Source: Chloroflexota bacterium
GTDB taxonomy: Bacteria > Chloroflexota > Anaerolineae > B4-G1
DNA length: 64,000 bases
Reading direction: 5' to 3'
NCBI GenBank assembly: GCA_024232355.1
Contig: JAAEPW010000191.1
Location: 8,146-72,145, forward strand
In this document: positions 1 to 64,000 of the stretch, piece after piece
How the letters are laid out: each line of letters begins with the position of its first letter
Numbering within the stretch: position 1 is the stretch's first letter
Position numbers and translations under genes: made by a program
Notes under the pieces: generated by a model
The model's input: the letters and a program-made list of their open reading frames with translations, nothing else
What the model was told of the DNA's origin: nothing
The model's database searches: none

Positions 1-75
1 TGGCTCGAAAGTCTTGATTTTGCAATTGTTCTATTGTTCGGCTCACCTTTTCTTTAAACTTTATCATTTCGCATC

Positions 76-627
76 TCAATCCAACACTAACGTAATTCTC
101 TGTGAGGCTACTAGTTCCCATCCAAAGTACTCATCCCGATAAATCTCGATCGGCATCTGGGTTTCGTGAATAGCTATGACGAGACATTGGGGGATTCCTT
201 CTTCCTCCCATATGTTCTTATTGAACTGAAATTGGATCAAAATTGTGCCCTCTTGCTCTATGATGTTTTTTATCTTTAAATCCGACGGCGTTGAGCGATA
301 GGATTCACAAAGAAACACGACAACACTCTGCTCAAAATCTATTGTGGGAGCAGAGCCGGGTAGGCCAAGTTCTTGCCATTGTTGGGTCAATCTTTCTTGT
401 TGATGGATAGGCATACAAGTGTTCTCGGCTCCCCGGTACGGTCCTCCAGACAGGATTATATAGTCTACCTTGGAAGTGGGTATGGTAGGGACTTTTACCT
501 TGAAAGCGGGTATAGTAGGAGCTTGGTGTGGCTTTTTGATCTTGCCTATCGTCAGCATGGCGACTGTCAGTACCAGAATTGTCAAAACTAGAATCACATA
601 CTTGAACTTTTCAGATTGGGTTGTCAT
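76..627 (-). CDS. membrane-anchored or exported hypothetical protein
   Basis: I do not recognise the family. The protein has about 183 residues. An N-terminal hydrophobic segment (about residues 8-27, YVILVLTILVLTVAML region) is followed by a Pro-rich stretch and a soluble beta-rich domain of about 130 residues. It is therefore probably held outside the membrane by an uncleaved or signal-anchor helix. The soluble part has a faint resemblance to PrcB-like protease-stability domains, which is only a guess. An AAGGAGAT ribosome site precedes two ATGs six bases apart. The second ATG (start 627) has the better spacing. It sits downstream of the large glycosidase-like gene on the same strand with a 100-base gap, so cotranscription is possible but not shown. 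Confidence 0.6.
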   Translation of the reverse strand: MTTQSEKFKYVILVLTILVLTVAMLTIGKIKKPHQAPTIPAFKVKVPTIPTSKVDYIILSGGPYRGAENTCMPIHQQERLTQQWQELGLPGSAPTIDFEQSVVVFLCESYRSTPSDLKIKNIIEQEGTILIQFQFNKNIWEEEGIPQCLVIAIHETQMPIEIYRDEYFGWELVASQRITLVLD

Positions 628-729
628 TTCCATATCTCCTTGTCGATACCAGTATTATTACTGATATGACGATACCAATCTGAAATCAGTTCCAAACATA
701 CTTGGTAGTGCTGTTTGGTTAACAATCCA

Positions 730-3700
730 TCAACGAGACCCCATCATATCGTGAAGCGACTCGCAAGCGGGGCAACTCACGCCCGGACGGATGATGGCAT
801 AGCCAGCCTGAGGATCATCCTCGCTCCACAGCGTCAAGTCCACATTATAAACGATCAGCAGCCGGATTTTGTCACTGGATGCCGACAGACTCGCGGCTTC
901 GGCCAGCCAGGCGGCTTGCTCGTCCACCGATGTGTCTGCGGCCCAGGCAAAGTTGTCGGGCAGAGTGCCGTAGCCTTCTGGCGAGATGTAGCCCAGTTCG
1001 GTAAAGCATAACTGCTGCCGGCCGCCGAATGCGTCATCGTAGGCATTGACCATCCCCCAAAAATAGCGCGTATAGTGGCCTGAATTACCCCGGGGGTCGC
1101 CGCTGGTCTGGGATGGCGGCAGGATGCCTTCGTTGTAATGGATGCCCACACAATCCGCATAGTTGGCGGCCCCAGCGTCCAACATTGCGGATACGTAGAG
1201 CGCGTCGTCACACCCGGCGGGGCTGCAGTTACCAAAGAAACCCGTCGGAGAGGGCGCGCCCGAGATGACGAGGATGTCGGGATCGACCGATTTGATTGCG
1301 TCGTAGGCGGGGGCCAGCATCTGCTCGACGTAGGCCGCGGGGTTGACCTGGCCCACGGGCCACTTGCGGTCAATGTTCTGCTCGTTCCAGACCTCGATGC
1401 CGTCGGGGCCTTGCTCTGCTACCTCTCGGAGAAATTCGACATAGGCGTCAAAGTTGATGCTGCGCGGGTACTCGTTGCTCCCCGAAATGCTCAACAGTAC
1501 CTTGAGTTGATTGGCGTGTGACTGCCGGACCATCTCGGCGATCTCGCTGCCCCGCATCCCCGGCGACCACGGGACCTGGAACTTGACCCAACTCATCCCC
1601 GCGTAGCGCATCTCGCTGGGATGGGCGAGGGTGATGGTCTGCCCGCCCAATTCAAAGCTGCCGCCAGTACTCTGGCGCCCCTCGCCGACCCGGATCACGG
1701 TCGTTAGCCCGCTTCCCCGCACGTCGATATCGCCCGTTCTCAGATTCCACTGGCCGTCAAAGACGCCGTCGTCACCCGGGGCGACCAGGTCGATGCTGAT
1801 CTCGACCGTTTCCCCGACCGCTACCGCGCCCACGGGTACACTTTCGGGGCCGCCCAATTGAGAATGGACCTGGATCAGGACGGTGTCGGCGGGCCAATCG
1901 CAGGTGCCAGTGTTGCGAATGCTCCAGGTCTTGACGAATTCCTCCCATTTTTCCAATTGCGTGTTGTCCGGGATGGTCACGTCGGCCACGTAGCGGCCGC
2001 CGAGGCAATTGGCGTCCACACTGCTTGTGGGTGTGATGGGGGCGTCGGCGGCGGGGATTCCGTTTGTGTCTGTGATTGCATCCGTCGCTTCTGGCTCGGT
2101 GACGATGACGGGTATGGAGCCGTGGTCAAAGCCCGCGACTGTTGCCCGGACCACGTACTCACCCGGCGACGCCAGCACGACCCACGTATAGCCCGGCTCG
2201 GTGAGGGAGGTCGTCTGCTGGTCTATGGCCGCCGTGCCGTTGACGACGGTCCAGACGATCTGCATTTGCTGGCCTGGGTCCTGGCTCCGGGCAGACGCGA
2301 CCCGATAGCCCGCTACCGCATTCACAATGCCCGTCCCGTTGCCGGGATCGAGCATGTCGGCCACGACGGTGCCGCCCAGGTGGTATCGGTGCGCCCAGCG
2401 CAGCTTGGCCGCCAGGCTGGTCGCCGTGCCCAACCAGACGGTGTGGATGCTGCCGTCGTCGGCCGCGTACTCTAGACGGTAGGTGCCCGCAGTTTCTTGG
2501 GGCATGATGCTCGACAAATGTCCGTCAAGACCAAACTCTACCCAACTGCCGGTTCCAACTTGAGAGACGTCGCCGAGAACGGTCACATTTCCAAAGGGAG
2601 CGAGGGCGTCCTCCAGCGAGATATAGTCAACGGTCTCGCTGCCCCGCTCGGCGCTGAGGGATGAGACGACCATACGCAGCTTGTAGCGGCTGATCTGGGC
2701 TGTGGCCCAGTCGAGCAACTGCTGCGCCTGCCCGCCCTCGACGTAGGCGGTGGGGTCGGCGGGAAAGGGTACGTGGACTGCGTCGGCAATTGCACCGATC
2801 TGGAGCCAGTCGTAGCCGTCAGTGTCCCAACTGTCGTTGCTAGGCGCTGGCGGCTCGACAACGACGTTCAATAAAAGTTCCTCGGCGTGCAGGCTGTCGG
2901 CCAGCGCACTGATAAAGCTGGCGTAGGCGTCGCGCTCGCCCGGCTCGACGCCCTGATAATCCACGACCACGCCCGCAAAGTCTCGCTCAACACAAAGCTG
3001 CACAATGTTGGCGATGTGAGCCCCACGTGTGTCGGAATTGGTCAATAAATTGGCCAGCCCCCCTCGATTAATCGTTCCATCGGGCGCCCAATTGCGCAGG
3101 GTAGGGAGGACGGCGTAGGTGTCTTGGCCGGTTTGCGGCGGCAGACCGACGGGGTCGCCGGCCAGGCTGCCGTCGCTGCCCAAAAGCAGTCCCGTGGGAT
3201 TGACCTCGTTGATCACATCAGCAGCGGCTGCGACCGCGTTGTCGCCAGGGTTCACGGACGTGGAAACGGTCGGCACAATCGACTCGGCCTGGGCGATCAC
3301 GATGGTCTCGGGGACGGCGGTCACGCGGGCGCGGATGAACTCGTGCCCGGTGGCCTCGGCGTAGAGTTCGCCGCCCACCCATTGCCATTCCTCACCGGTC
3401 CAGGTGTAGAGATCTAGGGTCTCCCAAGGCTCCGCATCGTCGGGCACCGTCACGTCGATCATCACCGGTTCGGAGGAATCGCCGCGCACCTGAATTTGGT
3501 AGAGGGGGCTTTTGACATTCAGGTGCTGCGGTAGAGCGTTGGCGGCCTGGTGCAACGCACGACCCACCGAGCCTTCCAGGAACTCGAGGCGCGGTATCGA
3601 CTCGATCTGCACGCGCAAGCGGCCAGTGTAGGTGTTGGGGGCCACGCGCAGCGTCAATCCATCGTTGTGAGAGACCGAGCTATTCTCGGCGTCGAGGGTT

Positions 3701-4167
3701 TCGTGGCCAGTGATGCCTAGTTGTGTCAGAAGCGAGATGGAGCATATGAGCAAAATGACGGCCACGCCGATCAATCCATAGATCCAGACCCCAAAGCGGA
3801 GTTGATGGCGATGTTGGGCCAATGTGATGCTGGGTTGCGGCTCAACGGGTGGAACGTCATCCATCGCGGTTTCCATCCTCGGGGTGTCGTCCGCTGGTGG
3901 TGCATCCTCAACCACGGGCTCGGATGACGGGATAAAGCCCTGTTCTTGCAGCCGCGCCTTGAGATTGGCGAGTGACTTGGGGCCAAAACCCCCAAGTTTG
4001 GCCAGGGCATCGTCTCCCTGTCTTATGGCAGCCAACACGTCGTCAACGGTGCCAAGACCCGCTTCGAGCAGTACATTCCGGGCGCGCGCCGAGAGCCCCA
4101 GTTCTGTGATGGAAAGATTGGATGGGGAAGGCCCTTCTGGTGGCTTTTCAGATGGCAGATCTTGCAT
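730..4167 (-). CDS. very large membrane protein: alpha-CTD-like helix-hairpin domain, GH18-like, NBR1-like Ig and GH-A glycosidase domains
   Basis: About 1145 residues with an unusual order. Residues about 20-80 resemble the RNA polymerase alpha C-terminal helix-hairpin domain (LSARARNVL..AGL..., GGFGPKSLANLKARL). One transmembrane helix follows near 128-148 (YGLIGVAVILLICSIS). The rest should be outside the cell: a region to about 290 with no clear family, a GH18/YaaH-like barrel (about 330-620), a linker, an NBR1-type Ig domain (about 719-830, NTGTCDWP) and a clan GH-A glycosidase domain. In the latter the N-E pair of EVWNEQN (about 925) and FTELGY (about 1057) fit the acid/base and nucleophile glutamates. 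In the GH18-like part the usual DxE is VVDYQG, so that barrel may be inactive or only bind glycan. The start is ATG 4167; a TTG lies just before it. Substrate unknown, probably cell-wall or surface polysaccharide. Confidence 0.75.
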   Translation of the reverse strand: MQDLPSEKPPEGPSPSNLSITELGLSARARNVLLEAGLGTVDDVLAAIRQGDDALAKLGGFGPKSLANLKARLQEQGFIPSSEPVVEDAPPADDTPRMETAMDDVPPVEPQPSITLAQHRHQLRFGVWIYGLIGVAVILLICSISLLTQLGITGHETLDAENSSVSHNDGLTLRVAPNTYTGRLRVQIESIPRLEFLEGSVGRALHQAANALPQHLNVKSPLYQIQVRGDSSEPVMIDVTVPDDAEPWETLDLYTWTGEEWQWVGGELYAEATGHEFIRARVTAVPETIVIAQAESIVPTVSTSVNPGDNAVAAAADVINEVNPTGLLLGSDGSLAGDPVGLPPQTGQDTYAVLPTLRNWAPDGTINRGGLANLLTNSDTRGAHIANIVQLCVERDFAGVVVDYQGVEPGERDAYASFISALADSLHAEELLLNVVVEPPAPSNDSWDTDGYDWLQIGAIADAVHVPFPADPTAYVEGGQAQQLLDWATAQISRYKLRMVVSSLSAERGSETVDYISLEDALAPFGNVTVLGDVSQVGTGSWVEFGLDGHLSSIMPQETAGTYRLEYAADDGSIHTVWLGTATSLAAKLRWAHRYHLGGTVVADMLDPGNGTGIVNAVAGYRVASARSQDPGQQMQIVWTVVNGTAAIDQQTTSLTEPGYTWVVLASPGEYVVRATVAGFDHGSIPVIVTEPEATDAITDTNGIPAADAPITPTSSVDANCLGGRYVADVTIPDNTQLEKWEEFVKTWSIRNTGTCDWPADTVLIQVHSQLGGPESVPVGAVAVGETVEISIDLVAPGDDGVFDGQWNLRTGDIDVRGSGLTTVIRVGEGRQSTGGSFELGGQTITLAHPSEMRYAGMSWVKFQVPWSPGMRGSEIAEMVRQSHANQLKVLLSISGSNEYPRSINFDAYVEFLREVAEQGPDGIEVWNEQNIDRKWPVGQVNPAAYVEQMLAPAYDAIKSVDPDILVISGAPSPTGFFGNCSPAGCDDALYVSAMLDAGAANYADCVGIHYNEGILPPSQTSGDPRGNSGHYTRYFWGMVNAYDDAFGGRQQLCFTELGYISPEGYGTLPDNFAWAADTSVDEQAAWLAEAASLSASSDKIRLLIVYNVDLTLWSEDDPQAGYAIIRPGVSCPACESLHDMMGSR

Positions 4168-4261
4168 CAAAACACACCCTCAACTCGACTTTAAAGAGGA
4201 GCGAGCATACCTTATGCGAGTGGGGCTGCAGGAGCCACTTTGCATTTCTGAATGCACCGCA

Positions 4262-5659
4262 TTAGGCCCTGGTCAACCCTAGCTTGCGCATCACTTTGGC
4301 CGGAGTGGCGCGCCGGGCTCGCTGCCATTGACGGCGCACCCAACGCTTGGAGGCATTGATCGGCTTGCGGCGTTGGCTCTCTGCCATAGCCCATTTGAGG
4401 AACTCGTAGTCCTGTCCCTTGATCTTTGGTTCGGTGGGATTGCGGCGATACGAGTCATAATCGGTGATGCGGCTCAGGTCGTGCTCGGCCACATAGTCAT
4501 ACAGGTCGGTACCGGGGTGGGGGGTGAAAAAGGCCGGGCTGTAATAGTCAGGGTCGATCTCTTTCATCAGCCGCACTGTGTCCATCACTTCTTCTTTGGT
4601 CTCGGTCGGCAAACCCATCATGTAATTGGCCCAGACCGAGATGCCGTATTTGCGGCAGATGTGGGCTGCCTGACGGTTTTGCTCCGCCGTCGTGCCTTTG
4701 CGGATGAATTTGAGGACGCGGTCGCTGCCGCTTTCAAAGCCGATGAAATAGCCGCGCAGCCCGGCGTGGGCCATACGGGCTACCATATCCTCGTGCTTGA
4801 CCAAAATGTCGGCGCGGGTCTGGCAGAGGAATGGCATCGTGAATCCCTCGGCGACATATTTTTCTGTGAACTCTATCACCCAGTCTCGATCTTCGGTCAG
4901 ACAGTCGTCGTGAAACATAAAAGATGTGATGCGATACTGGTCCACCAACATGCGCAGTTCGGTAATGACATTATCCACGCTGCGACGGCGGGTGCGTTTG
5001 CCGAATAAATAGTCCTCGCCGGGCTTGCAAAAGGTGCAGTGGTAGAGGCAACCCCGCCCGGCGATGATGGTGGCGAATGGCGCGGGCAGTTCCTCGACAA
5101 AGGGGACTTCTGGGGAGTCGAGGTCATAGCCCCACTTGCGCCACTCGTTGAGAAAGAGTCCCCGGTCGGTGAGCGGGATGGCGTCCAGATCAGGCGTCTC
5201 GCCGCGCAGCACACGATCTTTGGGCGCTTGACCTGCGTCGATGGTGTGCAACAGCTTGGGAAAGGTCGTTTCGCCCTCGCCGGTCACCAAATAGTCCACG
5301 TGAGGGATGCGCAGGGAATCTTCCAGCGCGATGGTGACGTGGGGTCCGCCGATGACAGTGGTTATTTCGGGCTTGATCTCTTTGGCGATGGCGATGGCCT
5401 GGCGAGCCGGGTTATAGTCCACGCTCATCATTGTCACGCCTATGACGTCGGGGTTTCGTTCCGCCAGCACTTGGCGAAAGTGATCCCAACTGGTCAGCGC
5501 CCGTAGATCGATCAGGTCTATTTCAAGTCCTTCGGCTTTGGCCGCACTGCTGAGAGAGGCCAGGCCATGAGAGATCCAGCCAGCCTCCATCCCTTGCTTG
5601 AGGGAGTTGAAACCGCGACCGGCGATTCCAGGGTAAACGAGCGTCGTTTTAATAGGCAT
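4262..5659 (-). CDS. B12-binding-domain radical SAM protein
   Basis: The 465-residue protein has an N-terminal cobalamin-binding-type Rossmann domain (about 1-140) followed by a radical SAM barrel. The cluster motif is CLYHCTFC near residue 203, that is CxxxCxxC, which binds the 4Fe-4S cluster that cleaves S-adenosylmethionine. Later motifs such as GLRGYFIGFESGSDRVL and the NYMMGLPTETKEE region are typical of the class B/BchE-like group. Substrate cannot be told from sequence; members methylate or rearrange unreactive carbons in lipids, pigments or antibiotics. It starts 18 bases after the end of the SufR-like regulator gene and has AAGGA upstream of the ATG, so the two form an operon. The Fe-S enzyme may be under control of that Fe-S-type regulator (inference). 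Confidence 0.88.
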   Translation of the reverse strand: MPIKTTLVYPGIAGRGFNSLKQGMEAGWISHGLASLSSAAKAEGLEIDLIDLRALTSWDHFRQVLAERNPDVIGVTMMSVDYNPARQAIAIAKEIKPEITTVIGGPHVTIALEDSLRIPHVDYLVTGEGETTFPKLLHTIDAGQAPKDRVLRGETPDLDAIPLTDRGLFLNEWRKWGYDLDSPEVPFVEELPAPFATIIAGRGCLYHCTFCKPGEDYLFGKRTRRRSVDNVITELRMLVDQYRITSFMFHDDCLTEDRDWVIEFTEKYVAEGFTMPFLCQTRADILVKHEDMVARMAHAGLRGYFIGFESGSDRVLKFIRKGTTAEQNRQAAHICRKYGISVWANYMMGLPTETKEEVMDTVRLMKEIDPDYYSPAFFTPHPGTDLYDYVAEHDLSRITDYDSYRRNPTEPKIKGQDYEFLKWAMAESQRRKPINASKRWVRRQWQRARRATPAKVMRKLGLTRA

Positions 5660-5677
5660 ATAAATCCTTCACAGGTG

Positions 5678-6301
5678 TTATTTGGTGGGAGGGTGAATGG
5701 TGTAGGTGCATTGACGGTCACCCTTGGCTGCCGAGGCGCCGTGCTCTAGGGGCACTCCCAAGAGGTGAGTCAACATGGCCTGGTCTATGGCACACACTTC
5801 GCGCTCTTGTTTGGAGACCCCTTCGTAGGGGCAATTGGCGATGCAGAGCGAATAGTTGCCGTCGTCGCTTTGTTCCCATTGAGCCATATAGCCCAACTCG
5901 TCCAGAAATTCGACGGTCGCAATGAGCCGGTCTTGAAAATCGTTCTCGCCGGAAATGTCTGCCTGGTTGGCTATGCGCTCGCCGATGCGCTGTACCATCT
6001 GATCTATTTGATCTGGTGGAAATTGCGCGCGCACCTCGCCCAGAATCTGGCTGATCAGGTGAGTGTATCTTTTGGGAAAGAGCGCGCTTGCCTTTTCTGT
6101 TAGCATAAAGATGTGTTTGGGCCGTCCGGGTGCTTTGCGACGACGCGCTTGAGGCGCTGCAACGAGACCTTCACTGCGCAGGATGTCAATGTGATGGCGT
6201 ACGGTAACAGCCGTCAGCTCTAGTTCTTGGCTCAACTCGTCTACCGTTGCCTGGCCGCGTTCTTTCAGAATACTTAAAATACGCTCTCTGGTAGCTTGCA
6301 T
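5678..6301 (-). CDS. SufR-like winged-helix transcriptional regulator
   Basis: A 207-residue DeoR/ArsR-type regulator. The winged helix spans about 1-65 (ERILSILKERGQATVDELSQ, then TAVTVRHHIDILRSEGLV). The C-terminal part matches the SufR family, with NCPY, then a cysteine after 12 residues, and a final RQC. In SufR these cysteines hold an Fe-S cluster that senses iron-sulfur status. One of the four expected positions appears to be Pro (GVPLE) instead of Cys. The start at 6301 is chosen because AAAGGGAAAA precedes it; an open frame continues upstream without a good ribosome site. A strong promoter and an 8-bp inverted repeat lie directly upstream, suggesting autoregulation. It is followed by the radical SAM gene and is divergent from nuoB. 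Confidence 0.82.
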   Translation of the reverse strand: MQATRERILSILKERGQATVDELSQELELTAVTVRHHIDILRSEGLVAAPQARRRKAPGRPKHIFMLTEKASALFPKRYTHLISQILGEVRAQFPPDQIDQMVQRIGERIANQADISGENDFQDRLIATVEFLDELGYMAQWEQSDDGNYSLCIANCPYEGVSKQEREVCAIDQAMLTHLLGVPLEHGASAAKGDRQCTYTIHPPTK

Positions 6302-6417
6302 AGTTTTTTCCCTTTTCAACTCGTCGTAGAAAACATTTTCTGAACAAGATGCCCCCAAATGGAGGCGGGAGCGATGGTTGAGCAATATTCACCTCAACGT
6401 CTCAAATAACTCGTATA

Positions 6418-6446
6418 ATTCTAGTATGATTACGATGTTTTGTCAA
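6418..6446 (-). promoter_or_regulatory. sigma70-type promoter for the SufR-like regulator
   Basis: On the minus strand a perfect TTGACA (6446-6441) is followed after exactly 17 bases by TAGAAT (6423-6418). Transcription would start near 6411, giving a leader of about 110 bases before the start codon at 6301. Confidence 0.7.
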
Positions 6447-6460
6447 ACGACTATCGTAAT
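6429..6460. promoter_or_regulatory. candidate operator: 8-bp inverted repeat over the regulator promoter
   Basis: ATTACGAT (6429-6436) and ATCGTAAT (6453-6460) form a perfect inverted repeat with a 16-base centre. The repeat encloses the -35 box of the minus-strand promoter, so a bound dimer would block it. It lies about 35 bases upstream of the nuo promoter -35 box as well. The likely ligand protein is the adjacent SufR-like regulator (inference). Confidence 0.5.
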
Positions 6461-6493
6461 AATTGCGTGATGCGCAACATGCGGCAAGTTGGG

Positions 6494-6522
6494 TTGCCCA
6501 ATTTTTGAAAGCGGTGTAGAAT
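6494..6522 (+). promoter_or_regulatory. promoter of the nuo operon
   Basis: TTGCCC (6494-6499), a 17-base spacer and TAGAAT (6517-6522) form a good sigma70-type promoter. The leader to nuoB would be about 130 bases. Confidence 0.55.
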
Positions 6523-6659
6523 ACCACCCTGATAGGCAATGTCAAGAAAGTAGCCTTTCCTGATCTAGAAACAGGCAAGGCAATTTCCTCTGCATTAATT
6601 TTCTGGTACAGTCTTTAAGATGTGGTTCAATCGTAAAGGGTAAGGAGGACACTGCTTCA

Positions 6660-7286
6660 ATGACCAAACAGAATCCAAATTTACCAGAGGTACCCCTCGA
6701 ACTCCAAAACAATGTGCGTCTGATGCCCTGGGACAAGCTATACAATTGGGGCCGCAAGCGGTCGGTATGGCCTTTGTTCTCGGGCATTGCTTGTTGTGCC
6801 ATTGAATTTATCTGCGCTGCCGCTGCCCGTTTTGATATGGGGCGTTTCGGTATGGATATTGCGCGGGCCAGCCCCCGCCAGGCCGATTTGATGTTTATCT
6901 CGGGCACGATCACCAAAAAGATGGCTCCTCAGATCGTCCGTTTGTACAATCAGATGCCAGAACCCAAATACGTCCTCGCGATGGGCGCTTGTGCCATCTC
7001 TGGCGGCCCGTTCAAAGAAGGGTACAATGTTATCTCTGGGGTAGACAAACTCATTCCAGTGGATATCTATGTTCCGGGATGCCCGCCCCGGCCCGAGGCA
7101 CTGTACAATGCCTTTCTGACGCTGCACAGAAAATGGGACCAAGAACCCATCAAGAGCTTGCGTTGGTATCAAAAAGGCGTGGCTGACGAGGGAATTCCCG
7201 TGCCGGTGCTAGGCCCTGATATGGTGGACTGGCAGGTTGTGGACGAGCTTCCCAAATTGGAAACAGAGCCGGAGAGAGGTGAATGA
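6660..7286 (+). CDS. nuoB: NADH-quinone oxidoreductase subunit B
   Basis: NuoB (208 residues) is the complex I subunit that carries cluster N2, the last Fe-S centre before quinone, on the cytoplasmic side of the membrane. The cluster ligands are visible as GIACCAIEF (two adjacent Cys), MGACAISGG and [11 protein letters not shown]. The family pattern [17 protein letters not shown] and the [19 protein letters not shown] region are fully conserved. TAAGGAGGA lies just upstream of the ATG. It overlaps the start of nuoCD by 4 bases (ATGA). The C-terminal tail after about residue 165 is longer than in minimal NuoB proteins. Confidence 0.96.
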
Positions 7287-9052
7287 TGAACAGCACTGTT
7301 GAAGAAAAAGTCTCTCAGCCGACAGTCGAGTTGCTCGCTACCTTGGAAGAGCAGTTTCCCGGCGCAACCCAGCCCGCTGAGTATGAGGGGGTGGTTGTCG
7401 CTGCTGACCGATTGGTAGAAATTGCCGTTTTCCTGCGGGATGAGGCGGGATACAGGCATCTTGCCCTCGTCACAGGTGTGGATTACCCAGAGCCTACGAC
7501 CCAGTTCCCGGCTCGTTTCGAGACCGTCTACCATCTGTTCCGCAGCGAGGGGGCGGCACTGACGCTTCACGTCCACGCCGACCGGGACGACCCGGTCGTC
7601 CCCTCGGTGGTGAGCGTTTGGTCTTCGGCCATCGTGCACGAGCGGGAGACGTGGGACCTGATGGGTATCCGATTCGAGGACCATCCCGATCTGCGGCGCA
7701 TTCTATTGTGGGAGGGATACGTCGGTCACCCGCTGCGCAAGGATTGGCACGAGGTTTATTACGAGGCTGACCAAAAACCGTTTACCAGCCGCCATCCAGA
7801 AGGCCGTCCGACGCAGTCTGAGGAGCACGCGCCGCTGGGCCGCAATCTACGTTATCCTGATGATTGGTCGCCCGAGGGATGGGAATCCAAGGCCGAAGCG
7901 AGAGTGTACGAGCCGTTTGACGAGTACATCGGCGGGAACGGTCGCTTGATGCACACCGATCAGGTCATCGTCAACATGGGGCCACAGCACCCTAGCACGC
8001 ACGGCGTTCTGCGCATGGTGGCTCGCTTGGATGGTGAGATGATCAACCAACTGGAACCGGTGCTGGGCTATTTGCACCGCAGTCAGGAAAAGATCGGCGA
8101 GCGCAACACTTGGCTGGCAAATATGCCGTTCACAGACCGGCTGGATTATGTCTGCTCAATGTCGAACAACTTTGGCTATGCCGTGGCGGTAGAAAAGCTG
8201 CTGGATGTGGAGGTGCCGGAGCGGGCCGAGTACATCCGCGTGATCATGGCCGAGCTGACCCGCATCATCAACCACTTTGTCGCGATCGGTTTTTTTACCA
8301 ACGACATTGGCGTTTATCTCACCTTTATGCTCTATGCGCTGGAAGAGCGCGAACTTATCATCGACCTGTTCGAGATGGCGTCGGGTTCGCGGATGATGTG
8401 CAACTATTTCCGCTTTGGCGGCGTGGCCCAGGATTTGCCAGAAGGGTTCATCGACAGAGCCAAAGAACTGGTCTATGATCGAATTCCCCGCCGTCTGGAG
8501 GAATTCGAGATGCTTTTGATGGATAATGAGATCTTTCGCGCTCGCACCATTGGCGTCAGTGCGATGCCATCGGAGGTAGCGATCGCTTATGGATGCACCG
8601 GGCCGGTGCTGCGAGCCTCCGGCGTCCCCTACGATGTGCGCCGCGCTGAGCCTTATTCGATCTATGACGAGCTGGATTGGGACGTGGCAGTGGCGTATAA
8701 CGGAGATATTTACGACCGCTTTGTGGTTCGTTTTGAGGAGGTACGCCAATCGCTGCGCATCCTCCGCCAGGCGCTCGACCAAATACCCGAGGGTCCAATC
8801 CAGGCCGGAAAGGTCAGGCCGACGGTCAAGGTGCCTGCGGGCGAGGCGTATGGCCGGGTGGAATCCCCCAAAGGAGAATTGGGCTTTTACGTGGTCTCTG
8901 ATGGCGGGACAAACCCGTATCGCTACCGCATCCGCACCCCAAGTTTTGCCAATCTGGGCGTGTTGGGCGAGTTGTGCCGTGGGCATCTGGTGGCCGACGC
9001 GGTGGCTATCCTGGCAAGCATAGACATCACACTAGGCGAGGTGGACAGATAA
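7283..9052 (+). CDS. nuoCD: NADH-quinone oxidoreductase fused subunits C and D
   Basis: This 589-residue protein fuses NuoC (about 1-190, ending in [19 protein letters not shown] and GHPLRKDW) to NuoD (about 215-589, starting [14 protein letters not shown]). NuoD forms the quinone-binding pocket with NuoB; the conserved GPQHPSTHG His and the Tyr of DRLDYVCSM are present. The fused form is known from enterobacteria and some other lineages. It starts at an ATGATG overlapping the nuoB stop and ends in TAATG shared with nuoI, so the three subunits are translationally coupled and probably made in equal amounts. No other Nuo subunits lie in the window. Confidence 0.95.
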
Positions 9053-9654
9053 TGTACGGATTGAGTTTTCTTAAATCGTTCCGAGTTACCGTTGGCCGCT
9101 TCTTGATGACTTATGTAGATGGATTTCAGTGGTTCCTCAAGGGTGGCTTTCGCAAGCGCTCTTCTCCCGAGGCATTCGCTGTACGGCAGAGCGCCAAAGG
9201 CCGGGGCGTGTTCACGGTAGAGTATCCCAAAGAGAAATTCCAACTGCCAGAGAGGTATCGTGGATTCCCCTTTCAGGTGATTGATCCAGAAACGGGCACG
9301 CGCTGCACGGCTTGCGGTATCTGTGCCAAGGCCTGCCCGCCCCAGTGCATCTGGATCGTGCGTGCAACCGACCCAGAGACGGGAAAACCCAAGCGGGAAC
9401 CGGCCGAGTTTGTGATTGATATAAGCATTTGCATGTCGTGCGGCTTTTGTGCCGAGTTCTGCCCCACGAATGCCATCAAGATGGACAATGATTACGAGAT
9501 CGCCTCTTATACGCGGGATGGTGACGAGTTTTTGTGGGATTACGAGCGGCTGTCCAAGCCGCTGGCACATCACGCAGCGATTCACCCCATCGCTTATGCC
9601 GCCGAAAAGGCAGAAGCAGAGCGAAAAGCGGCGCGAAAGAAAGCAAAACAGTGA
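9052..9654 (+). CDS. nuoI: NADH-quinone oxidoreductase subunit I (2x 4Fe-4S)
   Basis: A 200-residue ferredoxin-like complex I subunit. Two cluster motifs are clear: CTACGICAKACP near residue 82 and CMSCGFCAEFCP near residue 127. They carry clusters N6a and N6b, which pass electrons to NuoB. The first 50 residues (GLSFLKSFRVTVGRFLMTYVDG) resemble the amphipathic membrane-contact helix of NuoI. The ATG at 9052 overlaps the nuoCD stop by one base (TAATG). The C-terminus is a charged Ala/Lys-rich tail (EKAEAERKAARKKAKQ). The PSP1 gene begins inside its last codons. Confidence 0.94.
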   Translation: MYGLSFLKSFRVTVGRFLMTYVDGFQWFLKGGFRKRSSPEAFAVRQSAKGRGVFTVEYPKEKFQLPERYRGFPFQVIDPETGTRCTACGICAKACPPQCIWIVRATDPETGKPKREPAEFVIDISICMSCGFCAEFCPTNAIKMDNDYEIASYTRDGDEFLWDYERLSKPLAHHAAIHPIAYAAEKAEAERKAARKKAKQ

Positions 9655-10490
9655 ATTCAAATTCTAATCCTAAACCCCAGGCCTCAAGCCCCGCGCAGGT
9701 TGCAAGCGTGCGGTTTCAGACTACGGGCAAATTGTATGACTTTGATGCCCGTGCGCATCGCGAGTTGCAACCAGGGGATTTCGTTCTGGTAGAGACCGCG
9801 CGGGGACAGCAATTGGGCCAAGTGGTCAATATGCGCCCTCTGAACAAAGGGGAAAGCAGAGGCCTCAAACCGATACGGAGACAGGCCACCGGGCGCGATT
9901 TGGCATTGCGCCAACATTGGCGTGATAAAGAGGATGATGCGCTGGCCGTCGCCCGCAAAATGGCGGCGCAGCTGAATCTGACGGTCAAGGTGATTGTTGC
10001 CGAGTATACGTTTGACGGCAAACGCTTGACGTTGTTGTACGTGAGCGAAAAGAAAAAGCTGAACGTGGACGGTTTGATCAAGCGCTTGCAGAAAATGTTG
10101 AACGTCCGTGTGGATATGAGACGGGTTGGCCCGCGCGACCATGCCAAGCTGTTGGGTGGGTACGGGGCTTGCGGCGAACAGCGTTGTTGTTCGCGGTATA
10201 TGGCCGAGTTTTGTCCCGTCTCTATCAAAATGGCCAAGGCACAGGGAATATCGTTGAACCCTTCGGACATCACGGGGATGTGTGGGCGGCTGCGATGCTG
10301 TCTCGTCTACGAGCACGAGCAGTACGCGGAAGCTTCCAAAAAGATGCCCCGGCGCAAAAAACGCGTGCGGACGCCTCATGGTGAGGGACGGGTGGTAGAC
10401 CTGCTGCCCTTGAAGGGGATGGTCGTTGTCCAAATCGAAGATCGCCGTATCGAAGTGCCAGCCGAAGACGTAGAGTTGATTACGTCATAG
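9651..10490 (+). CDS. PSP1 domain protein (RicT/YaaT-like)
   Basis: A 279-residue PSP1 family protein. The start is taken as GTG 9651, which overlaps the nuoI stop in GTGA. The open frame continues upstream only as an out-of-frame reading of nuoI. The N-terminal VASVRFQTTGKLYDFDA and GDFVLVETARGQQLGQV segments are the PSP1 core. The cysteine-rich centre (GACGEQRCCSRYMAEFCPVSIKMA, split here by description, then GMCGRLRCCLVYEHEQY) matches RicT/YaaT, where these cysteines hold an Fe-S cluster in the Ric complex that affects RNA processing. Overlap with nuoI puts it in the complex I operon, which could tie its level to respiration (inference). Confidence 0.88.
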   Translation: MNSNSNPKPQASSPAQVASVRFQTTGKLYDFDARAHRELQPGDFVLVETARGQQLGQVVNMRPLNKGESRGLKPIRRQATGRDLALRQHWRDKEDDALAVARKMAAQLNLTVKVIVAEYTFDGKRLTLLYVSEKKKLNVDGLIKRLQKMLNVRVDMRRVGPRDHAKLLGGYGACGEQRCCSRYMAEFCPVSIKMAKAQGISLNPSDITGMCGRLRCCLVYEHEQYAEASKKMPRRKKRVRTPHGEGRVVDLLPLKGMVVVQIEDRRIEVPAEDVELITS

Positions 10491-10514
10491 TATTAAAAGA
10501 CCGCGTATGATTAC

Positions 10515-10547
10515 GAGGCCGTGCCTGTAAAAGAGCACGGTCTCTTT
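10515..10547 (+). terminator. intrinsic terminator after the nuo-PSP1 operon
   Basis: GAGGCCGTGC and GCACGGTCTC pair (10 bp, one G-U) around a 10-base A-rich loop and are followed by TTT. The T-run is short, so termination may be partial and the M20 gene 16 bases downstream may receive read-through. Confidence 0.5.
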
Positions 10548-10563
10548 GATGAAAAGGAGATAA

Positions 10564-11745
10564 ATGTCAAATCACGTAAATTTCAAGGCAGAGGCACAAG
10601 CATTGCGTGAGCAACTGGTTGCCTGGCGTCGTGACTTTCACATGCATCCCGAGTTGGGCCTGGAGGAACACCGTTCGGCTGCCATTATCGCAGAAAAGTT
10701 GCGCGAGTTGGGCTATCAGGTGCAGACTGGCGTCGCGCAGACTGGCGTCGTGGCTTTGCTGAAAGGCAAACAACCTGGACCGGTCGTGATGGCCCGGGTC
10801 GATATGGACGCGCTACCGATCACTGAGGAAAATGAAACCGAGTACGTGTCGCAAAATCCGGGATTGATGCACGCCTGTGGGCACGATGCGCATATGGCAA
10901 TAGGATTGGGCGTTGCCACGTTGATGGCGCAGCGGCAGGATCAAATGACCGGAACCCTCAAACTGATCTTTCAACCCGGTGAGGAAGGGATGAATGGTGC
11001 CGAGATCATGGTAAAAGAAGGTGTGATGGAGAATCCGCGCCCCGACGTTTTCCTGTCCACCCACGTCTGGAACGACAAGCCCGTGGGAACGATATGCGTC
11101 ACGCTCGGCGCAGCTATGGCCGCAGCCGACAAGTGGATGTGTACTGTGCGGGGCAAGGGTGGGCACGGCGCGATGCCTCACCAGACGGTGGACCCCATCG
11201 TCGCCACGGCGCAGATCGTGACCGCTTTGCAGACCGTCGTCAGTCGAAACGTCAGTCCGATGGAAACGGCGGTGGTGACGGTGGGCAAGATACACGGTGG
11301 CGAAGCTTTTAACATTATTCCTCCCCAGGTCGAATTGGGAGGCACCATCCGCACCTTTAGCCCGCAGGTGCAAGAGACGGTATGGCAGCGAATGCGCGAG
11401 GTGGTTGAAAGAGTCGCAGCCGCTTATGGTGCGGAGGCCGAGTTAAAGATCGTTTCCTTAACGCCCGCGGTGATCAATGATGGTGAGGTCGTTGATATAG
11501 TGCGTGCGGCAGCTAAAGCGGTCGTTGGACCGGAAAATATTTTTTCCGACGTGCGCACAATGGGCAGCGAGGATGCGTCTTATTTTATGAAAGATGTACC
11601 GGGCTGCTATTTCTTTGTCGGTTCAGCCAACGCCGAGCGCGGGCTGGACGCCGCACATCACAATCCGCGCTTTGACATCGACGAGGATGCCCTGCCGTTG
11701 GGTGTGGCGGCGCTCACGAACGCATTGGCGCATTACCTGTTGTAG
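10564..11745 (+). CDS. M20 family amidohydrolase (N-acyl-amino-acid / hippurate hydrolase type)
   Basis: A 393-residue metallopeptidase of the M20D group, which removes acyl groups from amino-acid conjugates such as hippurate or indoleacetyl-amino acids. Metal-binding and catalytic motifs are MHACGHDAHM (about 97-106), FQPGEEGMNGA (about 136-146) and the HVWNDKPVG segment with the third-ligand His. The dimerisation domain follows with GGHGAMPHQTVDPI. AAAGGAGATAA is placed well for the ATG at 10564. There is no signal peptide, so it is cytoplasmic. The exact substrate is not predictable. It faces arfB in a convergent arrangement. Confidence 0.9.
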   Translation: MSNHVNFKAEAQALREQLVAWRRDFHMHPELGLEEHRSAAIIAEKLRELGYQVQTGVAQTGVVALLKGKQPGPVVMARVDMDALPITEENETEYVSQNPGLMHACGHDAHMAIGLGVATLMAQRQDQMTGTLKLIFQPGEEGMNGAEIMVKEGVMENPRPDVFLSTHVWNDKPVGTICVTLGAAMAAADKWMCTVRGKGGHGAMPHQTVDPIVATAQIVTALQTVVSRNVSPMETAVVTVGKIHGGEAFNIIPPQVELGGTIRTFSPQVQETVWQRMREVVERVAAAYGAEAELKIVSLTPAVINDGEVVDIVRAAAKAVVGPENIFSDVRTMGSEDASYFMKDVPGCYFFVGSANAERGLDAAHHNPRFDIDEDALPLGVAALTNALAHYLL

Positions 11746-11792
11746 GCGAGTCTGCAGAGTGGGTGTACATTCTGAGCTATGAGCCCGGCGGT

Positions 11793-12215
11793 TTAATCCT
11801 CGCGAGGCGGAGACCGCCGCGTGCGTTTGGTTTCACTCCGGCGACGTTTGGCCTCCAACCGGCGTCTCTTGGATGCCAGCGTTGGCCTCGTCTTGCGGCG
11901 GGGTTTGGGCTTGACGGCTGCCTGGCGGATCAATTCCACCAATCGAGCGATGGCGTCTCGCCGGTTTTGGGCCTGTGTGCCAAACCGGCGGGCTTTGATA
12001 ATCAGCACGCCGGTTTTGGTGACCCGTTTTCCCGCCAGACGAATCAGGCGCTTGCGCACATCGTCGGGCAAGGAGGGTGAGTTGGTCACGTCAAAGCCGA
12101 GTTGCACGGCTGTGGCCACTTTGTTCACGTTCTGCCCCCCTGGCCCCGAGGCGTGGACAAATTCTAGTTCGATTTCGTTTTCGTTGATGACAATGTCACG
12201 GGTGATTGGGATCAT
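11793..12215 (-). CDS. arfB: peptidyl-tRNA hydrolase ArfB (stalled-ribosome rescue)
   Basis: A 140-residue ArfB/YaeJ protein. The catalytic loop is HASGPGGQNVNKVATAV with the GGQ motif that hydrolyses the peptidyl-tRNA ester. The C-terminal 40 residues are very basic (PKPRRKTRPTLASKRRR and further), which in ArfB is the tail that enters the empty mRNA channel. It lets ribosomes stuck on mRNA without a stop codon release their peptide. Its ATG overlaps the stop of the upstream receiver-kinase gene (ATGA), so the two are coupled. That is an odd partnership for a rescue factor. Confidence 0.92.
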   Translation of the reverse strand: MIPITRDIVINENEIELEFVHASGPGGQNVNKVATAVQLGFDVTNSPSLPDDVRKRLIRLAGKRVTKTGVLIIKARRFGTQAQNRRDAIARLVELIRQAAVKPKPRRKTRPTLASKRRRLEAKRRRSETKRTRRSPPRED

Positions 12216-13882
12216 GCTTCGCTCTCACTGGTCATGCTGGGTAGAGTGAAGAAAAACAGACTCCCCTGTCCTATCCCGCTCTCTATCCCCACTTGCCCTC
12301 CGAGTTTTTCCATAATGCGCCGCACGATAGAGAGCCCCAGCCCGTGCCCTTCCACCCGAATCTGGTCGAGTTGTGTAAAGGGAACAAATAACTGGGCTTG
12401 ATCCTCTAACGTCAGACCAGGGCCATTGTCGCGCACCCAGAAACTCACCGTGCGCGGAGTGACGTCGTCCCCACCCTCTGTGGTACCCAGTTCTACACGT
12501 GGGGGTTGTCCACCGTACTTGATGGCGTTATTGATATAGTTGGCCCATACTTCTTCAACCCATGGACCATAACCCACCGCAATAGGCCAAGTTTCGGGTA
12601 GTATGACCTCGACTTTGTTCTCCTCGATCATACTGCTCAACCGCTCTATTGCCTCGGCCACAATGCTCGCCATATCTAATGGTCTCATCTCTATCTTTTT
12701 TTTCCGCACTCCGGCCAATAGTAACAACTCTTCGATGATGCGGATCATCTTGCGTGAGCCTTGAGTAATTGCGTTCAGGCAGATGTACAGATCCTCTTCT
12801 GAGAGTTGATCGTGGGTCTCTTCTATCATCGTAGCATAGCCATAGATATTGCTTACAGGATTCTTGAGATCGTGGGCCACGGTGTGGGCAAAGGCATCCA
12901 GTTCTTCATTATGCGTTTGCAGCTCTTCGGTTCGCTGCTGTAGCTGTTCGGTGCGTTGTTGCAGTTGGGCGGTGCGTTGCCGCAACTCCTGAAAGAGCCG
13001 CGCGCTCGCGATGGCAGCAGCAGCTAGGGGGGCCAAGACCTCCATCCACGCCAGGTCAGTGGATGAGAATGGTCCTTGTTTCTTGTTGACCGCTTGCAGG
13101 ACGCCAATACCGGTTCCTCTCACAAGAAGTGGTACAGTGACCAGGTCTCGAGTGCGGAACTCGATCAACTCGTCTACCTTGGGGTTGAAACGGGGATCGG
13201 TATGTGCGTCGAGCACGAGGGCCGATCGTTTATGCTGCAATACCCAGCCAGCGACGCCTTCGCCGGACGCCATTCGTATTCCCACCAAACGATCTGCAAC
13301 GTTACCCACAGCTGCCCGGCATTCGAGATTTCCTTCCGACTCTCGCAACCAGATAGACGTATCCTCTACGTCCATCTCGTCCATAGCAATTTTCATCACG
13401 CGTTGCAGCACACTGTCTAGATCGAGTGTGGATAACAGAATCCTTCCTGCTTCGATCAGTCGTTCCATCCTGCGCTGCTCGATGCGCTCGGCCCGTTTCC
13501 AGCCTATGAACGTCTTTACGCGGGCCAACAATTCGACGGTTTGAACTGGTTTAGGGAGATAGCCGCTAGCCCCTCCTTCTAATGCCATCATCCGAGTGTC
13601 CGCGTCGTCCTCCACTGTGAGGATGACTACGGGCAAAAGAGCAAAACGCTCATCGGTTCGTATACGCCGCAAGAGTTCCAGGCCGTTAATGCCGGGCATA
13701 TTCAGGTCGAGCAATAACAGGTCTGGCATAGGCATCTTTCGTTCTGCACCTGCCACGAGGCGATTCCAACCGCTTTCCCCATCATTGTACGACTCGACCC
13801 CATAACCCTGATTGGAAAGGATATTGGTCAGGGCTTCAACAACGGCATTGCTGTCGTCAACAATTAGAATTTTAGTATCCAT
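12212..13882 (-). CDS. receiver-GAF-histidine kinase
   Basis: A 556-residue cytoplasmic sensor kinase. Domains in order: receiver (about 1-120, LLLLDLNMPGING with the phospho-Asp), GAF (about 155-300, MASGEGVAGWVLQHKRSAL), a Gln-rich coiled coil (RTAQLQQRTEQLQQRTEEL), HisKA (AHTVAHDLKNPVSNI, phospho-His) and HATPase (NNAIKYG, DNGPGL, GHGLGLSIVRRIM). There is no transmembrane segment and no DNA-binding output. The kinase half is closely similar to that of the protein at 24378 (both contain ELLLLAGVRK and GYGPWVEEVW), so the two are paralogues. It ends overlapping arfB by 4 bases. Confidence 0.92.
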   Translation of the reverse strand: MDTKILIVDDSNAVVEALTNILSNQGYGVESYNDGESGWNRLVAGAERKMPMPDLLLLDLNMPGINGLELLRRIRTDERFALLPVVILTVEDDADTRMMALEGGASGYLPKPVQTVELLARVKTFIGWKRAERIEQRRMERLIEAGRILLSTLDLDSVLQRVMKIAMDEMDVEDTSIWLRESEGNLECRAAVGNVADRLVGIRMASGEGVAGWVLQHKRSALVLDAHTDPRFNPKVDELIEFRTRDLVTVPLLVRGTGIGVLQAVNKKQGPFSSTDLAWMEVLAPLAAAAIASARLFQELRQRTAQLQQRTEQLQQRTEELQTHNEELDAFAHTVAHDLKNPVSNIYGYATMIEETHDQLSEEDLYICLNAITQGSRKMIRIIEELLLLAGVRKKKIEMRPLDMASIVAEAIERLSSMIEENKVEVILPETWPIAVGYGPWVEEVWANYINNAIKYGGQPPRVELGTTEGGDDVTPRTVSFWVRDNGPGLTLEDQAQLFVPFTQLDQIRVEGHGLGLSIVRRIMEKLGGQVGIESGIGQGSLFFFTLPSMTSESEA

Positions 13883-14134
13883 CGTGCCACGTACTCCCCT
13901 TGTCTCGGAGGTTGTCCAGCTGTTTTTGCCATCTTGTGGTACAAATGCTCAAGCCCCATCTCTGGGGCTGCGAGCGAGGCAAAATTCTCACACGCACTTT
14001 ATGATGCCTTGCAATTGCTTAAAAGTGTACCACGAGCTTGGTGTTTGGGCAAACGATATGTTTGCCCCCTCTTGCGTGAAAAAATCAGGGTATGAACAAG
14101 TATGGGGATTTGTGTTGTGAAACTTGGATGCTAA

Positions 14135-14151
14135 GGCGTTGTTCAGAAACA
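14135..14151 (-). repeat. truncated copy of the 20-bp hairpin repeat
   Basis: On the minus strand this reads TGTTTCTGAACAACGCC. It matches the last 17 bases of the hairpin repeat at 28891 and 34149 but has lost one arm of the stem. Confidence 0.45.
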
Positions 14152-14154
14152 GTG

Positions 14155-14667
14155 CTATTCCGAAATAGCCTCACACTTTCCAAGCATTTTTTGTCGAATC
14201 CGAGCGGCCAAGCCAGCCATCTCTTCTTCTGAGAGGGTCAAAATTCCCTTTTCCAGTCTCAATGCTTCGAATTGTTGCTCTTCCAGCGGCACATCTGGTG
14301 GCAAAGGAGCGATATGCCAATGAACATGACTGTTTCCCTGCTGGCTTCCCAACGACAATATGTACATTCGCTCGGTTGGCACGACTTGGGATAACGCTTC
14401 TGAAACCCGATAAATGAGAGCTTGTAACGCCAGATATTCTTCGTGAGTAAAATCACTGGTCACGTGTTCACAGTGTTTTCGGGGCGCAACCAGGGTGTAC
14501 CCATAGAGAATTGGAAACTTGTTTAGAAAGACAATAGCAGTTTCATCTTGATAGATGATATGGTGTTTATAGTTAGGGTTGCCGGCTAGTATTTCACAAA
14601 TGAAACAAGGACCACTGGTGACTCGTTCAATATAGCTATTTATATCAATGTGGTGATATTGGGTCAT
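14155..14667 (-). CDS. HIT family hydrolase
   Basis: A 170-residue histidine-triad protein. The signature is HVHWHIAPLPP near residues 114-124, the H-x-H-x-H catalytic triad of nucleotidyl hydrolases that act on phosphoramidates or dinucleoside polyphosphates. The front part has CFICEILAGNPNYKHHII, typical of the Fhit/HinT fold, although only one CxxC is present so zinc binding is doubtful. Substrate is unknown. It is the last gene of a minus-strand row that starts at map; the gap to nadE is 81 bases. Confidence 0.9.
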   Translation of the reverse strand: MTQYHHIDINSYIERVTSGPCFICEILAGNPNYKHHIIYQDETAIVFLNKFPILYGYTLVAPRKHCEHVTSDFTHEEYLALQALIYRVSEALSQVVPTERMYILSLGSQQGNSHVHWHIAPLPPDVPLEEQQFEALRLEKGILTLSEEEMAGLAARIRQKMLGKCEAISE

Positions 14668-14748
14668 TTTTTCCCTGCTTGATAAATACGTTCAAGGTGT
14701 AATTTCAGCTGGCCTAACTAGAATTCTGAAGCGGTTAGCAAAACCGCC

Positions 14749-15723
14749 CTATATTTTTTCTGAATAATCAATAGGCAGCGCGCGCAGATATTGGGTTGTG
14801 CGGTGTTTGCGGATCAGGTCTGCAAACACGCGCTGCACCTGTTCCTCAGTGAGGTCCATACTCTGGGCTACCTCGGGCACGGGCATATCTTGCTCCTGGG
14901 CATACCACAGCAGGTCCATCACCTCAAAGGGCAGCCGGAAAAAGAACTCTTCCTGCGAACTGTGCGCGCTGTACGTGTCGGTGGTCGGGGTTGCTTGGCG
15001 GATTTCCAGGGGAAGTTCCAAGTAATCGGCCAGTTGGTAGACCTGGGTTTTGAACATGTGCCGGACGGGGGCCACGTCGTAACCGCCATCTCCCCACTTG
15101 ACGAAAAATCCCTGGTCGTGCTCGTTTTTGTTGGGCGTGCCTACCACCGCATAGTTGCGCAGTTCGGCGTGATAATAGAGCATGGTCATACGACTGCGCT
15201 GCTTGAAATTGGATGCGGCCACGATCTGCAAATAATCGCGCAGGTTGAGGCGTTTCGATTTTTCCTCGCCTTCCGGAGTGATGATGGTCAGGTAAAAGAG
15301 ATTGAGGGTGTCGCTTTCCATCAAGTCGCCCGGCAAGGTGATCTTGGCCTTGTAACTGGGATCGTACTCGGGAAAGACGCGCCTGATCGCCTCGTCACGA
15401 CGGACATAGCAGCCATAGCCCACCAGCGCGCCCGTCATATCCTCAACGACGGTTTCGATGCCGAATTGGTCGGCCAATTTGCGGGCCAGCACGATACTGT
15501 CACGGCTGGAATCGCTCTCTGGCATCATGATGCCAACGACCCGCTTGGGGCCAAAGGCGCGCACGCAGAGGGCCAGCACCACCGAAGAGTCTATGCCGCC
15601 ACTGATGCCTATCACTGCCCCAGAACGGCGCAGCGTCTTGCGCACGTCTCGACGCAGGTTGGCGACCAGTTCTTCTGTCACAGCGGCCGGATCTATTTTG
15701 AGAACGTCTTTGTGAAAAGGCAT
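14749..15723 (-). CDS. nadE: NH3-dependent NAD+ synthase
   Basis: A 324-residue N-type ATP pyrophosphatase. The PP-loop is GISGGIDSSVVLA near residue 39, which binds ATP and adenylates deamido-NAD before ammonia attack. No glutaminase domain is fused, so it should use free ammonia. KWGDGGYDVAPV is the usual substrate-loop region, with the preceding GTPNKNEHDQGFF in place of the common GT-K-E. I chose the start at 15723 because ACAGGAG precedes it at normal spacing; an ATG seven codons upstream lacks a ribosome site. It follows the sulfotransferase gene by 23 bases on the same strand. Confidence 0.9.
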   Translation of the reverse strand: MPFHKDVLKIDPAAVTEELVANLRRDVRKTLRRSGAVIGISGGIDSSVVLALCVRAFGPKRVVGIMMPESDSSRDSIVLARKLADQFGIETVVEDMTGALVGYGCYVRRDEAIRRVFPEYDPSYKAKITLPGDLMESDTLNLFYLTIITPEGEEKSKRLNLRDYLQIVAASNFKQRSRMTMLYYHAELRNYAVVGTPNKNEHDQGFFVKWGDGGYDVAPVRHMFKTQVYQLADYLELPLEIRQATPTTDTYSAHSSQEEFFFRLPFEVMDLLWYAQEQDMPVPEVAQSMDLTEEQVQRVFADLIRKHRTTQYLRALPIDYSEKI

Positions 15724-15746
15724 AACGACTCCTGTTTTCCCCACTT

Positions 15747-16331
15747 TTATTGCCGCTGCCGGTACAACGACTGGTCAACAACACCTACCATTTCATTTTC
15801 GTCGAGGATGTGGCCCATAAACTGGTTGATCATTTTTGTTTGTTCGACCGGACTTGCCAGAACTTTATTATATTCGACATAGATGGCGTCGACGTTGGGT
15901 TGTTTGTCTATCCAGCCCATCACGTGTTGTAGATGCAGGCCAAACAACTCGACCAGTTTTTCGTCGCTGACTTTATCCGTTGACTCGCCTCGCCGGATGA
16001 GCATTTGCTTTTGAGAGGCCAAAATTTCGTCAATGTTGCGGCGCATAAAGATCACCTGGTAGGTGTAGTTTAAGGGGAGGTGCTTGAGGAGCGCCGAGAT
16101 CATTTTGACGACCTTGCCCTGGGCATCTGGCAGCCAGGCATGGTCGTGCTCGATCTGTTTCACCCGCTCAAACTCGTAATAGCCTTTTGGATTGTCCTCA
16201 TCGGCTGTTCTGACGTGGTCGGTCAGGGCTTGCATCCCGCCAGCCTCGAGCATTTTCATCATCATCGAAGTGCCAGAACGAGGTAATCCGGAAACAATCG
16301 TGACGATCTGTGGATCTATCCCTTGATTCAT
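15747..16331 (-). CDS. sulfotransferase-like protein
   Basis: A 194-residue P-loop protein of the sulfotransferase fold. GLPRSGTSMMMKML at about residue 14 is the 5'-phosphosulfate-binding loop, and VIFMRRNIDEILASQ fits the 3'-phosphate-binding Arg/Ser motif. Such enzymes move sulfate from PAPS to an acceptor and leave PAP. The protein is shorter than many members and the acceptor is unknown. The start at 16331 has CAGGAG nearby; an upstream in-frame extension has none. A HAL2-type phosphatase that would remove PAP lies two genes upstream on the same strand, which supports the assignment (inference). Confidence 0.78.
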   Translation of the reverse strand: MNQGIDPQIVTIVSGLPRSGTSMMMKMLEAGGMQALTDHVRTADEDNPKGYYEFERVKQIEHDHAWLPDAQGKVVKMISALLKHLPLNYTYQVIFMRRNIDEILASQKQMLIRRGESTDKVSDEKLVELFGLHLQHVMGWIDKQPNVDAIYVEYNKVLASPVEQTKMINQFMGHILDENEMVGVVDQSLYRQRQ

Positions 16332-16435
16332 AACTCTAGCTCCTGATTTGGCGGTAGATTGAAAACGGTGGCTGGCGGGCGCTTGGTCAACCCCACCAGC
16401 CACACGTCAACATCTAATGGACAGAATGCTCTATA

Positions 16436-17653
16436 CTAGCTCAATCCCGCGTCCTGGCGTAGCGCTGCGGCTTTGTCGGTGCGCTCCCAGGGGGCGTCGA
16501 TATCGTCTCGACCAAAGTGGCCATAAGCTGCCGTCGCTTTGTAGATGGGACGGCGCAAGTCCAGATCGCGGATAATGGCCGCCGGGCGCAGATCAAAGTG
16601 TTCGTTGATTAACTCGATGATGCGCTCATCAGAGATCTTGCCCGTGCCAAAGGTCTCCACCATCAATGACAGAGGGTGTGCTACGCCAATGGCATAGCTG
16701 ACCTGTAACTCGAGCCGGTCGGCAACGCCCGCTGCTACCAGATTTTTGGCAATGTAGCGAGCCATATATGTGGCCGAGCGGTCTACCTTTGTGGGATCCT
16801 TGCCAGAAAAAGCGCCGCCACCGTGTCGGGCTACACCACCGTAGGTGTCGACGATGATTTTGCGCCCGGTGACACCGGCGTCGCCTAGCGGGCCGCCAGT
16901 CACAAAGCGACCGGTGGGGTTAACGTAAATTTTTGTCTCATCATCGAGCAGATCTTCGGGCACTATGGGGTTGATGATGTGCTCAATGACGTTGGCCCGA
17001 ATCTGATCCTGCTCTACGGCGGGAGAATGTTGGGTAGAGACGACGATGGTGTCTACCCGCTTGGGTTTGCCAAACGCATATTCTACCGTTACCTGGCTCT
17101 TGCCATCGGGCCGCAAATAAGGCAGTGCGCCGTTCTTGCGCATTTCGGCCAGACGGAGACACAGCTTGTGGGCCAGCATGATGGGCAGGGGCATTAATTC
17201 GGGCGTCTCGGTGCAGGCAAAACCGATCATCATGCCCTGGTCGCCAGCACCGGTGGCCTCAATTTCCTCTTCGGACATTTCGCCGGTTTTTGCTTCCAGC
17301 GCTTTGTCCACGCCCAAAGCAATATCGGCGCTTTGCTCCTTGATGGAGACGATCACGCCGCAAGTATCTGCGTCGAAACCATACTTGGCGCGGGTATATC
17401 CAATGTCGCGGATCGTATCGCGGGCGATCTCGGCGATTTCCACGTATGTTGACGTGGTGATCTCACCCATCACGATCATTAACCCGGTGGTGGTTCCACA
17501 CTCGCAGGCAACGCGCGCGTTGGGATCATCGGCGATGATCGCATCGAGAACGGCATCGCTCACTTGATCGCATACTTTGTCGGGATGTCCCTCGGTGACG
17601 GATTCCGACGTGAAAAAAAGTTGGGGGGAACTGGTAAAACTGGTATCACTCAT
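16436..17653 (-). CDS. metK: S-adenosylmethionine synthase
   Basis: A full-length MetK of 405 residues that makes SAM from methionine and ATP. Conserved motifs include [11 protein letters not shown] (about 22), [12 protein letters not shown] (about 128), [16 protein letters not shown] (about 265) and the C-terminal [13 protein letters not shown]. The start at 17653 has AAGGAGAT directly upstream, whereas the open frame reads on into a region without family similarity. SAM from this enzyme would feed the radical SAM protein and methyltransferase of the window. I saw no SAM riboswitch in the 79 bases upstream. Confidence 0.97.
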
Positions 17654-17732
17654 CGTACTATCTCCTTGATTTAATAGTGTACTCGAACACCATGCCATTA
17701 TCCATTCTTTTTGTTGGGTGTCAAGGCTGATT

Positions 17733-18713
17733 TTATGCTTGTGCCAATGCCTCAAGCACCGGCACGTGTAGCACCCCATTGCTCACAATGACCCCACGAT
17801 TGTTCCGCATTCTGTAATCAGAAGCCATATCCAGGGGGTATCCGTGCATATCGGTGACACAGCCCCCGGCTTCTTCTACAATAAGAGACCCAGCCGCGTG
17901 ATCCCAAATCTTTTCACGGTAATCGGGGCTTTTGGGTGAGGGGAGCCGAAGATACAGCGCAGCATCGCCGCGAGCCACAACCCCATATTTGACCTGGCTG
18001 TCTATTCGCAGTGGTGCGTGTGTAAATCCGACGGCTTGGGCAACGGTCTCTTGCAAAGCGGGGTTGCCGTGTGATGCTTCCACGCTCTCTACAAATCTCC
18101 ATCGAGTTTTATCTGGCTTTTCCGCCACGTGAATGGGCACAAAGGGACCACCTTTTAGAGGTGACATTGTTGTTCCTTCTCCCCGTACGGCGACGAACAA
18201 AACGCCTGTTTCACTGTCGGGATCGGCCATATCGAGAGACAAGGCCGGGCAACCCAATACGGCCACTTGTACCTTGCCATGTTCCACCAGAGCCAGAGCA
18301 ATGGCGTACTGATCGTCGCGCAAAAAACCTTTGGTGCCATCGATGGGGTCCAACGTCCAAAAACGTTCGGCCATAGTTCTCTTGCCAGTATCGATCCAAC
18401 GACAGACCTCGTCGGGAGTTGTGTTGGGGTGAAATCGCTGCACGTACTGCGTTACCCGATCCAACTTGGGGGCATTGCCTGGATTTTGCAAGTCCGTCGA
18501 GTCTTCCTCGCCCACAATTGTGTCGTAGGGAAAGGCCGTGATCAAATGCTGGCAAACTAACGCTTGTGATCCAAAATCGGCAATTGTGACGGGACTTTTG
18601 TCCCCTTTCTCCAATGAATCAACGCTTGCCATTTCTGCGCGTACAGCTTGGCAGAGCTCTGCCGCGCGAATGACGGCCTCTATTGCCACTTTTTTTTCTT
18701 CGGTGAAACTCAT
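17733..18713 (-). CDS. 3'(2'),5'-bisphosphate nucleotidase / inositol monophosphatase family (HAL2-like)
   Basis: A 326-residue metal-dependent phosphatase. Metal-site motifs are GEEDSTD (about 69), [14 protein letters not shown] (about 120) and [15 protein letters not shown] (about 268). The length and the GTKGFLR version of the DPIDGT motif point to the HAL2 type, which hydrolyses PAP to AMP, rather than a plain inositol phosphatase. Its gene starts 13 bases after map and is followed by metK and the sulfotransferase. Clearing PAP made by the sulfotransferase is a reasonable role (inference). An AGGAG lies about 10 bases before the ATG. Confidence 0.9.
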
Positions 18714-18726
18714 TGGACATGTTCTC

Positions 18727-19593
18727 CTATGCTGTTAGTATTTCTACACCATCGTTGGTGACGCGAATGGTGTGTTCCCATTGAGCCGAGAGGGAGCCGT
18801 CAGTAGTCACGACGGTCCAGTCATCTTTTAACACTTGAACCTGATACCCGCCCAGGTTGATCATCGGTTCGATGGTAAAGACCATGTTTGGTGAGAGCAC
18901 GATGCCGGTTCCAGGTTCTCCAAAATGAAAGACATTTGGCGGCTCGTGAAACCGGATACCTGTTCCGTGCCCAATATAGTTCCGCACGACCGAGTATCCA
19001 TGCCCTTCGGCGTGCTGCTGGATCGCGTGCCCGATGTCGCCCAGGGTATTGCCCGGCTTGACCTGTTCGATTCCCAGGTTGAGACACTCTTGGGTCACTT
19101 GGACCAATTTGCGTGCTTGTTCCGAAACCTCTCCAATCAAAAACATGCGACTGGAATCGCCGTAATACCCATCCACGATAGAGGTGACGTCTACGTTGAG
19201 AATGTCACCGGATTGCAGCACTGTGTCGTCGGGAATGCCGTGGCAGACGACGTTGTTGAGGGAGGTGCAGACGCTCTTGGGGAAACCTCGATAGTTTAAC
19301 GTCGCAGGGACAGCGTCGTGCGCCAATGTGTATGTGTGAACCCAATGGTTGATGTCGTTGGTGGTGATACCGGCAACGATTTGCCCTTCCAGCATGTTCA
19401 AGATATCGTGGGTCAACTGGCTGCTTTTGCGAATGCCGTCAATTTGCTCCTCGGTCTTGATGATGATGTCGGGATTGCGTGCGTTCTCTTTCCGACGCTT
19501 GCGGAGCGCTGACCTGTCTTGTTTGAGATGACAGTGCTTGTATTTTTTCCCACTCTTGCACCAACAGGGATCGTTTCGTGATAAATTTTGCAT
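18727..19593 (-). CDS. map: methionine aminopeptidase, type I, with SEC-C zinc motif
   Basis: A 288-residue methionine aminopeptidase that trims the start methionine from new proteins. Residues 7-24 form a SEC-C zinc-binding motif (NDPCWCKSGKKYKHCH) as in SecA tails and some MetAPs, likely for ribosome contact. The catalytic domain shows the two metal Asp residues in NVDVTSIVDGYYGDSS, the His in YIGHGTGIRFHEPP and the Glu residues in FTIEPMI and WEHTIRV. The start at 19593 is set by AAGGTGG; the longer open frame adds 11 residues without a site. It heads the minus-strand row map, HAL2, metK, sulfotransferase, nadE, HIT. Confidence 0.94.
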   Translation of the reverse strand: MQNLSRNDPCWCKSGKKYKHCHLKQDRSALRKRRKENARNPDIIIKTEEQIDGIRKSSQLTHDILNMLEGQIVAGITTNDINHWVHTYTLAHDAVPATLNYRGFPKSVCTSLNNVVCHGIPDDTVLQSGDILNVDVTSIVDGYYGDSSRMFLIGEVSEQARKLVQVTQECLNLGIEQVKPGNTLGDIGHAIQQHAEGHGYSVVRNYIGHGTGIRFHEPPNVFHFGEPGTGIVLSPNMVFTIEPMINLGGYQVQVLKDDWTVVTTDGSLSAQWEHTIRVTNDGVEILTA

Positions 19594-19627
19594 ATGTGTC
19601 CACCTTGATGTCACGTTGCCTGGCAAA

Positions 19628-19660
19628 GCGGCAACGATCGGTTGCCGCTTGCGTATTATA
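19628..19660 (-). promoter_or_regulatory. TATAAT box and leader hairpin upstream of map
   Basis: On the minus strand TATAAT lies at 19660-19655, without a clear -35 box. Just downstream GCGGCAAC and GTTGCCGC (19628-19648) form a perfect 8-bp stem with a 5-base loop in what would be the start of the map leader. Confidence 0.35.
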
Positions 19661-19757
19661 CCACTATTCTCCCCTGCTTAAAGGCTGAGCGTCTCGCGCA
19701 GACTAAAAACTTGGATACCAATACCGTGTGACATAGTTTATCATCTCAGAGTCCAGG

Positions 19758-20801
19758 AAAATATTCCAACGAGTTTATTTCCAAGTGCCAACAGTATATG
19801 ACGACCAGGCCGCCGGTCCTTATCCTTACTTTATTTCTCTCACTGGTAGCAAAGGTACCAAGGTGACCGTTGGTGCCCGTCGTTTGATTATGATTGGTTC
19901 CAACAATTATCTGGGATTCAGGACTGTTCAATTCTAATTTTCCAACGCTCGCAGCCCCAGCACCTGTCCTGGACCGACAGGTACAGGGTTCAGGACAAGT
20001 GCGGTGGCTGTGAGCGCTTTATGTTGAAAACTCGTTAGGACTGAACAGCTCTGATCTGGGATTAACCTCACACTCCAAGATGCGGCACTTTTGCCACAAC
20101 GATATGGACCATCTGCAGTGTGTCTTGTCTGGCTTGCCAGAGGACGCGGGCAGGTTGGTAGTGTTGGATGGTATTTTTAGTATGGGGGAAGATATTGCGC
20201 CGTTGCCTGAGATTGTCTCTCTGTGTCAAAAATACAACGCGCGGCTGATGGTGGACAATGCGCATTCTATCGGCGCGATGGGCGGAGGGCGTGACACGGC
20301 GACCCATTTTGGCCTTGCAGATCAAGTGGGCCTGGTGATGGGCACTTGGCAAATCTTTTGCCAGCTTGGGAGGGTTCATCGCGGGCTCGGAGGATGTGAT
20401 TCGCTGTATCAAGCACCACGCCCGCTCGTTGATTTTCAGTGCCAGTATGCCATCGGTCAGCACAGCGGCGGCTTTGAAAGTGATACAAAAAGAGCCGGAG
20501 CGTATTGCGCGGGTCAATCAGACCGGCGAGCGTGTGTGGACTGAGCTGGGTCAATTGAGTTTCAATGTGGGCAGCAGTGAGATTCTTGTTGTTTCCGTAA
20601 TTATTGGCGACGATGTGCACACCTTTTTTGACCTGGAAAATGTTCTGCGAGGCGGGTATTTACACCAACCCCATCATCGCTCCGACGCTGCCTCCCGAAT
20701 TGGCCTCACTGCGGACCAATTATATGGTGATCCACACCGACGAGCATATAGATCGTGTGATTGATGCCTTTGCCCAGGTCCGCCAGGCGTGGGATGCTTG
20801 A
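19758..20801 (+). pseudogene. broken PLP-dependent 8-amino-7-oxononanoate synthase / KBL / SPT-like gene
   Basis: Pieces of an alpha-oxoamine synthase lie in order in different frames. The N-terminal part (about 19758-19919) ends in MIGSNNYLGF. About 90 residues are then missing, replaced by about 140 bases that include a REP-like palindrome. The middle part (from about 20080) has HNDMDHLQCVLSGLPEDAG and LMVDNAHSIGAMG. One frameshift near 20345 leads into LGGFIAGSEDVIRCIKHHAR. A second, in a run of six T near 20625, leads into EAGIYTNPIIAPTLPPELAS. The segment that should hold the PLP lysine (normally ...GTFSKSFAS) reads GTWQIFCQ at the first frameshift. Family enzymes condense amino acids with acyl-CoA. 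The gene is clearly dead unless the window has assembly errors, which could explain the homopolymer shift but not the deletion. Confidence 0.85.
19961..20002 (+). repeat. REP-like 42-bp palindrome, copy 1
   Basis: Begins CACCTGTCCTGGACCGACAG and ends CAGGACAAGTGC. The two ends can fold into a stem of about 15 bp with two wobble pairs, and CCTGTC/GACAGG is a nested stem. It lies in the deletion of the broken PLP-enzyme gene. Other copies are at 26649 (inverted) and 56601. Confidence 0.8.
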
Positions 20802-20869
20802 CGCACCTGGACAAAATATGGAATGATAATTGTTTGTGTCGCTCATCGATTTGACCACTATACTCAAAC

Positions 20870-21019
20870 CTAGTGTGCCAGCCGCTCAAAGGCGTAGAGC
20901 GCGATATCCACGAACGGTTCCTTGCCGCTGATCAAGACTGCCCAAGCTGTCACTGCCATAGCAAACCAAACTGCCGGTATACATAACACTAAACGGATTG
21001 CGATTCCCAAGCGATTCAT
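20870..21019 (-). CDS. 49-residue single-span membrane protein, paralogue A
   Basis: A short gene easily missed. The product starts MNRLGIAIRLVLCIPAVWFA and ends FERLAH. It has a hydrophobic helix from about residue 5 to 30, then a polar turn (SGKEPF) and an amphipathic end (VDIALYAFERL). AGGAGGTGT lies 5 bases before the ATG, a near-perfect ribosome site. The gene at 21177 encodes the same 49-residue design with high identity in IRLVLC.PAVWFA, EPF.DIA.YA.ER. Two conserved copies with good ribosome sites argue that both are real. Function unknown. Confidence 0.72.
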   Translation of the reverse strand: MNRLGIAIRLVLCIPAVWFAMAVTAWAVLISGKEPFVDIALYAFERLAH

Positions 21020-21176
21020 CTGACACCTCCTGTATTAGCTGTTGGTAACGATTTCACGATTCTGCCAAGAGTATATCACAACATTGAGATAAAATCCTGA
21101 CCCTGGCCTGAGATATTTCTGAGTAATTGTCGAGGCGTGTGACGACCCCTTTCAGAGTCATCACACACCCAATGCC

Positions 21177-21326
21177 TCAATAGAACAACCGCTCGATCGC
21201 GTAAATCGCGATATCTATGAACGGTTCCCGTCCATTGACCCAGATTGCCCACCCCACCACGATTATTGCAAACCACACTGCGGGTAGACAGAGCACCAAG
21301 CGAATTGCCAACCACAAGCGACTCAT
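21177..21326 (-). CDS. 49-residue single-span membrane protein, paralogue B
   Basis: Product starts MSRLWLAIRLVLCLPAVWFA and ends IERLFY. It aligns without gaps to the protein at 20870. An ATG three bases upstream (21329) could also be used; I prefer 21326 because it gives the same length as the paralogue and better spacing to GGGAGG. The region upstream also resembles that of copy A (both have a TATACTCTT box on the minus strand), so the duplication included the promoter. The two genes are 157 bases apart. No family recognised. Confidence 0.72.
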   Translation of the reverse strand: MSRLWLAIRLVLCLPAVWFAIIVVGWAIWVNGREPFIDIAIYAIERLFY

Positions 21327-21689
21327 CATACGCCTCCCGTAATTGTTCCTGACGACTGTTCTACTGAAAAGTGTTGCACGATGCAGCTACCAAAGAGTAT
21401 AGCACAGTGCGTCAGTCAAACCTTGAGACTGACCTGAGCAACGCTTGAGCAATCTCAAAAGAGCACAGATCGAGTGTTGACACTCGCTGTTAGGGCTATA
21501 GTGTGGGGATGTGTTAGGATTTCTGAGATACCAACTCTTTAATAGGTAGGGGGAGCAGGAAATCATATCCAGATATACCATACCATGTTCTGCCCTGTAG
21601 CACTTGATGCCATCTCTGTGCTTGCCCTACGGAATTCACACGGAGCAACTACAATTTGACACCTGCCTTGCAAAAGACGGGGCATTTGC
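21327..21689. other. non-coding stretch upstream of paralogue B
   Basis: I see no gene here. It holds the TATACT box of paralogue B (near 21402-21412 on the minus strand) and AT-rich sequence up to the MITE-like repeat at 21690. Confidence 0.4.
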
Positions 21690-21785
21690 TACCGGACACT
21701 TTTTTTTCTTTAGCCACGAATGTAAATCAATAATTCGTGGCTAAAAATTCAGTATCTGTTGTTTACTTGTCAAAAGTGTCCGGTA
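21690..21785. mobile_element. MITE-like element, copy 1 (TACCGGACAC ends)
   Basis: A 96-bp element with 14-bp perfect terminal inverted repeats TACCGGACACTTTT (21690-21703) and AAAAGTGTCCGGTA (21772-21785). Inside is a second perfect 13-bp inverted repeat, TTTAGCCACGAAT (21709-21721) and its complement (21733-21745). It encodes nothing. Relatives lie at 26440, 39451 (degenerate) and 63505. Confidence 0.75.
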
Positions 21786-21803
21786 GTGAAACGGGGTAAA
21801 AAG

Positions 21804-21832
21804 TTGAACAGGCCAAGCACGTATGCTATAAT
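21804..21832 (+). promoter_or_regulatory. promoter of the BNR-repeat protein gene
   Basis: TTGAAC (21804-21809), 17 bases, TATAAT (21827-21832). The leader to the ATG at 21889 is about 50 bases. The promoter begins just after the MITE-like element. Confidence 0.65.
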
Positions 21833-21888
21833 CTTATCGTGAATAGGACTTTTTTCCGCATATCCCAATCAAGAAAAAGGAATCTACA

Positions 21889-24168
21889 ATGAATCTTTCT
21901 ACCCATACACTGCTGGTCGGCTTGGTCTTGCTGATGTTTTTCTCAAATAGCCCAACTCAAGCCAGCGGTTATCTGCCTCCAGGGCAAGAGCGCGTCCCCA
22001 TCAATGGAACCGCCTATTGGGCTATGGAACCAACCGGCCCCGACTTTTATGGCGCAAACCTCATCCCCTTTCAGCCCCGCAACCCGACACGAGCGATCTG
22101 GGAGATGACCCAGGCCCAGAACCAACGACACCGCACCTCTGATGCCATTCCACAAAACATCCAGGTGAGCCGCAGCGGATGGACGACGGGCGCGTCTCAT
22201 TTTGTCAACGACTTTAGCGAAGTGATGGTCTATTTGGACCCTACCAACCCCAACCATTTGTTGGGGGCATCCAAGTTTTTCTACGATCCATCCAACTATG
22301 GCTTTTTCACCGGCGTTTTCGAGTCCTATGACGGGGGACACACCTGGACCCAGTCCCAGCCCCTTGGCGTCGAATCCTACAGCTTGACCTCTGATCCAGT
22401 GACGACCTTTGACGACCAGGGCAACGGCTATTTCACCTTGCTGACCCGAGGACCGACCGGTCTGGACATGCTCAAAAAACCACCCGGTGGGATATGGCAA
22501 TTGCCGGTCGTCGTGGACCGGACTACTTATACCGACAAGCAGTGGATTATGGGGGATCAAAACCCCCAAGGTATCAGCCCCTACGCTGGTTACCTGTATA
22601 CGAGTTGGACCGATGTCGGCGCTCCGCACAAGATCGTCTTTGCCCGCTCCACCGATTCCAACAGGAATTGGAGATCGCCGCTTGCATTGGCCAGCGGCGA
22701 CGTTCAAGGCTCTATCACCGGCGTGGCCCCCGACGGCACGGTGTACGTTGTCTTTGGCCGTTCTATCTTTCACGGCACGCCGGGCACGATAGAATTCGTG
22801 AAATCTATTGATGGGGGTGTGTCTTTTAGCAGCCCCGCGGTGGCGGCCGGCATTACGTCCATCCCCTGGTATCTTCCCAATAGTTGGTTTCGCTCGCCAG
22901 CGAGCCTACCCGCCTTTGCGGCGAGTCCTACCAATGGCAATCTCTACGTGGCCTGGGCCGATTATGGCAACGGCGACGCCGACATCTATCTCACCCGCTC
23001 CACCGACGGCGGAGACAACTGGGCGACGCCGGTCCGCTTGAATGACGACCCCGTCGGTAACGGCATCGACCAATTTCAGCCCCAGGTGTCTGTCGCGCCC
23101 AACGGTCGCGTGGCCGTCATGTGGTTCGACCGGCGGCTGGAATGCCCGGACTATGCCTGGATACCCTCGGCGCATCGCGGCGCTGTGAATTTTTGCATAG
23201 ACACCTTTCTGACTCGTTCTTACGACGACGGTCAGACCTGGATGCCCAACGCCCGCGTTAGCGCCCAGACCTGGGACTGGACCCTGAACATGCCCCGAGA
23301 CGGCGGTGGTAATGGATTTATCGGCGACTATCAGGGAATTGCCTCCAACAATGATTACGATTTCCCCTTTTGGAACGCGACGGCCAACCTGGGGGAGAAC
23401 GCCGAGAACTATCAAGAGATATTCGTCGCCCTGGTCCCGGCAAATGCCCCCGATTTATCACCGTCGACCAAATCGGTTGAGCCGGGGGTGGCGGCTCTTG
23501 GCGGCGTGCTAACTTTTACCATCGTGCTGGAAAATATCGGCCCAGGAGATGCACCGGCCGTATACCTGACCGACACGTTGCCTATCTCTATCTCCTACGT
23601 ATCCGACTCGTTGATTTATCCGCTCGAGTCCGGCACAGGCGGGTACGACCCGGCAACCGAAACCATCACTTGGACTGGTGCGGTGTCCGTCGGTTTCCCG
23701 GTGACGCTCACTTTGCAGGCCATAGTAAGCCCGCACCTGACCAACGGCACAAACATCACCAATATGGCCATCATCACCGATGGCAGCAAAAGCTACGTTC
23801 GGACGGCGAGGACCACGGTCAGACAATCTCCTTTTGTTGTGGCAACCTATCCCGCGGATGGCGAGCGTAACGTGCCGCTCACAGCCTCGCTGGTCATTAC
23901 TTTTAACGAGCCGATAATCCCCCATTCACTATTCTATGCCGTCGCACCCGACCCTGGCGGTTGGACCGAGATCTGGAACGACGACGATTCGGCGGTTACT
24001 TTGAACCATGCGGATTGGGGTGATTCACAAACCTACACCACGACCATCGGCACGGGCAACGGCAGCGGCACCGTTCTGATGCCTGGCTCTGTGCCCAATC
24101 CTTGGGTTTTTAAGACTGCCCCCGAGCGAGTCTATCGGTTTTATCTACCCCTGATATTGCGTGAATAG
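21889..24168 (+). CDS. secreted BNR/Asp-box repeat protein with DUF11 and Ig-like domains
   Basis: A 759-residue exported protein with a signal peptide (about 1-26, LLVGLVLLMFFSNSPTQA). Residues about 95-500 form a sialidase-type beta-propeller with Asp boxes (YDGGHTWTQ, SIDGGVSFSS, STDGGDNWATP, YDDGQTWMP). The full set of sialidase catalytic residues is not evident, so it may bind rather than cleave. A DUF11 domain (about 525-640, LTFTIVLENIGPGDAPAVYL) and a bacterial Ig domain (about 650-745, YPADGERNVPLTASL) follow. The end, YRFYLPLILRE, is the kind of short C-terminal tail seen on many exported Chloroflexota proteins and may be a sorting signal (inference). AAAGGAATC precedes the ATG. Confidence 0.85.
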   Translation: MNLSTHTLLVGLVLLMFFSNSPTQASGYLPPGQERVPINGTAYWAMEPTGPDFYGANLIPFQPRNPTRAIWEMTQAQNQRHRTSDAIPQNIQVSRSGWTTGASHFVNDFSEVMVYLDPTNPNHLLGASKFFYDPSNYGFFTGVFESYDGGHTWTQSQPLGVESYSLTSDPVTTFDDQGNGYFTLLTRGPTGLDMLKKPPGGIWQLPVVVDRTTYTDKQWIMGDQNPQGISPYAGYLYTSWTDVGAPHKIVFARSTDSNRNWRSPLALASGDVQGSITGVAPDGTVYVVFGRSIFHGTPGTIEFVKSIDGGVSFSSPAVAAGITSIPWYLPNSWFRSPASLPAFAASPTNGNLYVAWADYGNGDADIYLTRSTDGGDNWATPVRLNDDPVGNGIDQFQPQVSVAPNGRVAVMWFDRRLECPDYAWIPSAHRGAVNFCIDTFLTRSYDDGQTWMPNARVSAQTWDWTLNMPRDGGGNGFIGDYQGIASNNDYDFPFWNATANLGENAENYQEIFVALVPANAPDLSPSTKSVEPGVAALGGVLTFTIVLENIGPGDAPAVYLTDTLPISISYVSDSLIYPLESGTGGYDPATETITWTGAVSVGFPVTLTLQAIVSPHLTNGTNITNMAIITDGSKSYVRTARTTVRQSPFVVATYPADGERNVPLTASLVITFNEPIIPHSLFYAVAPDPGGWTEIWNDDDSAVTLNHADWGDSQTYTTTIGTGNGSGTVLMPGSVPNPWVFKTAPERVYRFYLPLILRE

Positions 24169-24169
24169 C

Positions 24170-24234
24170 GCCCAAAATCCCTTTAGCGTTCTTCATTTGG
24201 CGAGAAACAGTAGGAGCGGGGTTTTGGGCCTTTC
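24170..24234 (+). terminator. possible terminator after the BNR-repeat protein gene
   Basis: GCCCAAAATCCC (24170-24181) can pair with GGGGTTTTGGGC (24218-24229) with one mismatch. It is followed by CTTTCT. The loop is long, so this is weak. Confidence 0.35.
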
Positions 24235-24301
24235 TCAAAAAGCTGTTTCTTGGCAGCCGTCAATCATCCGGCGAGGGGCAGGAAATGATCGATGTGCCTT
24301 C

Positions 24302-24329
24302 TTGTCCTTCTGCGCACCTATGCTACAAT
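24302..24329 (+). promoter_or_regulatory. promoter of the first receiver-kinase of the signalling block
   Basis: TTGTCC (24302-24307), 16 bases, TACAAT (24324-24329), about 50 bases before the ATG at 24378. Confidence 0.5.
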
Positions 24330-24377
24330 GAATAAAGACCTCGATCCAGACTACCCGCCTTTTGGGAGATCATTTTG

Positions 24378-26429
24378 ATGCATATTCTGATAGTTGAGGA
24401 TGAAAAACACGATTACCAGATTGCCAAACGCACACTGGACAAAAGCGATCTGGTCTGTGAAATCGTTTGGGCGCAGCGTGGAGAGGATGCCCTGGAGCAT
24501 TTGCAAGCTGAGGTGTTTGACATCATCTTGCTCGATTTCAAACTGCCCGGCATCAGCGGCTTGGAGATGTTTCAGCAGATCATTGGCCGGGACTTGAACC
24601 TCCCCGTGGTTTTTATTAGTGGGACGGGGAGTGAATTGATCGCCGTCGAAGCCCTCAAACTCGGCGCGCAAGATTATCTGGTCAAAGATACCCATGGAGA
24701 ATACCTCAAGCTTTTGCCGACGGTAGTACGCAAGGCGTATGGCCGGTGGGAAGATGGAGAGGCGCACAAGCGAGCGGAAAAAGCCAAAAGCAAAGCTTTG
24801 GCCAAAGCCTTGCAAGCGACGCACGCGCTCCGCGAGAGCGAGGAACGCTACCGCAGCCTGTTCGAGGGTGTTCCGGTAGGGCTTTATCGTTCCACGCCAG
24901 CGGGCCGCTTTCTCGACGTCAATCCGGCCATGGTGCGATTGTTGGGTTATCCAGACCGTGAATCTCTGCTAAAGGTCAACGTTGACGATATCTATGTGAG
25001 CGTCGATGATCGCCAACGATGGCAGGCTATGGTGGACCAAGGAGGAGTGGTGCAAGACTATAAAGCACAATTCCGCCAATTTGACGGCGCGTCCATCTGG
25101 GGAGAGAGTAACGCCCAGGCCATCCGGGACCAAGATGGTCAGGTTTTTTACGAGGGAACGCTCAAAGACATCACCAGGCGCGAGCGAACCGAGGAGGCGC
25201 TGCGGCGGCGCAACCGAGAGCAGATTCTGCTTAACCGTTTGGGTCAAGAACTGACCGCCACCCTCGACCTACAACAGGTGGTCGAGCGGTTGCTGCCGGC
25301 GGTCACCGAGGTCATTGGATCCTCAGGGGCTTCGATCTGGTTATTTGACCAAGAGCGAACGGGTAAATTGATTTGTCGGGCGATCTTTCACCATGGTCAG
25401 AAACGCTCTCCACTCGATCTACACTTGCACTCGGGGCAGGGAATCGCTGGCTGGGTAGCAGAGACTGGCGAGAGCGCTATTGTTCCCCATGCATCAGGCG
25501 ATCCCCGCTTTTTCCCGGGCATTGACGAACAGACAGGTTTTCACACAATCTCAGTGCTTGCTGTGCCGTTGTGGGTTCGGTACGCCATTGTTGGCGTGTT
25601 AGAGGTCGTGAATAAACTGGATGGCGACTTTGATGCCCACGACCGTGCTTTGGTCGAGATGTTGGCCGCCTCGGCCGCTATCGCCATCAACAACGCCAGG
25701 TTGGTCGAGACGCAGCGACAACATGCCGTCGAATTGGAAGCGAGCAACGATGAACTGGATGCCTTTGCCCGCACCACGGCCCACGATCTCAAAGGCCCAT
25801 TAGGATATATGGTTGGCTTTGCCCAGGTCTTGGAGCAAGATTACGCCACGTTGCCAGATAAAGAGATACAGGACTATCTCCAGACGATCGCGCAGAGTGG
25901 GCACAAGATGTGCAACATCATCGACGAGTTGCTGCTGTTGGCTGGCGTGCGCAAGATGGACGAGATAAAGAGGGAAGCACTCGACATGTCTGGCATCGTG
26001 ACCGAGGCGCAGGAGCGTCTGGACGACTCGATCGCAGAATATGAGGCTGAAATCATTTTGCCGGATGCTTGGCCGGCAGCGTTGGGTTACGGCCCGTGGG
26101 TCGAAGAAGTCTGGGTCAACTATTTCACCAACGCGCTCAAGTACGGCAGCCGCCCACCGCGCATCGAGTTGGGAGCCGACCGACCATCTGCCCAACCCAC
26201 GATCCGCTTTTGGATACGCGACAATGGCCCCGGTCTGACGCAGGAAGAGCAATCGCGGTTGTTCACGCCGTTCACGCGGCTCGATCGTGTGCGCGCCAAG
26301 GGGCACGGATTGGGGCTTTCCATCGTGCGCCGCATCGTGGAAAAGTTGGGCGGGGAGGTTGGCGTAGAGAGCAAAACAGGACAGGGGAGTCTATTCTGGT
26401 TCACGTTGCCAGTTGCAGAAAACCTGTGA
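24378..26429 (+). CDS. receiver-PAS-GAF-histidine kinase
   Basis: A 683-residue cytoplasmic hybrid. Receiver 1-120 (DIILLDFKLPGISG, phospho-Asp), PAS about 155-275 (ERYRSLFEGVPVGLYRS), GAF about 290-440 (LHSGQGIAGWVAETGESAIV), HisKA about 455-525 (ARTTAHDLKGPLGYM), HATPase about 560-680 (DNGPGLTQEEQ, GHGLGLSIVRRIVEK). The start is ATG 24378; a TTG directly before it is unlikely. The receiver is about 70% identical by eye to that of the kinase at 28940 (both have VEDEKHDYQI.KRTLDKSDL), and the kinase half is paralogous to the protein at 12212. The input signal is unknown. Confidence 0.92.
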   Translation: MHILIVEDEKHDYQIAKRTLDKSDLVCEIVWAQRGEDALEHLQAEVFDIILLDFKLPGISGLEMFQQIIGRDLNLPVVFISGTGSELIAVEALKLGAQDYLVKDTHGEYLKLLPTVVRKAYGRWEDGEAHKRAEKAKSKALAKALQATHALRESEERYRSLFEGVPVGLYRSTPAGRFLDVNPAMVRLLGYPDRESLLKVNVDDIYVSVDDRQRWQAMVDQGGVVQDYKAQFRQFDGASIWGESNAQAIRDQDGQVFYEGTLKDITRRERTEEALRRRNREQILLNRLGQELTATLDLQQVVERLLPAVTEVIGSSGASIWLFDQERTGKLICRAIFHHGQKRSPLDLHLHSGQGIAGWVAETGESAIVPHASGDPRFFPGIDEQTGFHTISVLAVPLWVRYAIVGVLEVVNKLDGDFDAHDRALVEMLAASAAIAINNARLVETQRQHAVELEASNDELDAFARTTAHDLKGPLGYMVGFAQVLEQDYATLPDKEIQDYLQTIAQSGHKMCNIIDELLLLAGVRKMDEIKREALDMSGIVTEAQERLDDSIAEYEAEIILPDAWPAALGYGPWVEEVWVNYFTNALKYGSRPPRIELGADRPSAQPTIRFWIRDNGPGLTQEEQSRLFTPFTRLDRVRAKGHGLGLSIVRRIVEKLGGEVGVESKTGQGSLFWFTLPVAENL

Positions 26430-26439
26430 TAGAATTCAC

Positions 26440-26541
26440 TACCGGACACTTTTTGTACAACGAATGTATTTGGACACAGGGGCTCTCTGCGACTGAACCC
26501 GCGAAATCCCAGAGCTTTTGTGTTGCCAAAAATGTCCGGTA
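26440..26541. mobile_element. MITE-like element, copy 2
   Basis: 102 bp bounded by TACCGGACACTTTTT (26440-26454) and AAAAATGTCCGGTA (26528-26541). The inner part differs from copy 1 and lacks the GCCACGAAT stem. It begins 11 bases after the stop codon of the upstream kinase gene. Confidence 0.7.
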
Positions 26542-26648
26542 GCAAATGATAGAAATGAATATCCTAACAGGCAAACTTTGTTGATCCAAGGAATAAAGTA
26601 GTAGGGCAATTGCATTATCTTGTAGGAGACACTTTGCTCATAGCCCCC

Positions 26649-26690
26649 GCACTTGTCCTGAACCCTATACCTGTCGGTCCAGGACAGGTG
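26649..26690 (-). repeat. REP-like 42-bp palindrome, copy 2 (inverted)
   Basis: Reverse complement of the copies at 19961 and 56601, with one base difference in the centre. Another palindrome-rich stretch (CCCTGGTCCTTTGACCCAGG region) lies just downstream, before the kinase at 26806. Confidence 0.75.
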
Positions 26691-26805
26691 CTGCCAAGCC
26701 CCTGGTCCTTTGACCCAGGGACAAAGGGTACAGGGTCTCGGGGGCTGGGAGCCTTCTCGGGCAAATCTGAATATAAATGCAATTGCCCTGAATAAAGTGG
26801 TAGAG

Positions 26806-28356
26806 ATGAACAAAAAACGAATTCTGATCATTGATGACACGATGGCTGTTCGTCATGCTTTGGCCGAATATTTGTCAAGCTGCGGCTATGAGACCGTCAC
26901 TGCCGAGGATGGTGCTGATGGGCTGGCGCAGGCCCGAGCGTGCGAGTTCCATACCGTCCTGGTAGATCTGCTCATGCCCCGCGTAGATGGGCTGGAGGTT
27001 GTGTCTACGCTCACGGTCGAACAGCCCGAACTGCCCGTAGTGGTCGTTTCTGGGACGGGTGGGCTGAGCGAGGCCGTGGAGGCCATACGACAAGGTGCTT
27101 GGGACTATATTACCAAACCCATTCGAGACCCAGACGAAATCACCGTCGTCATCGAGCGGGTGATGGAAAAAGCCAATCTGATCGCCGAGCGGGCGCGAGC
27201 GGATGTGGCACTGAAAGTGTCTAACGATCGCTTTGCCGCTGTGGTGAACAATCTGACAACGTTGGTTTACGTCGCAGATATGGAAACGTATGAAATATTG
27301 TTCGCGAACCGGACCATACAGGATATTTATGGAGACGTGCTTGGAAAGACGTGTTGGCAGGTATTGCAAAGCGGGCAATCTGGCCCCTGTGCCTTTTGCA
27401 CCAATCGCGAATTGTTTGATGCTCGTGGCCAACCAACCGGGGTGTATGTTTGGGAGTCTCAAAATACTATCACCGGTCGCTGGTACGATATTTGCGACCA
27501 GGCCATCCGATGGGTGGATGGTCGTTTGGTGCGCATGGAGATCGCCACCGACATCACCGCGCGCAAACAAGCAGAAGAGGGTCAAAGACAAGCGCTGGAC
27601 AAAGCGTTGCAAGCAAGGCGTGCGCTGCAACAAGCCCATAGCGAGCTAGCAGAAAAAGCATCCGAGCTGGAAGCAGCCAACACTGAACTTTCCCAGTACG
27701 CCTATATCGTCTCCCACGACCTGCGCGCGCCGATACGGGCGATCAACAACTATAGCCTCTTTCTCCAGGACGACTGCACCGGCCAGTTGAACGACGAAGG
27801 TCTCGAATACGTCAAAGGGATCGCCGAAAGCGCCCAGCAGATGGACAAGCTGGTGGTAGACCTGCTCGAGTATTCAAGTATTGGCCGCGTCCAGGATGAA
27901 AAGGTCGAGGTGGATATTGGGGAACTCTTGGAACGCATCATCAGAACCCTCAACCTGGATGAGCAGACTCTGATAACGCTGCCGGTGGATGCTCCCGTTG
28001 TTTGGGCCCAAAGCGTGCGATTGGAACAAATCTTTGCCAACTTGCTCAACAATGCGGCCAAGTTTCGCCGCCCCGACGCTGTCCCCACGATCTCGGTGGC
28101 GTGGACTGACCAGGGCGAGGCGTGGGAGTTCTCCGTCCGCGACAATGGTATCGGTATCGCAGAGCAGCATCACGAAAAGATATTTGGTATCTTTCACCGT
28201 TTGCATACACAAGAGGAATATAAAGGCACCGGCATCGGTCTTGCCATCGTCAAAAAGGCCGTTGATCAGCACGGTGGTCAGGTCTGGGTAGAATCTGAGT
28301 TTGGACGTGGCTCTGTCTTTACATTTACCCTGCCCAAACATGCACCGGAGAATTAG
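26806..28356 (+). CDS. receiver-PAS-histidine kinase
   Basis: A 516-residue hybrid. Receiver 1-120 (HTVLVDLLMPRVDGLEV), PAS about 145-260 with a Cys-containing loop (GKTCWQVLQSGQSGPCAFC), coiled coil, HisKA about 295-360 (YAYIVSHDLRAPIRAINN, the phytochrome-like type) and HATPase about 400-510 (NNAAKF, DNGIGIAEQHHEKIFGIF, GTGIGLAIVKKAV). The start ATG 26806 is preceded only by a weak AGTGGTAGAG; the open frame runs upstream through repeat sequence and is not believed. The single-domain receiver gene follows 2 bases after its stop, so the pair is cotranscribed and the receiver is its likely partner. Confidence 0.9.
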   Translation: MNKKRILIIDDTMAVRHALAEYLSSCGYETVTAEDGADGLAQARACEFHTVLVDLLMPRVDGLEVVSTLTVEQPELPVVVVSGTGGLSEAVEAIRQGAWDYITKPIRDPDEITVVIERVMEKANLIAERARADVALKVSNDRFAAVVNNLTTLVYVADMETYEILFANRTIQDIYGDVLGKTCWQVLQSGQSGPCAFCTNRELFDARGQPTGVYVWESQNTITGRWYDICDQAIRWVDGRLVRMEIATDITARKQAEEGQRQALDKALQARRALQQAHSELAEKASELEAANTELSQYAYIVSHDLRAPIRAINNYSLFLQDDCTGQLNDEGLEYVKGIAESAQQMDKLVVDLLEYSSIGRVQDEKVEVDIGELLERIIRTLNLDEQTLITLPVDAPVVWAQSVRLEQIFANLLNNAAKFRRPDAVPTISVAWTDQGEAWEFSVRDNGIGIAEQHHEKIFGIFHRLHTQEEYKGTGIGLAIVKKAVDQHGGQVWVESEFGRGSVFTFTLPKHAPEN

Positions 28357-28358
28357 AA

Positions 28359-28793
28359 ATGAATGCAGACCCCTTTCCGATTTTACTGGTCGAGGACAGC
28401 AAACACGATGTGCGATTCGTCCGGCGCGCGTGGAGGATAAACCGCATCACCAACCCGCTTTTCATCGTGCCACACGGTCAGGCGTGTCTGGATTTTCTGC
28501 ACCATAGAGGTGAGTATGGCGATGGCAAGGTCTGCCCGCGCCCTGGCATTGTGTTGATGGACATTCGCATGCCCGTGATGGATGGCATCGAATGTTTGCA
28601 GGCCATCCGGTCTGATCCCGAGTTCAAGACGTTACCGGTAATCATGTTGACGACGTCGAGAGAAGACCAAGATCGAGTGCACAGCTATGAACTGGGCTGT
28701 AATACGTTCATCGAAAAACCGGTGGATTTTGATAAATTCTCTGCTGCTGTGCGCGCGATCCAGGTCTACTGGACGCTGTCAACGCTGCCATAA
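28359..28793 (+). CDS. single-domain response regulator (Rcp1-like)
   Basis: A 144-residue stand-alone receiver. It has ILLVEDSKHDVRFVRRAW at the start, the phospho-Asp in GIVLMDIRMPVMDG (about residue 68), the switch Thr in VIMLTTSRE and the Lys in FIEKPVDFDKF. The extended loop FLHHRGEYGDGK between beta-2 and beta-3 is typical of Rcp1-type regulators that serve phytochrome-like kinases. GGAGAA precedes the ATG. It has no output domain, so it must act by protein contact or as a phosphate relay. Confidence 0.92.
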   Translation: MNADPFPILLVEDSKHDVRFVRRAWRINRITNPLFIVPHGQACLDFLHHRGEYGDGKVCPRPGIVLMDIRMPVMDGIECLQAIRSDPEFKTLPVIMLTTSREDQDRVHSYELGCNTFIEKPVDFDKFSAAVRAIQVYWTLSTLP

Positions 28794-28890
28794 ATTATTT
28801 CTGGCTTTTTGCCCAGTCATTCCAGCCCACACTGTAAACCGGTCTAATTCGCTCAATCTGCTGACCAAACGAGTCGTTCAAAAAGCACAA

Positions 28891-28910
28891 CGTTGTTTCT
28901 GAACAACGCC
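28891..28910. repeat. 20-bp hairpin repeat, copy A
   Basis: CGTTGTTTCTGAACAACGCC folds as a perfect 7-bp stem with loop TCTG. Identical 20 bases recur at 34149-34168. A partial inverted copy is at 14135. Confidence 0.7.
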
Positions 28911-28939
28911 AAAGGGGAATCGTACAAGAGGTCGATTCG

Positions 28940-31879
28940 ATGCGCATTCTAATGGTTGAGGACGAAAAACACGATTATCAGATCGTCAAACGCACGCTGG
29001 ATAAAAGCGATTTGATTTGTAAAATCATCTGGGTGTCATGTGGGGAGGATGCGTTAGAGTATCTGCAAAATGATCAGTTTGACATTGTCCTGATTGACTT
29101 TAAATTGCCCGGCATCAACGGGCTGGATACGTTTAAGCAGATCATCGCCCAAGGTATAAATGTTCCCGTTATCTTTATCACTGGATCGGGTAACGAATCG
29201 GTTGCCGTGGAAGCGCTCAAGCTTGGTGCGCAGGACTATTTGATAAAAGATACCACAGGGGAATACCTCAAGTTTTTGACCACAATCGTGCACAAGGCCC
29301 ACTCCCAATGGAAAGACACACAGGCACGCGAGCACGCGTTACAAGAGAGCCAAGCACGCTATCGGATACTGTTCGAACACGCCAATGACGCGATCCACAT
29401 AGAGAACGAAAATGATGAAATCATCGATGTGAATCGGCGTGCGTGCGAACTGTTTGGCTATAGTCGTGAAGAGATGTTGACCTTGCACGTTTCAGACTTG
29501 CAAGCCCCCGAGGTCCGTGAACAGGAAAGCGATATAGTCAGGACTGAATGGGCGCGCTATGGGAACACTATTTTTGAGGCTCTGAACATCCGTCGTGACG
29601 GCACACGGATTCCGGTAGAGGTCAGCGTGTCCAAGATAATGGGTCTAAAAGGCGATTTGTACGTTTCCATTGTTCGCGATATCATCGAGCGCAAGCGAGC
29701 CGAGGAGTCACTGCGGCAACGCACAGCCCAGTTGGAATCGCTGCGCGCGGTGGGCCTGGAACTCACCGCCCAGTTGGACCTGGATATCTTGCTCTATTCC
29801 GTCGCTTCACGAGCCATCGAGTTGTTGGACGGGACCAAGAGCGGTTTGTACCTTTATCAGAAAGAGTTAGACGCACTGGAATTGGTTGTGGCAATTGGTC
29901 GCGGTGCAGGGCCTATCGGGGCTCGACTCCATCGGGGTGAGGGTCTTTCTGGTAAAGTGTGGGAAACGGGTGAATCATTGGTGGTGGATAACTATCAGGA
30001 CTGGGATGGACGATATCCGACTTTTGAAAAGTATCCTTATGCAGCCGTCATAGGTGTGCCTATCCGTTGGGGAAAGACATTTCTGGGTGTGCTGAATGTT
30101 TTGTCAGATACCCCATCCGCTTTTTCCCAAGCTGACGCCGATTTGTTGAGCTTGCTTGCCACTCAGGCAGCCATCGCCATCCGCAACGCCCGCTTGTATG
30201 AAGACAGCCAGCGGCACAATCTGGAGCAGGAGACGGTAGGGCATATTGTCCGCGCACTGAACACCTTGGACGTTCGCGATGCTTTCCCCGTATTGATGGA
30301 GGGGCTTGAAACCCTCACCAACTGCGACCGGGCGAGTCTGGCTCTGCCGGATGAGACTGGCGAATATTTTATCATGTCTACCCTAGAATCTCCTTTCCCT
30401 GTTTTGGAAGAAGGAACTCGTATACCTTTTTCATCCACTGCTGCTGCCAAAGACATCGCGGCTGGTCGGATTCACTTGACGACCGACTTGGGCACAGAGA
30501 CGGATTTTTTTGGAGAACTGGTGCTCTACCAAGCCGGTTTTCGCTCGCGGGTCAACCTGCCGTTACTCGTCGGCGGCGAACCCATCGGGGCGCTTAGTCT
30601 GGCGAGTCGCCAACTGGCCTGTTTTCGGGAGGATCAACTATTGGTGCTCCAACAGATCGCTGATGCTTTGGCCAGCGCTGTCGAAAACAGCCACCTCTTT
30701 CGAGCAGAGCGGCGCTTGCGACAGGAAGCTGACACCCTGCGCGAGGCAGCATTGGCACTCACATCCGCGCTCGATCAGCCTCAAGTGATCGAGCGCATCC
30801 TCGCCCAATTGCAAAAGGTTGTTCCCTATGATACATGTTCGGTCCAGTTGCTCAGAAAAAGTACCGAGCACGGACGAGCGGACCAGTTCGAGGTCGTGGG
30901 CGGGCGCGGATTCCCCAATATGTCAGACTTGTTGGGCATGTCCTTTGTTATCGGTGACGACAATCCCAACAGCGAGGTGATCCGACGCCAGGCCCCCATC
31001 ATTGTCGCTGATGCGCCAACAGAGTATCCTCATTTCTTGCACAAACCCCATGCTCAAGCTGGCATCCACTCTTGGTTGGGAGTGCAAATGGGGATGGGCG
31101 AAGAACTGATAGGAATGATCACCCTGGACAAACAAGAATCAGGGTTCTATACACAAGAACACGCCCGGTTGGCCCAGGCATTTGCGTCCCAGGCTGCCAT
31201 CGCTATTGAGAACGCCCGTTTGTATGAACAGGCACAACAAGATGCCGAAACCCGGGCCGTACTGCTGAACGAGGTCAACCACCGGGTCAAGAATAACCTG
31301 ACCGGTATCCTGGGCTTGCTTTATACTGCTCGAACCAGTGCCAAGGTGAGTGACCGGGCCACGTACCAGTCCACGATGGATGATTTGATTGGCCGGGTGC
31401 GTGGACTGTCTACAGTGCATAGTATGTTGTCCGCGTCCGAGTGGTCGCCGCTGCCTCTGAGCGACCTGGCTGCCAAGATCATCTATGCCTCTATAAAAAC
31501 GCTCCCACGCACCAAGCGTGTGTCGGTTGATGTAACGCCTTCTCCGGTTCGCGTGACGTCTGACCAGGCACACAACCTGGCTTTGGTGATTAACGAGTTG
31601 TCTACCAACGTCATCAAATACGCTTTGCAAGAGCGTGACTCGGCGCGGATTGCTTTTCGGATCGCATTTGATGAGAACGTGACGCAATCTGCGCCCCTAG
31701 TGCGGTGCGAGTTCCGAGACGACGGTCCAGGCTACCCGGAGGATGTATTAAAGATGGAGCGTCACAACGTGGGATTTGATCTGATACAAAACATTGTGCG
31801 CGGCAGCTTGCGTGGAGATCTATCACTATATAATGACCGGGGCGCAGTGGCTATCCTTCGATTTCAAACCAAGGTATAA
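28940..31879 (+). CDS. receiver-PAS-triple GAF-HisKA_2 histidine kinase
   Basis: A 979-residue cytoplasmic kinase. Receiver 1-120 (DIVLIDFKLPGINGL), PAS about 135-255 (ARYRILFEHANDAIHI), three GAF domains (about 270-420, LHRGEGLSGKVWETGESLV; about 430-590; about 600-760). Its kinase core is of the HisKA_2 type, about 775-850 (LLNEVNHRVKNNLTGI holds the phospho-His), with HATPase to the end (LALVINELSTNVIKYA, DDGPGYPEDV). HisKA_2 kinases commonly act on stand-alone receivers and stress pathways. AGAGG is 8 bases before the ATG. The receiver is a recent relative of that at 24378. Confidence 0.9.
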   Translation: MRILMVEDEKHDYQIVKRTLDKSDLICKIIWVSCGEDALEYLQNDQFDIVLIDFKLPGINGLDTFKQIIAQGINVPVIFITGSGNESVAVEALKLGAQDYLIKDTTGEYLKFLTTIVHKAHSQWKDTQAREHALQESQARYRILFEHANDAIHIENENDEIIDVNRRACELFGYSREEMLTLHVSDLQAPEVREQESDIVRTEWARYGNTIFEALNIRRDGTRIPVEVSVSKIMGLKGDLYVSIVRDIIERKRAEESLRQRTAQLESLRAVGLELTAQLDLDILLYSVASRAIELLDGTKSGLYLYQKELDALELVVAIGRGAGPIGARLHRGEGLSGKVWETGESLVVDNYQDWDGRYPTFEKYPYAAVIGVPIRWGKTFLGVLNVLSDTPSAFSQADADLLSLLATQAAIAIRNARLYEDSQRHNLEQETVGHIVRALNTLDVRDAFPVLMEGLETLTNCDRASLALPDETGEYFIMSTLESPFPVLEEGTRIPFSSTAAAKDIAAGRIHLTTDLGTETDFFGELVLYQAGFRSRVNLPLLVGGEPIGALSLASRQLACFREDQLLVLQQIADALASAVENSHLFRAERRLRQEADTLREAALALTSALDQPQVIERILAQLQKVVPYDTCSVQLLRKSTEHGRADQFEVVGGRGFPNMSDLLGMSFVIGDDNPNSEVIRRQAPIIVADAPTEYPHFLHKPHAQAGIHSWLGVQMGMGEELIGMITLDKQESGFYTQEHARLAQAFASQAAIAIENARLYEQAQQDAETRAVLLNEVNHRVKNNLTGILGLLYTARTSAKVSDRATYQSTMDDLIGRVRGLSTVHSMLSASEWSPLPLSDLAAKIIYASIKTLPRTKRVSVDVTPSPVRVTSDQAHNLALVINELSTNVIKYALQERDSARIAFRIAFDENVTQSAPLVRCEFRDDGPGYPEDVLKMERHNVGFDLIQNIVRGSLRGDLSLYNDRGAVAILRFQTKV

Positions 31880-32230
31880 GGCTTTTCCAATTTCCAACTC
31901 GTCCCAAAATTTGCGGTGGAGAATCTTGTAAATCGCACGCGAGTTACAAGATAACCGGCAAAGCTCGAGGAATTCTGTCATAATCTGCCTTTTCAAGGTG
32001 TCGTTGACTGGATCACAAAATCTGTTTGGGAGATTTATTTCTCTGGAATTCCCAAAGGCTTTTCCAATTTCCAAATCCTCCCAGAATTTGCGGTGGAGAG
32101 TCTTGTAAATCGCACGCGAGTCACAAAATAATCGGAAAAGTTCAAGGAATTCTGTCATAATCTGCTTTTTCAAGGTGTCGTTGACTGGATCACAAAATCT
32201 GTTTGGGAGATTTATTTCTCTGGAATTCCC
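31878..32230. repeat. 177-bp tandem direct duplication
   Basis: Two copies in direct order, 31878-32054 and 32055-32230, each beginning AAGGCTTTTCCAATTTCCAA and ending near TCTCTGGAATTCCC, about 90% identical by eye. The second copy ends 17 bases before the ATG of the next kinase. A third, diverged, inverted partial copy is at 55877-55973. The opposite strand is open across both copies but this is a by-product of the repeat length (a multiple of three). Inside each copy CTTTTCC and GGAAAAG form an inverted repeat. Confidence 0.85.
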
Positions 32231-32247
32231 TAAAGGAGGGACATCGA

Positions 32248-33831
32248 ATGAACGAGCGAAATAAAAATGTCCAAGTGCTGATCGCCGAGGACGATTATCT
32301 GATCAGCACAATGATCCAAGAGATGTTAGAGCACAAAGGGCATACGGTCGTTGGAAAAGCCGTGGATGGCCTGCAAGCTGTCGAGATGACGTGCCAACTT
32401 TTTGGGACACCCAACCAACCCGACGTGATTCTAATGGACATCAAAATGCCCGATATGGATGGGATCGAGGCCACGCGGATGATTCAGAAACGCTGCCCCA
32501 CACCAGTGGTGGCACTGACTGCCTACGAGGCACAAGACCTGGTTGCAGAAGCGGGCGCGGCTGGTGTGGGGGCCTACCTGGTCAAACCGCCCGACGCGCG
32601 CGAAATGGAACGGGCCATCACCATCGCCATTGCCCGTTTTGACGGCATGATCGCATTACGGCAAAGTGAGGAGCGACTGGAAACCATTTTTGATTCCGTC
32701 CAGATCGGGATTGTGATCATTGATGCAGAAACCCACGTGATTGTGGATGCCAACCCGGTTGCCGTTGGAATGATCGGTGATCCCAAAGAAGAGATTGTCG
32801 GTTCGATATGCCACCGGTATATATGTCCGTCCAAGATAGGAAACTGCCCAGTCACTGATCTGGGCCAAGATGTGAACAAGGCTGAATGCGAGTTATTAAA
32901 GAGCGACGGTGAGGCTGGAACGATTCTCAAGACCGTAGCCCCCGTGATGTTGCAAGGTCGCAAACACCTGCTCGAGAGTTTCATCGACATTTCTGAACGC
33001 AAGCAGGCAGAGGAGGGTCAACGCCTGGCCTTGGCTGAGGCGTTGCAGGCCACGCACGCGCTGCGAGAGGCTCAGGAGAAAATGATGGAGCAGGAGCGAC
33101 TGGCCATCGTGGGTCAAATGGCCGCCGGTATCGCTCACGAATTCAACAATCTCTTGGCCTCGATCACGCTGAACACTCAAGTATCCTTGCATACGCCCAG
33201 GTTGGACCCTCAGACCCGTGAGCTTATGGAGGTTGTGGTTCAAGAATCCAACCGCGCTGCCGGTTTGGTCCAACAGATTCTGGACTTTGGCCGCCAAGCG
33301 ATGCTCAGACGAGAGACGCTGGATCTTTTGTTGCTTGTGCAAGAGACAATAAAGCTGTTAGAGCGCAGCTTGCCGGAGAATATCGAGATCAATCTGGCTT
33401 TTGGGTCTGCTGTGAGCGGCGTACAAGATTCAGAGCCGTATGTGTTGGATGCTGACCCCGCGCGCGTCCAACAAACGATCGTAAACTTGGCCCTTAATGC
33501 CCAAGACGCCATGCCCAAAGGCGGTGAACTGGGCATCGAGTTACAGAGGTTGCGGGTTGAGCAGGGCACCCAAGCCCCAGTGCCCGAAATGCAGGCTGGA
33601 GAATGGATCCAATTGACCGTGCGAGACACCGGCACCGGTATCCCGCCCGATGTGCTTCCACACATCTATGAACCCTTTTTCACTACCAGAGCACCTGTGG
33701 GGCACGGGTTGGGATTAGCTCAAGTGCACGGCATCGTAAAACAACACGGGGGGCACATCACCGTGGCCACCGAGGTGGGACGCGGGACGACGTTTTGTCT
33801 CTATTGGCCTGCACTGCCAGAATCCCACTGA
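32248..33831 (+). CDS. receiver-PAS-histidine kinase
   Basis: A 527-residue hybrid. Receiver about 8-130 (PDVILMDIKMPDMDGIEAT), PAS about 150-270 with the cysteine pattern CHRYICPSKIGNCPVTDLG found in a known PAS subgroup, then a HisKA (VGQMAAGIAHEFNNLLASI, the NtrB-like type) and HATPase (NLALNAQDAMPKGGE, DTGTGIPPDVLPHIYEPFF, GHGLGLAQVHGIVKQHGG). AAAGGAGGGA before ATG 32248 is a strong ribosome site. It is last in the block of five receiver-first proteins. Despite the NtrB-like core no partner regulator with a DNA-binding domain lies in the window. Confidence 0.92.
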   Translation: MNERNKNVQVLIAEDDYLISTMIQEMLEHKGHTVVGKAVDGLQAVEMTCQLFGTPNQPDVILMDIKMPDMDGIEATRMIQKRCPTPVVALTAYEAQDLVAEAGAAGVGAYLVKPPDAREMERAITIAIARFDGMIALRQSEERLETIFDSVQIGIVIIDAETHVIVDANPVAVGMIGDPKEEIVGSICHRYICPSKIGNCPVTDLGQDVNKAECELLKSDGEAGTILKTVAPVMLQGRKHLLESFIDISERKQAEEGQRLALAEALQATHALREAQEKMMEQERLAIVGQMAAGIAHEFNNLLASITLNTQVSLHTPRLDPQTRELMEVVVQESNRAAGLVQQILDFGRQAMLRRETLDLLLLVQETIKLLERSLPENIEINLAFGSAVSGVQDSEPYVLDADPARVQQTIVNLALNAQDAMPKGGELGIELQRLRVEQGTQAPVPEMQAGEWIQLTVRDTGTGIPPDVLPHIYEPFFTTRAPVGHGLGLAQVHGIVKQHGGHITVATEVGRGTTFCLYWPALPESH

Positions 33832-33964
33832 AACTACCAGACCAGCAATTTCCATTTTGATTGTGAGGAGAGAGCATTCGGCAATGCGGCGCATTAAGAA
33901 ATGCAAAGATGCCTGCGAGATCTATGGGATCATCCAAGAATAACTTGTACTTTTTAGTTCGGGT

Positions 33965-34106
33965 ACTGGTTCAGTTGAATGGGATTACGATGTAGACGAG
34001 GTTTCCATACCTCATAGAGCCTTACGCGCTATGGAAAGCGCGGCTACAAGCTCAATTTCGAGCCACAACAGACTATTCTCTAAAAATCCCACCCAACTGA
34101 ACCAGT
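33965..34106. mobile_element. 142-bp inverted-repeat element
   Basis: The left end (33965-33986, ACTGGTTCAGTTGAATGGGA...) and the right end (34085-34106) are inverted copies matching at 20 of 22 bases. The inner segment ATGTAGACGAGGTTTCCATA (33990 onward) recurs inverted at 56531-56554. It lies between the last kinase and the M23 gene, in a 414-base gene-free stretch, and codes for nothing I recognise. Confidence 0.6.
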
Positions 34107-34148
34107 GCCTTAGTTCGTTTCCTATGCAAAAATGCCTGGAAAATACGA

Positions 34149-34168
34149 CGTTGTTTCTGAACAACGCC
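34149..34168. repeat. 20-bp hairpin repeat, copy B
   Basis: Identical to the copy at 28891-28910. It lies 78 bases before the M23 peptidase gene. Confidence 0.7.
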
Positions 34169-34245
34169 CAAATCCACCAAACCTTGACCTGACGCGGAAT
34201 ACGTGTTATCATTTTGACACCAGTGATGTCAAAGGGTGACAATTA

Positions 34246-35226
34246 ATGAGCGATATAGATTCAACGGGGGGCGGAAAAAGCCCCCTTTCCCTGTTTCTGT
34301 GGGCGATCCTGATCGTCGCGTTGGCGGTGGTCGCATACTTTGCTGGAGCAGGCATGGCGAGACGTTGGGCGACAGTGCCATCCCTGGCGCGTCCTCTGTC
34401 CGTCGCGCCTCTGGCTCCGACACCAGCACCCACACGGGTCTCGTCCGTCTGGCTCGTGCCTAGCGCCCCAGTAGAGGATACATTGGGCGAGGACACTGCC
34501 GACAATTGGCGATTTCGGGGCGTTGCGGGGCAATCCGTCACCATCGAAATGTGGCTCCACCCTGGCTCCGGTTCTAGCGTAGAGACTGAACTGGCCGTCC
34601 ATCTGATCGCGTCCGACGGAACCGTGCTGGCGAGTGAAACAGGCTCTGTCTTTGTCCCCCCTTACCTGACCTGGCTGCCGCTGCCGTCTGATGATCTATA
34701 CTATATCCAGGTAGAACCTACCTCGGGCGCGCCAGGTCGATACTCGCTCTTGCTCACCCTCTCTGATGCATTACCATTGGGCACTCCTGGCACACCATTG
34801 CCTCCGCAGTTAACGCGTGTGGCTCCCGGGGGACCTGCCGCTGCTGCTTTTCAAGGACAATTCCAGTGGCCCAGCACGCGGCGCGCAATCTCTGGCTGGA
34901 CCTTTCACGACCCCGGCAATCCAGGCCACATCGGCCTCGACATTGCCGCCGAGATGTGGGACCCCATCGTCGCGTCAGCCGACGGCATCGTGACCTTTGC
35001 CGAGTGGGGGGGCGGCTATGGCAACCTGGTCATCGTGGAACACGACGGCGACTGGCGCACGTATTACGCGCACTTTACAGAGATCGTGGTCACCGTGGGG
35101 CAAGAGGTGCGCCAGGGAGAACTCCTTGGAGGGGCGGGCACCACCGGCTACTCTACCGGGCCGCATCTACACTTTGAGATACGCTACCAGGGCCGCCCGG
35201 TTGATCCCCACGTTCACTTGCCATGA
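34246..35226 (+). CDS. membrane-anchored M23 (LytM) peptidase
   Basis: A 326-residue protein with an N-terminal signal anchor (about 16-36, LFLWAILIVALAVVAYFAG), a beta-sandwich region about 70-180 that resembles a pre-peptidase C-terminal type domain (NWRFRGVAGQSVTIEMWL), and a C-terminal M23 domain. Zinc ligands are the His and Asp of HIGLDIA (about 227) and the last His of GPHLHFEI (about 307). M23 enzymes cut peptidoglycan cross-bridges or regulate amidases. A full HxxxD plus HxH set suggests it is active. AAAGGGTGA precedes the ATG. It stands alone between repeats and the SUKH-like gene. Confidence 0.9.
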   Translation: MSDIDSTGGGKSPLSLFLWAILIVALAVVAYFAGAGMARRWATVPSLARPLSVAPLAPTPAPTRVSSVWLVPSAPVEDTLGEDTADNWRFRGVAGQSVTIEMWLHPGSGSSVETELAVHLIASDGTVLASETGSVFVPPYLTWLPLPSDDLYYIQVEPTSGAPGRYSLLLTLSDALPLGTPGTPLPPQLTRVAPGGPAAAAFQGQFQWPSTRRAISGWTFHDPGNPGHIGLDIAAEMWDPIVASADGIVTFAEWGGGYGNLVIVEHDGDWRTYYAHFTEIVVTVGQEVRQGELLGGAGTTGYSTGPHLHFEIRYQGRPVDPHVHLP

Positions 35227-35342
35227 ATAGAGTTGTGTGTCCCCAATGTCGAGTGCCTGGCAGGAGGATTGGGACGCAGACGAGGAATGGGATATGTGGG
35301 CATAGGTCGCCGGGTTGAGGGAATAAAAAACCGGATATACGC

Positions 35343-35966
35343 ATGGACACTTTTGAAATATTGCGCCCGATACTAATAATCGAACACAATCAAACACAGA
35401 TTTCTCCTCCCCTATCAGATGTGCAGATAGCCAATGCTGAAATTGTTCTGGGTAAACTGTTGCCCCCTTCTTTCCGAGAGTGGCTACTGGTAATGGGGGA
35501 CAAAGCCTATCTATTCAATGGCAACCTACAGATTGATCCACTACTCGATCAACCAGGGCAACCATGCATTGTTCACAATCTTCAAAGATTGAATCAGTAT
35601 CACTGGCAACTCGATCCCGCTCTGATTGTGTTTGGAAGCAATGGGGCAGGTGAGCTATGGGCTCTTGACAGCGCGATATCAACAACAGAAGGAGAATACC
35701 CGGTTGTTCAGGTTGGTGCTATCTTTTCTGACGAGGGTCGCAACTACAAACTCAGCAACTCATCTTTTGCGAGGTTTCTCTATTCGCAAGCGTTGTGGTG
35801 GACTCGCTATCGTCACCCCGCTCTACCCGAGCCGAAAGACGAGAGCGCCGAAGATAATTGGATCATTACTATTAACCGCTTGTTAGATCCCACAATTGAA
35901 CTAGGACATCCGGATGTATATGCGGCTCCACAGACTATGACTGAAATCCGGTCATTATTTGGATAA
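35343..35966 (+). CDS. SMI1/KNR4 (SUKH) family protein
   Basis: A 207-residue protein that fits the SUKH fold: an N-terminal helix (SDVQIANAEIVLGKLLPPSFREWLL, shown here as two parts of one helix-turn) with the LP.SFREWL motif, then a beta region with VFGSNGAGELWALD and a C-terminal FARFLYSQAL. SUKH proteins are widely used as immunity proteins for contact-dependent toxins, and some are housekeeping. No toxin gene lies next to it here, so the immunity role is only possible. The start ATG 35343 has no strong ribosome site. Confidence 0.65.
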   Translation: MDTFEILRPILIIEHNQTQISPPLSDVQIANAEIVLGKLLPPSFREWLLVMGDKAYLFNGNLQIDPLLDQPGQPCIVHNLQRLNQYHWQLDPALIVFGSNGAGELWALDSAISTTEGEYPVVQVGAIFSDEGRNYKLSNSSFARFLYSQALWWTRYRHPALPEPKDESAEDNWIITINRLLDPTIELGHPDVYAAPQTMTEIRSLFG

Positions 35967-36108
35967 TAGAGTTTGTCGCTTTCTGGACGGTGTTGGCGCT
36001 TGGGTTACTGTTCCGAGCAATGAGTATGATCAAAATAAATGACCTGTGTTGTGAGAACTGAACAACACAAGAAGTAGACCAGGGGAAAAACTGAACTAGC
36101 TAGATTAA

Positions 36109-36534
36109 CTATTCCGCCAACGATTGCGCAATCACAGCCTTGATCCCGTCCTGATCCGGCATTCCCGCTTGTACGAACAACACCTCACCTGCACCATCCA
36201 GCACCACGAATGTGGGCACGCCGCGTGCGCCGTAACGCATCGCCAGTTGCCTACCCACGCCGTCCGTTATGTCTAACCGCAACACCTGTGCCTGATCCTC
36301 TAGCTCTCGTTCGAGCCTATCCACGATAGGCTTGGCTACAAAGCACGAACTTCAGGTGTTTGCGTAAAACTCGATCAACGTGGGCGTGCCTCCGGTCACC
36401 TGCGCATCAAACTCGGCCGTCGAGACCAACTCGTCGCCCTCGGTGCGCAGGAGCAGATAGCCGACCACCATCACGGCGATCACCAGGATCATCGACCAAT
36501 TTTCTTTCCAGAAACGTTTCAATTTGCCCCTCAC
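36109..36534 (-). CDS. selenocysteine-containing, membrane-anchored thioredoxin-like protein (in-frame UGA at 36354-36352)
   Basis: Read through one UGA, the frame gives a 141-residue thioredoxin fold. After a transmembrane helix (about 14-32, MILVIAVMVVGYLLL) comes TLIEFYANT-U-SSCFVAKP, in which UGA replaces the first Cys of the usual CxxC (U-S-S-C). The fold continues with DRLERELED and the cis-Pro region GVPTFVVLDGAGEVL. Similarity is unbroken on both sides of the UGA, unlike a decayed gene. A hairpin with SECIS geometry follows the UGA. The start is GTG 36534, 4 bases after the methyltransferase stop; the ribosome site is weak and ATG at residue 15 is an alternative. It is last in the redox gene row. 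Likely role: disulfide reduction at the outer face of the membrane (inference). Confidence 0.85.
36309..36354 (-). promoter_or_regulatory. bacterial SECIS-like hairpin of the thioredoxin-like selenoprotein
   Basis: On the minus strand the UGA (36354-36352) is followed by 27 bases and then a 3-base loop GUG closed by a perfect 8-bp stem AGCCUAUC/GAUAGGCU (36332-36325 with 36321-36314). GUUCG (36350-36346) can also pair with CGAAC (36313-36309). A short loop with G at its first position, 16-37 bases after UGA, fits the known bacterial SECIS consensus for SelB binding. Confidence 0.75.
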
Positions 36535-36537
36535 TTT

Positions 36538-37122
36538 TCAAACCGTCGCCTCGATCACCCGCACGATTCCCAGCGCGTGTTCTTCCACTCGCTCCACCCG
36601 GAACCCAACCTCGCCCACCGTGCGCGCCGTTTCCCGGTTCAAGTGACAATCGCGGGCGCAGGCGTGCCATAGCGGCTGAAGCGTGTCGGTCAGCCAGGCT
36701 CCAAATCCGTTACCCCGGGTGTGTTCCAGCAGCACCAACCGCCCACCAGGGCGCAGAACGCGCCGCACCTCGCCTAGCCCGCGGACTGGATCAGCGACGG
36801 AGCAGAACAACAGCGAGGCTGCTACTGTGTCAAAACTACTATCGGCAAACGGGAGACGTTGTACATCGCTCTGGGCCAACCCCGCACAATTCTTCATACA
36901 ACGGCGCGCTGCCCACTCGAGCATCTCTTTGCTGGCATCGCTTCCCATTACCCGAGCGTCCGGTCCATACAGCGGCAGATTGACCCCCGTACCGACCCCC
37001 AACTCGAGCACATTTCCGCTCAGCGTGGGGAAAATCTGTCGCCGCAGCCGCCGAACAATCAGCAACTCGAGTGGCAGAATCCCCGCATCGTAAACAGAAG
37101 AAATCTCGTTAAAAACACTCAC
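36538..37122 (-). CDS. class I SAM-dependent methyltransferase
   Basis: A 194-residue Methyltransf_11-type protein. Motif I is VLELGVGTGVNLPLY (about 39-53), followed by the acidic GSDASKEML, the RLPFADSSFDTVAASL motif and RRVLRPGGRLVLLEH. These place it near UbiE and phospholipid N-methyltransferases, but the substrate is open. The start is GTG 37122, overlapping the stop of the endonuclease IV gene in GTGA. The thioredoxin-like selenoprotein gene begins 4 bases after its stop, so the three genes are one unit. Confidence 0.88.
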   Translation of the reverse strand: MSVFNEISSVYDAGILPLELLIVRRLRRQIFPTLSGNVLELGVGTGVNLPLYGPDARVMGSDASKEMLEWAARRCMKNCAGLAQSDVQRLPFADSSFDTVAASLLFCSVADPVRGLGEVRRVLRPGGRLVLLEHTRGNGFGAWLTDTLQPLWHACARDCHLNRETARTVGEVGFRVERVEEHALGIVRVIEATV

Positions 37123-37973
37123 TTGTCAACAACTAATGATCGCAATACTGCCAGATTCTCTGCATCCTCGTGCAAATCTTTGCCCTTGGGCGTTTCCAAT
37201 GTGCCCGGCAATCCTGCCAGGCGGGAATCGTTCATCATGTGGCGGAATCCCTCCAAGCCGATGCCCCCCTTGCCAATATGCTCGTGCCGGTCCTTTCGAT
37301 TGCCCAAGTCACCCTTGCTGTCGTTCAAATGGATCGCCTTGAGCCGCCCGATTCCAATGACCTGATCGAACTTGTCCATCGTGGCGGTGTATCCCTCTGG
37401 CGTGCGTAGTTCGTACCCGGCGGCAAAGATGTGACAGGTATCCACGCAAACACCCAGCCGCTCTCCCTCCAGCGCGTGTGCCATCAACCAAGCCAGGTGC
37501 TCGAAACGATAGCCCAAACCAGAACCCTGTCCGGCGGTGGTTTCGAGGAGAACTTGAGCAGCAAAGCCCGGCGTAGCCGTGTGAACGTCTCCTAACGCCT
37601 GCGCTATCCGCGCCAATCCCGCCTCCTCCCCCGTGCCTACGTGCGAGCCGGGATGGAGCACCAGATAAGACACGCCCAGCGCCTCGCACCGCTCCAACTC
37701 GACGATGAGCATGTCGCGGGATTTTGTCCACAGCGCCTCGTCGGGCGTCGCCAGGTTGAGCAGGTACGAAGCGTGCCCTACCACCGGCTGGATGCCCGTT
37801 TCCTCGGCCTTGGCCTTAAAACGTGCCACATCCTCCTCGGTCAGCGGCTTGACGGCCCATTGCCGGTTCGGCTTGACGAAAACCTGCATCGTCTCGCAGC
37901 CCACCGATTGGGCGCGGTCGAACGCCTTGTACAACCCGCCAGCGATGGATTCGTGAGCGCCGAGTTTTAACAT
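37119..37973 (-). CDS. nfo: deoxyribonuclease IV (AP endonuclease)
   Basis: A 284-residue endonuclease IV, which nicks DNA at abasic sites with three zinc ions. Family signatures are LKLGAHESIAGGL at the start, VLHPGSHVG (about 112), GVCVDTCHIFAAGY (about 178), HLNDSKGDLGNRKDRHEHIG (about 230) and a final TLETPKG. The start ATG 37973 has GGAGGAA directly upstream; the open frame extends 71 codons further but only as a shadow of the next gene. The start overlaps the preceding stop by one base (TAATG). DNA repair fits an oxidative-damage gene row. Confidence 0.95.
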   Translation of the reverse strand: MLKLGAHESIAGGLYKAFDRAQSVGCETMQVFVKPNRQWAVKPLTEEDVARFKAKAEETGIQPVVGHASYLLNLATPDEALWTKSRDMLIVELERCEALGVSYLVLHPGSHVGTGEEAGLARIAQALGDVHTATPGFAAQVLLETTAGQGSGLGYRFEHLAWLMAHALEGERLGVCVDTCHIFAAGYELRTPEGYTATMDKFDQVIGIGRLKAIHLNDSKGDLGNRKDRHEHIGKGGIGLEGFRHMMNDSRLAGLPGTLETPKGKDLHEDAENLAVLRSLVVDK

Positions 37974-38503
37974 TATTCCTCCGGAACCCAGCCCGTCGGA
38001 TACCGTCGGGCCAGGTCTACGTACGTTTGCTTGAACCGAGTCCACTGGGCCTTGTATTCCTCGCTCACGGTCTTGTCCAGCACTTTGGCCGGTACACCCA
38101 CCGCAATGTGCCCCGACGGAATCTCTTGCCGCTGCCGCACCACCGCGCCCTCGCCCACCACGGCCCATTCGCCAATAGTCGCCCAATCAGAGACCACCGC
38201 GCCCATGCCGACGATGACATAGTCGTGCATCCTCTCCACGTTGTGGACAACCGCGCCGTGCCCAATGGTCACCCAATCACCAATCGTCGTCTGCTCACCA
38301 GGCCGGGCGTGAATGACGCAGTTATCCTCCACGCTGCAATAATCGCCGAGGACGATCGTGCCATAGTCCCCCCGAATGCGCGCTCCCGGGCCGATCCAGC
38401 ACTCTTTTCCGATGGTCACGTCGCCGAAAACGTCTGCCGAAGGGTGAATGTAGGTGCCCGGGCCGATGCGAGGCGTCTTGCCCTCAAAAGATGCGATCGT
38501 CAT
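37973..38503 (-). CDS. gamma-carbonic anhydrase / hexapeptide-repeat protein
   Basis: A 176-residue left-handed beta-helix protein of the YrdA/PaaY/CaiE group. Repeats such as IGKECWIGPGARIRGD, IVLGDYCSVEDNCVIHA and IGDWVTIGHGAVVHN run through residues 15-130. The zinc-binding His residues expected in gamma-carbonic anhydrases fall in CVIHAR, TIGHGAVVHN. An active carbonic anhydrase is possible, but many relatives have no proven activity. The start overlaps the OsmC stop (ATGA). A C-terminal helix of about 30 residues follows the repeats. Confidence 0.88.
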   Translation of the reverse strand: MTIASFEGKTPRIGPGTYIHPSADVFGDVTIGKECWIGPGARIRGDYGTIVLGDYCSVEDNCVIHARPGEQTTIGDWVTIGHGAVVHNVERMHDYVIVGMGAVVSDWATIGEWAVVGEGAVVRQRQEIPSGHIAVGVPAKVLDKTVSEEYKAQWTRFKQTYVDLARRYPTGWVPEE

Positions 38504-39075
38504 TGATTCGCCTCCACCTGGGCTTGCTCGAGCGCTTCCTCCAACTCGTCCAATTCGATGAGCATGGACGCTGGGACAGAATGTTTGGGCAAGCGGGCCT
38601 GCAAGTCGGCGATGCGCGCCTCTAGTTCTGCGATCCGACCGGTTGAGCCATCTGCCTCAACCTTGTACGACGTCGTAATATCTACGGCCTTGCTCAACAT
38701 TGCCGCCGCGGGGCAGTACGTGGTCTGCGAAAGCTCAATCGCTCGTTCCACTGCCTGAGCTTTGACCTCCTGTCCCTGGACGACAAACTCCAAGTGAATC
38801 TTGGTGTAAACCTTGGGATGTTCCTCCGCCCGCTCGGCAGAGACGTTGACCTGCAAGCCGGTGAAAGGCTGACGTTTTTTCTTTAGAATAGAGACGACGT
38901 CCATCGTCGTACACCCCGCCAAACCGAGGAGTAAAAGCTCCAACGGCCTGGGGCCTGCCTCAGTCCCTTCCTCCCCCGGCAAGAGATGGTCAAGGGTGAT
39001 TTCCGACCCGTTGCCGGATTGGCCCGCCAGCCGCAGCCCTTCCCCGGTCCACGCAACTTTTACCTCAGATGCCAT
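38500..39075 (-). CDS. OsmC/Ohr family peroxide-related protein
   Basis: A 191-residue OsmC fold. The two redox cysteines are in LLGLAGCTTMDVVSIL (about 54) and TTYCPAAAMLSKAV (about 120), the pair used by OsmC/Ohr thiol peroxidases. A C-terminal coiled coil (RIAELEARIADLQARLP, then IELDELEEALEQAQ) is an extension not found in standard OsmC and may give a larger oligomer. The start at 39075 has AAAGGAGAAA; the open frame upstream lacks one. It lies inside the redox row next to thioredoxin reductase, ferredoxin and the two selenoproteins. Confidence 0.9.
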   Translation of the reverse strand: MASEVKVAWTGEGLRLAGQSGNGSEITLDHLLPGEEGTEAGPRPLELLLLGLAGCTTMDVVSILKKKRQPFTGLQVNVSAERAEEHPKVYTKIHLEFVVQGQEVKAQAVERAIELSQTTYCPAAAMLSKAVDITTSYKVEADGSTGRIAELEARIADLQARLPKHSVPASMLIELDELEEALEQAQVEANQ

Positions 39076-39092
39076 TAGTTTCTCCTTTGCAC

Positions 39093-39425
39093 TTATCCAT
39101 CCAGGTGCGGGATGACGCATATAAACCGCAGTGGGCCTTCCCCTACATTCCGGTATCCGTGAAGCTCATTGGGTGGGATATAGAGTGCAACGCCTGGCCG
39201 CATCTGTACCTCGCCTTCCGGACCATGTGCCACGCCCTCTCCCTCCAAGACGAAAATCTCGTGCTCTTCGGGATGTTGGTGGGTGTCGAAAACGGCTCCC
39301 GGCTGAAATTCAATTACTCGCATAGCAAAGTTGGGTGCACCCTCAGACTTGCTGATCACCCAACGAATTGACTTGTCATCTCCAACAGGCTCCTGGGGAA
39401 CCTCTCGATAATCTCGACCTAACAT
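39093..39425 (-). CDS. cupin domain protein
   Basis: A 110-residue single-domain cupin. Motif 1 is FDTHQHPEEHEIFVLEGEG and motif 2 is IPPNELHGYRN, which together supply three His and one Glu for a metal. Such small cupins include dioxygenases, isomerases and storage proteins, so no specific reaction is proposed. AGGAGGG lies well before the ATG. The gap to OsmC is 17 bases, so they are cotranscribed. Confidence 0.9.
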   Translation of the reverse strand: MLGRDYREVPQEPVGDDKSIRWVISKSEGAPNFAMRVIEFQPGAVFDTHQHPEEHEIFVLEGEGVAHGPEGEVQMRPGVALYIPPNELHGYRNVGEGPLRFICVIPHLDG

Positions 39426-39450
39426 ATATCTACCCTCCTATGATTTTTTT

Positions 39451-39534
39451 GCCACGAATTTCACGGATTTACACTAATTCTGCTGCGGTGTTTATATTCG
39501 TGCAATTCGTGGCAGAAAAGTGTCCAATAGTGAA
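39451..39534. repeat. degenerate MITE-like element (right half)
   Basis: GCCACGAATTTCACGGAT (39451-39468) pairs imperfectly with ATTCGTGCAATTCGTGGC (39496-39513). It is followed by AGAAAAGTGTCCAATAGTGA, a decayed right end of the TACCGGACAC family. The left end is missing. It lies between the cupin and ferredoxin genes. Confidence 0.55.
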
Positions 39535-39536
39535 CC

Positions 39537-39743
39537 TTACGTCACAATTGCCTCGTACGGACAAGCGGGTATGCAGACCATACACCCATAACAAAGGTTT
39601 CCATTCACAAACGGCGGCTCTCCTGGGTCGATGGCGACGATGGCCTTGGTCCGGCAGACTTTTCGCGCCGCGCATTTGCGACAAGCCTGACACCGGTCAT
39701 CATCCACGCGCGGAATCTTGGGTGGGGGGGGATGATCAGGCAT
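39537..39743 (-). CDS. 2x 4Fe-4S ferredoxin
   Basis: A 68-residue ferredoxin. The second cluster motif is complete, CYGCMVCIPACP near residue 51. The first is CQACRKCAARKVC near residue 18, with four residues rather than three before the last Cys, giving CxxCxxCxxxxC. It sits 15 bases after thioredoxin reductase and may hand electrons within this redox row (inference), although TrxB proteins of this type use NADPH. GGGAA lies directly before the ATG. Confidence 0.88.
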   Translation of the reverse strand: MPDHPPPPKIPRVDDDRCQACRKCAARKVCRTKAIVAIDPGEPPFVNGNLCYGCMVCIPACPYEAIVT

Positions 39744-39758
39744 ATTCCCGCGTTCCCT

Positions 39759-40769
39759 CTATCCTGCCTGTGTCTTGTCCACCTCTGATTGGGGATACTC
39801 GCCCAAAAATTTTTCCACTTCCATCGCCGCGATGGCACCCGTTCCAGCGGCGACCACAACCTGACGGTAGAGAGGGTCTTGTACGTCGCCAGCTACAAAG
39901 ACTCCCGGTATGTTGGTTTGCTGCTGGTGGTCAGAGACGATGTATCCCCAATCGTCCATCTTCAACTGGCCGGTGAACAACTCGGTAGTTGGCACCATTC
40001 CGACATAGATGAACACACCATCAGTCTCAATGACCGACGTCTCGTCGGTCTTGACGTTGCGCACTCGGACGCCGTTCACTGTCTGCTCACCCAAGACCTC
40101 TTCCACGACAGTGTCCCACACAAAGCGGATTTTCGGGTGCGCCAAGGCCTGCTCCTGGTAAATCTTGGTCGCCCGCAGTTCGTCACGCCGGTGAACAATG
40201 ATCACTTCATTGGCAAACCGGGTGAGGAAAATCCCCTCGGCGATGGCGCTATCTCCCCCACCGACCACCACGACCCGCTTGTCCCGGTAAAAAAATCCAT
40301 CACATGTAGCACAAGCCGAGACACCCCGTCCATAGAACTTGTCCTCACCCGGCACTCCCAAGCGGCGCGGAACCGCCCCCGTCGCCACGATCACAGTCTG
40401 CGCTTGATATGTCTTTGAGTGCGTGCGGATGGTAAATGGCCTGTTAGAAAAGTCTACCTCTGTCGCAATATCTACCACAACCTCGGCGTCAAAACGCTTG
40501 GCCTGACTGAGAAAGTGCTGACCCAATTCTGGACCATCGATTCCTTCAGGAAAGCCGGGATAGTTTTCGACGACGTCAGTGTTCATCGGCTGCCCACCGG
40601 GGATCGAGCCAGCCAGCACCAATGTTTTGACTCGCGCGCGTCCGGTGTAGAGGGCGGCAGTCAAACCGGACGGTCCTGCACCCAGAACGATCAAATCGTA
40701 CACTTGATCCTCTTGCGCTTCTTTCGCAGGCGGCTGTGTCTCGGGTTGCGTTAACTTGAAATCAAACAT
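39759..40769 (-). CDS. trxB: thioredoxin reductase
   Basis: A 336-residue NAD(P)H-flavin disulfide reductase. FAD binding: VLGAGPSGLTAALYTGRA (about 28-45). Active-site dithiol: SACATCDGFF (about 150, CATC). NAD(P)H binding: VVVVGGGDSAIAEGIFL followed by HRRDELRA, where the Arg pair favours NADPH. FAD end motif: VFVAGDVQD. It should reduce thioredoxin-type proteins. The disulfide oxidoreductase selenoprotein just upstream is the natural partner, as PDO-TrxB pairs are known. TGGAGAAA precedes the ATG. It has about 20 extra N-terminal residues before the FAD domain. Confidence 0.95.
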   Translation of the reverse strand: MFDFKLTQPETQPPAKEAQEDQVYDLIVLGAGPSGLTAALYTGRARVKTLVLAGSIPGGQPMNTDVVENYPGFPEGIDGPELGQHFLSQAKRFDAEVVVDIATEVDFSNRPFTIRTHSKTYQAQTVIVATGAVPRRLGVPGEDKFYGRGVSACATCDGFFYRDKRVVVVGGGDSAIAEGIFLTRFANEVIIVHRRDELRATKIYQEQALAHPKIRFVWDTVVEEVLGEQTVNGVRVRNVKTDETSVIETDGVFIYVGMVPTTELFTGQLKMDDWGYIVSDHQQQTNIPGVFVAGDVQDPLYRQVVVAAGTGAIAAMEVEKFLGEYPQSEVDKTQAG

Positions 40770-40812
40770 TTTATTTCTCCAAGTGCTTATTCAGTGTATA
40801 CCAGGCAAGAAT

Positions 40813-40880
40813 GTGCCACGAATTTTACGAATCCTGTCCATGTGATCCTTTGTGTATCCAATTCGTGTGATTCGCGGCAC
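40813..40880. repeat. GCCACGAATT-type palindrome
   Basis: GTGCCACGAATTTTACGAAT (from 40813) folds back on CCAATTCGTGTGATTCGCGG (ending 40880) with a few mismatches. The core matches the inner stem of the MITE-like elements at 21690, 39451 and 63505. It lies in the 136-base gap between the selenoprotein gene and trxB. Confidence 0.55.
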
Positions 40881-40905
40881 GTGATCTTGTTTGAGTCAAA
40901 AGCGC

Positions 40906-41559
40906 TTATTCTGTCGCGCCTGCAAGTGCCTCCTGCAGTTTTTCCAGCACCATCGGTTCTGGCGCTGCGCCCTCGATGTGCGTCGTCTCGTTGATCACTG
41001 TGCGCGGCACACCCATCACCTCGTACTTTACAGAAAGCTGGGGAAACTCTTGTGCCTCTACCATATCTGCTCGCACCAGGGGGCTAGCAATAGCCATTTG
41101 ATGAGCCATCATCACGGATGGCGGGCAGTACGGTCAGGTAGGGGTGATAAAGACCTGCATGTGCACCGGCTCGGTCAACCCCGCCAGCAACTGTTTCCCT
41201 TCCTCGCTTAACTCGGGTGTCCCGTCCGCCACGGTCTGGATCGCGTGGATCAGGGATGTAAATTCGTAACCGGCCGGAATGCCGTAAAAACGCACACCAT
41301 AGTCCTCTGCGCCTACAATCGCTATAGCCGGAATCTTGTCTATCCCCAATTCGTCGGCCTTTTCTTTGTCGGTTACAAAATCATAAATCTCGGCCGTCAG
41401 TTGCTCCGAGAGGGTAGCGATCTCCTCAACCAGTTGTCGGGTCTCGGTGCAAAATTGGCACTCGAATTCCTGAGTAAACATCATCATTTGAACCGGCCCT
41501 GTCAGGCCGGCTAACTGTTCTTTCACTTGTCCTGCAACTTGATCGTTCAGCAGAGGCAT
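40906..41559 (-). CDS. selenocysteine-containing glutaredoxin-like protein disulfide oxidoreductase (in-frame UGA at 41136-41134)
   Basis: Read through one UGA, the frame gives about 217 residues with two thioredoxin folds, the PDO architecture. Fold 1 has FECQFCTETRQLVEE (CxxC about 34-37) and a cis-Pro at DKIPAIAI. Fold 2 has MQVFITPT-U-PYCPPSVMMAHQMA, where UGA stands at the first Cys of the normal CPYC, giving U-P-Y-C, and a cis-Pro at MGVPRTVI. Similarity is continuous across the UGA, and a SECIS-like hairpin follows. AAAAGGAGAA before the ATG is a strong ribosome site. It is flanked by the CsoR-like gene (33 bases upstream) and trxB downstream. Conventional calling would split it into a 141-residue and a 69-residue piece. 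Confidence 0.88.
41105..41136 (-). promoter_or_regulatory. bacterial SECIS-like hairpin of the disulfide oxidoreductase selenoprotein
   Basis: After the UGA (41136-41134) come 17 bases, then the loop CGUGAU (41116-41111) closed by a perfect 6-bp stem GCCAUC/GAUGGC (41122-41117 with 41110-41105). G is at the second loop position and the distance is inside the 16-37 range known for bacterial SECIS elements. The stem is shorter than in the other selenoprotein. Confidence 0.65.
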
Positions 41560-41592
41560 TTCTATTCTCCTTTTCCTAAATATGGACTCTGT

Positions 41593-41856
41593 CTATGCTA
41601 ATCTTGAGAGAGCCGTTGCCAACGCATCGGCGATCTCTTCTGGTGGACTATCCGACACGACACACTCGTTGGCATACACTCGCACCAGTGCCACGGTGGC
41701 CTGATGGGCAGCAGAACGAACGGCGGCCAATTGTTGTAGAATCTCGCTACAGTCCCGATCATCCTCAATCATTTTGGCGATGCCTCGCGCCTGCCCTTCC
41801 AGCCGCCGCACGCGCTTTAGTATATCAGCTTTGGCGGACGAACTAGCTAGTTTCAC
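41593..41856 (-). CDS. CsoR/CstR-family (DUF156) transcriptional repressor
   Basis: An 87-residue all-helical repressor. LKRVRRLEGQARGIAKMIEDDRDCSEILQQL (quoted in parts: RLEGQARGIAKM and DRDCSEILQQL) is the family signature with the first Cys. The second Cys is in VYANECV. The copper-type C-H-C set needs a His four residues before it, but here that position is Tyr. Loss of the His with both Cys kept is a feature of the CstR persulfide sensors rather than copper sensors. The start is GTG 41856 with GAGAGGG upstream. It heads the redox row behind FmdB and an inverted repeat overlaps the row's promoter, so it is the likely regulator. Confidence 0.85.
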   Translation of the reverse strand: MKLASSSAKADILKRVRRLEGQARGIAKMIEDDRDCSEILQQLAAVRSAAHQATVALVRVYANECVVSDSPPEEIADALATALSRLA

Positions 41857-41908
41857 GTTTTTCCCTCTCCTTCTGTAGGAGGCGCACGGCCTTCTAACGC
41901 CTGGTCCC

Positions 41909-42115
41909 TCAGAGGGAACCCGGGCCTGGGGCGCAAGAAGCTGCGTTCATTTGACTACCTACGCTTGTGCCGCCAACACCAAACAACGATATGCTTTTTT
42001 GCGCCTCTTGACTCCCACATTTGGGACAAGTAGGGGCATCTTTTTGAGATGCCGAACGCACAAACAACTCGAACGGTTCATCACATTCTTTACAACGGTA
42101 CTCATAAATTGGCAT
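41909..42115 (-). CDS. FmdB-family zinc ribbon protein
   Basis: A 68-residue putative regulatory protein of the FmdB/CxxC_CxxC_SSSS family. MPIYEYRCKECDEPFE and PTCPKCGSQEAQKSIS supply the two CxxC pairs for zinc. The tail is Gly/Ser/Ala-rich with one Cys. GGAGGTTAA precedes the ATG. It is the first gene of the minus-strand redox row. A second FmdB-like gene is at 55972. Function of the family is not well defined. Confidence 0.85.
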   Translation of the reverse strand: MPIYEYRCKECDEPFELFVRSASQKDAPTCPKCGSQEAQKSISLFGVGGTSVGSQMNAASCAPGPGSL

Positions 42116-42135
42116 ATGTTAACCTCCGGAATACG

Positions 42136-42176
42136 ATACTAGGGTATAGTATATCATAGTGGGGTTAGATTGTCAA
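42136..42176 (-). promoter_or_regulatory. promoter and candidate operator of the redox/selenoprotein gene row
   Basis: On the minus strand TTGACA (42176-42171), 17 bases, TATACT (42153-42148), a near-ideal sigma70 promoter for the FmdB-CsoR-selenoprotein row. The inverted repeat ATACTA/TAGTAT (42136-42141 and 42147-42152, centre GGGTA) covers the -10 box. Its GGGTAT core resembles operators of CsoR/CstR proteins, so autoregulation by the adjacent repressor is likely (inference). Confidence 0.65.
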
Positions 42177-42207
42177 ATCTTTCATACGTGATATTGGCAG
42201 TGTCTAT

Positions 42208-42236
42208 TTGACGGATGTGAAAAGGCGGTGTATGCT
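42208..42236 (+). promoter_or_regulatory. promoter of the TlpA-like gene
   Basis: TTGACG (42208-42213), 17 bases, TATGCT (42231-42236), about 45 bases before the ATG at 42281. It is divergent from the redox-row promoter. Confidence 0.55.
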
Positions 42237-42280
42237 TATTTTGCTTGTGGTTGACAATAATAACTGGCGAGGAGATTACA

Positions 42281-42766
42281 ATGACAAAATGTTTGTCTGG
42301 CTTGGTGTTTGTTCTGTTGTTTGCCACAATCTGGAGTGGTTGTGGTTTTGACCCTGCGGTGGTATCTGGTCCAGCCCCTGATTTTACCCTCAATAGCTTG
42401 AACGGCGACGCGATCACATTGAGTAACCTAAAAGACCAGATAGTGGTGCTAGACTTTTGGGCCACCTGGTGCCGTCCGTGTGTTGACGCGATGCCAGAAC
42501 TCGAACAATTGCATAAACAATATACTGCCCAAGGGGTGGTAGTGCTAGCGATCAACGTCGAGGAAAGTCGAGCCGATGTGGCCGAGTTTATGGCAGAAAA
42601 CGGCTATACCCTCACTGTACTGCTCGACGCCGATGGCCGTATCACCGATGCGTATGGTGTGAAAGGAATCCCGCACACCGTAATCGTGGATCGAGAGAGA
42701 GAGATGCACTATACCCTCAGCGTAGGTGACGTTGAGAACACGCTAGATCAGTTGCTGGAAGAGTGA
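42281..42766 (+). CDS. TlpA/ResA-like thioredoxin, exported
   Basis: A 161-residue protein with a hydrophobic N-terminus that may be a lipoprotein signal (VLLFATIWSGCGF, Cys about 21, box not canonical). The thioredoxin domain begins PAPDFTLNSLNGD and has the active site FWATWCRPCVDAMPEL (WCRPC, about residue 64). The cis-Pro is in VKGIPHTVIVD. Such proteins reduce disulfides outside the membrane, for example in cytochrome c maturation. Both active-site residues are Cys here, unlike the two selenoproteins. AGGAGATT precedes ATG 42281. It is divergent from the redox row and shares its intergenic region. Confidence 0.9.
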   Translation: MTKCLSGLVFVLLFATIWSGCGFDPAVVSGPAPDFTLNSLNGDAITLSNLKDQIVVLDFWATWCRPCVDAMPELEQLHKQYTAQGVVVLAINVEESRADVAEFMAENGYTLTVLLDADGRITDAYGVKGIPHTVIVDREREMHYTLSVGDVENTLDQLLEE

Positions 42767-42791
42767 AAATCGCCCAGTGGCAAATGGCTGT

Positions 42792-42820
42792 TTGTGCGGG
42801 GGTTATCATTGGAGTATAAT
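42792..42820 (+). promoter_or_regulatory. promoter upstream of the adenylate cyclase gene
   Basis: TTGTGC (42792-42797), 17 bases, TATAAT (42815-42820). The leader would be about 120 bases. Confidence 0.5.
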
Positions 42821-42949
42821 GCTAGGGGGGGGCATCACTTTTGCGTATTGGTGGGATAGGTATTGCCCATCATCACAAAGTGAAATCTCGATTCTTACAA
42901 GTACATAGTGGTAAAATATAAACCACCGTCACATCAACGACTCATTTCT

Positions 42950-45766
42950 ATGAAAACATCACAAACACAGACTGACCTGGCAGCGCGCTTGGGGCGCGTG
43001 ATTATATTCTTTGTGTTGGCAATCGCAGTGCTTGCTTTTTTGGTTGCCCACGTTTCGGCCTGGCGGTGGGCGACTGAGCCATTTTTGGGAATGCTCCTAG
43101 ACCCCACACTGGTGCTCAGCACGCTACAGGGCCAGGATTGGGCCCGCTTGCAGTTTGATCCTCCCTTGGAGCAGCCCGACCGACTGATCGCCATTGCCGA
43201 GCAACCGGTGGAGCGGTATGCCGACGTGGTGTCTGTCCTGAATGAGCACCGGGTGGGTGATACCGTATGGGTTTCGGTCACTCGCCCCAACGGCGACCTG
43301 CGCGAGGAGCAGATCAGGCTCACTCCATTTCTGTTAAAAGATTTGTTCCTGATTTTCATTATTCCCTACCTGGTCGGGATGGTTTACCTGGGCATCGGCA
43401 TTTGGGTGTACTGGGTACAAGGTTGGGGGCGTGCCGGGCAAGCTTTTACCGGTCTGTGCGTGGCCCTAGCTTTGGTGTTGTGCGGCATATTTGACATCAG
43501 TTCCACGCACCGCTTGCCCATTCTGTGGGGTGCAGCCGTGCCCTTTGCGGCCGCCGCCATAATGCATCTGGCGATGGTCTTTCCGCAAGAGCCTCGCTTT
43601 GTGCAGCGTACCCCCGTTTTGCGATTGTTCCCTTATCTACCCGCCACGTATCTGGCGCTGCGCTCCGCTTTGAGTGTTTACGATGTTGTTCATCCCTGGG
43701 CGTACATTCCTCACTGGCGAAACAGCTATCTTTTTGCCGCTGTAGGTATCTTGTTCATGATGGCTATGCTCGTCTACCGGTTGGTCAAGCCCCCTTCGGT
43801 GCTCGTCCGGCAACAAAGCCGCGTCATTCTCCTGGGGACGACACTGGCCTTTTTGCCGGTTGTACCTTGGCTGCTGATCAATGTGATGGGACGGCCAGCG
43901 CCATTTGTCGCGCCCCTTTACGCGCCCCTGTTTGCCATCTTTCCCCTCTCCATCGCCTATGCCATCTTGCGCTACCGGTTGATGGATATGGACCGACTTC
44001 TCAGCCGGGGCCTGGCCTATGGCGGCCTGACCCTTCTCATCGTCACGGCTTATTTTGCCTTGATCAATGGACTGAGTCACTTTTTCGCAGTCCAGGCTAA
44101 CGATCCGATATTGCTCTCTCTTTTTGTCCTGGCATTGGTCTTGCTTTTTAACCCATTGCGGAATTGGTTTCAACAAGTGGTAGATCGCATCTTTTTCCGG
44201 GAAATGGCCGATCACTCGGCGACGCTGGATGATCTCAGCCAAGAGTTGACGCAGACGCTGGACCTGGACGCTATTCTGGCCGAGATTGGCAGGCGAGTCG
44301 AGGATCTTTTGCAACCTATTCGCCAGTGGATGTGGCTTTACGACGAGGAACGAGCTGGCTACGTTGGGCAGCCCATCGGGGATAGCAAACAATCGGTGTC
44401 TCCAGTGATCATGGTTCACGAAGGTGCCCTGACGCGCTGGCTGCGCGAACGTCCGCAACCCCTATATTTGCCCGTTGAGCAAGAACTGCCGGCCGAGCTA
44501 TCCGATGAGGCAGTACAGATACGCACGCTCGGCGCTGTGGTGTACGTTCCCCTGCACGCTCGTGAACGGCTGAATGGATGGTTGGCATTAGGTCCAAAAT
44601 GCTCCGGTCAACCCTACCACCACAACGATCTGATCTTTCTCAGCATGCTGATCGACCAGTCGGCGTTGTCGGTGGAAAATGCCCGGCTTTTTGCCGGCGT
44701 GCGCCGCAATCTGGGTGATCTCACCGAGACCAAGCAACAGTTGGACAATGTGTTCAGCAGCATTGCCAGCGGCGTCATTACGACCGACGTTCAAGACAGG
44801 GTGACTGCCTGCAATCGTGCTGCCGAGTCTATCCTGGGAATTCAAGCGGAGAATGTAATTGGCCATTTCGGCCACCATGTGCTGCGTTTTTTGGGGAACG
44901 ACATACAGCATCTGATGCGGCTGGTTCGGCGGGGTGAGACGCCCATGATGGCCTATGAAATACAACCAGAAATTGCGAATCGGGGACCTGTTTGGCTGCG
45001 CGTGAGCATCTCTCCACTCAAGAATAGCCACGACGCGACAAGCGGCGTTGCAATCATGGTGGACGATCTGACAGAACTGCGGCAGTTGGAGACCCGGGCG
45101 CGCCGCATCCGGGGCACATTTGAGCGTTTTGTATCCCCGGCTGTCGTCGAGCGGCTGCTCTCTGATCCTGGAAGCGTCCGTCTGGGAGGGGGGCGGCGGG
45201 AAGTCACCAGCTTTTATTGCGACATACGGGGCTTTACGGCTTTTAGCGAGAACACCTCACCCGAGTTTCAAATCGAGGTATTGAACAAGCACCTGACGTT
45301 GGCTTCGGGCGCAATCCTGGCCCACGAGGGCACGCTGGACAAGTTCGTGGGTGACGGTGCGATGGCAATCTTTAACGCGCCCGTTGAGCGAGAGGATCAC
45401 ACGATGCTGGCCGTGCGCGCGGCTCTGGCAACACAGCAGGCTGTGAGAGAGCACCACACCCGCGTGGACGAAGAGGAGCGGCTCTTTTTTGGCATTGGGG
45501 TTGCCGTGGGTGAGGCAGTGGTAGGGAACATTGGATCGGCCATTTTACACAACTTTACGGCCATCGGTGATTGCGTCAACTTTTCCGCCCGACTCTCCGG
45601 CATAGCGGAACCGGGCCAGATCTTTATCAGTGCCGAGGCTTATGAATGTGTCCAGGATCAGATCGAAATCAATTTCATCGGTCACGTACAGGTCAAGGGG
45701 CACAGCAAACCTGACCCGGTTTACGAAGTGTTGGGGCTCAAGTCAGACGAGCCAGAAGATGTCTAA
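42950..45766 (+). CDS. membrane adenylate/guanylate cyclase with PDZ-like, multi-TM, GAF and PAS domains
   Basis: About 938 residues. One TM helix near 18-40, an outer PDZ-like segment (about 60-115, PDRLIAIAEQPVERYADVV), about seven further TM helices (125-390), a GAF domain (about 430-590), a PAS domain (about 600-700, NVFSSIASGVITTDVQDRV) and a class III cyclase domain (about 740-920). Metal Asp residues are in FYCDIRGFTAFSE and KFVGDGAMAIFNAP, and FTAIGDCVNFSARL supplies the transition-state Asn and Arg. It should make cAMP (or cGMP) in response to a membrane or cytoplasmic signal. No clear ribosome site exists at ATG 42950 or at GTG 42908, so the start is uncertain. Confidence 0.88.
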   Translation: MKTSQTQTDLAARLGRVIIFFVLAIAVLAFLVAHVSAWRWATEPFLGMLLDPTLVLSTLQGQDWARLQFDPPLEQPDRLIAIAEQPVERYADVVSVLNEHRVGDTVWVSVTRPNGDLREEQIRLTPFLLKDLFLIFIIPYLVGMVYLGIGIWVYWVQGWGRAGQAFTGLCVALALVLCGIFDISSTHRLPILWGAAVPFAAAAIMHLAMVFPQEPRFVQRTPVLRLFPYLPATYLALRSALSVYDVVHPWAYIPHWRNSYLFAAVGILFMMAMLVYRLVKPPSVLVRQQSRVILLGTTLAFLPVVPWLLINVMGRPAPFVAPLYAPLFAIFPLSIAYAILRYRLMDMDRLLSRGLAYGGLTLLIVTAYFALINGLSHFFAVQANDPILLSLFVLALVLLFNPLRNWFQQVVDRIFFREMADHSATLDDLSQELTQTLDLDAILAEIGRRVEDLLQPIRQWMWLYDEERAGYVGQPIGDSKQSVSPVIMVHEGALTRWLRERPQPLYLPVEQELPAELSDEAVQIRTLGAVVYVPLHARERLNGWLALGPKCSGQPYHHNDLIFLSMLIDQSALSVENARLFAGVRRNLGDLTETKQQLDNVFSSIASGVITTDVQDRVTACNRAAESILGIQAENVIGHFGHHVLRFLGNDIQHLMRLVRRGETPMMAYEIQPEIANRGPVWLRVSISPLKNSHDATSGVAIMVDDLTELRQLETRARRIRGTFERFVSPAVVERLLSDPGSVRLGGGRREVTSFYCDIRGFTAFSENTSPEFQIEVLNKHLTLASGAILAHEGTLDKFVGDGAMAIFNAPVEREDHTMLAVRAALATQQAVREHHTRVDEEERLFFGIGVAVGEAVVGNIGSAILHNFTAIGDCVNFSARLSGIAEPGQIFISAEAYECVQDQIEINFIGHVQVKGHSKPDPVYEVLGLKSDEPEDV

Positions 45767-45821
45767 CTTGGACGTTTCCTCATAGTATGACTGATCCGTC
45801 CGGTGTGTGAATTGTGTGTCA

Positions 45822-48128
45822 TTATCCAGTCAAAAAGACCACCCGATCCCCCACTTTTGACGATCGCGGTGGCTGCACGGGCAGCACGATGTGAAACTCG
45901 CCGCCAGGGCAGGTTTCCTCGTTGTAGCCTGGGCTCTCGGCCCAGATGCGGCCGCCGTGCGCCTCCACGATGCCCCGCGCAATCGTCAATCCCAGCCCGG
46001 GTCCTGCGCCTTTGAATTTGGTCTTTCCCGTACTATGCAATAATACGTCGCCGACGCGGTAGAATTTCTCGAATATGCGCTCCAGTTCTTCGGGGGCGAT
46101 TCCGATACCGGTGTCGGCTACGACGATCTCGATGGACTGATCTTGGGGCAGTGTCCACTCGAGCATGCTGGCCGTGACACGAATTTGGCCGCCATCTGGC
46201 GTATATTTTATAGCGTTCTGGATGATGTGTGAAAATGCCTGTTGCAATCGCTTGCCGTCGGCAGAAATACTTGGCAAGCTGTCCAATCCCTCTGCCGCAA
46301 ACGTCAACTTGCGCTTTTCCAGTGCCTCGGTCCAGGGTTTCACCGCGGCTTTTACAATCGAGTCCAATGAGTCTGGGAACAAACTCAACTCTAGCGTCTG
46401 GGTGTCTATCTGCGCGACGTCGAACATGGTGTTGATGATCTCTTCCAGCCTCTCGGAGGCTTTTTTGAGGCCCTTGGTCAGTTTCATGCCTCCCTTGGCG
46501 CTCAGCGAATCGCTCTCGATCATCTCTCTCAGTATATCAGTATAGCCGCGCACTTGGGTGAGCGGCGTTCGCAGTTCGTGGGAGGCAATGTCGATAAAAT
46601 CAGACTTGGCCTGTCCCATCTGTATCAATTCTCGGTTGGCTACGGCCAGATCCTCGTTGAGGCGCTCGACTTCGGCGCTGCGAGCCTTGAGGTCGTCAAA
46701 GAGCCGGGCATTTTCCAGGGCCACCGCTGTCTGGTCGGCCAAGGTGCTGAGCAGGACTAACTCGTCATCAAAGTAACGGTCGCCCGAACGTTTGGGCCCC
46801 AGCGCCAAGAGACCGATCCATTCTCCCTTGGCATAGATGGGCACGTAAACGTCCATCTCCAAGTCGGAGAACCAATCACGGGCGGATGATGTGATGCTTT
46901 GAAAGCGGGGATGCAGGTCGATGTCGTACTGAGTTAATGGGGAATGTTCCTGGCGCAAATAGTCGGCCAGGGGACTATCGGTTGGCAGGGCCGATGGGAT
47001 CGGGTCGTCTCCTTCTCCCATCCCTCTCACGCCTCGCAGGTGAAAATAGCTCTCTTTTTCTTCGCCCTCGCCCTCGCCGTCTTCACGATGCACGACAAAC
47101 AGTGCGCCGTGCCGGATCTCCATCGCCTCACTGATGAGGCCTGTGGACACGGTCGCCAGTTGTTCCAAGTCTAGAATGTTGCTGATGCTGGCACTGTACT
47201 CGCGCAAGGTATGGCTGGGGTCGCGCACGACGCCGGACAGCAAACGAGTTACCAGTCGCTGGACCAGGTGCAGGAGAGGTTCAAAGAGTAGGGCCAGAAT
47301 CAGGGCTAGAGCCACTCCGATCATCCACGGGGCGTAACCGGGCACGGTCTGGAAGAGGTAGTTGGCGATCAGAAAGGCGATCGTGTAGAGGGCGACGGCC
47401 AGGAGGGTGCTGATCAGATACTTTATCACCTGGCGCGCTGCCTGGCGCATGTCGAACAGGCGGTGGGTTTGCACGGCATAGGTGGCGCTCAGTGCGCCCA
47501 GCAGGTAGAGGCCGGTGCTCAACGGTGCGTAGCTGGCGTCGGGCCCCGCAAAGTGGAGCACGGCCCCGGCGACGGTGAGAATCAGGGATAGGAACCAATA
47601 CGTAATCCGGTTCCTGTGCAACGGTTGGTGAACGCGCGTATAGGCGATCACGGTTGAGAACACCGCGCCTCCCATCAAGATCAGCCATCCCAGGAGCAAG
47701 ACGCTAAAGGCGGGTCCCTGGTCTGCGATGAGCCACCGGTCGTTGGTCAGCAACGCCTCGGGCAGGGGCAGCCATTCGTTTGCCAAGATGGTCAGCAGAA
47801 CCAGCCACACCGCGCCCAATCCCCACCACTCCCACCCCGGCCCTTTGAGACGTAGAAAAGACCGGCTTAGATGGAGGAACAGCAGAGACAGCAAGAGCAC
47901 GCCGTACAGTGCCATCTGGGAAAAGGCGTCATTGGTGAAAAATGCGAACCACCCCAATCGCGATATGGCCCGCATCAGTTCCAAGAGACCCAAGACCACG
48001 ACGTAGACGATCAGCAAACGCACGATCCCTTCCTGAAAGCCACGTCGTCGAAGAATGATACTAGTGGTGAGAATGCACAGAATAGATGCAACGATTGAAA
48101 CAATGACCACTAGGTCCAAGCTGTTCAT
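45822..48128 (-). CDS. membrane histidine kinase with multi-TM sensor and GAF
   Basis: A 768-residue kinase. About nine TM helices form an N-terminal sensor (1-300) of the 7TM/histidine-kinase-N type. GAF about 330-500 (HGALFVVHREDGE, DVYVPIYAKGEWIGLL), HisKA about 525-590 (FIDIASHELRTPLTQV, phospho-His) and HATPase about 640-755 (NAIKYTPDGGQIRV, VADTGIGIAPEELERIFEKF, GPGLGLTIARGIVEAHGG). A short loop (GKTKFKGAGPG) lies before the G2 box. It is convergent with the cyclase gene (55 bases between stops). Both proteins share the multi-TM plus GAF layout, so they may belong to one sensory theme. No partner regulator is adjacent. Confidence 0.92.
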   Translation of the reverse strand: MNSLDLVVIVSIVASILCILTTSIILRRRGFQEGIVRLLIVYVVVLGLLELMRAISRLGWFAFFTNDAFSQMALYGVLLLSLLFLHLSRSFLRLKGPGWEWWGLGAVWLVLLTILANEWLPLPEALLTNDRWLIADQGPAFSVLLLGWLILMGGAVFSTVIAYTRVHQPLHRNRITYWFLSLILTVAGAVLHFAGPDASYAPLSTGLYLLGALSATYAVQTHRLFDMRQAARQVIKYLISTLLAVALYTIAFLIANYLFQTVPGYAPWMIGVALALILALLFEPLLHLVQRLVTRLLSGVVRDPSHTLREYSASISNILDLEQLATVSTGLISEAMEIRHGALFVVHREDGEGEGEEKESYFHLRGVRGMGEGDDPIPSALPTDSPLADYLRQEHSPLTQYDIDLHPRFQSITSSARDWFSDLEMDVYVPIYAKGEWIGLLALGPKRSGDRYFDDELVLLSTLADQTAVALENARLFDDLKARSAEVERLNEDLAVANRELIQMGQAKSDFIDIASHELRTPLTQVRGYTDILREMIESDSLSAKGGMKLTKGLKKASERLEEIINTMFDVAQIDTQTLELSLFPDSLDSIVKAAVKPWTEALEKRKLTFAAEGLDSLPSISADGKRLQQAFSHIIQNAIKYTPDGGQIRVTASMLEWTLPQDQSIEIVVADTGIGIAPEELERIFEKFYRVGDVLLHSTGKTKFKGAGPGLGLTIARGIVEAHGGRIWAESPGYNEETCPGGEFHIVLPVQPPRSSKVGDRVVFLTG

Positions 48129-48212
48129 TATCCCGCCCCCTTGTTATGAACTTCAAGTGTCAGTGAAGCAATGCTTTCGTTTGCGTGCAACGTGACACGC
48201 GGCAATCATGTT

Positions 48213-49739
48213 TCACACCCCATTATACTCGCGGTTACTAAAAAGTTCCAATTCTTGTTCTCGTTCATTCCACTGCCGGATGCCTTCCGTTGTTGCCGTC
48301 GCCAAGCCGACCACCAACCAAAAGAGGGTGACCGAGTGATGAAAGTCCAGGTTAAAGAAATAGTGGTCCACGATGCCGCCAGCCAGCGCGCCGATTAATC
48401 CGGCGTGCAGCCCCCACCACAGCGGCTCCAACTCTGGGACCGACACGGCCAATTCGCGGGTGCGCCAAAAGCGCGCAAAGAGGACGACCATTACGATGAG
48501 GAAACTAGCCAGGCCTATCAGCCCCATGTGTTCAGCGATCAGGAGATAGACCATCGAGACGCCGATGTAGGTGTCAATGTCGGGCGATCCGGAAAAGCCG
48601 ACGCCCAGCCATGGGTAGCGCCCGATCAGGATGAATGCGTCTTTATACTCGCCCAGGCGCATTTGGGTCGCCAGATCCTCAAAGCGCAGCCCTTCGATAA
48701 AGTGAGCGACGTAATCCTGAGTCTGAGGCAGGATGAGCAACAGTATCAAGGCCAACAGCAGGAGCGGCCACAGCTTGCGGTAGCGCAGGGTGGCGATGAC
48801 GGCCAGCGCGATCCCCACACCTCCCAGCGCGCCCCGGCTGATGGTCAAGCCCAGGCAGAGCGCTATCGTGCCCAGCATTGGCACCAGGTAACGGCGGCGG
48901 ATGAGGGGGCGTTGGGCAAAGAGTTGGGGCACGCCAATGCACAGCATCATGTTGAGCAGGCTGCCCAACACATTGGGATCCACCGAGGTGGACGTCGCCC
49001 GCATAGGGAGTCCAGGATCGTCGCGGATGTAGCGCAGGACGCCCGGCCCGGCAGGATAGCCCAGTCGAGCCAGTGCAGAGAGGATCTGGACGGCTAGATC
49101 ATCCGAGATGTAGGCGATGGCGTAGAGAACGATGCCCAGAGCCGCCGCCCCGAATGCGCACAAGAGCAGCACGCGCCCGACACGTCGCAATCGTTCCGCG
49201 TCGCGCACGGTGTTGACGACTAGGAAGAACAACGCCACGCTGAGCAGGATCTCGCCAAAGTGTCGGATGATGTAGGCCGTCATCGGGGCGTGGGACAGTC
49301 CGAAAACAAAAGATCCCACGGCCAGCAGCATGAACACCGCGACGGGTAGCCCCAGGGATGTGCCGACAAATTCTCGTTGCAGGCCGGTGGCGATCTGGAG
49401 CACCCAAATCAGGAACACGGCGCCCAGCGCGGCGTCGAGAAAGGTGGGCGTAAAGCCAATGCTGAAAGGGAACGAGGCGAACGGAAGCAAGCAGACCACG
49501 CCGATGACGGCCCAGTAAGAAACCTCAATGTCGCGCAGCATCCACAGGCCCAGAAACAGGCCGATCAGTCCGGCTCCGGCGACGAGTACCCCAAACTCGG
49601 CCAACAAGTAGCCCATGCCCATAGCCAGTGCCGCGCACAACACCAACGTCGCCAGCACCGAGATCCAACGGTAACGAGAGGTAAAAAGTCGATAGAGCAA
49701 ATCTTGAGAGTTCATAGGAATGTACGAATTATGCTTCAC
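48213..49739 (-). CDS. O-antigen ligase/polymerase-like membrane protein
   Basis: A 508-residue integral membrane protein with 10-12 helices of the Wzy/WaaL (O-antigen ligase) type. The large loop near residues 360-420, with GRYPWLGVGFSGSPDIDTYIG and then VSMVYLLIAEHMGLIGLASF, matches the conserved G-G-x-H/N-x-x-L-ligase region. It would join or polymerise surface polysaccharide units outside the membrane. The start GTG 49739 overlaps the stop of the DUF2723 gene (GTGA). An in-frame ATG at 49715 is an alternative; neither has a clear ribosome site. Its membership of a two-gene unit with DUF2723 suggests a glycan or glycoprotein pathway. Confidence 0.85.
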   Translation of the reverse strand: MKHNSYIPMNSQDLLYRLFTSRYRWISVLATLVLCAALAMGMGYLLAEFGVLVAGAGLIGLFLGLWMLRDIEVSYWAVIGVVCLLPFASFPFSIGFTPTFLDAALGAVFLIWVLQIATGLQREFVGTSLGLPVAVFMLLAVGSFVFGLSHAPMTAYIIRHFGEILLSVALFFLVVNTVRDAERLRRVGRVLLLCAFGAAALGIVLYAIAYISDDLAVQILSALARLGYPAGPGVLRYIRDDPGLPMRATSTSVDPNVLGSLLNMMLCIGVPQLFAQRPLIRRRYLVPMLGTIALCLGLTISRGALGGVGIALAVIATLRYRKLWPLLLLALILLLILPQTQDYVAHFIEGLRFEDLATQMRLGEYKDAFILIGRYPWLGVGFSGSPDIDTYIGVSMVYLLIAEHMGLIGLASFLIVMVVLFARFWRTRELAVSVPELEPLWWGLHAGLIGALAGGIVDHYFFNLDFHHSVTLFWLVVGLATATTEGIRQWNEREQELELFSNREYNGV

Positions 49740-52700
49740 GGTAGTGTTATTTGGCCCAACGGGATTTCTCCGAATCGGGTGTCCATTGAAGGGAGCGGGG
49801 TCATTCGGAAGCGCTCATAGGCTACGAATGTGGCCCACACCTCCCCGACGGCAGAGTCTTGCGGAATTTGTAATAGGTGCCGGTCCACCACGCGGCTGCC
49901 CCGAATCCATTTGAGGGTGGGGATCGCTCCCAAGGCGGGTTGGCTGTCGTGGGTGCCGAGCCAGCGACCATCAGCGGCTTTTAGGCGCACGCTGGTTCCG
50001 TCGTCGCTGGTCAATGGGCGCAGGGCTACCAGGGTCACGTCCACCGCCATCGTCTCCCCTGACCCGACGGAATGGGCCTTGACGCCGATCACGGCCATCT
50101 CGTCGCCCAGGGGCACAAATCGGGTGTCTTGTGCCGGGGTGGGCAACCGGACTTGCTGCATAGGCCAGCTCCACAAGCCCAAAGCCGTTTTCGTCCGCCC
50201 CAGCTCGTCGGTTAGAGAGAGCCGCAGGGAGGTGGCAGCGGCGCGGGGAAGCGGCATGTCTACAATGATGGTCTGGTACGCGCTCTCTGGGACGAGGGGC
50301 AGTGACGCGGCGCCCACTATATTGCCAGCTGCCACTTGCGCGTGCAATGCTTCCCTGCTTCCTCCCCGCCAGTGCAGGTAGATCCGGAGCACGTCCGGCG
50401 CGCTCCAGTCATAGTCCACGCCTACCAACGTTGGGCCGCCGTCAAAAGGAACGGTTTCCCGGTGGAGGGTGAAGGGGGGGCGGGAATGCGGAGTGATCTC
50501 CAGTTCGGTCAGTGTGGTGGCGACCTCACCTTGGGCTGTGAGCAGGTTCTCGAAACCGGCGTCGGTCACGGTGTACGCGCCCAGCGTCACCCGGTAGCGG
50601 CCCGGTGGCAGGGTGGGGTAGAGTGGTAGGGCCAGCCGCGTAAAGCGCACTTGGCCGGGCAGCGCGCCGGTGGGCAGCGACCGGTCCACTTGCGCCTGCT
50701 GGTTTCCTTCCGCGTCTACCAGTCGCAGGGTGAAAGATGTCTGGCCCAAAGACTCGGTCGGCTGCCAGGCCAGGACGAACTCGGCCAACTGTCCTGGATG
50801 AAATTGTTGCTGCCGCAAGTTGTATCCCAAAAGCTGCACGCGCTCACCAAAGGTCGCGGCGGTTGATATTAGGGATGCCGCTGGTTCTGTCACCGGGTGG
50901 GGGCGGATCATAAAGCCTGCCGCCCACGGTTCGGTGGTGTAGCCGTCAAAGGTATACGAGTGCGTGAGGAGCACCGGTCTTTCGGCGTCAGCACCCTGCA
51001 CCCAATCCAGCCAGACGTCTGGATACTCTTTTCCGGCGATGGGATAGACGTACTGCACCTGAACGTCGGGCCGAATCCCCTCGACCTCTCGCAGGTAGCG
51101 AAGCGGCATCGCCCAGCGCCAATCGGCCAGAATGAGGGCATTGGCGGGCGCGGTCTTTAGGAGCGGTTCGACGGCTTGCCGCGCCGTGTGATCGCTTGCC
51201 AGTTCAACAAAGCTGGAAGCGTGCGCCCATCCATTGAACAACCCGGCGCAGAGTACGACGGCAGCCAAGCCAGGACGAACGAACGCGAACTTTTGGCGCA
51301 AGCCACCGACCAGCGCAGGAAGCAGACCAACAGCGATGGCGATGGGTAGGTAAGCGGGCATTAGGTACTCGACGGTCTGGGGCGCACGGTAGGTGATCGA
51401 GACAAAGGTGTGCAGTACCAGGCTGCCTGCCATCAAGACGAAAAGCTGCCAGTCGCGCCACACGAGTCCAATGAAAGCGAACAAGGCCGCCGCCAGGAGA
51501 ACGAGGTTGAACTGGAAAGGGAACAGCGTCGGCAGGAGCGCCAGGCGGTTGGGCAGGTCGGCGGCGGTGGCAAAGGCGAACATGTCGCCGCCGAATCCCA
51601 GCGCCAGAAAGTGGTGGAGGAATCCCGACCAGGTGTTTAGACCGTCTGGAGCCAGGGGCGCATCCATCGCCCCACGGATGGGCAGGTAGGCCAACGGCAG
51701 GATGAGACCTGCCAGACCCACCAGCAAGGGCCGCCACCAGCGGCGGGGCTGCTTGAGCAAGGGTGGGTCGGTCAACAGAACATAGATGACGAAAAAGATG
51801 CTGACAAAGGCCAGCGGTGGGTAGTGACCGCCTCCCAGGCCGAGACTCGATGCCAGGAACACGAGAGCACGGTCGGATTCACCAGAATCAGTTGCGGTGG
51901 CAAAGCGGGAGAGAAAGTAGAGGGCCAAGGCGGCGAAAAAGACAGCCAGTGTGCGGACGTTGGCGATGGTCGATTGGGCCCAAAATGTGGTGGCGGTGCC
52001 CAGCGTCAGGGAGGCTGCCAATCCCTCGGCTATCACCATCAGTGGGGAAGCACCCAGCCGCTGTGCCCACAGGCGGGTCGCTCGCGCCACCAACACCAGC
52101 GTGCCCGCCGCCAGCAGCCCGCTCATCAGGTTCAGCCGGTAAGCGGGTGTGCCCCACGGAACCAAACGGATGAACAGGTGCCCCATCATCGTGTAGAGTG
52201 GATATCCGGGCGGGTGCGCCACGCCCAACAGCGCGGCGGCCAATTGGAACTCGCCCGCGTCGGCGGGGAGAACGTCGGGGGCAACGGTTGCGGTGTAGGC
52301 GATCAGGGCGATGACAAAGGTTGCACCATCTGCCAGTGGCTCGATCCAGTGAGGGAGAGAAGGTTTCTCATGACTGAATAGCCAGAGCAAAGCGGCCAAA
52401 GTAGCCACGCCAGCGGCAATCACAGGATCGCGCCAGGGCCAGAGGACGTAGGCGAGCAGTAGCGGGGCGGGCCAGAGACGAACGCGGCGTCGTGCCGTCC
52501 ACCGGCCCAGAGCGAGGCCGCCCAGTGCTGCCAGCAGGCCGACCACCACGACCAAAAACCATGGCCAAGGTCGGCGGGTAGCCTCCAGCGCGACGCGGGC
52601 CAGAAACAGCCCAACGGCACTGCCTGAAACCGTCCATAGCCAGGTTGGTGCAGATTGTGGCGCAGATTGCGCAGATTGAAGCTCCATCACCGGACGGATT

Positions 52701-52783
52701 ATACCACCGCGGGGAGCGAAGGCAAGAACGCTGGCAGGTTTGATAATTGGCTCTTTTTGTTTTTGTCCCCTGCGTGCGCTCAT
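49736..52783 (-). CDS. DUF2723 family membrane protein
   Basis: A 1015-residue protein. The N-terminal 500 residues hold about 12 TM helices with the DUF2723 signature: Asp in LPADAGEFQLAAALLGVAHP, then HPPGYPLYTMMGHLF and NLMSGLLAAG. This arrangement resembles GT-C glycosyltransferases such as protein O-mannosyltransferases, where an early Asp is catalytic. The C-terminal 500 residues form repeated beta-sandwich domains, probably outside the cell. Product and substrate are unknown. The start is uncertain: ATG 52783 has no ribosome site, and ATG 52687 begins nearer to the first helix. It overlaps the O-antigen-ligase-like gene by 4 bases. Confidence 0.85.
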   Translation of the reverse strand: MSARRGQKQKEPIIKPASVLAFAPRGGIIRPVMELQSAQSAPQSAPTWLWTVSGSAVGLFLARVALEATRRPWPWFLVVVVGLLAALGGLALGRWTARRRVRLWPAPLLLAYVLWPWRDPVIAAGVATLAALLWLFSHEKPSLPHWIEPLADGATFVIALIAYTATVAPDVLPADAGEFQLAAALLGVAHPPGYPLYTMMGHLFIRLVPWGTPAYRLNLMSGLLAAGTLVLVARATRLWAQRLGASPLMVIAEGLAASLTLGTATTFWAQSTIANVRTLAVFFAALALYFLSRFATATDSGESDRALVFLASSLGLGGGHYPPLAFVSIFFVIYVLLTDPPLLKQPRRWWRPLLVGLAGLILPLAYLPIRGAMDAPLAPDGLNTWSGFLHHFLALGFGGDMFAFATAADLPNRLALLPTLFPFQFNLVLLAAALFAFIGLVWRDWQLFVLMAGSLVLHTFVSITYRAPQTVEYLMPAYLPIAIAVGLLPALVGGLRQKFAFVRPGLAAVVLCAGLFNGWAHASSFVELASDHTARQAVEPLLKTAPANALILADWRWAMPLRYLREVEGIRPDVQVQYVYPIAGKEYPDVWLDWVQGADAERPVLLTHSYTFDGYTTEPWAAGFMIRPHPVTEPAASLISTAATFGERVQLLGYNLRQQQFHPGQLAEFVLAWQPTESLGQTSFTLRLVDAEGNQQAQVDRSLPTGALPGQVRFTRLALPLYPTLPPGRYRVTLGAYTVTDAGFENLLTAQGEVATTLTELEITPHSRPPFTLHRETVPFDGGPTLVGVDYDWSAPDVLRIYLHWRGGSREALHAQVAAGNIVGAASLPLVPESAYQTIIVDMPLPRAAATSLRLSLTDELGRTKTALGLWSWPMQQVRLPTPAQDTRFVPLGDEMAVIGVKAHSVGSGETMAVDVTLVALRPLTSDDGTSVRLKAADGRWLGTHDSQPALGAIPTLKWIRGSRVVDRHLLQIPQDSAVGEVWATFVAYERFRMTPLPSMDTRFGEIPLGQITLP

Positions 52784-52791
52784 GTTATAAT
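52763..52791 (+). promoter_or_regulatory. promoter of the EAD7-like gene pair
   Basis: TTGTCC (52763-52768), 17 bases, TATAAT (52786-52791). The -10 box lies just upstream of the divergent DUF2723 start codon. Confidence 0.6.
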
Positions 52792-52883
52792 CGGGTAGTA
52801 ACTGCGTCGGGCTTGAGGTGTTTGTTTAATAACAACGTCGAGATACAGCCCTCACATAGATGGATAATTGGAGAGCCAAGCTT

Positions 52884-53696
52884 ATGACTGAACTCACTCC
52901 ATCATCAACTGGAAACCTGGACCACATGCTGACGCGCCTCTTTGACGAAGAAGAGTTTCACATCCTGTGCCTCGATCTCGGCGTGGACTATGACGAGTTG
53001 CGCGGCGAGGACAAAGCGGCCAAAGCTCGTGAACTGGTCTCGCTAGCAAAGGGTCAGGGACGTTTGACGGAACTGGAATCCGCCGCGCGCCGCGAGCGCC
53101 CCACGAACTATTCCCACCAGCACCTGCAAGCGTTACGGTCCACCATCCTGTCCACCTCCCAGCCAAATGTCCGGGAGGCTTTTGTCGAGTTTGTCCAGCA
53201 GGTCGAAGCGTATCTGAACGAGTTCAATCTGCTGCAAGGACATCTCGCAGAATGGGAAAACGTTCGCAACCTGTTGCAGGATTTGCAGATCGGTTTCGCG
53301 CCCTGTCGTAATTACGTGCTCTCATTGGGTGAACTTGCCGGGTCGGCGCACGCCACGCAGCAACGGGAACGGATTCTGTACGAGGTCGAGGTCGAGTGGC
53401 TGCCGTGCAAGCCCATTCTTCGCGATCTTCAAGAATTGGCATCAAACGTCCAGGTCATAGGACAGTCCTACGACCCCGAATCTGACACTGGCCCCGATTG
53501 GTCTCGCACTCCTTGGAAGATCAAGGCCAAAATTGACCAAGCGTTGTTTGACGATGACACCGTGGCGTTGGCAGAACACCTTTCGGCTTTTGGCGATCAG
53601 GTAGACCGGTCTCTCTATTTGGCAGACAAAGCTCTGCGCAACGTCGTCGACAAAATCAGTCGGCTGCCCTGTCCGGCCGTGTATGCAGTGAGGTGA
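52884..53696 (+). CDS. effector-associated domain (EAD7-like) protein
   Basis: About 270 residues. Residues about 12-70 (MLTRLFDEEEFHILCLDLGV, DYDELRGEDKAAKARELV, GRLTELESAARRERP) match the EAD7-type bacterial death-like adaptor domain, a small helical bundle that recruits partner proteins through like-like contacts. The remaining 200 residues are helical with no recognised family. EADs are typical of Chloroflexota, cyanobacteria and other multicellular or complex bacteria, and are linked to conflict and programmed-death-like systems. I prefer ATG 52884 (GGAGAG at 8 bases) over ATG 52860. The stop overlaps the following gene in GTGA. Confidence 0.78.
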   Translation: MTELTPSSTGNLDHMLTRLFDEEEFHILCLDLGVDYDELRGEDKAAKARELVSLAKGQGRLTELESAARRERPTNYSHQHLQALRSTILSTSQPNVREAFVEFVQQVEAYLNEFNLLQGHLAEWENVRNLLQDLQIGFAPCRNYVLSLGELAGSAHATQQRERILYEVEVEWLPCKPILRDLQELASNVQVIGQSYDPESDTGPDWSRTPWKIKAKIDQALFDDDTVALAEHLSAFGDQVDRSLYLADKALRNVVDKISRLPCPAVYAVR

Positions 53697-53698
53697 TT

Positions 53699-54931
53699 AT
53701 GCACCAATATCAAGAACTCGTCGTTGAACATCAAAAGTTACAAAAACAACTTGGCGATCAAGCGGACGCAGTGGATATTGAACGCGTCTTTCAGCTCGTG
53801 ATCCACATCCGGGATGCCGGCGAGCACGTCGCAAGCCCGCCTCGGCGCGAACGGCTGCGTGCCATCATCAAACATTGGGGTACGTTTGTTTACAATCGCA
53901 CAGGCGAGTATCCGGCGACACAACTGGCACCGTATAAATCGCCAGTCGGGCGTGACGAATACGAACAAGAAAGTCAAGATGAGACGAAACAGCCTCCCCT
54001 CGCGGCGCGAGTGGCAGGGTGGTGGAATGGCCAAGACCGCCGCGTCAGAATCGCGTTGATAGCGGCTTTGGGCCTGATCGTCGTTCTGGCCCTGCTGATC
54101 GGGACGATTCGGATCACCGGCGCGTCCCTACCATTTACGCAGAGGGCAACGCTTACTCCAACCCCGACTGCCACATCGCTGTCTACTGCCACGCCAACCA
54201 CTCTCCCCACGGCGACGTTTACGCCGACATCTATGCCAGAGCCGACAGACACTCCCACACCAACCCAAGAGCCGACGTCTGTCTCCACTCTGACGCCCAT
54301 CCCACCAACGCCGATGCCCTCTCCCACGCCGATGCCCGACGCCCAAGGCGACGCGGGCGATTATAACAGTGGGGTTCCGGTCGCGGGGATTGCGCCCGGC
54401 GTGGATATCAATGACGCCAGTGTGAGCGGCGATATGCGCGTGAATTTGGGGTCTACCGATGGGGTGCCGCCGGAACTATCTGATTGCGCCGCCGAGGGCG
54501 AGATGCTACTGTGGATCTCGCTCCACGAACCTATCCCAGAGGTTCCCGCGTACAACAGCCAGTGGCTCTTTGCGCTGGACTTGGACGGAGACCTAGCTAC
54601 CGGCCGGCCGACGGACACGGTCCGCATTAATCCCGATCTGGGATACGAGGCCGCCATCGGCATCTCGTACGAGAATCGGTACGTGTCTTACCTCCTGGTG
54701 TGGAACCCGCTACAGTCTCAGTTGATCGGCGTGCCAGACACGGTGCGCTTTTGTCAGAACGAGTCGCGCACTTTGATCGGGTTGGCCCTGCCTCAAGAGA
54801 CGTTGACCGAAAACGTGGCCCAGATCGCCGGTGTGACGTTTGTGCCCAACGCGGTAAAGGGCCGGGTGGCGGTGGTTTCTTTCGTTGGGGATCGCAAGGT
54901 GGCAGATTTTTATCCCGACTTGCCAGAGTAG
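53699..54931 (+). CDS. membrane protein with cytoplasmic helical domain, Thr/Pro linker and exported beta-domain
   Basis: About 410 residues. Residues 1-75 are helical (YQELVVEHQKLQKQLGDQAD, then ERLRAIIKHWGTFVYNRTGEYP). A TM helix follows at about 120-138 (ALIAALGLIVVLALLIG), then a long Thr/Pro-rich linker (TPTPTATSLSTATPTTLPTA type, about 150-210) and a C-terminal beta-rich domain (about 225-410) with two Cys. The cytoplasmic half resembles segments found next to EAD proteins. GAGGTGATT gives ATG 53699 a ribosome site; GTG 53693 is the alternative and would overlap the previous stop. It is coupled to the EAD7-like gene and could carry an outside signal to it (inference). Confidence 0.75.
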   Translation: MHQYQELVVEHQKLQKQLGDQADAVDIERVFQLVIHIRDAGEHVASPPRRERLRAIIKHWGTFVYNRTGEYPATQLAPYKSPVGRDEYEQESQDETKQPPLAARVAGWWNGQDRRVRIALIAALGLIVVLALLIGTIRITGASLPFTQRATLTPTPTATSLSTATPTTLPTATFTPTSMPEPTDTPTPTQEPTSVSTLTPIPPTPMPSPTPMPDAQGDAGDYNSGVPVAGIAPGVDINDASVSGDMRVNLGSTDGVPPELSDCAAEGEMLLWISLHEPIPEVPAYNSQWLFALDLDGDLATGRPTDTVRINPDLGYEAAIGISYENRYVSYLLVWNPLQSQLIGVPDTVRFCQNESRTLIGLALPQETLTENVAQIAGVTFVPNAVKGRVAVVSFVGDRKVADFYPDLPE

Positions 54932-55065
54932 GTTCGCAAAAGGAACGAATCGATATTACCCGCACGACTTTTTTTCCTATAGACACATTTTGGCGTTTAT
55001 GGTATCATTAAATTGGAGTCAAGTAAAATTCTCAGTACGAGCGTATATGACAAGCGAGGCTACCA

Positions 55066-55785
55066 ATGGATGCGATACCTACTCCGGTTTTTCTAATAAT
55101 TGCCCTGGCCTTCCTTGCCTTGGCTGGGGGAATAGGTTTCTGGCTCTATAACTATGCCACGGGCGGAAGTTTGGAGAGTTCAACACGCGAACGATCCGCA
55201 ACCGCTGGACCATTGCCAGAAAACGAACTCTCTATACCTGCAAGTGGGCAAGAAATGTTGAGTGTTCATCGTCTGGAACGGGGCGAGCTGGCCGTTTTTG
55301 TACGGGGCCAGCGCTATTATCATTTGAGAGGAATCCAAGAGGCGCAGTTGGGCATTGACGCGGTGGAAGCAGTTGTACACGTGATGTCGTTTGCCGAAGG
55401 GTGGATTCCTACTTTGCAAAAGACACAATCTCAACCGGCGCCCAAGTCTATGGTGGATCAAGAGGCATTTTTGGAACAGTTGCGCCAGAGCGATCTTTTT
55501 CCTCAGGAAAAATCATCTCCCGGTATGTTCAGCGGATTGGGTCGCCGTTCATCGAAAGAATCATCTCCTTTGATAACCCCTGCAGATGCGATCAACGAGT
55601 TGGTGCGAAAGCGAGTACAAGAGCAGCCCGATATGGTCAAGCGAGACATCCGCATTATGACTAACCCCAATGGCAGCCTGTGTTTTCGCGTGGGTTTGCA
55701 TACCTTTGAAAAAGCTGACGATATCTCTGACCCTCAAGTAAAGGCCCTTGTCCAGGATGCCATCCGCGAGTGGAGGGAAATCTGA
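55066..55785 (+). CDS. single-span membrane protein of unknown function
   Basis: A 239-residue protein I do not recognise. It has an N-terminal TM helix (about 8-30, VFLIIALAFLALAGGIGFWLY), a small domain (about 55-105, LSVHRLERGELAVFVRGQRYYHL), a Ser-rich variable region (about 125-175) and a conserved-looking C-terminal part (DAINELVRKRVQEQPDMVKRD, shown partly, ...GSLCFRVGLHTFEKADDI). The first residues after the helix face the cytoplasm by the positive-inside pattern or the outside if it is a signal anchor; I cannot decide. GAGG precedes the ATG. It is followed by a strong hairpin terminator. Confidence 0.65.
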   Translation: MDAIPTPVFLIIALAFLALAGGIGFWLYNYATGGSLESSTRERSATAGPLPENELSIPASGQEMLSVHRLERGELAVFVRGQRYYHLRGIQEAQLGIDAVEAVVHVMSFAEGWIPTLQKTQSQPAPKSMVDQEAFLEQLRQSDLFPQEKSSPGMFSGLGRRSSKESSPLITPADAINELVRKRVQEQPDMVKRDIRIMTNPNGSLCFRVGLHTFEKADDISDPQVKALVQDAIREWREI

Positions 55786-55817
55786 GACGGATCAGCAACG
55801 CAAACAGGCAATGAAAA

Positions 55818-55845
55818 AGGCCGCTGCCCTTGTTGGCAGCGGCCT
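55818..55845. terminator. bidirectional-looking intrinsic terminator, best on the minus strand
   Basis: AGGCCGCTGCC and GGCAGCGGCCT form a perfect 11-bp stem with loop CTTGTT. On the minus strand it is followed by TTTTT (55818-55814), so it ends the FmdB transcript; on the plus strand no T-run follows. Confidence 0.8.
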
Positions 55846-55876
55846 GATGGTTTGCGCCTATTCAGATCAAGTTGGG

Positions 55877-55973
55877 GAATTCCTTGGGCTTTTCCGGTTA
55901 TTTGTGACTCGCGTGCGATTTATGAGCTTTTCCGTTGCGGATTTTGGAAGGATTTAACAACTGGAAAAGCCTT
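55877..55973 (-). repeat. diverged inverted copy of the 177-bp repeat
   Basis: From GAATTCCTTG (55877) to GAAAAGCCTT (55973) this matches, reversed, the first about 98 bases of the tandem repeat at 31878-32230. GTGACTCGCGTGCGATTTA is shared in full. Its end overlaps the stop codon of the FmdB gene by two bases. Confidence 0.75.
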
Positions 55974-56208
55974 AACGTGATGAACCAGCACAAGTTGCAC
56001 ATGAAGCCGAGGGAGCGCAAGACCCACATGATGAACCCGCTCCCGCGATTACCCCATTGCTCCCGATAGCCGAGAATAATGAGATCATCCGGTCTGTGTG
56101 CTCACTGCCACACTTGGGGCAAGCGATGGGTGCATCCGCATCCGACATTGAACGTAACGCATCGAAACACATCTCGCAATCGGTACACCTGTACTCGTAT
56201 AGCGGCAT
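55972..56208 (-). CDS. FmdB-family zinc ribbon protein (second copy)
   Basis: A 78-residue FmdB-type protein. It has MPLYEYRCTDCEMCFD and IACPKCGSEHTDRMISLF, two CxxC zinc pairs, and a Gly/Ser/Cys-rich tail (GSSCGSCAPSASCATCAGS) with extra CxxC pairs that could bind another metal. It resembles the protein at 41909 in the first 45 residues. GAGGAGAAAG precedes the ATG. The last codon is at a repeat junction (see 55877), so the very end of the tail may have been altered by that insertion. Confidence 0.82.
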   Translation of the reverse strand: MPLYEYRCTDCEMCFDALRSMSDADAPIACPKCGSEHTDRMISLFSAIGSNGVIAGAGSSCGSCAPSASCATCAGSSR

Positions 56209-56496
56209 ACTTTCTCCTCATTCAATACGCTCTTGGTTTTGTGGGGCTATTTTACCGCTGTTTCGCATCATCGTCAAGATGATCAGGCTCCGACGAGGGA
56301 TTTCAAAGCAAAAGGAAAGAACAAGTCGCTATCCCTACGCTCAAGCTGGGGGTACTCTGTTCAGCCAATGTTCCCAGTCCCCGTCCCGAGGATGGTTTGC
56401 GCGTCGGTTTGTACGCTAAATAACTGCTCAAAATATGACACTCTCAATAGAACCATCCTCGGAACGTATCATTTCAATATTCTGGGGGACTTGTAC

Positions 56497-56556
56497 CGTA
56501 GCCGCGATTTCCATAATCGCGTTTCCCTGCGAGGTATGGAAACCTCGTCTACATTA
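56497..56556 (-). repeat. inverted copy of the inner part of the 142-bp element
   Basis: GAGGTATGGAAACCTCGTCT (56531 onward, 24 bases in all) is the exact reverse complement of 33990-34013. Flanking bases from about 56497 (GTACCGTAGCCGCG) also match the 34014-34050 segment with small changes. Confidence 0.65.
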
Positions 56557-56600
56557 CCGTGCTTTAGTGAAAAGATACCTCGGAACCCTGCACTTGGCAG

Positions 56601-56642
56601 CACCTGTCCTGGACCGACAGGTACAGGGTTCAGGACAAGTGC
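56601..56642 (+). repeat. REP-like 42-bp palindrome, copy 3
   Basis: The same 42 bases as copy 1 at 19961, with flanks that also match (GGCAG before; a GGGCTGTGGGC-like stretch after). Confidence 0.8.
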
Positions 56643-56811
56643 GAGGGCTGTGGGCCTAAAACATCCAATTTTGTAGCAGCTTGATGAGTAGAATCGAGAT
56701 TTTTGAGAAAATCGTGCTGAACACTTAATTTTCACCAAGGTCAAATTCATTCTGCTCTGTGTCTCTGTGGTGAAATTCTTGGTCTTTTCGGCAGAGTCAA
56801 CTATTGACGGT

Positions 56812-56850
56812 AAACAAAAAAAACGGCATGGTTCATTATGAACCATGCCG
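56812..56850 (-). terminator. intrinsic terminator of the eRF1-like gene
   Basis: CGGCATGGTTCA and TGAACCATGCCG (56824-56850) form a perfect 12-bp stem with a 3-base loop. On the minus strand it is followed by eight T. It starts 28 bases after the gene's stop. Confidence 0.92.
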
Positions 56851-56877
56851 AAAGATGTTCAGACCTGATATCCGCGT

Positions 56878-57984
56878 CTAGTACCTCAACAGAGCCCCCA
56901 CGCCAAACTCGGCGATCTTGGGGTGATCGTCTATCACTTCGACCTGGCCTCCGTCTTCGATCACTTTGGTCACCAGCGCTTCGGCGGCATCCGTAATCTC
57001 TGTAAATTCGTTGCTGCAAAAGGGGCATACTTCCAAAGAGTGGTCGGTGATGTAGGCGCAGTTGACACACTGGTAACCTGGCTCGTGGTAACCACGGGCG
57101 ACCACCATCGTTTGGATACGGCCCTCGTGAGCCGCGCCGAGAGTGTCGGCCAGACGGATAGCCCCACCACGCCCCTTGGCCGCGGCTGTGAATACTGCAT
57201 CTACCAGAGCGATTTGTCGTTCCTTTTCTACTTGCTGCAAAATCTCCAGCGAGCGCTCGCGTATCTCGGGTTCCAGGGCGTTCATATTGGCGCTAAATGT
57301 GCCGATTACTTTCTTTTGCAATGCTTTGGGTAGTGCCTCGCGGAACTGGGTCACTGTTGGTTCGGCGCCAGCGATAATCAACCGTTCTGGCTTGTGCTGG
57401 CTAGAAAATTGTTTTGTCGCCTTGATCCCATCACGAATGTTGCGCTGGGCGACTTCTTCCTCGTGCTGGCTCGATATGGGGGCTCCTCCCCGGCGTCCAG
57501 CTCGGCCTGATCCGCGCCCTTTCTTTAGCTTGCGAACCTCTTCCCCTAAATGTCCATCCGTGGCCTGCAACTCGCCCATCTCAAATTGTAACAGCCGTAC
57601 TCCCTGCCGATCCACTTGTGCGACCATATAACTTCCATAAGTGTTCACCAATGCCGTTAGGGGCCAAATGTATGGTTTACGGGCCACCGTTATTCCCGAG
57701 GCAACGGGAACGGCCAGCGAATACGTGCGCCAAAAGTCCTCTTGGGTGCCTGAAAAGATGATGACCCCTCGACCCGACCAATCGTATTCGTGGTCGAAAA
57801 ATCGGCCTACGGCTTCTATGTCTTCAGACAAAGCGATACCTTCTGCTTGTTTGAGCATTTGCCGTAGCGCCAGTTTATATTCATCCGTAGTGTGTTCTGT
57901 TGGGTCTACGTTCAGGTAGACGCTCAATACCGGCGTCTCTGTCTGAACCACTGCCAGTTCGTGCAAGTCATCTTGTTTGAACAT
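56878..57984 (-). CDS. bacterial eRF1-like protein (BaeRF group) with zinc ribbon
   Basis: A 368-residue protein of the archaeo-eukaryotic release factor fold. Residues about 1-130 have the start LSVYLNVDPTEHTTDEY and VIIFSGTQEDFWRTY. The middle (about 130-250) matches the catalytic-like domain 2: VRLLQFEMGELQATDG, a basic loop KKGRGSGRAGRRGG and NIRDGIKATKQF. It lacks a GGQ motif. The end resembles the L7Ae-type domain 3, with ADTLGAAHEGRIQTMVV and a CVNCAYITDHSLEVCPFC zinc ribbon. Such proteins are proposed to act on stalled ribosomes or peptidyl-tRNA. GGGGGTAA precedes the ATG. It stands alone with a strong terminator. Confidence 0.82.
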   Translation of the reverse strand: MFKQDDLHELAVVQTETPVLSVYLNVDPTEHTTDEYKLALRQMLKQAEGIALSEDIEAVGRFFDHEYDWSGRGVIIFSGTQEDFWRTYSLAVPVASGITVARKPYIWPLTALVNTYGSYMVAQVDRQGVRLLQFEMGELQATDGHLGEEVRKLKKGRGSGRAGRRGGAPISSQHEEEVAQRNIRDGIKATKQFSSQHKPERLIIAGAEPTVTQFREALPKALQKKVIGTFSANMNALEPEIRERSLEILQQVEKERQIALVDAVFTAAAKGRGGAIRLADTLGAAHEGRIQTMVVARGYHEPGYQCVNCAYITDHSLEVCPFCSNEFTEITDAAEALVTKVIEDGGQVEVIDDHPKIAEFGVGALLRY

Positions 57985-58061
57985 TACTTACCCCCTATAA
58001 TTGTTAGTCGTAAGCTGCCAATTCGGTCAGCTTGTTTTTATCCTGATCTCACGCACTACAA

Positions 58062-59246
58062 TTATCTTTCTCCCAACGTTACCGGAACCTCTACTTCTTC
58101 CCCCTCACGTACAACGGTTAGCACGATTGTTTGATCCACTTGTGTCTCACGCACTAGATAAGCAATAAAATCCGAATAATCAATTACCGTGGTCCCATCA
58201 ATGGCAATGATAATGTCACCGCCAGCCATAATTGGTACTCCCATAACCTCGACTTGGCGATCTCCTCCTTGTAGACCGCCCCTGGCTGCCCCAGTTCCCG
58301 GTATCACTTCGGCGATGAGAACCCCGTGGCTCACTAGCAATCCCAATGGCTCTGCCAACTCGGCCACGCTAAAGAAATTGCTAGACGTAATGCCCAGGTA
58401 AGGGTAATGATAGGTGCCTTCTTCGATCAACTGAGGCAAGACGCGTTTGAGGGTGTTGATCGGTACAGAGAAACCGACACCAGAATTCACGCCGGTCTCT
58501 GAGCGAATGGCCGTGTTGACGCCGATTACGCGCCCGTGGGTATCCAGCAACGGTCCGCCCGAGTTGCCTGGATTAATGGAGGCATCGGTTTGGATGATCT
58601 CTGGGTTGGAAAAACGACCGCTACTCTCAAGTATCTGTGCCGGAAGCGTGCGCCCCAACGCACTGATGATGCCGACCGTCATTGTTCCTTCTAGTCCAAA
58701 GGGGTTGCCGATGGCGATGACCCGTTGTCCTACCTGGAGCGCGCTCGAATTCCCCAACTCTAGCGGCACCAGTTGCTCGGGCGAAACGTCTACCTTGATT
58801 ACGGCCAGATCAGAGTATGGGTCGTGCCCGATGATTTCGGCATCGGCCACGACGTTGTCGTAGGAAAAAGTGACTTGGACGGCAGAGGCATCTTCTACGA
58901 CGTGGGCATTGGTGACAATGTGGCCTTTTGTATCTATTACAAAGCCGGACCCGCTGCCCAGTGGGAGCATGGTTTCCCCGTCATCTACCATGATCTGGAT
59001 GTACACCACAGCCGGATTGACTCGTTGGTATAGATTGACCAGTAAGGCGTCCTCGGCGTCGACCTCGGCGATTGCATCTTCTGGCAAAGGCGAGGGGGTC
59101 GCGATGATCACGATGGGAGCCGGGGTGTTCGGCGATCCCATATTCGGCGTGGGTACCAAAAAAATATCCTGACCACTACAGGTGCACGCCAATACAACTA
59201 GCATCAGTGGTAGGATGACAAATATCAAATATTTACGTGGGATCAT
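58062..59246 (-). CDS. HtrA/DegP-type serine protease, lipoprotein
   Basis: A 394-residue protease. Residues 1-21 end in the lipobox VLAC (Cys21), so it is probably anchored on the outer face of the membrane. The trypsin-like domain shows the catalytic His in IVTNAHVV, Asp in PYSDLAVIK and Ser in NPGNSGGPLL. A single PDZ domain follows (about 300-385, GGDIIIAIDGTTVIDYSDF). HtrA proteases degrade misfolded exported proteins under stress. GAGGAAATAATTA precedes the ATG. Its start is 3 bases after the dnaJ-type stop, so the two are one operon with the chaperone first. Confidence 0.93.
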   Translation of the reverse strand: MIPRKYLIFVILPLMLVVLACTCSGQDIFLVPTPNMGSPNTPAPIVIIATPSPLPEDAIAEVDAEDALLVNLYQRVNPAVVYIQIMVDDGETMLPLGSGSGFVIDTKGHIVTNAHVVEDASAVQVTFSYDNVVADAEIIGHDPYSDLAVIKVDVSPEQLVPLELGNSSALQVGQRVIAIGNPFGLEGTMTVGIISALGRTLPAQILESSGRFSNPEIIQTDASINPGNSGGPLLDTHGRVIGVNTAIRSETGVNSGVGFSVPINTLKRVLPQLIEEGTYHYPYLGITSSNFFSVAELAEPLGLLVSHGVLIAEVIPGTGAARGGLQGGDRQVEVMGVPIMAGGDIIIAIDGTTVIDYSDFIAYLVRETQVDQTIVLTVVREGEEVEVPVTLGER

Positions 59247-59249
59247 TAA

Positions 59250-60233
59250 TTATTTCCTCTTTCGGAGGAGGGCTAATTCCTCGAATAACTCTCGTTCACG
59301 GGGATCGAGTTGGCGAGGGACGTGTATTTGGATGGTGACAAAGAGATCGCCGCGCTCTTGGGGGTTGCGCGGATTGGGCATTCCTTTGCCACGCAGACGA
59401 AAAGTCTTGCCACTGTCTGTACCAGGGGGGATTTTCAACGATACGTTGCCGTTCAGTGTCAAGATTTCTGTATAGCCACCCAGCACGGCGGTGTACACGT
59501 CCACATCAACGTCACAGCGCAAATTGTCTTTTTCGCGCTTGAACACAGTGTGTGGTTTAACCGTGATCTTTAGGTAAAGGTCGCCGGGTGGGCTGTTATC
59601 AAAGCCAGGATTGCCCTGGCCTGCAACTCGCACTCGAGTTCCATTTCGTGCTCCCGGCGGTATCTTGACCCGAATGCGGCGTCCATCTCGTTTGAGCACG
59701 CGCGTTGTACCGTGGAATGCTTCTTCCAGTGTGATCTCTGTTGTCGTATCCATATCTTGTCCGCGCAGCGAGCGTCGGCCAGATGGGTGGGCACCAGTTG
59801 AACGACGAAAGGCATCCCCGGTGGTACGAGCGTCCCTTGATCCACTCATCTCACCAAAGATGGTGCGAAAAAAGTCAGAGAAGGTTCCTCCGCTTCCACC
59901 AAATAGATCGCCCAGGCCACCGCTCCACTCGACTCGTGTGCCTCCTGGAGTACCCGTAGACCATTGGGACCAATCAAACTGGTTGGGGTTGTGCCCCATG
60001 CGCTGCCACTGTTGCCAATTGGCACCCAACTGATTGTACTTGTGTCGTTTCTCCGGATCTCCTAAAACCTCATAAGCTTCGTTGACGTTTTTGAATTTCT
60101 CTTCAGCTTGTTTGTTGTTTGGATTGACGTCGGGATGCAATTGGCGGGCCAACCTACGGTAGGCCCGCTTTATGTCTTGTTCGCTTGCATTTCTATCTAC
60201 GCCTAGGATTGTATAATAATCCTTATAATCCAT
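59250..60233 (-). CDS. DnaJ/CbpA-type co-chaperone (type II, no zinc finger)
   Basis: A 327-residue J-protein. Residues 1-68 form the J domain ([34 protein letters not shown] with the HPD motif that stimulates DnaK ATPase). A Gly/Ser/Thr/Arg-rich region about 90-170 follows, then the C-terminal substrate-binding domain ([31 protein letters not shown]). The cysteine zinc-finger of DnaJ proper is absent, so it is of the CbpA type. The start at 60233 is the conserved MDYKDYY; the open frame adds five codons upstream. A strong promoter precedes it. No CIRCE operator was seen. HtrA follows in the same operon. Confidence 0.93.
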
Positions 60234-60273
60234 ACCGTTGCTCCACATTCACAATGGCTTGCGTTGTTAAATT

Positions 60274-60302
60274 ATTCTATACCGTAATTTCGTCCCTGTC
60301 AA
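60274..60302 (-). promoter_or_regulatory. promoter of the DnaJ-type/HtrA operon
   Basis: On the minus strand TTGACA (60302-60297), 17 bases, TAGAAT (60279-60274), about 40 bases before the start codon. Confidence 0.75.
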
Positions 60303-60340
60303 GAAACTGGCGACTGTTTTGATCACGATTGCCAGGGAGC

Positions 60341-60374
60341 AAAAACGGAGGCGGGCCATACCCACCTCCGTTTT
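60341..60374 (-). terminator. intrinsic terminator of rplY
   Basis: AAAACGGAGGCGGG (60342-60355) and CCCACCTCCGTTTT (60361-60374) pair with one wobble. On the minus strand the stem ends in TTTTT. It lies 28 bases after the rplY stop and keeps it separate from the DnaJ-type gene. Confidence 0.85.
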
Positions 60375-60401
60375 GTTCTACGTACTTGGGTAATTCTGAT
60401 T

Positions 60402-61061
60402 CTATTCGTCGTCGTCCGTATCTTGTGCTTCTGTGATGACCTCGACCTCGGCAAATTCGGGCGCTACCACGTCTTCTAGGGCTTCCAATTCCTCTTCCGC
60501 GGCCAACGGCACCACGCGTACGATCATCTCATCCACGTCCGTGAGGATGTCTATGCCAGACGGGACAGCCAAATCGCGCACGTACAAGCCCTGATCCAAC
60601 TCGACCAGATTAGTCAGATCCACTTCGATGGCATCCACCAGGTCGCCAGGCAAACATTCGACCTCGATGGCGGAAATACCCTGTAGTAGAATGCCCTCGC
60701 CCTGTACCACTACCGGAGAATCGCCAACGATTTCTAGCGGTATTTCGGTGGTTAGACGCTCGGCCATGTCCACGCGATAAAAGTCTACGTGCAACACGGT
60801 CCATCGGATCGGATCGCGCTGCACATCTCGTATCAAAACCATGTTGGGTTGTTTTTCTCCCTCAACGTTGACACTGATGAGTTGGCTACCACCAACTTGG
60901 GACAACAGGGTTTGCAGATTGCGTGCTTCAAATTGCAAGGACACGGACTCAAAATTGCGGCCGTACATCACGCCCGGTGTCAATCCTTCTCGGCGCAGTT
61001 GCTTTACATGCTTGCCCAAAACCGTTCGCTTTACGGCTGCTAACTCTACTTGCTGACTCAT
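60402..61061 (-). CDS. rplY: ribosomal protein bL25 (long CTC form)
   Basis: A 219-residue bL25/CTC protein that binds 5S rRNA in the large subunit. The N-terminal L25 domain (about 1-95) has LAAVKRTVLGKHVKQLRREG and PGVMYGR; the TL5/CTC domain (about 100-190) has LVDAIEVDLTNLVELDQGL. The acidic tail (EELEALEDVVAPEFAEVE..., ending DDDE) is typical of the long form. Start 61061 has GGGAGGAAG upstream. It has its own promoter and a leader hairpin. Confidence 0.95.
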   Translation of the reverse strand: MSQQVELAAVKRTVLGKHVKQLRREGLTPGVMYGRNFESVSLQFEARNLQTLLSQVGGSQLISVNVEGEKQPNMVLIRDVQRDPIRWTVLHVDFYRVDMAERLTTEIPLEIVGDSPVVVQGEGILLQGISAIEVECLPGDLVDAIEVDLTNLVELDQGLYVRDLAVPSGIDILTDVDEMIVRVVPLAAEEELEALEDVVAPEFAEVEVITEAQDTDDDE

Positions 61062-61126
61062 TACTTCCTCCCAAACATCCGCCTCACCCGGAAGCGGCAT
61101 AAATTTTTACAATTGCTCTCAATCAA

Positions 61127-61151
61127 ACGGGCGGGACTGTGGCCCGCCCGT
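61127..61151 (-). promoter_or_regulatory. leader hairpin of rplY mRNA
   Basis: ACGGGCGGG (61127-61135) and CCCGCCCGT (61143-61151) form a perfect 9-bp stem with a 7-base loop right at the 5' end of the predicted rplY transcript. A role in mRNA stability or autoregulation is possible. Confidence 0.45.
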
Positions 61152-61162
61152 AAGGCCGCGCT

Positions 61163-61191
61163 ATTGTAGCGCAAACCCGCGCTTTCGTCAA
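61163..61191 (-). promoter_or_regulatory. promoter of rplY
   Basis: On the minus strand TTGACG (61191-61186), 17 bases, TACAAT (61168-61163). The leader is about 95 bases. Confidence 0.7.
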
Positions 61192-61210
61192 GCACAAGTT
61201 TTTGATCAAC

Positions 61211-61239
61211 TTGACTATTTGTCCGAATCGCGTTATCCT
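61211..61239 (+). promoter_or_regulatory. promoter of selC
   Basis: TTGACT (61211-61216), 17 bases, TATCCT (61234-61239). Transcription would begin near 61246, six bases before the tRNA, as usual for a monocistronic tRNA gene. It is divergent from rplY. Confidence 0.6.
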
Positions 61240-61251
61240 TAGCCCGCATTT

Positions 61252-61350
61252 GGGGGTGGTTGGGGCCCGGTGGCTTCCCCAGTCTTCAAAATTGGTGGCG
61301 GGTCGCGCAGAGCGAGCCGCGGTGGGTTCGACTCCCATCCACTCCCGCCA
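61252..61350 (+). tRNA. selC: tRNA-Sec (anticodon UCA), with encoded CCA
   Basis: A 99-base tRNA. The acceptor stem has 8 bp, GGGGGTGG (61252-61259) with CCACTCCC, one more than ordinary tRNAs and as in bacterial tRNA-Sec. Discriminator G and CCA follow (61347-61350). The D stem can form 6 bp (GGGGCC/GGCTTC). The anticodon stem CCAGT/ATTGG closes the loop CTTCAAA with anticodon TCA, which reads UGA. A long variable arm forms (GCGGGTCGC with GCGAGCCGC, one mismatch), and the T loop is TTCGACT. These features fit selenocysteine tRNA, not a suppressor tRNA. SelA, SelB and SelD genes are not in the window. Confidence 0.93.
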
Positions 61351-61358
61351 AAAATATA

Positions 61359-61395
61359 GCAGAGCCGCTGAATTGAATCGGCGGCTCTGCTTTTT
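61359..61395 (+). terminator. intrinsic terminator of selC
   Basis: GCAGAGCCGC (61359-61368) and GCGGCTCTGC (61381-61390) form a perfect 10-bp stem with a 12-base loop, followed by TTTTT. selC is thus a single-gene transcript. Confidence 0.9.
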
Positions 61396-61466
61396 GTAAC
61401 GAGAGGCTATTGTTGGTTATCAATCTCACTCAATATCAGTAAAAAGGTTTTTTGGAACAGTGTTTG

Positions 61467-62696
61467 TTATTGGGTGTTCCCCTTCTTTTTCGGTAACAAT
61501 AGCGTAACCCCAGCGCCGATCCAGAGCAAAATAGCGGCATAGACGTAGCACCATTCCAAACGATAAAGTTCAGCCAGCCAGCCGCCTATTAGGGGGGAAA
61601 TAAAGCCTAGTCCATGGCATGTATAGATAAACCCCACCGAAGAGGCCATCGCTGCCTGATCGCTCCGATCAGCCGCTGCCGTCAAAATGATCGGGCTGAT
61701 GGGAATGGTTGCGCCTAAAAGGGCGATGATCGGCACAAAGCTAAATTGCCAAGGTGTCAGAGCGACTCCAAGCGTCAATATGCCCGCAAGCAGCAAGGGG
61801 ATCAACAATGCTGTCTGTGCTCCCCATCGATTGTACAGATAGCCCATCAATGGCTTGGCAAAGACGCCAGCCAGATAATAAAGGGAAAGCGTTCCTCCAA
61901 TGGCCGTGGTACTGAGCGCGAAACGGTCAAAGGCTAACAGGGACAAAAAACCTGTCACTACCCCTGTTCCCATACCGGATAGGGCGTAAATCGTCGCCAG
62001 TAAAACCACATCACGGTTTTGAAAGACTGTGCGGCTCAGGGATCGCATTTGTTGCCACATGCGGTCGATCAGTGGCTCTTCTGTGTTGTCTGATGCTGTC
62101 GATACGAGCACGTTTTGAAATCGAAATCCAACCAGGGGGAGCAATATAAGGGCTGGCAACACACAAATCGAAATTGCCGAACGCCAGCCGGCGGCCACGG
62201 CGATCATCGACAGTGCAACCGGCATTAGGCTGGCTCCTGCATTGCCCATCATGCTGTAAAACGAAACGGCATAAGACCGGTTATGAGAAAAGCGTTCCGT
62301 CGTGAGCGCTGTGCCGCAGGGATGAAAGGTGGCATTCCCCGCCCCGGCTAAAAAGACACACAACGATACCGCTGCAAGATTCGGTGCCCATTGCATAGCA
62401 AAAAAGGCGACGGTCGCAACGGCCAAGCCCAGTATCAGTATCTCTTTTTTGCGGCCGCCAAAATCGGCCAATAGAGAAAAGGGATAGAGAAAGAGAAAGG
62501 TGGTCACGCTAAAGATACTGAGCAACGTACCCGCTTGAAAGGTAGTCAGCCCCAGGTCTAGCACCATCAAAACCAGAATCGGTTTAAGCAAGCCTGAAAA
62601 ACTATCACTGAGGCCATGGGTTGTACCAATGACACCAAGATCGAAATAGTCCTGAACGCGCCAAATAGGCTTTTTTATCAAAGATTGAGTTTTCAT
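61467..62696 (-). CDS. MFS transporter
   Basis: A 409-residue major facilitator with 12 predicted TM helices in two halves. The loop 2-3 motif is LADFGGRKKEIL (about 77), close to the family GxxxDRxGRR pattern, and a related GYLYNRWG occurs in the second half (about 285). The closest style is the small-molecule efflux group (fosmidomycin-resistance-like), but the substrate cannot be inferred. It starts 18 bases after the end of the GntR-type gene on the same strand, so that regulator probably controls it. The weak AGGG upstream of the ATG suggests translational coupling. Confidence 0.88.
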   Translation of the reverse strand: MKTQSLIKKPIWRVQDYFDLGVIGTTHGLSDSFSGLLKPILVLMVLDLGLTTFQAGTLLSIFSVTTFLFLYPFSLLADFGGRKKEILILGLAVATVAFFAMQWAPNLAAVSLCVFLAGAGNATFHPCGTALTTERFSHNRSYAVSFYSMMGNAGASLMPVALSMIAVAAGWRSAISICVLPALILLPLVGFRFQNVLVSTASDNTEEPLIDRMWQQMRSLSRTVFQNRDVVLLATIYALSGMGTGVVTGFLSLLAFDRFALSTTAIGGTLSLYYLAGVFAKPLMGYLYNRWGAQTALLIPLLLAGILTLGVALTPWQFSFVPIIALLGATIPISPIILTAAADRSDQAAMASSVGFIYTCHGLGFISPLIGGWLAELYRLEWCYVYAAILLWIGAGVTLLLPKKKGNTQ

Positions 62697-62714
62697 TTGT
62701 TGATGCCCTAGGGG

Positions 62715-63407
62715 TTATTTGATCTCGATATCAAAGCGTGCATCCTCTACCATGAATCGGAAACGATCCCCACGGTACAGGTCGCGGCTGAACTCGATGG
62801 TGGTCCCAAACTGGTCGCGCGAGATGCGTTCTTCCATCATCAATGCTGCTCCGGGTGAAACTTGCAGCACTTTTGCCTCGTAATTTGAGGCCTGGACAGC
62901 CTCCAAGGCTTGTTCGGCACTGGTTACTTCTCGTCCATATTCTTTTTTCATGACCTCAAAGAGCGAGTTGTTTTCCAGGTCTTGCTGATCCATGCCGGGA
63001 AAAATGTGCTTGGGAAGGCAAATGATCTCTAGCATCACTGGCTCGCCATCTAGACGGCGTAAGCGATGGAAATAATAGACTGGACTGTCTATTGCGATCT
63101 TTAGTTTGTTTGCTGCCCTGGCATCTGCTTTTGCTTCTATTACAGACAGGATATCGGCACCAACTTTATATCCGCTTAACGTCATGGTTTTCGTGAACGC
63201 AAACAAGCGTCTGGCCTCGCGTTCGATTTTTGCCTTGGCGACAAAGGTGCCACTGCCTCGCTTGCGAACGATGAGCCCTCGGGCTTCCAATACACCCAAG
63301 GCCTGCCGTATGGTTGCTCGTTGAACATTAAAGTGTTCATTCAAAGCCCGTTCGGTGGGGAGTTTGTCCCCAGGTTTGAACTCGCCCGTTTCGATTTTAG
63401 AAATCAA
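62715..63407 (-). CDS. GntR-family regulator (HutC/UTRA type), start uncertain
   Basis: At least 230 residues. The N-terminal winged helix has GEFKPGDKLPTERALNEHF and VQRATIRQALGVLEARGLI. The C-terminal UTRA domain (about 75-230) binds small ligands and includes VYYFHRLRRLDGEPVMLE and SRDLYRGDRFRF. TTG 63407 is the first common start codon, but family similarity continues upstream in frame (PLYIQIAEHLISKI), up to about 63473. No ATG, GTG or TTG exists in that stretch. An ATT there follows AGAGGTG and could be a rare start. A MITE-like element lies 32 bases further upstream and may have removed the original start. Confidence 0.82.
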   Translation of the reverse strand: MISKIETGEFKPGDKLPTERALNEHFNVQRATIRQALGVLEARGLIVRKRGSGTFVAKAKIEREARRLFAFTKTMTLSGYKVGADILSVIEAKADARAANKLKIAIDSPVYYFHRLRRLDGEPVMLEIICLPKHIFPGMDQQDLENNSLFEVMKKEYGREVTSAEQALEAVQASNYEAKVLQVSPGAALMMEERISRDQFGTTIEFSRDLYRGDRFRFMVEDARFDIEIK

Positions 63408-63504
63408 ATGTTCAGCGATTTGGATATAAAGCGGAACAGTCGACGCTAGGTGAACGATTTTCGGGGAAATAATGCACCTCTCTTTTTTGTATCAATTGAT
63501 TCAC

Positions 63505-63626
63505 TACTGGGCGCTTTTCTTTTGCCACGAATTTCCACGAATAAAAGCCAGAAAATTTGTGCAATTCGTGGCAAAAAGATTGGCTTTCGCCGCGTAGAAA
63601 CTCGCTTTGCACAAAAGTGTCCGGTA
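63505..63626. mobile_element. MITE-like element, copy 4
   Basis: 122 bp. The right end AAAAGTGTCCGGTA (63613-63626) is perfect and runs on into GTGAA. The left end TACTGGGCGCTTTT (63505-63518) is decayed. Inside, GCCACGAATTTCCACGAAT pairs imperfectly with TTTGTGCAATTCGTGGC. It lies just upstream of the GntR-type gene. Confidence 0.7.
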
Positions 63627-63681
63627 GTGAAATCTATTGATATGCGTGGACAGCTTGGCAAGATTCGATGCCCCCCTGTGC

Positions 63682-64000
63682 TCAAGGTGTGTAATCTCGC
63701 AGGATCGAGCCTCCGATAAACTCGCGCAGGATCGAATTGTCGGGGATCAGATCGGGGCCGCAAGGCTCGAACCAGCGCAAAAAGGTGAGCAGCCGCTTGG
63801 CCTCCACGCGCTGGGGACTAGAAGGCTCCACCTGTAGCAGTAACGGTTCGGCCAGCGGTTTGAGCACTGCCAGTTCGTAGACCAGTGCCGTGTTGATCAT
63901 CACGTCGGCGTGCTTTTGGTAGGGAAAGATGTGTTGCTTTTCTCCCCGCCGCACACTCTCCCATCGCTTTAACGTCTCTTCGGCCGTGTATCCCCGGTAG
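63682..64000 (-). CDS. uridine kinase-like nucleoside kinase, C-terminal part (runs off the window)
   Basis: The C-terminal 106 residues of a P-loop kinase of the phosphoribulokinase/uridine kinase group. Motifs: RRGEKQHIFPYQKHADVM, ALVYELAVLKPLAEPLLL and PDNSILREFIGGSIL. This tail is typical of the bifunctional nucleoside kinases with an N-terminal TGS domain, which would lie beyond the window edge. The frame is open from 64000 without a start; the codons before 63954 (YRGYTAEETLKRWESV) also fit the family, so the gene continues past the edge. Confidence 0.8.
   Translation of the reverse strand, partial: YRGYTAEETLKRWESVRRGEKQHIFPYQKHADVMINTALVYELAVLKPLAEPLLLQVEPSSPQRVEAKRLLTFLRWFEPCGPDLIPDNSILREFIGGSILRDYTP

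Follow-up and report, generated by a model that had tools for sequence, protein, structure and literature searches.

A selenoprotein family entered as 'homolog of AhpF, amino-terminal domain' (Grx-like domain protein) appears in the list of a 2006 survey, with members from Carboxydothermus hydrogenoformans and Symbiobacterium thermophilum (PMC1794560). The relevant portions of two reviews, of 2022 and 2026, list a TIGR02187 selenoprotein family with a UxxC motif, both crediting it to Kryukov and Gladyshev 2004 (reference 12) (PMC9312934, PMC13188914), and the later one places TIGR02187 selenoproteins, among archaea, in Asgard archaea (PMC13188914). As far as these portions go, it follows that the AhpF-homolog entry of 2006 and the TIGR02187 entry of the reviews are the same, the two being matched by name and by Carboxydothermus, not by sequences. 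A functional precedent comes from the protein disulfide oxidoreductase (PDO) of S. solfataricus, which, according to the part of the article cited here, takes electrons from an NADPH-dependent thioredoxin reductase and passes them on to peroxiredoxin, thereby reactivating it (PMC7278568).

Here, we describe a PDO gene in a 64,000-nt stretch of Chloroflexota DNA (the window, to whose positions all coordinates refer) that very likely carries selenocysteine (Sec) in the second active site of its product, judging from the sequence. The gene is real and belongs to a selenoprotein family that, by the sources above, is already in print. The published TIGR02187 UxxC selenoproteins share with the window PDO the profile family and a single Sec in UxxC, but the members named there come from other phyla. 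The literature searched held no report of a Sec-PDO in Chloroflexota, which is no proof that none exists, and 'Chloroflex' is absent from the searched text of PMC13188914.

Results

In a profile search, the product of the gene (Table 1) matches the NCBIfam model TIGR02187.2 (PDO_seleno_TRX) at 274.7 bits against a cut-off of 185, the match spanning residues 6–211 of the protein and positions 2–209 of the 209-position profile. The name of the model points to selenoprotein members, and we found no difference between it and the window PDO. Among sequences of solved structures, the PDO 1a8l aligns over residues 3–212 (E 1e-44), and the best five of the 13 distinct sequences matched are named PDO or glutaredoxin-like protein. 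By sequence, the protein has two thioredoxin folds, and each bears a site of the CxxC type, CQFC falling on CQYC and UPYC on CPYC of 1a8l and 1j08, which we take to be Pyrococcus-type PDOs; the alignment runs over nearly the full length, but these structures have Cys in both sites, whereas the window protein would have Sec in fold 2. The amino-terminal domain of AhpF is a more distant relation: the window PDO matches TIGR03140 at 85.7 bits and PDB 1hyu at E 1.1e-10, but that score lies far under the AhpF cut-off of 502.9, and the protein is free-standing, with thioredoxin reductase encoded separately. The nearest named relatives of the source organism are Anaerolineae and other Chloroflexota.

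An earlier sequence-only reading, which left the strand unstated, had proposed a PDO-type protein of 217 residues with CQFC in fold 1 and a UGA, read as Sec, in place of the first Cys of a fold-2 CPYC, adjoining thioredoxin reductase. The profile match, the reading frame and the alignment of homologues agree with it on each of these points, the reductase lying downstream on the same strand. The context of codon 142 is TPT-U-P-Y-C, and beyond the UGA the frame is intact and conserved up to the C terminus.

Table 1. Positions of the PDO gene, its sites and the surrounding features in the window
Feature	Position	Strand	Basis
Sec-PDO gene (predicted); 217 codons, ATG start, UGA (Sec) at codon 142, TAA stop	41559..40906	-	Reading frame; TIGR02187, 274.7 bits; alignment with 1a8l
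Fold-1 active site C34-Q-F-C37	41449..41460	-	Translation, alignment
In-frame UGA, codon 142 (predicted Sec), first position of fold-2 site	41134..41136	-	Homologue column, recurrence in Sec genes, 141-aa relatives
Fold-2 active site U142-P-Y-C145	41125..41136	-	Translation, alignment
Bacterial SECIS-like hairpin GCCAUC / CGUGAU / GAUGGC, G at loop position 2	41105..41122	-	Base pairing, geometry counts
Thioredoxin reductase, downstream neighbour	39759..40769	-	TIGR01292, 399.7 bits, over cut-off
CsoR/FrmR/RcnR-type repressor, upstream neighbour	41593..41856	-	PF02583, 82.7 bits
OsmC-family protein, same-strand run	38500-39120	-	Family assignment
ResA/TlpA-like thioredoxin, divergent from PDO cluster	42245-42766	+	PF00578
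tRNA-Sec gene, anticodon TCA	61252..61346	+	RF01852, 66.1 bits, cut-off 47; ARAGORN, 61252-61350

The column of the UGA holds Cys in all 120 homologues listed (the best 120 of 6437), and the fold-2 motif of these homologues and the query, taken as C, is CPYC in 119 of the 121 rows and CPHC in two. The sequence-only reading, which had staked its case on Cys at this column and on conservation of the second site in PDO homologues, is borne out on these points. The nearest full-length relative, P0002, is 90% identical to the window PDO, and its protein record gives Cys at the column. When the 141-residue piece upstream of the UGA served as query, 15 proteins among the best 120 of 2884 (P0122–P0135 and P0144) proved to be exactly 141 residues long, ending in TPT before the UGA column; the stop that follows is presumably UGA in each. 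Database gene calls of close relatives thus break off at residue 141 in 15 of the best 120, and Sec-PDO genes are therefore under-annotated. One of these short relatives, P0132, is annotated as alkyl hydroperoxide reductase subunit AhpF. The gene shares with bacterial selenoproteins an in-frame UGA where homologues have Cys, flanked by conserved sequence on either side.

In a sample of 400 Chloroflexota genomes searched at a PDO threshold of E 1e-40, 111 genomes have a PDO, with 116 genes in total. Exactly one in-frame TGA occurs in 54 of these genes (53 genomes) and TAA or TAG in none; each of the 54 was read, and in every one the TGA takes the first position of the fold-2 site. The 2006 list names two members of the family; in this one phylum it proves common, and the search for Sec variants in other Chloroflexota, proposed in the sequence-only reading, yields 54 of 116 PDO genes.

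A combined set of these genes, the relatives of the window PDO and the window itself comprises 129 rows, 59 Sec and 70 Cys, with L125, a Cys form without fold-1 CxxC, counted as Cys; six of the 116 genes, all without internal stop, were left out of it (G111, G139, G191, G324, G279 and G381), and the duplicate loci L021–L024 and L027 were removed. With the window counted, 50 of the 59 Sec rows keep fold-1 CxxC, as do 56 of the 70 Cys rows, so a Cys centre combined with a Sec centre is the normal arrangement. The sequence-only reading had presented Sec in just one of the two sites of a PDO as new; this point fails because the TIGR02187 selenoprotein family, by the portions of the sources cited above, was already published and because the CxxC/Sec form is the usual one in our set. 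Two of the 59 Sec rows (L019 and L020) and some Cys rows carry titles of other phyla.

The phylum of G020, to which L020, titled Armatimonadota, belongs, has PDO in 27 of 43 genomes (31 matches), and 20 of these matches contain a single TGA, which here too takes the first position of the fold-2 site. Fold-1 CxxC is missing in 14 of these 20 Sec forms, compared with none of the ten full-length Cys forms, and in those 14 Sec would therefore occupy the only CxxC-type centre left. A U-P-H-C fold 2 without fold-1 CxxC was seen in L143, L145, L147–L154, L156, L157, L160 and L163 of this phylum. No Sec in fold 1 was seen among the rows examined from the Chloroflexota sample and the phylum of G020; the phylum of G017 was represented by one genome. 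In the order and class of G001, the search found no Sec-PDO resembling that of the window. Within the order, three of 43 PDO matches have an internal TGA, which in L168 and L189 is the terminal stop, and eight have TAG or TAA, ordinary C-terminal stops in the four that were read (L174, L182, L192 and L195).

A tree over 141 columns with 76 rows, 16 Sec or truncated and 60 Cys, places the window in a 13-row clade with 11 of the 15 relatives of 141 residues and one Cys form, P0002 (support 97/91); it needs four Cys/Sec changes, of which supported branches force three. In a 148-row tree without the truncated relatives, the Sec/Cys label switches 14 times, at least ten of them demanded by supported branches, and the window is grouped with 29 Cys rows as the sole Sec row (97*). 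The 148-row tree had suggested that the window switched from Cys to Sec recently and alone, a reading dropped once the 141-residue relatives were added.

The place of the window in the 148-row tree would also suit a nonsense mutation, that is, a decaying Cys-PDO gene making only the first fold of 141 residues, as would the Cys of its nearest full-length homologue at 90% identity and the existence of a locus, L187, that resembles such a case. This explanation is nevertheless very improbable, as the frame remains open and conserved beyond the UGA as far as the C terminus, 15 relatives stop at the same residue, and the stop met within the 54 genes of the 400-genome sample is only ever TGA and always at this codon. 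Besides, were codon 142 a Cys codon, a single substitution could create a stop in the gene in 74 ways, counted unweighted, of which one gives TGA at that codon.

In L187, from the order of G001 and 64% identical to the window PDO, the TGA takes the place of the second Cys of fold 2 (CPY-stop, 1079–1081), with an intact frame beyond. The locus shows no hairpin of at least 4 bp 12–29 nt after the TGA, the best tRNA-Sec match in its genome, at 46.8 bits, stays under the cut-off of 47, there is no 144-residue protein among its best 120 relatives, and a 98% identical relative is full length. Since hairpin, tRNA-Sec over the cut-off and truncated relatives are all lacking, its TGA is probably a nonsense change or an error; if real, L187 would be a CxxU form. 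Stray TGAs at Cys codons thus do occur in PDO records, and the supports found for the window are not automatic.

The hairpin downstream of the UGA in the window has arms GCCATC (41122–41117) and GATGGC (41110–41105) around the loop CGTGAT (41116–41111). The 6-bp stem, the 6-base loop and its G at position 2 are as the sequence-only reading had them, whereas the distance of 17 bases that it gave from UGA to stem is that from UGA to loop, the stem beginning at 11 nt. In counts uncorrected for relatedness over 59 Sec and 68 Cys rows (L125 being excluded for its alignment and L015 for an unmatched motif), the full layout of the window, with a 17-nt spacer, 6 bp and a 6-nt loop, occurs in nine Sec rows and no Cys row, and the same spacer and stem occur with a 5-nt loop in eight and none and with a 4-nt loop in two and none. 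The 6-nt-loop geometry with at least five of six pairs is less distinctive (14/59 Sec against 11/68 Cys rows). In this layout the paired positions differ from row to row in both arms of the stem; relative to the commonest stem, the window has C-G instead of G-C at pair 3 and U-A instead of G-C at pair 5, as counted over 17 of the 19 rows with the layout, L082 and L084 being excluded from the per-pair counts as they fit both layouts.

The second layout has a 4-bp stem, again with G at loop position 2, and a loop 4 nt further from the UGA (GGCC-AGGUU-GGCC type, for example in L037, L053 and L058); judged by its three inner pairs, 40 of 59 Sec rows have it, against 10 of 68 Cys rows. Its outer pair joins two third-codon positions and forms in 38 of the 40 Sec rows, as G-C, C-G, A-U or wobble, a figure equalled in none of 10000 permutations; these positions also pair in 44 of all 68 Cys rows. 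The sequence-only reading had proposed covariance as a test of the hairpin; the observations that bear on it are the variation in both arms of the stem and the outer pair of the second layout. Taken alone, the stem of the window is only moderately unlikely to have arisen by chance.

The median hairpin energy is -6.2 kcal/mol in Sec rows against -3.15 in Cys rows, and the -7.7 kcal/mol of the window is reached by 18/59 Sec and 9/68 Cys rows. Synonymous shuffling of the window sequence returned its own hairpin in 1579 of 20000 cases and any comparable 6-bp hairpin in 3688 of 20000, while its energy was reached in 250 of 4000 synonymous recodings. Single-strand folding of the 51 nt after the UGA was set aside as uninformative, the minimum-energy fold being a different pairing (z -1.08, with 28 of 200 shuffles folding as well). 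The window thus has the downstream hairpin with a G in the apical loop that belongs to a bacterial selenoprotein, a feature that says little for the window by itself.

A sequencing or assembly error at 41134–41136 in what would be an ordinary Cys-PDO gene is very improbable. The termination of 15 of the 120 best matches at residue 141 speaks strongly against it, these proteins coming from several sources (jgi, lgn, ncbi and ena), as does a hairpin beside the UGA with a geometry found in Sec rows and absent from Cys rows.

The cut-off for tRNA-Sec, exceeded in the window, is passed by 344 of the 400 Chloroflexota genomes, and a test of co-occurrence between tRNA-Sec and Sec-PDO therefore did not discriminate. 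In a table read by eye, the best tRNA-Sec match has E of 3e-11 or less in 47 of the 53 Sec-PDO genomes, and G141, G161, G187, G218, G251 and G341 have only matches at 1.6e-8 or above. The stop codons of 20 window genes checked are TAA in ten, TAG in six and TGA in four, so TGA also serves as a stop. That the UGA is read as some other residue, through stop reassignment or plain suppression, has a negligible chance: we found no specific evidence for it, and a tRNA-Sec with a TCA anticodon lies on the contig, the column is Cys among the best 120 of 6437 homologues, and TGA still ends other genes of the window.

Neighbours were surveyed by tblastn with the protein of the window as query, in flanks limited in length. 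The order csoR-like, pdo, trxB recurs in seven close loci (L001–L006 and L018), every one a Cys form, so that the window has a Sec form where its kin have a Cys form. For the csoR-like product of the window, no NCBIfam model passed its cut-off. Only 4 of 58 Sec loci and 10 of 69 Cys loci have a thioredoxin reductase no more than 1.5 kb from PDO; with the seven loci of conserved order all being Cys forms, a donor role is thus weakly supported for Sec forms in general. For the window PDO itself, the neighbouring thioredoxin reductase is likely the electron donor, by analogy with the S. solfataricus system. Ten loci of the set have an OsmC homologue no further than 1.5 kb from PDO, and in ten a TlpA-like gene comes after PDO on its strand, again at 1.5 kb or less.

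Discussion

We put the probability at roughly 0.94 that the gene encodes a working TIGR02187-family selenoprotein, in which tRNA-Sec would decode UGA 142 as Sec with the help of the hairpin just 3' of it. Fold 1 of the protein would then hold a dithiol site, CQFC, and fold 2 a selenol-thiol site, UPYC; the sequence-only reading suggested that such a split would alter the potential and direction of the protein. In the most likely scheme, NADPH would reduce the neighbouring thioredoxin reductase, which would in turn reduce the PDO, and the fold-2 selenol would be the fast attacker of substrates, either peroxiredoxin or protein disulfides, with fold 1 acting as its partner or as a second site. 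By analogy with the S. solfataricus system, the window PDO would most likely be a selenium-boosted reductase that receives its electrons from the adjacent enzyme.

A broader and tentative idea is that the first residue of fold 2 toggles between Cys and Sec repeatedly in Chloroflexota PDOs, as in a selenium-tuned relay whose fold 1 remains a dithiol or is lost; Sec might then mark fold 2 as the centre that attacks substrates, and fold 1 as the site of electron entry or as a dispensable second site. Close pairs of Sec and Cys forms, such as the window PDO and P0002 (90% identical) or L009 and L011 against L010, offer natural material for measuring the effect of Sec in a two-site oxidoreductase. 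Both a Sec-PDO and a Cys-PDO occur within the same genome in four Chloroflexota genomes of the sample (G056, G125, G178 and G228).
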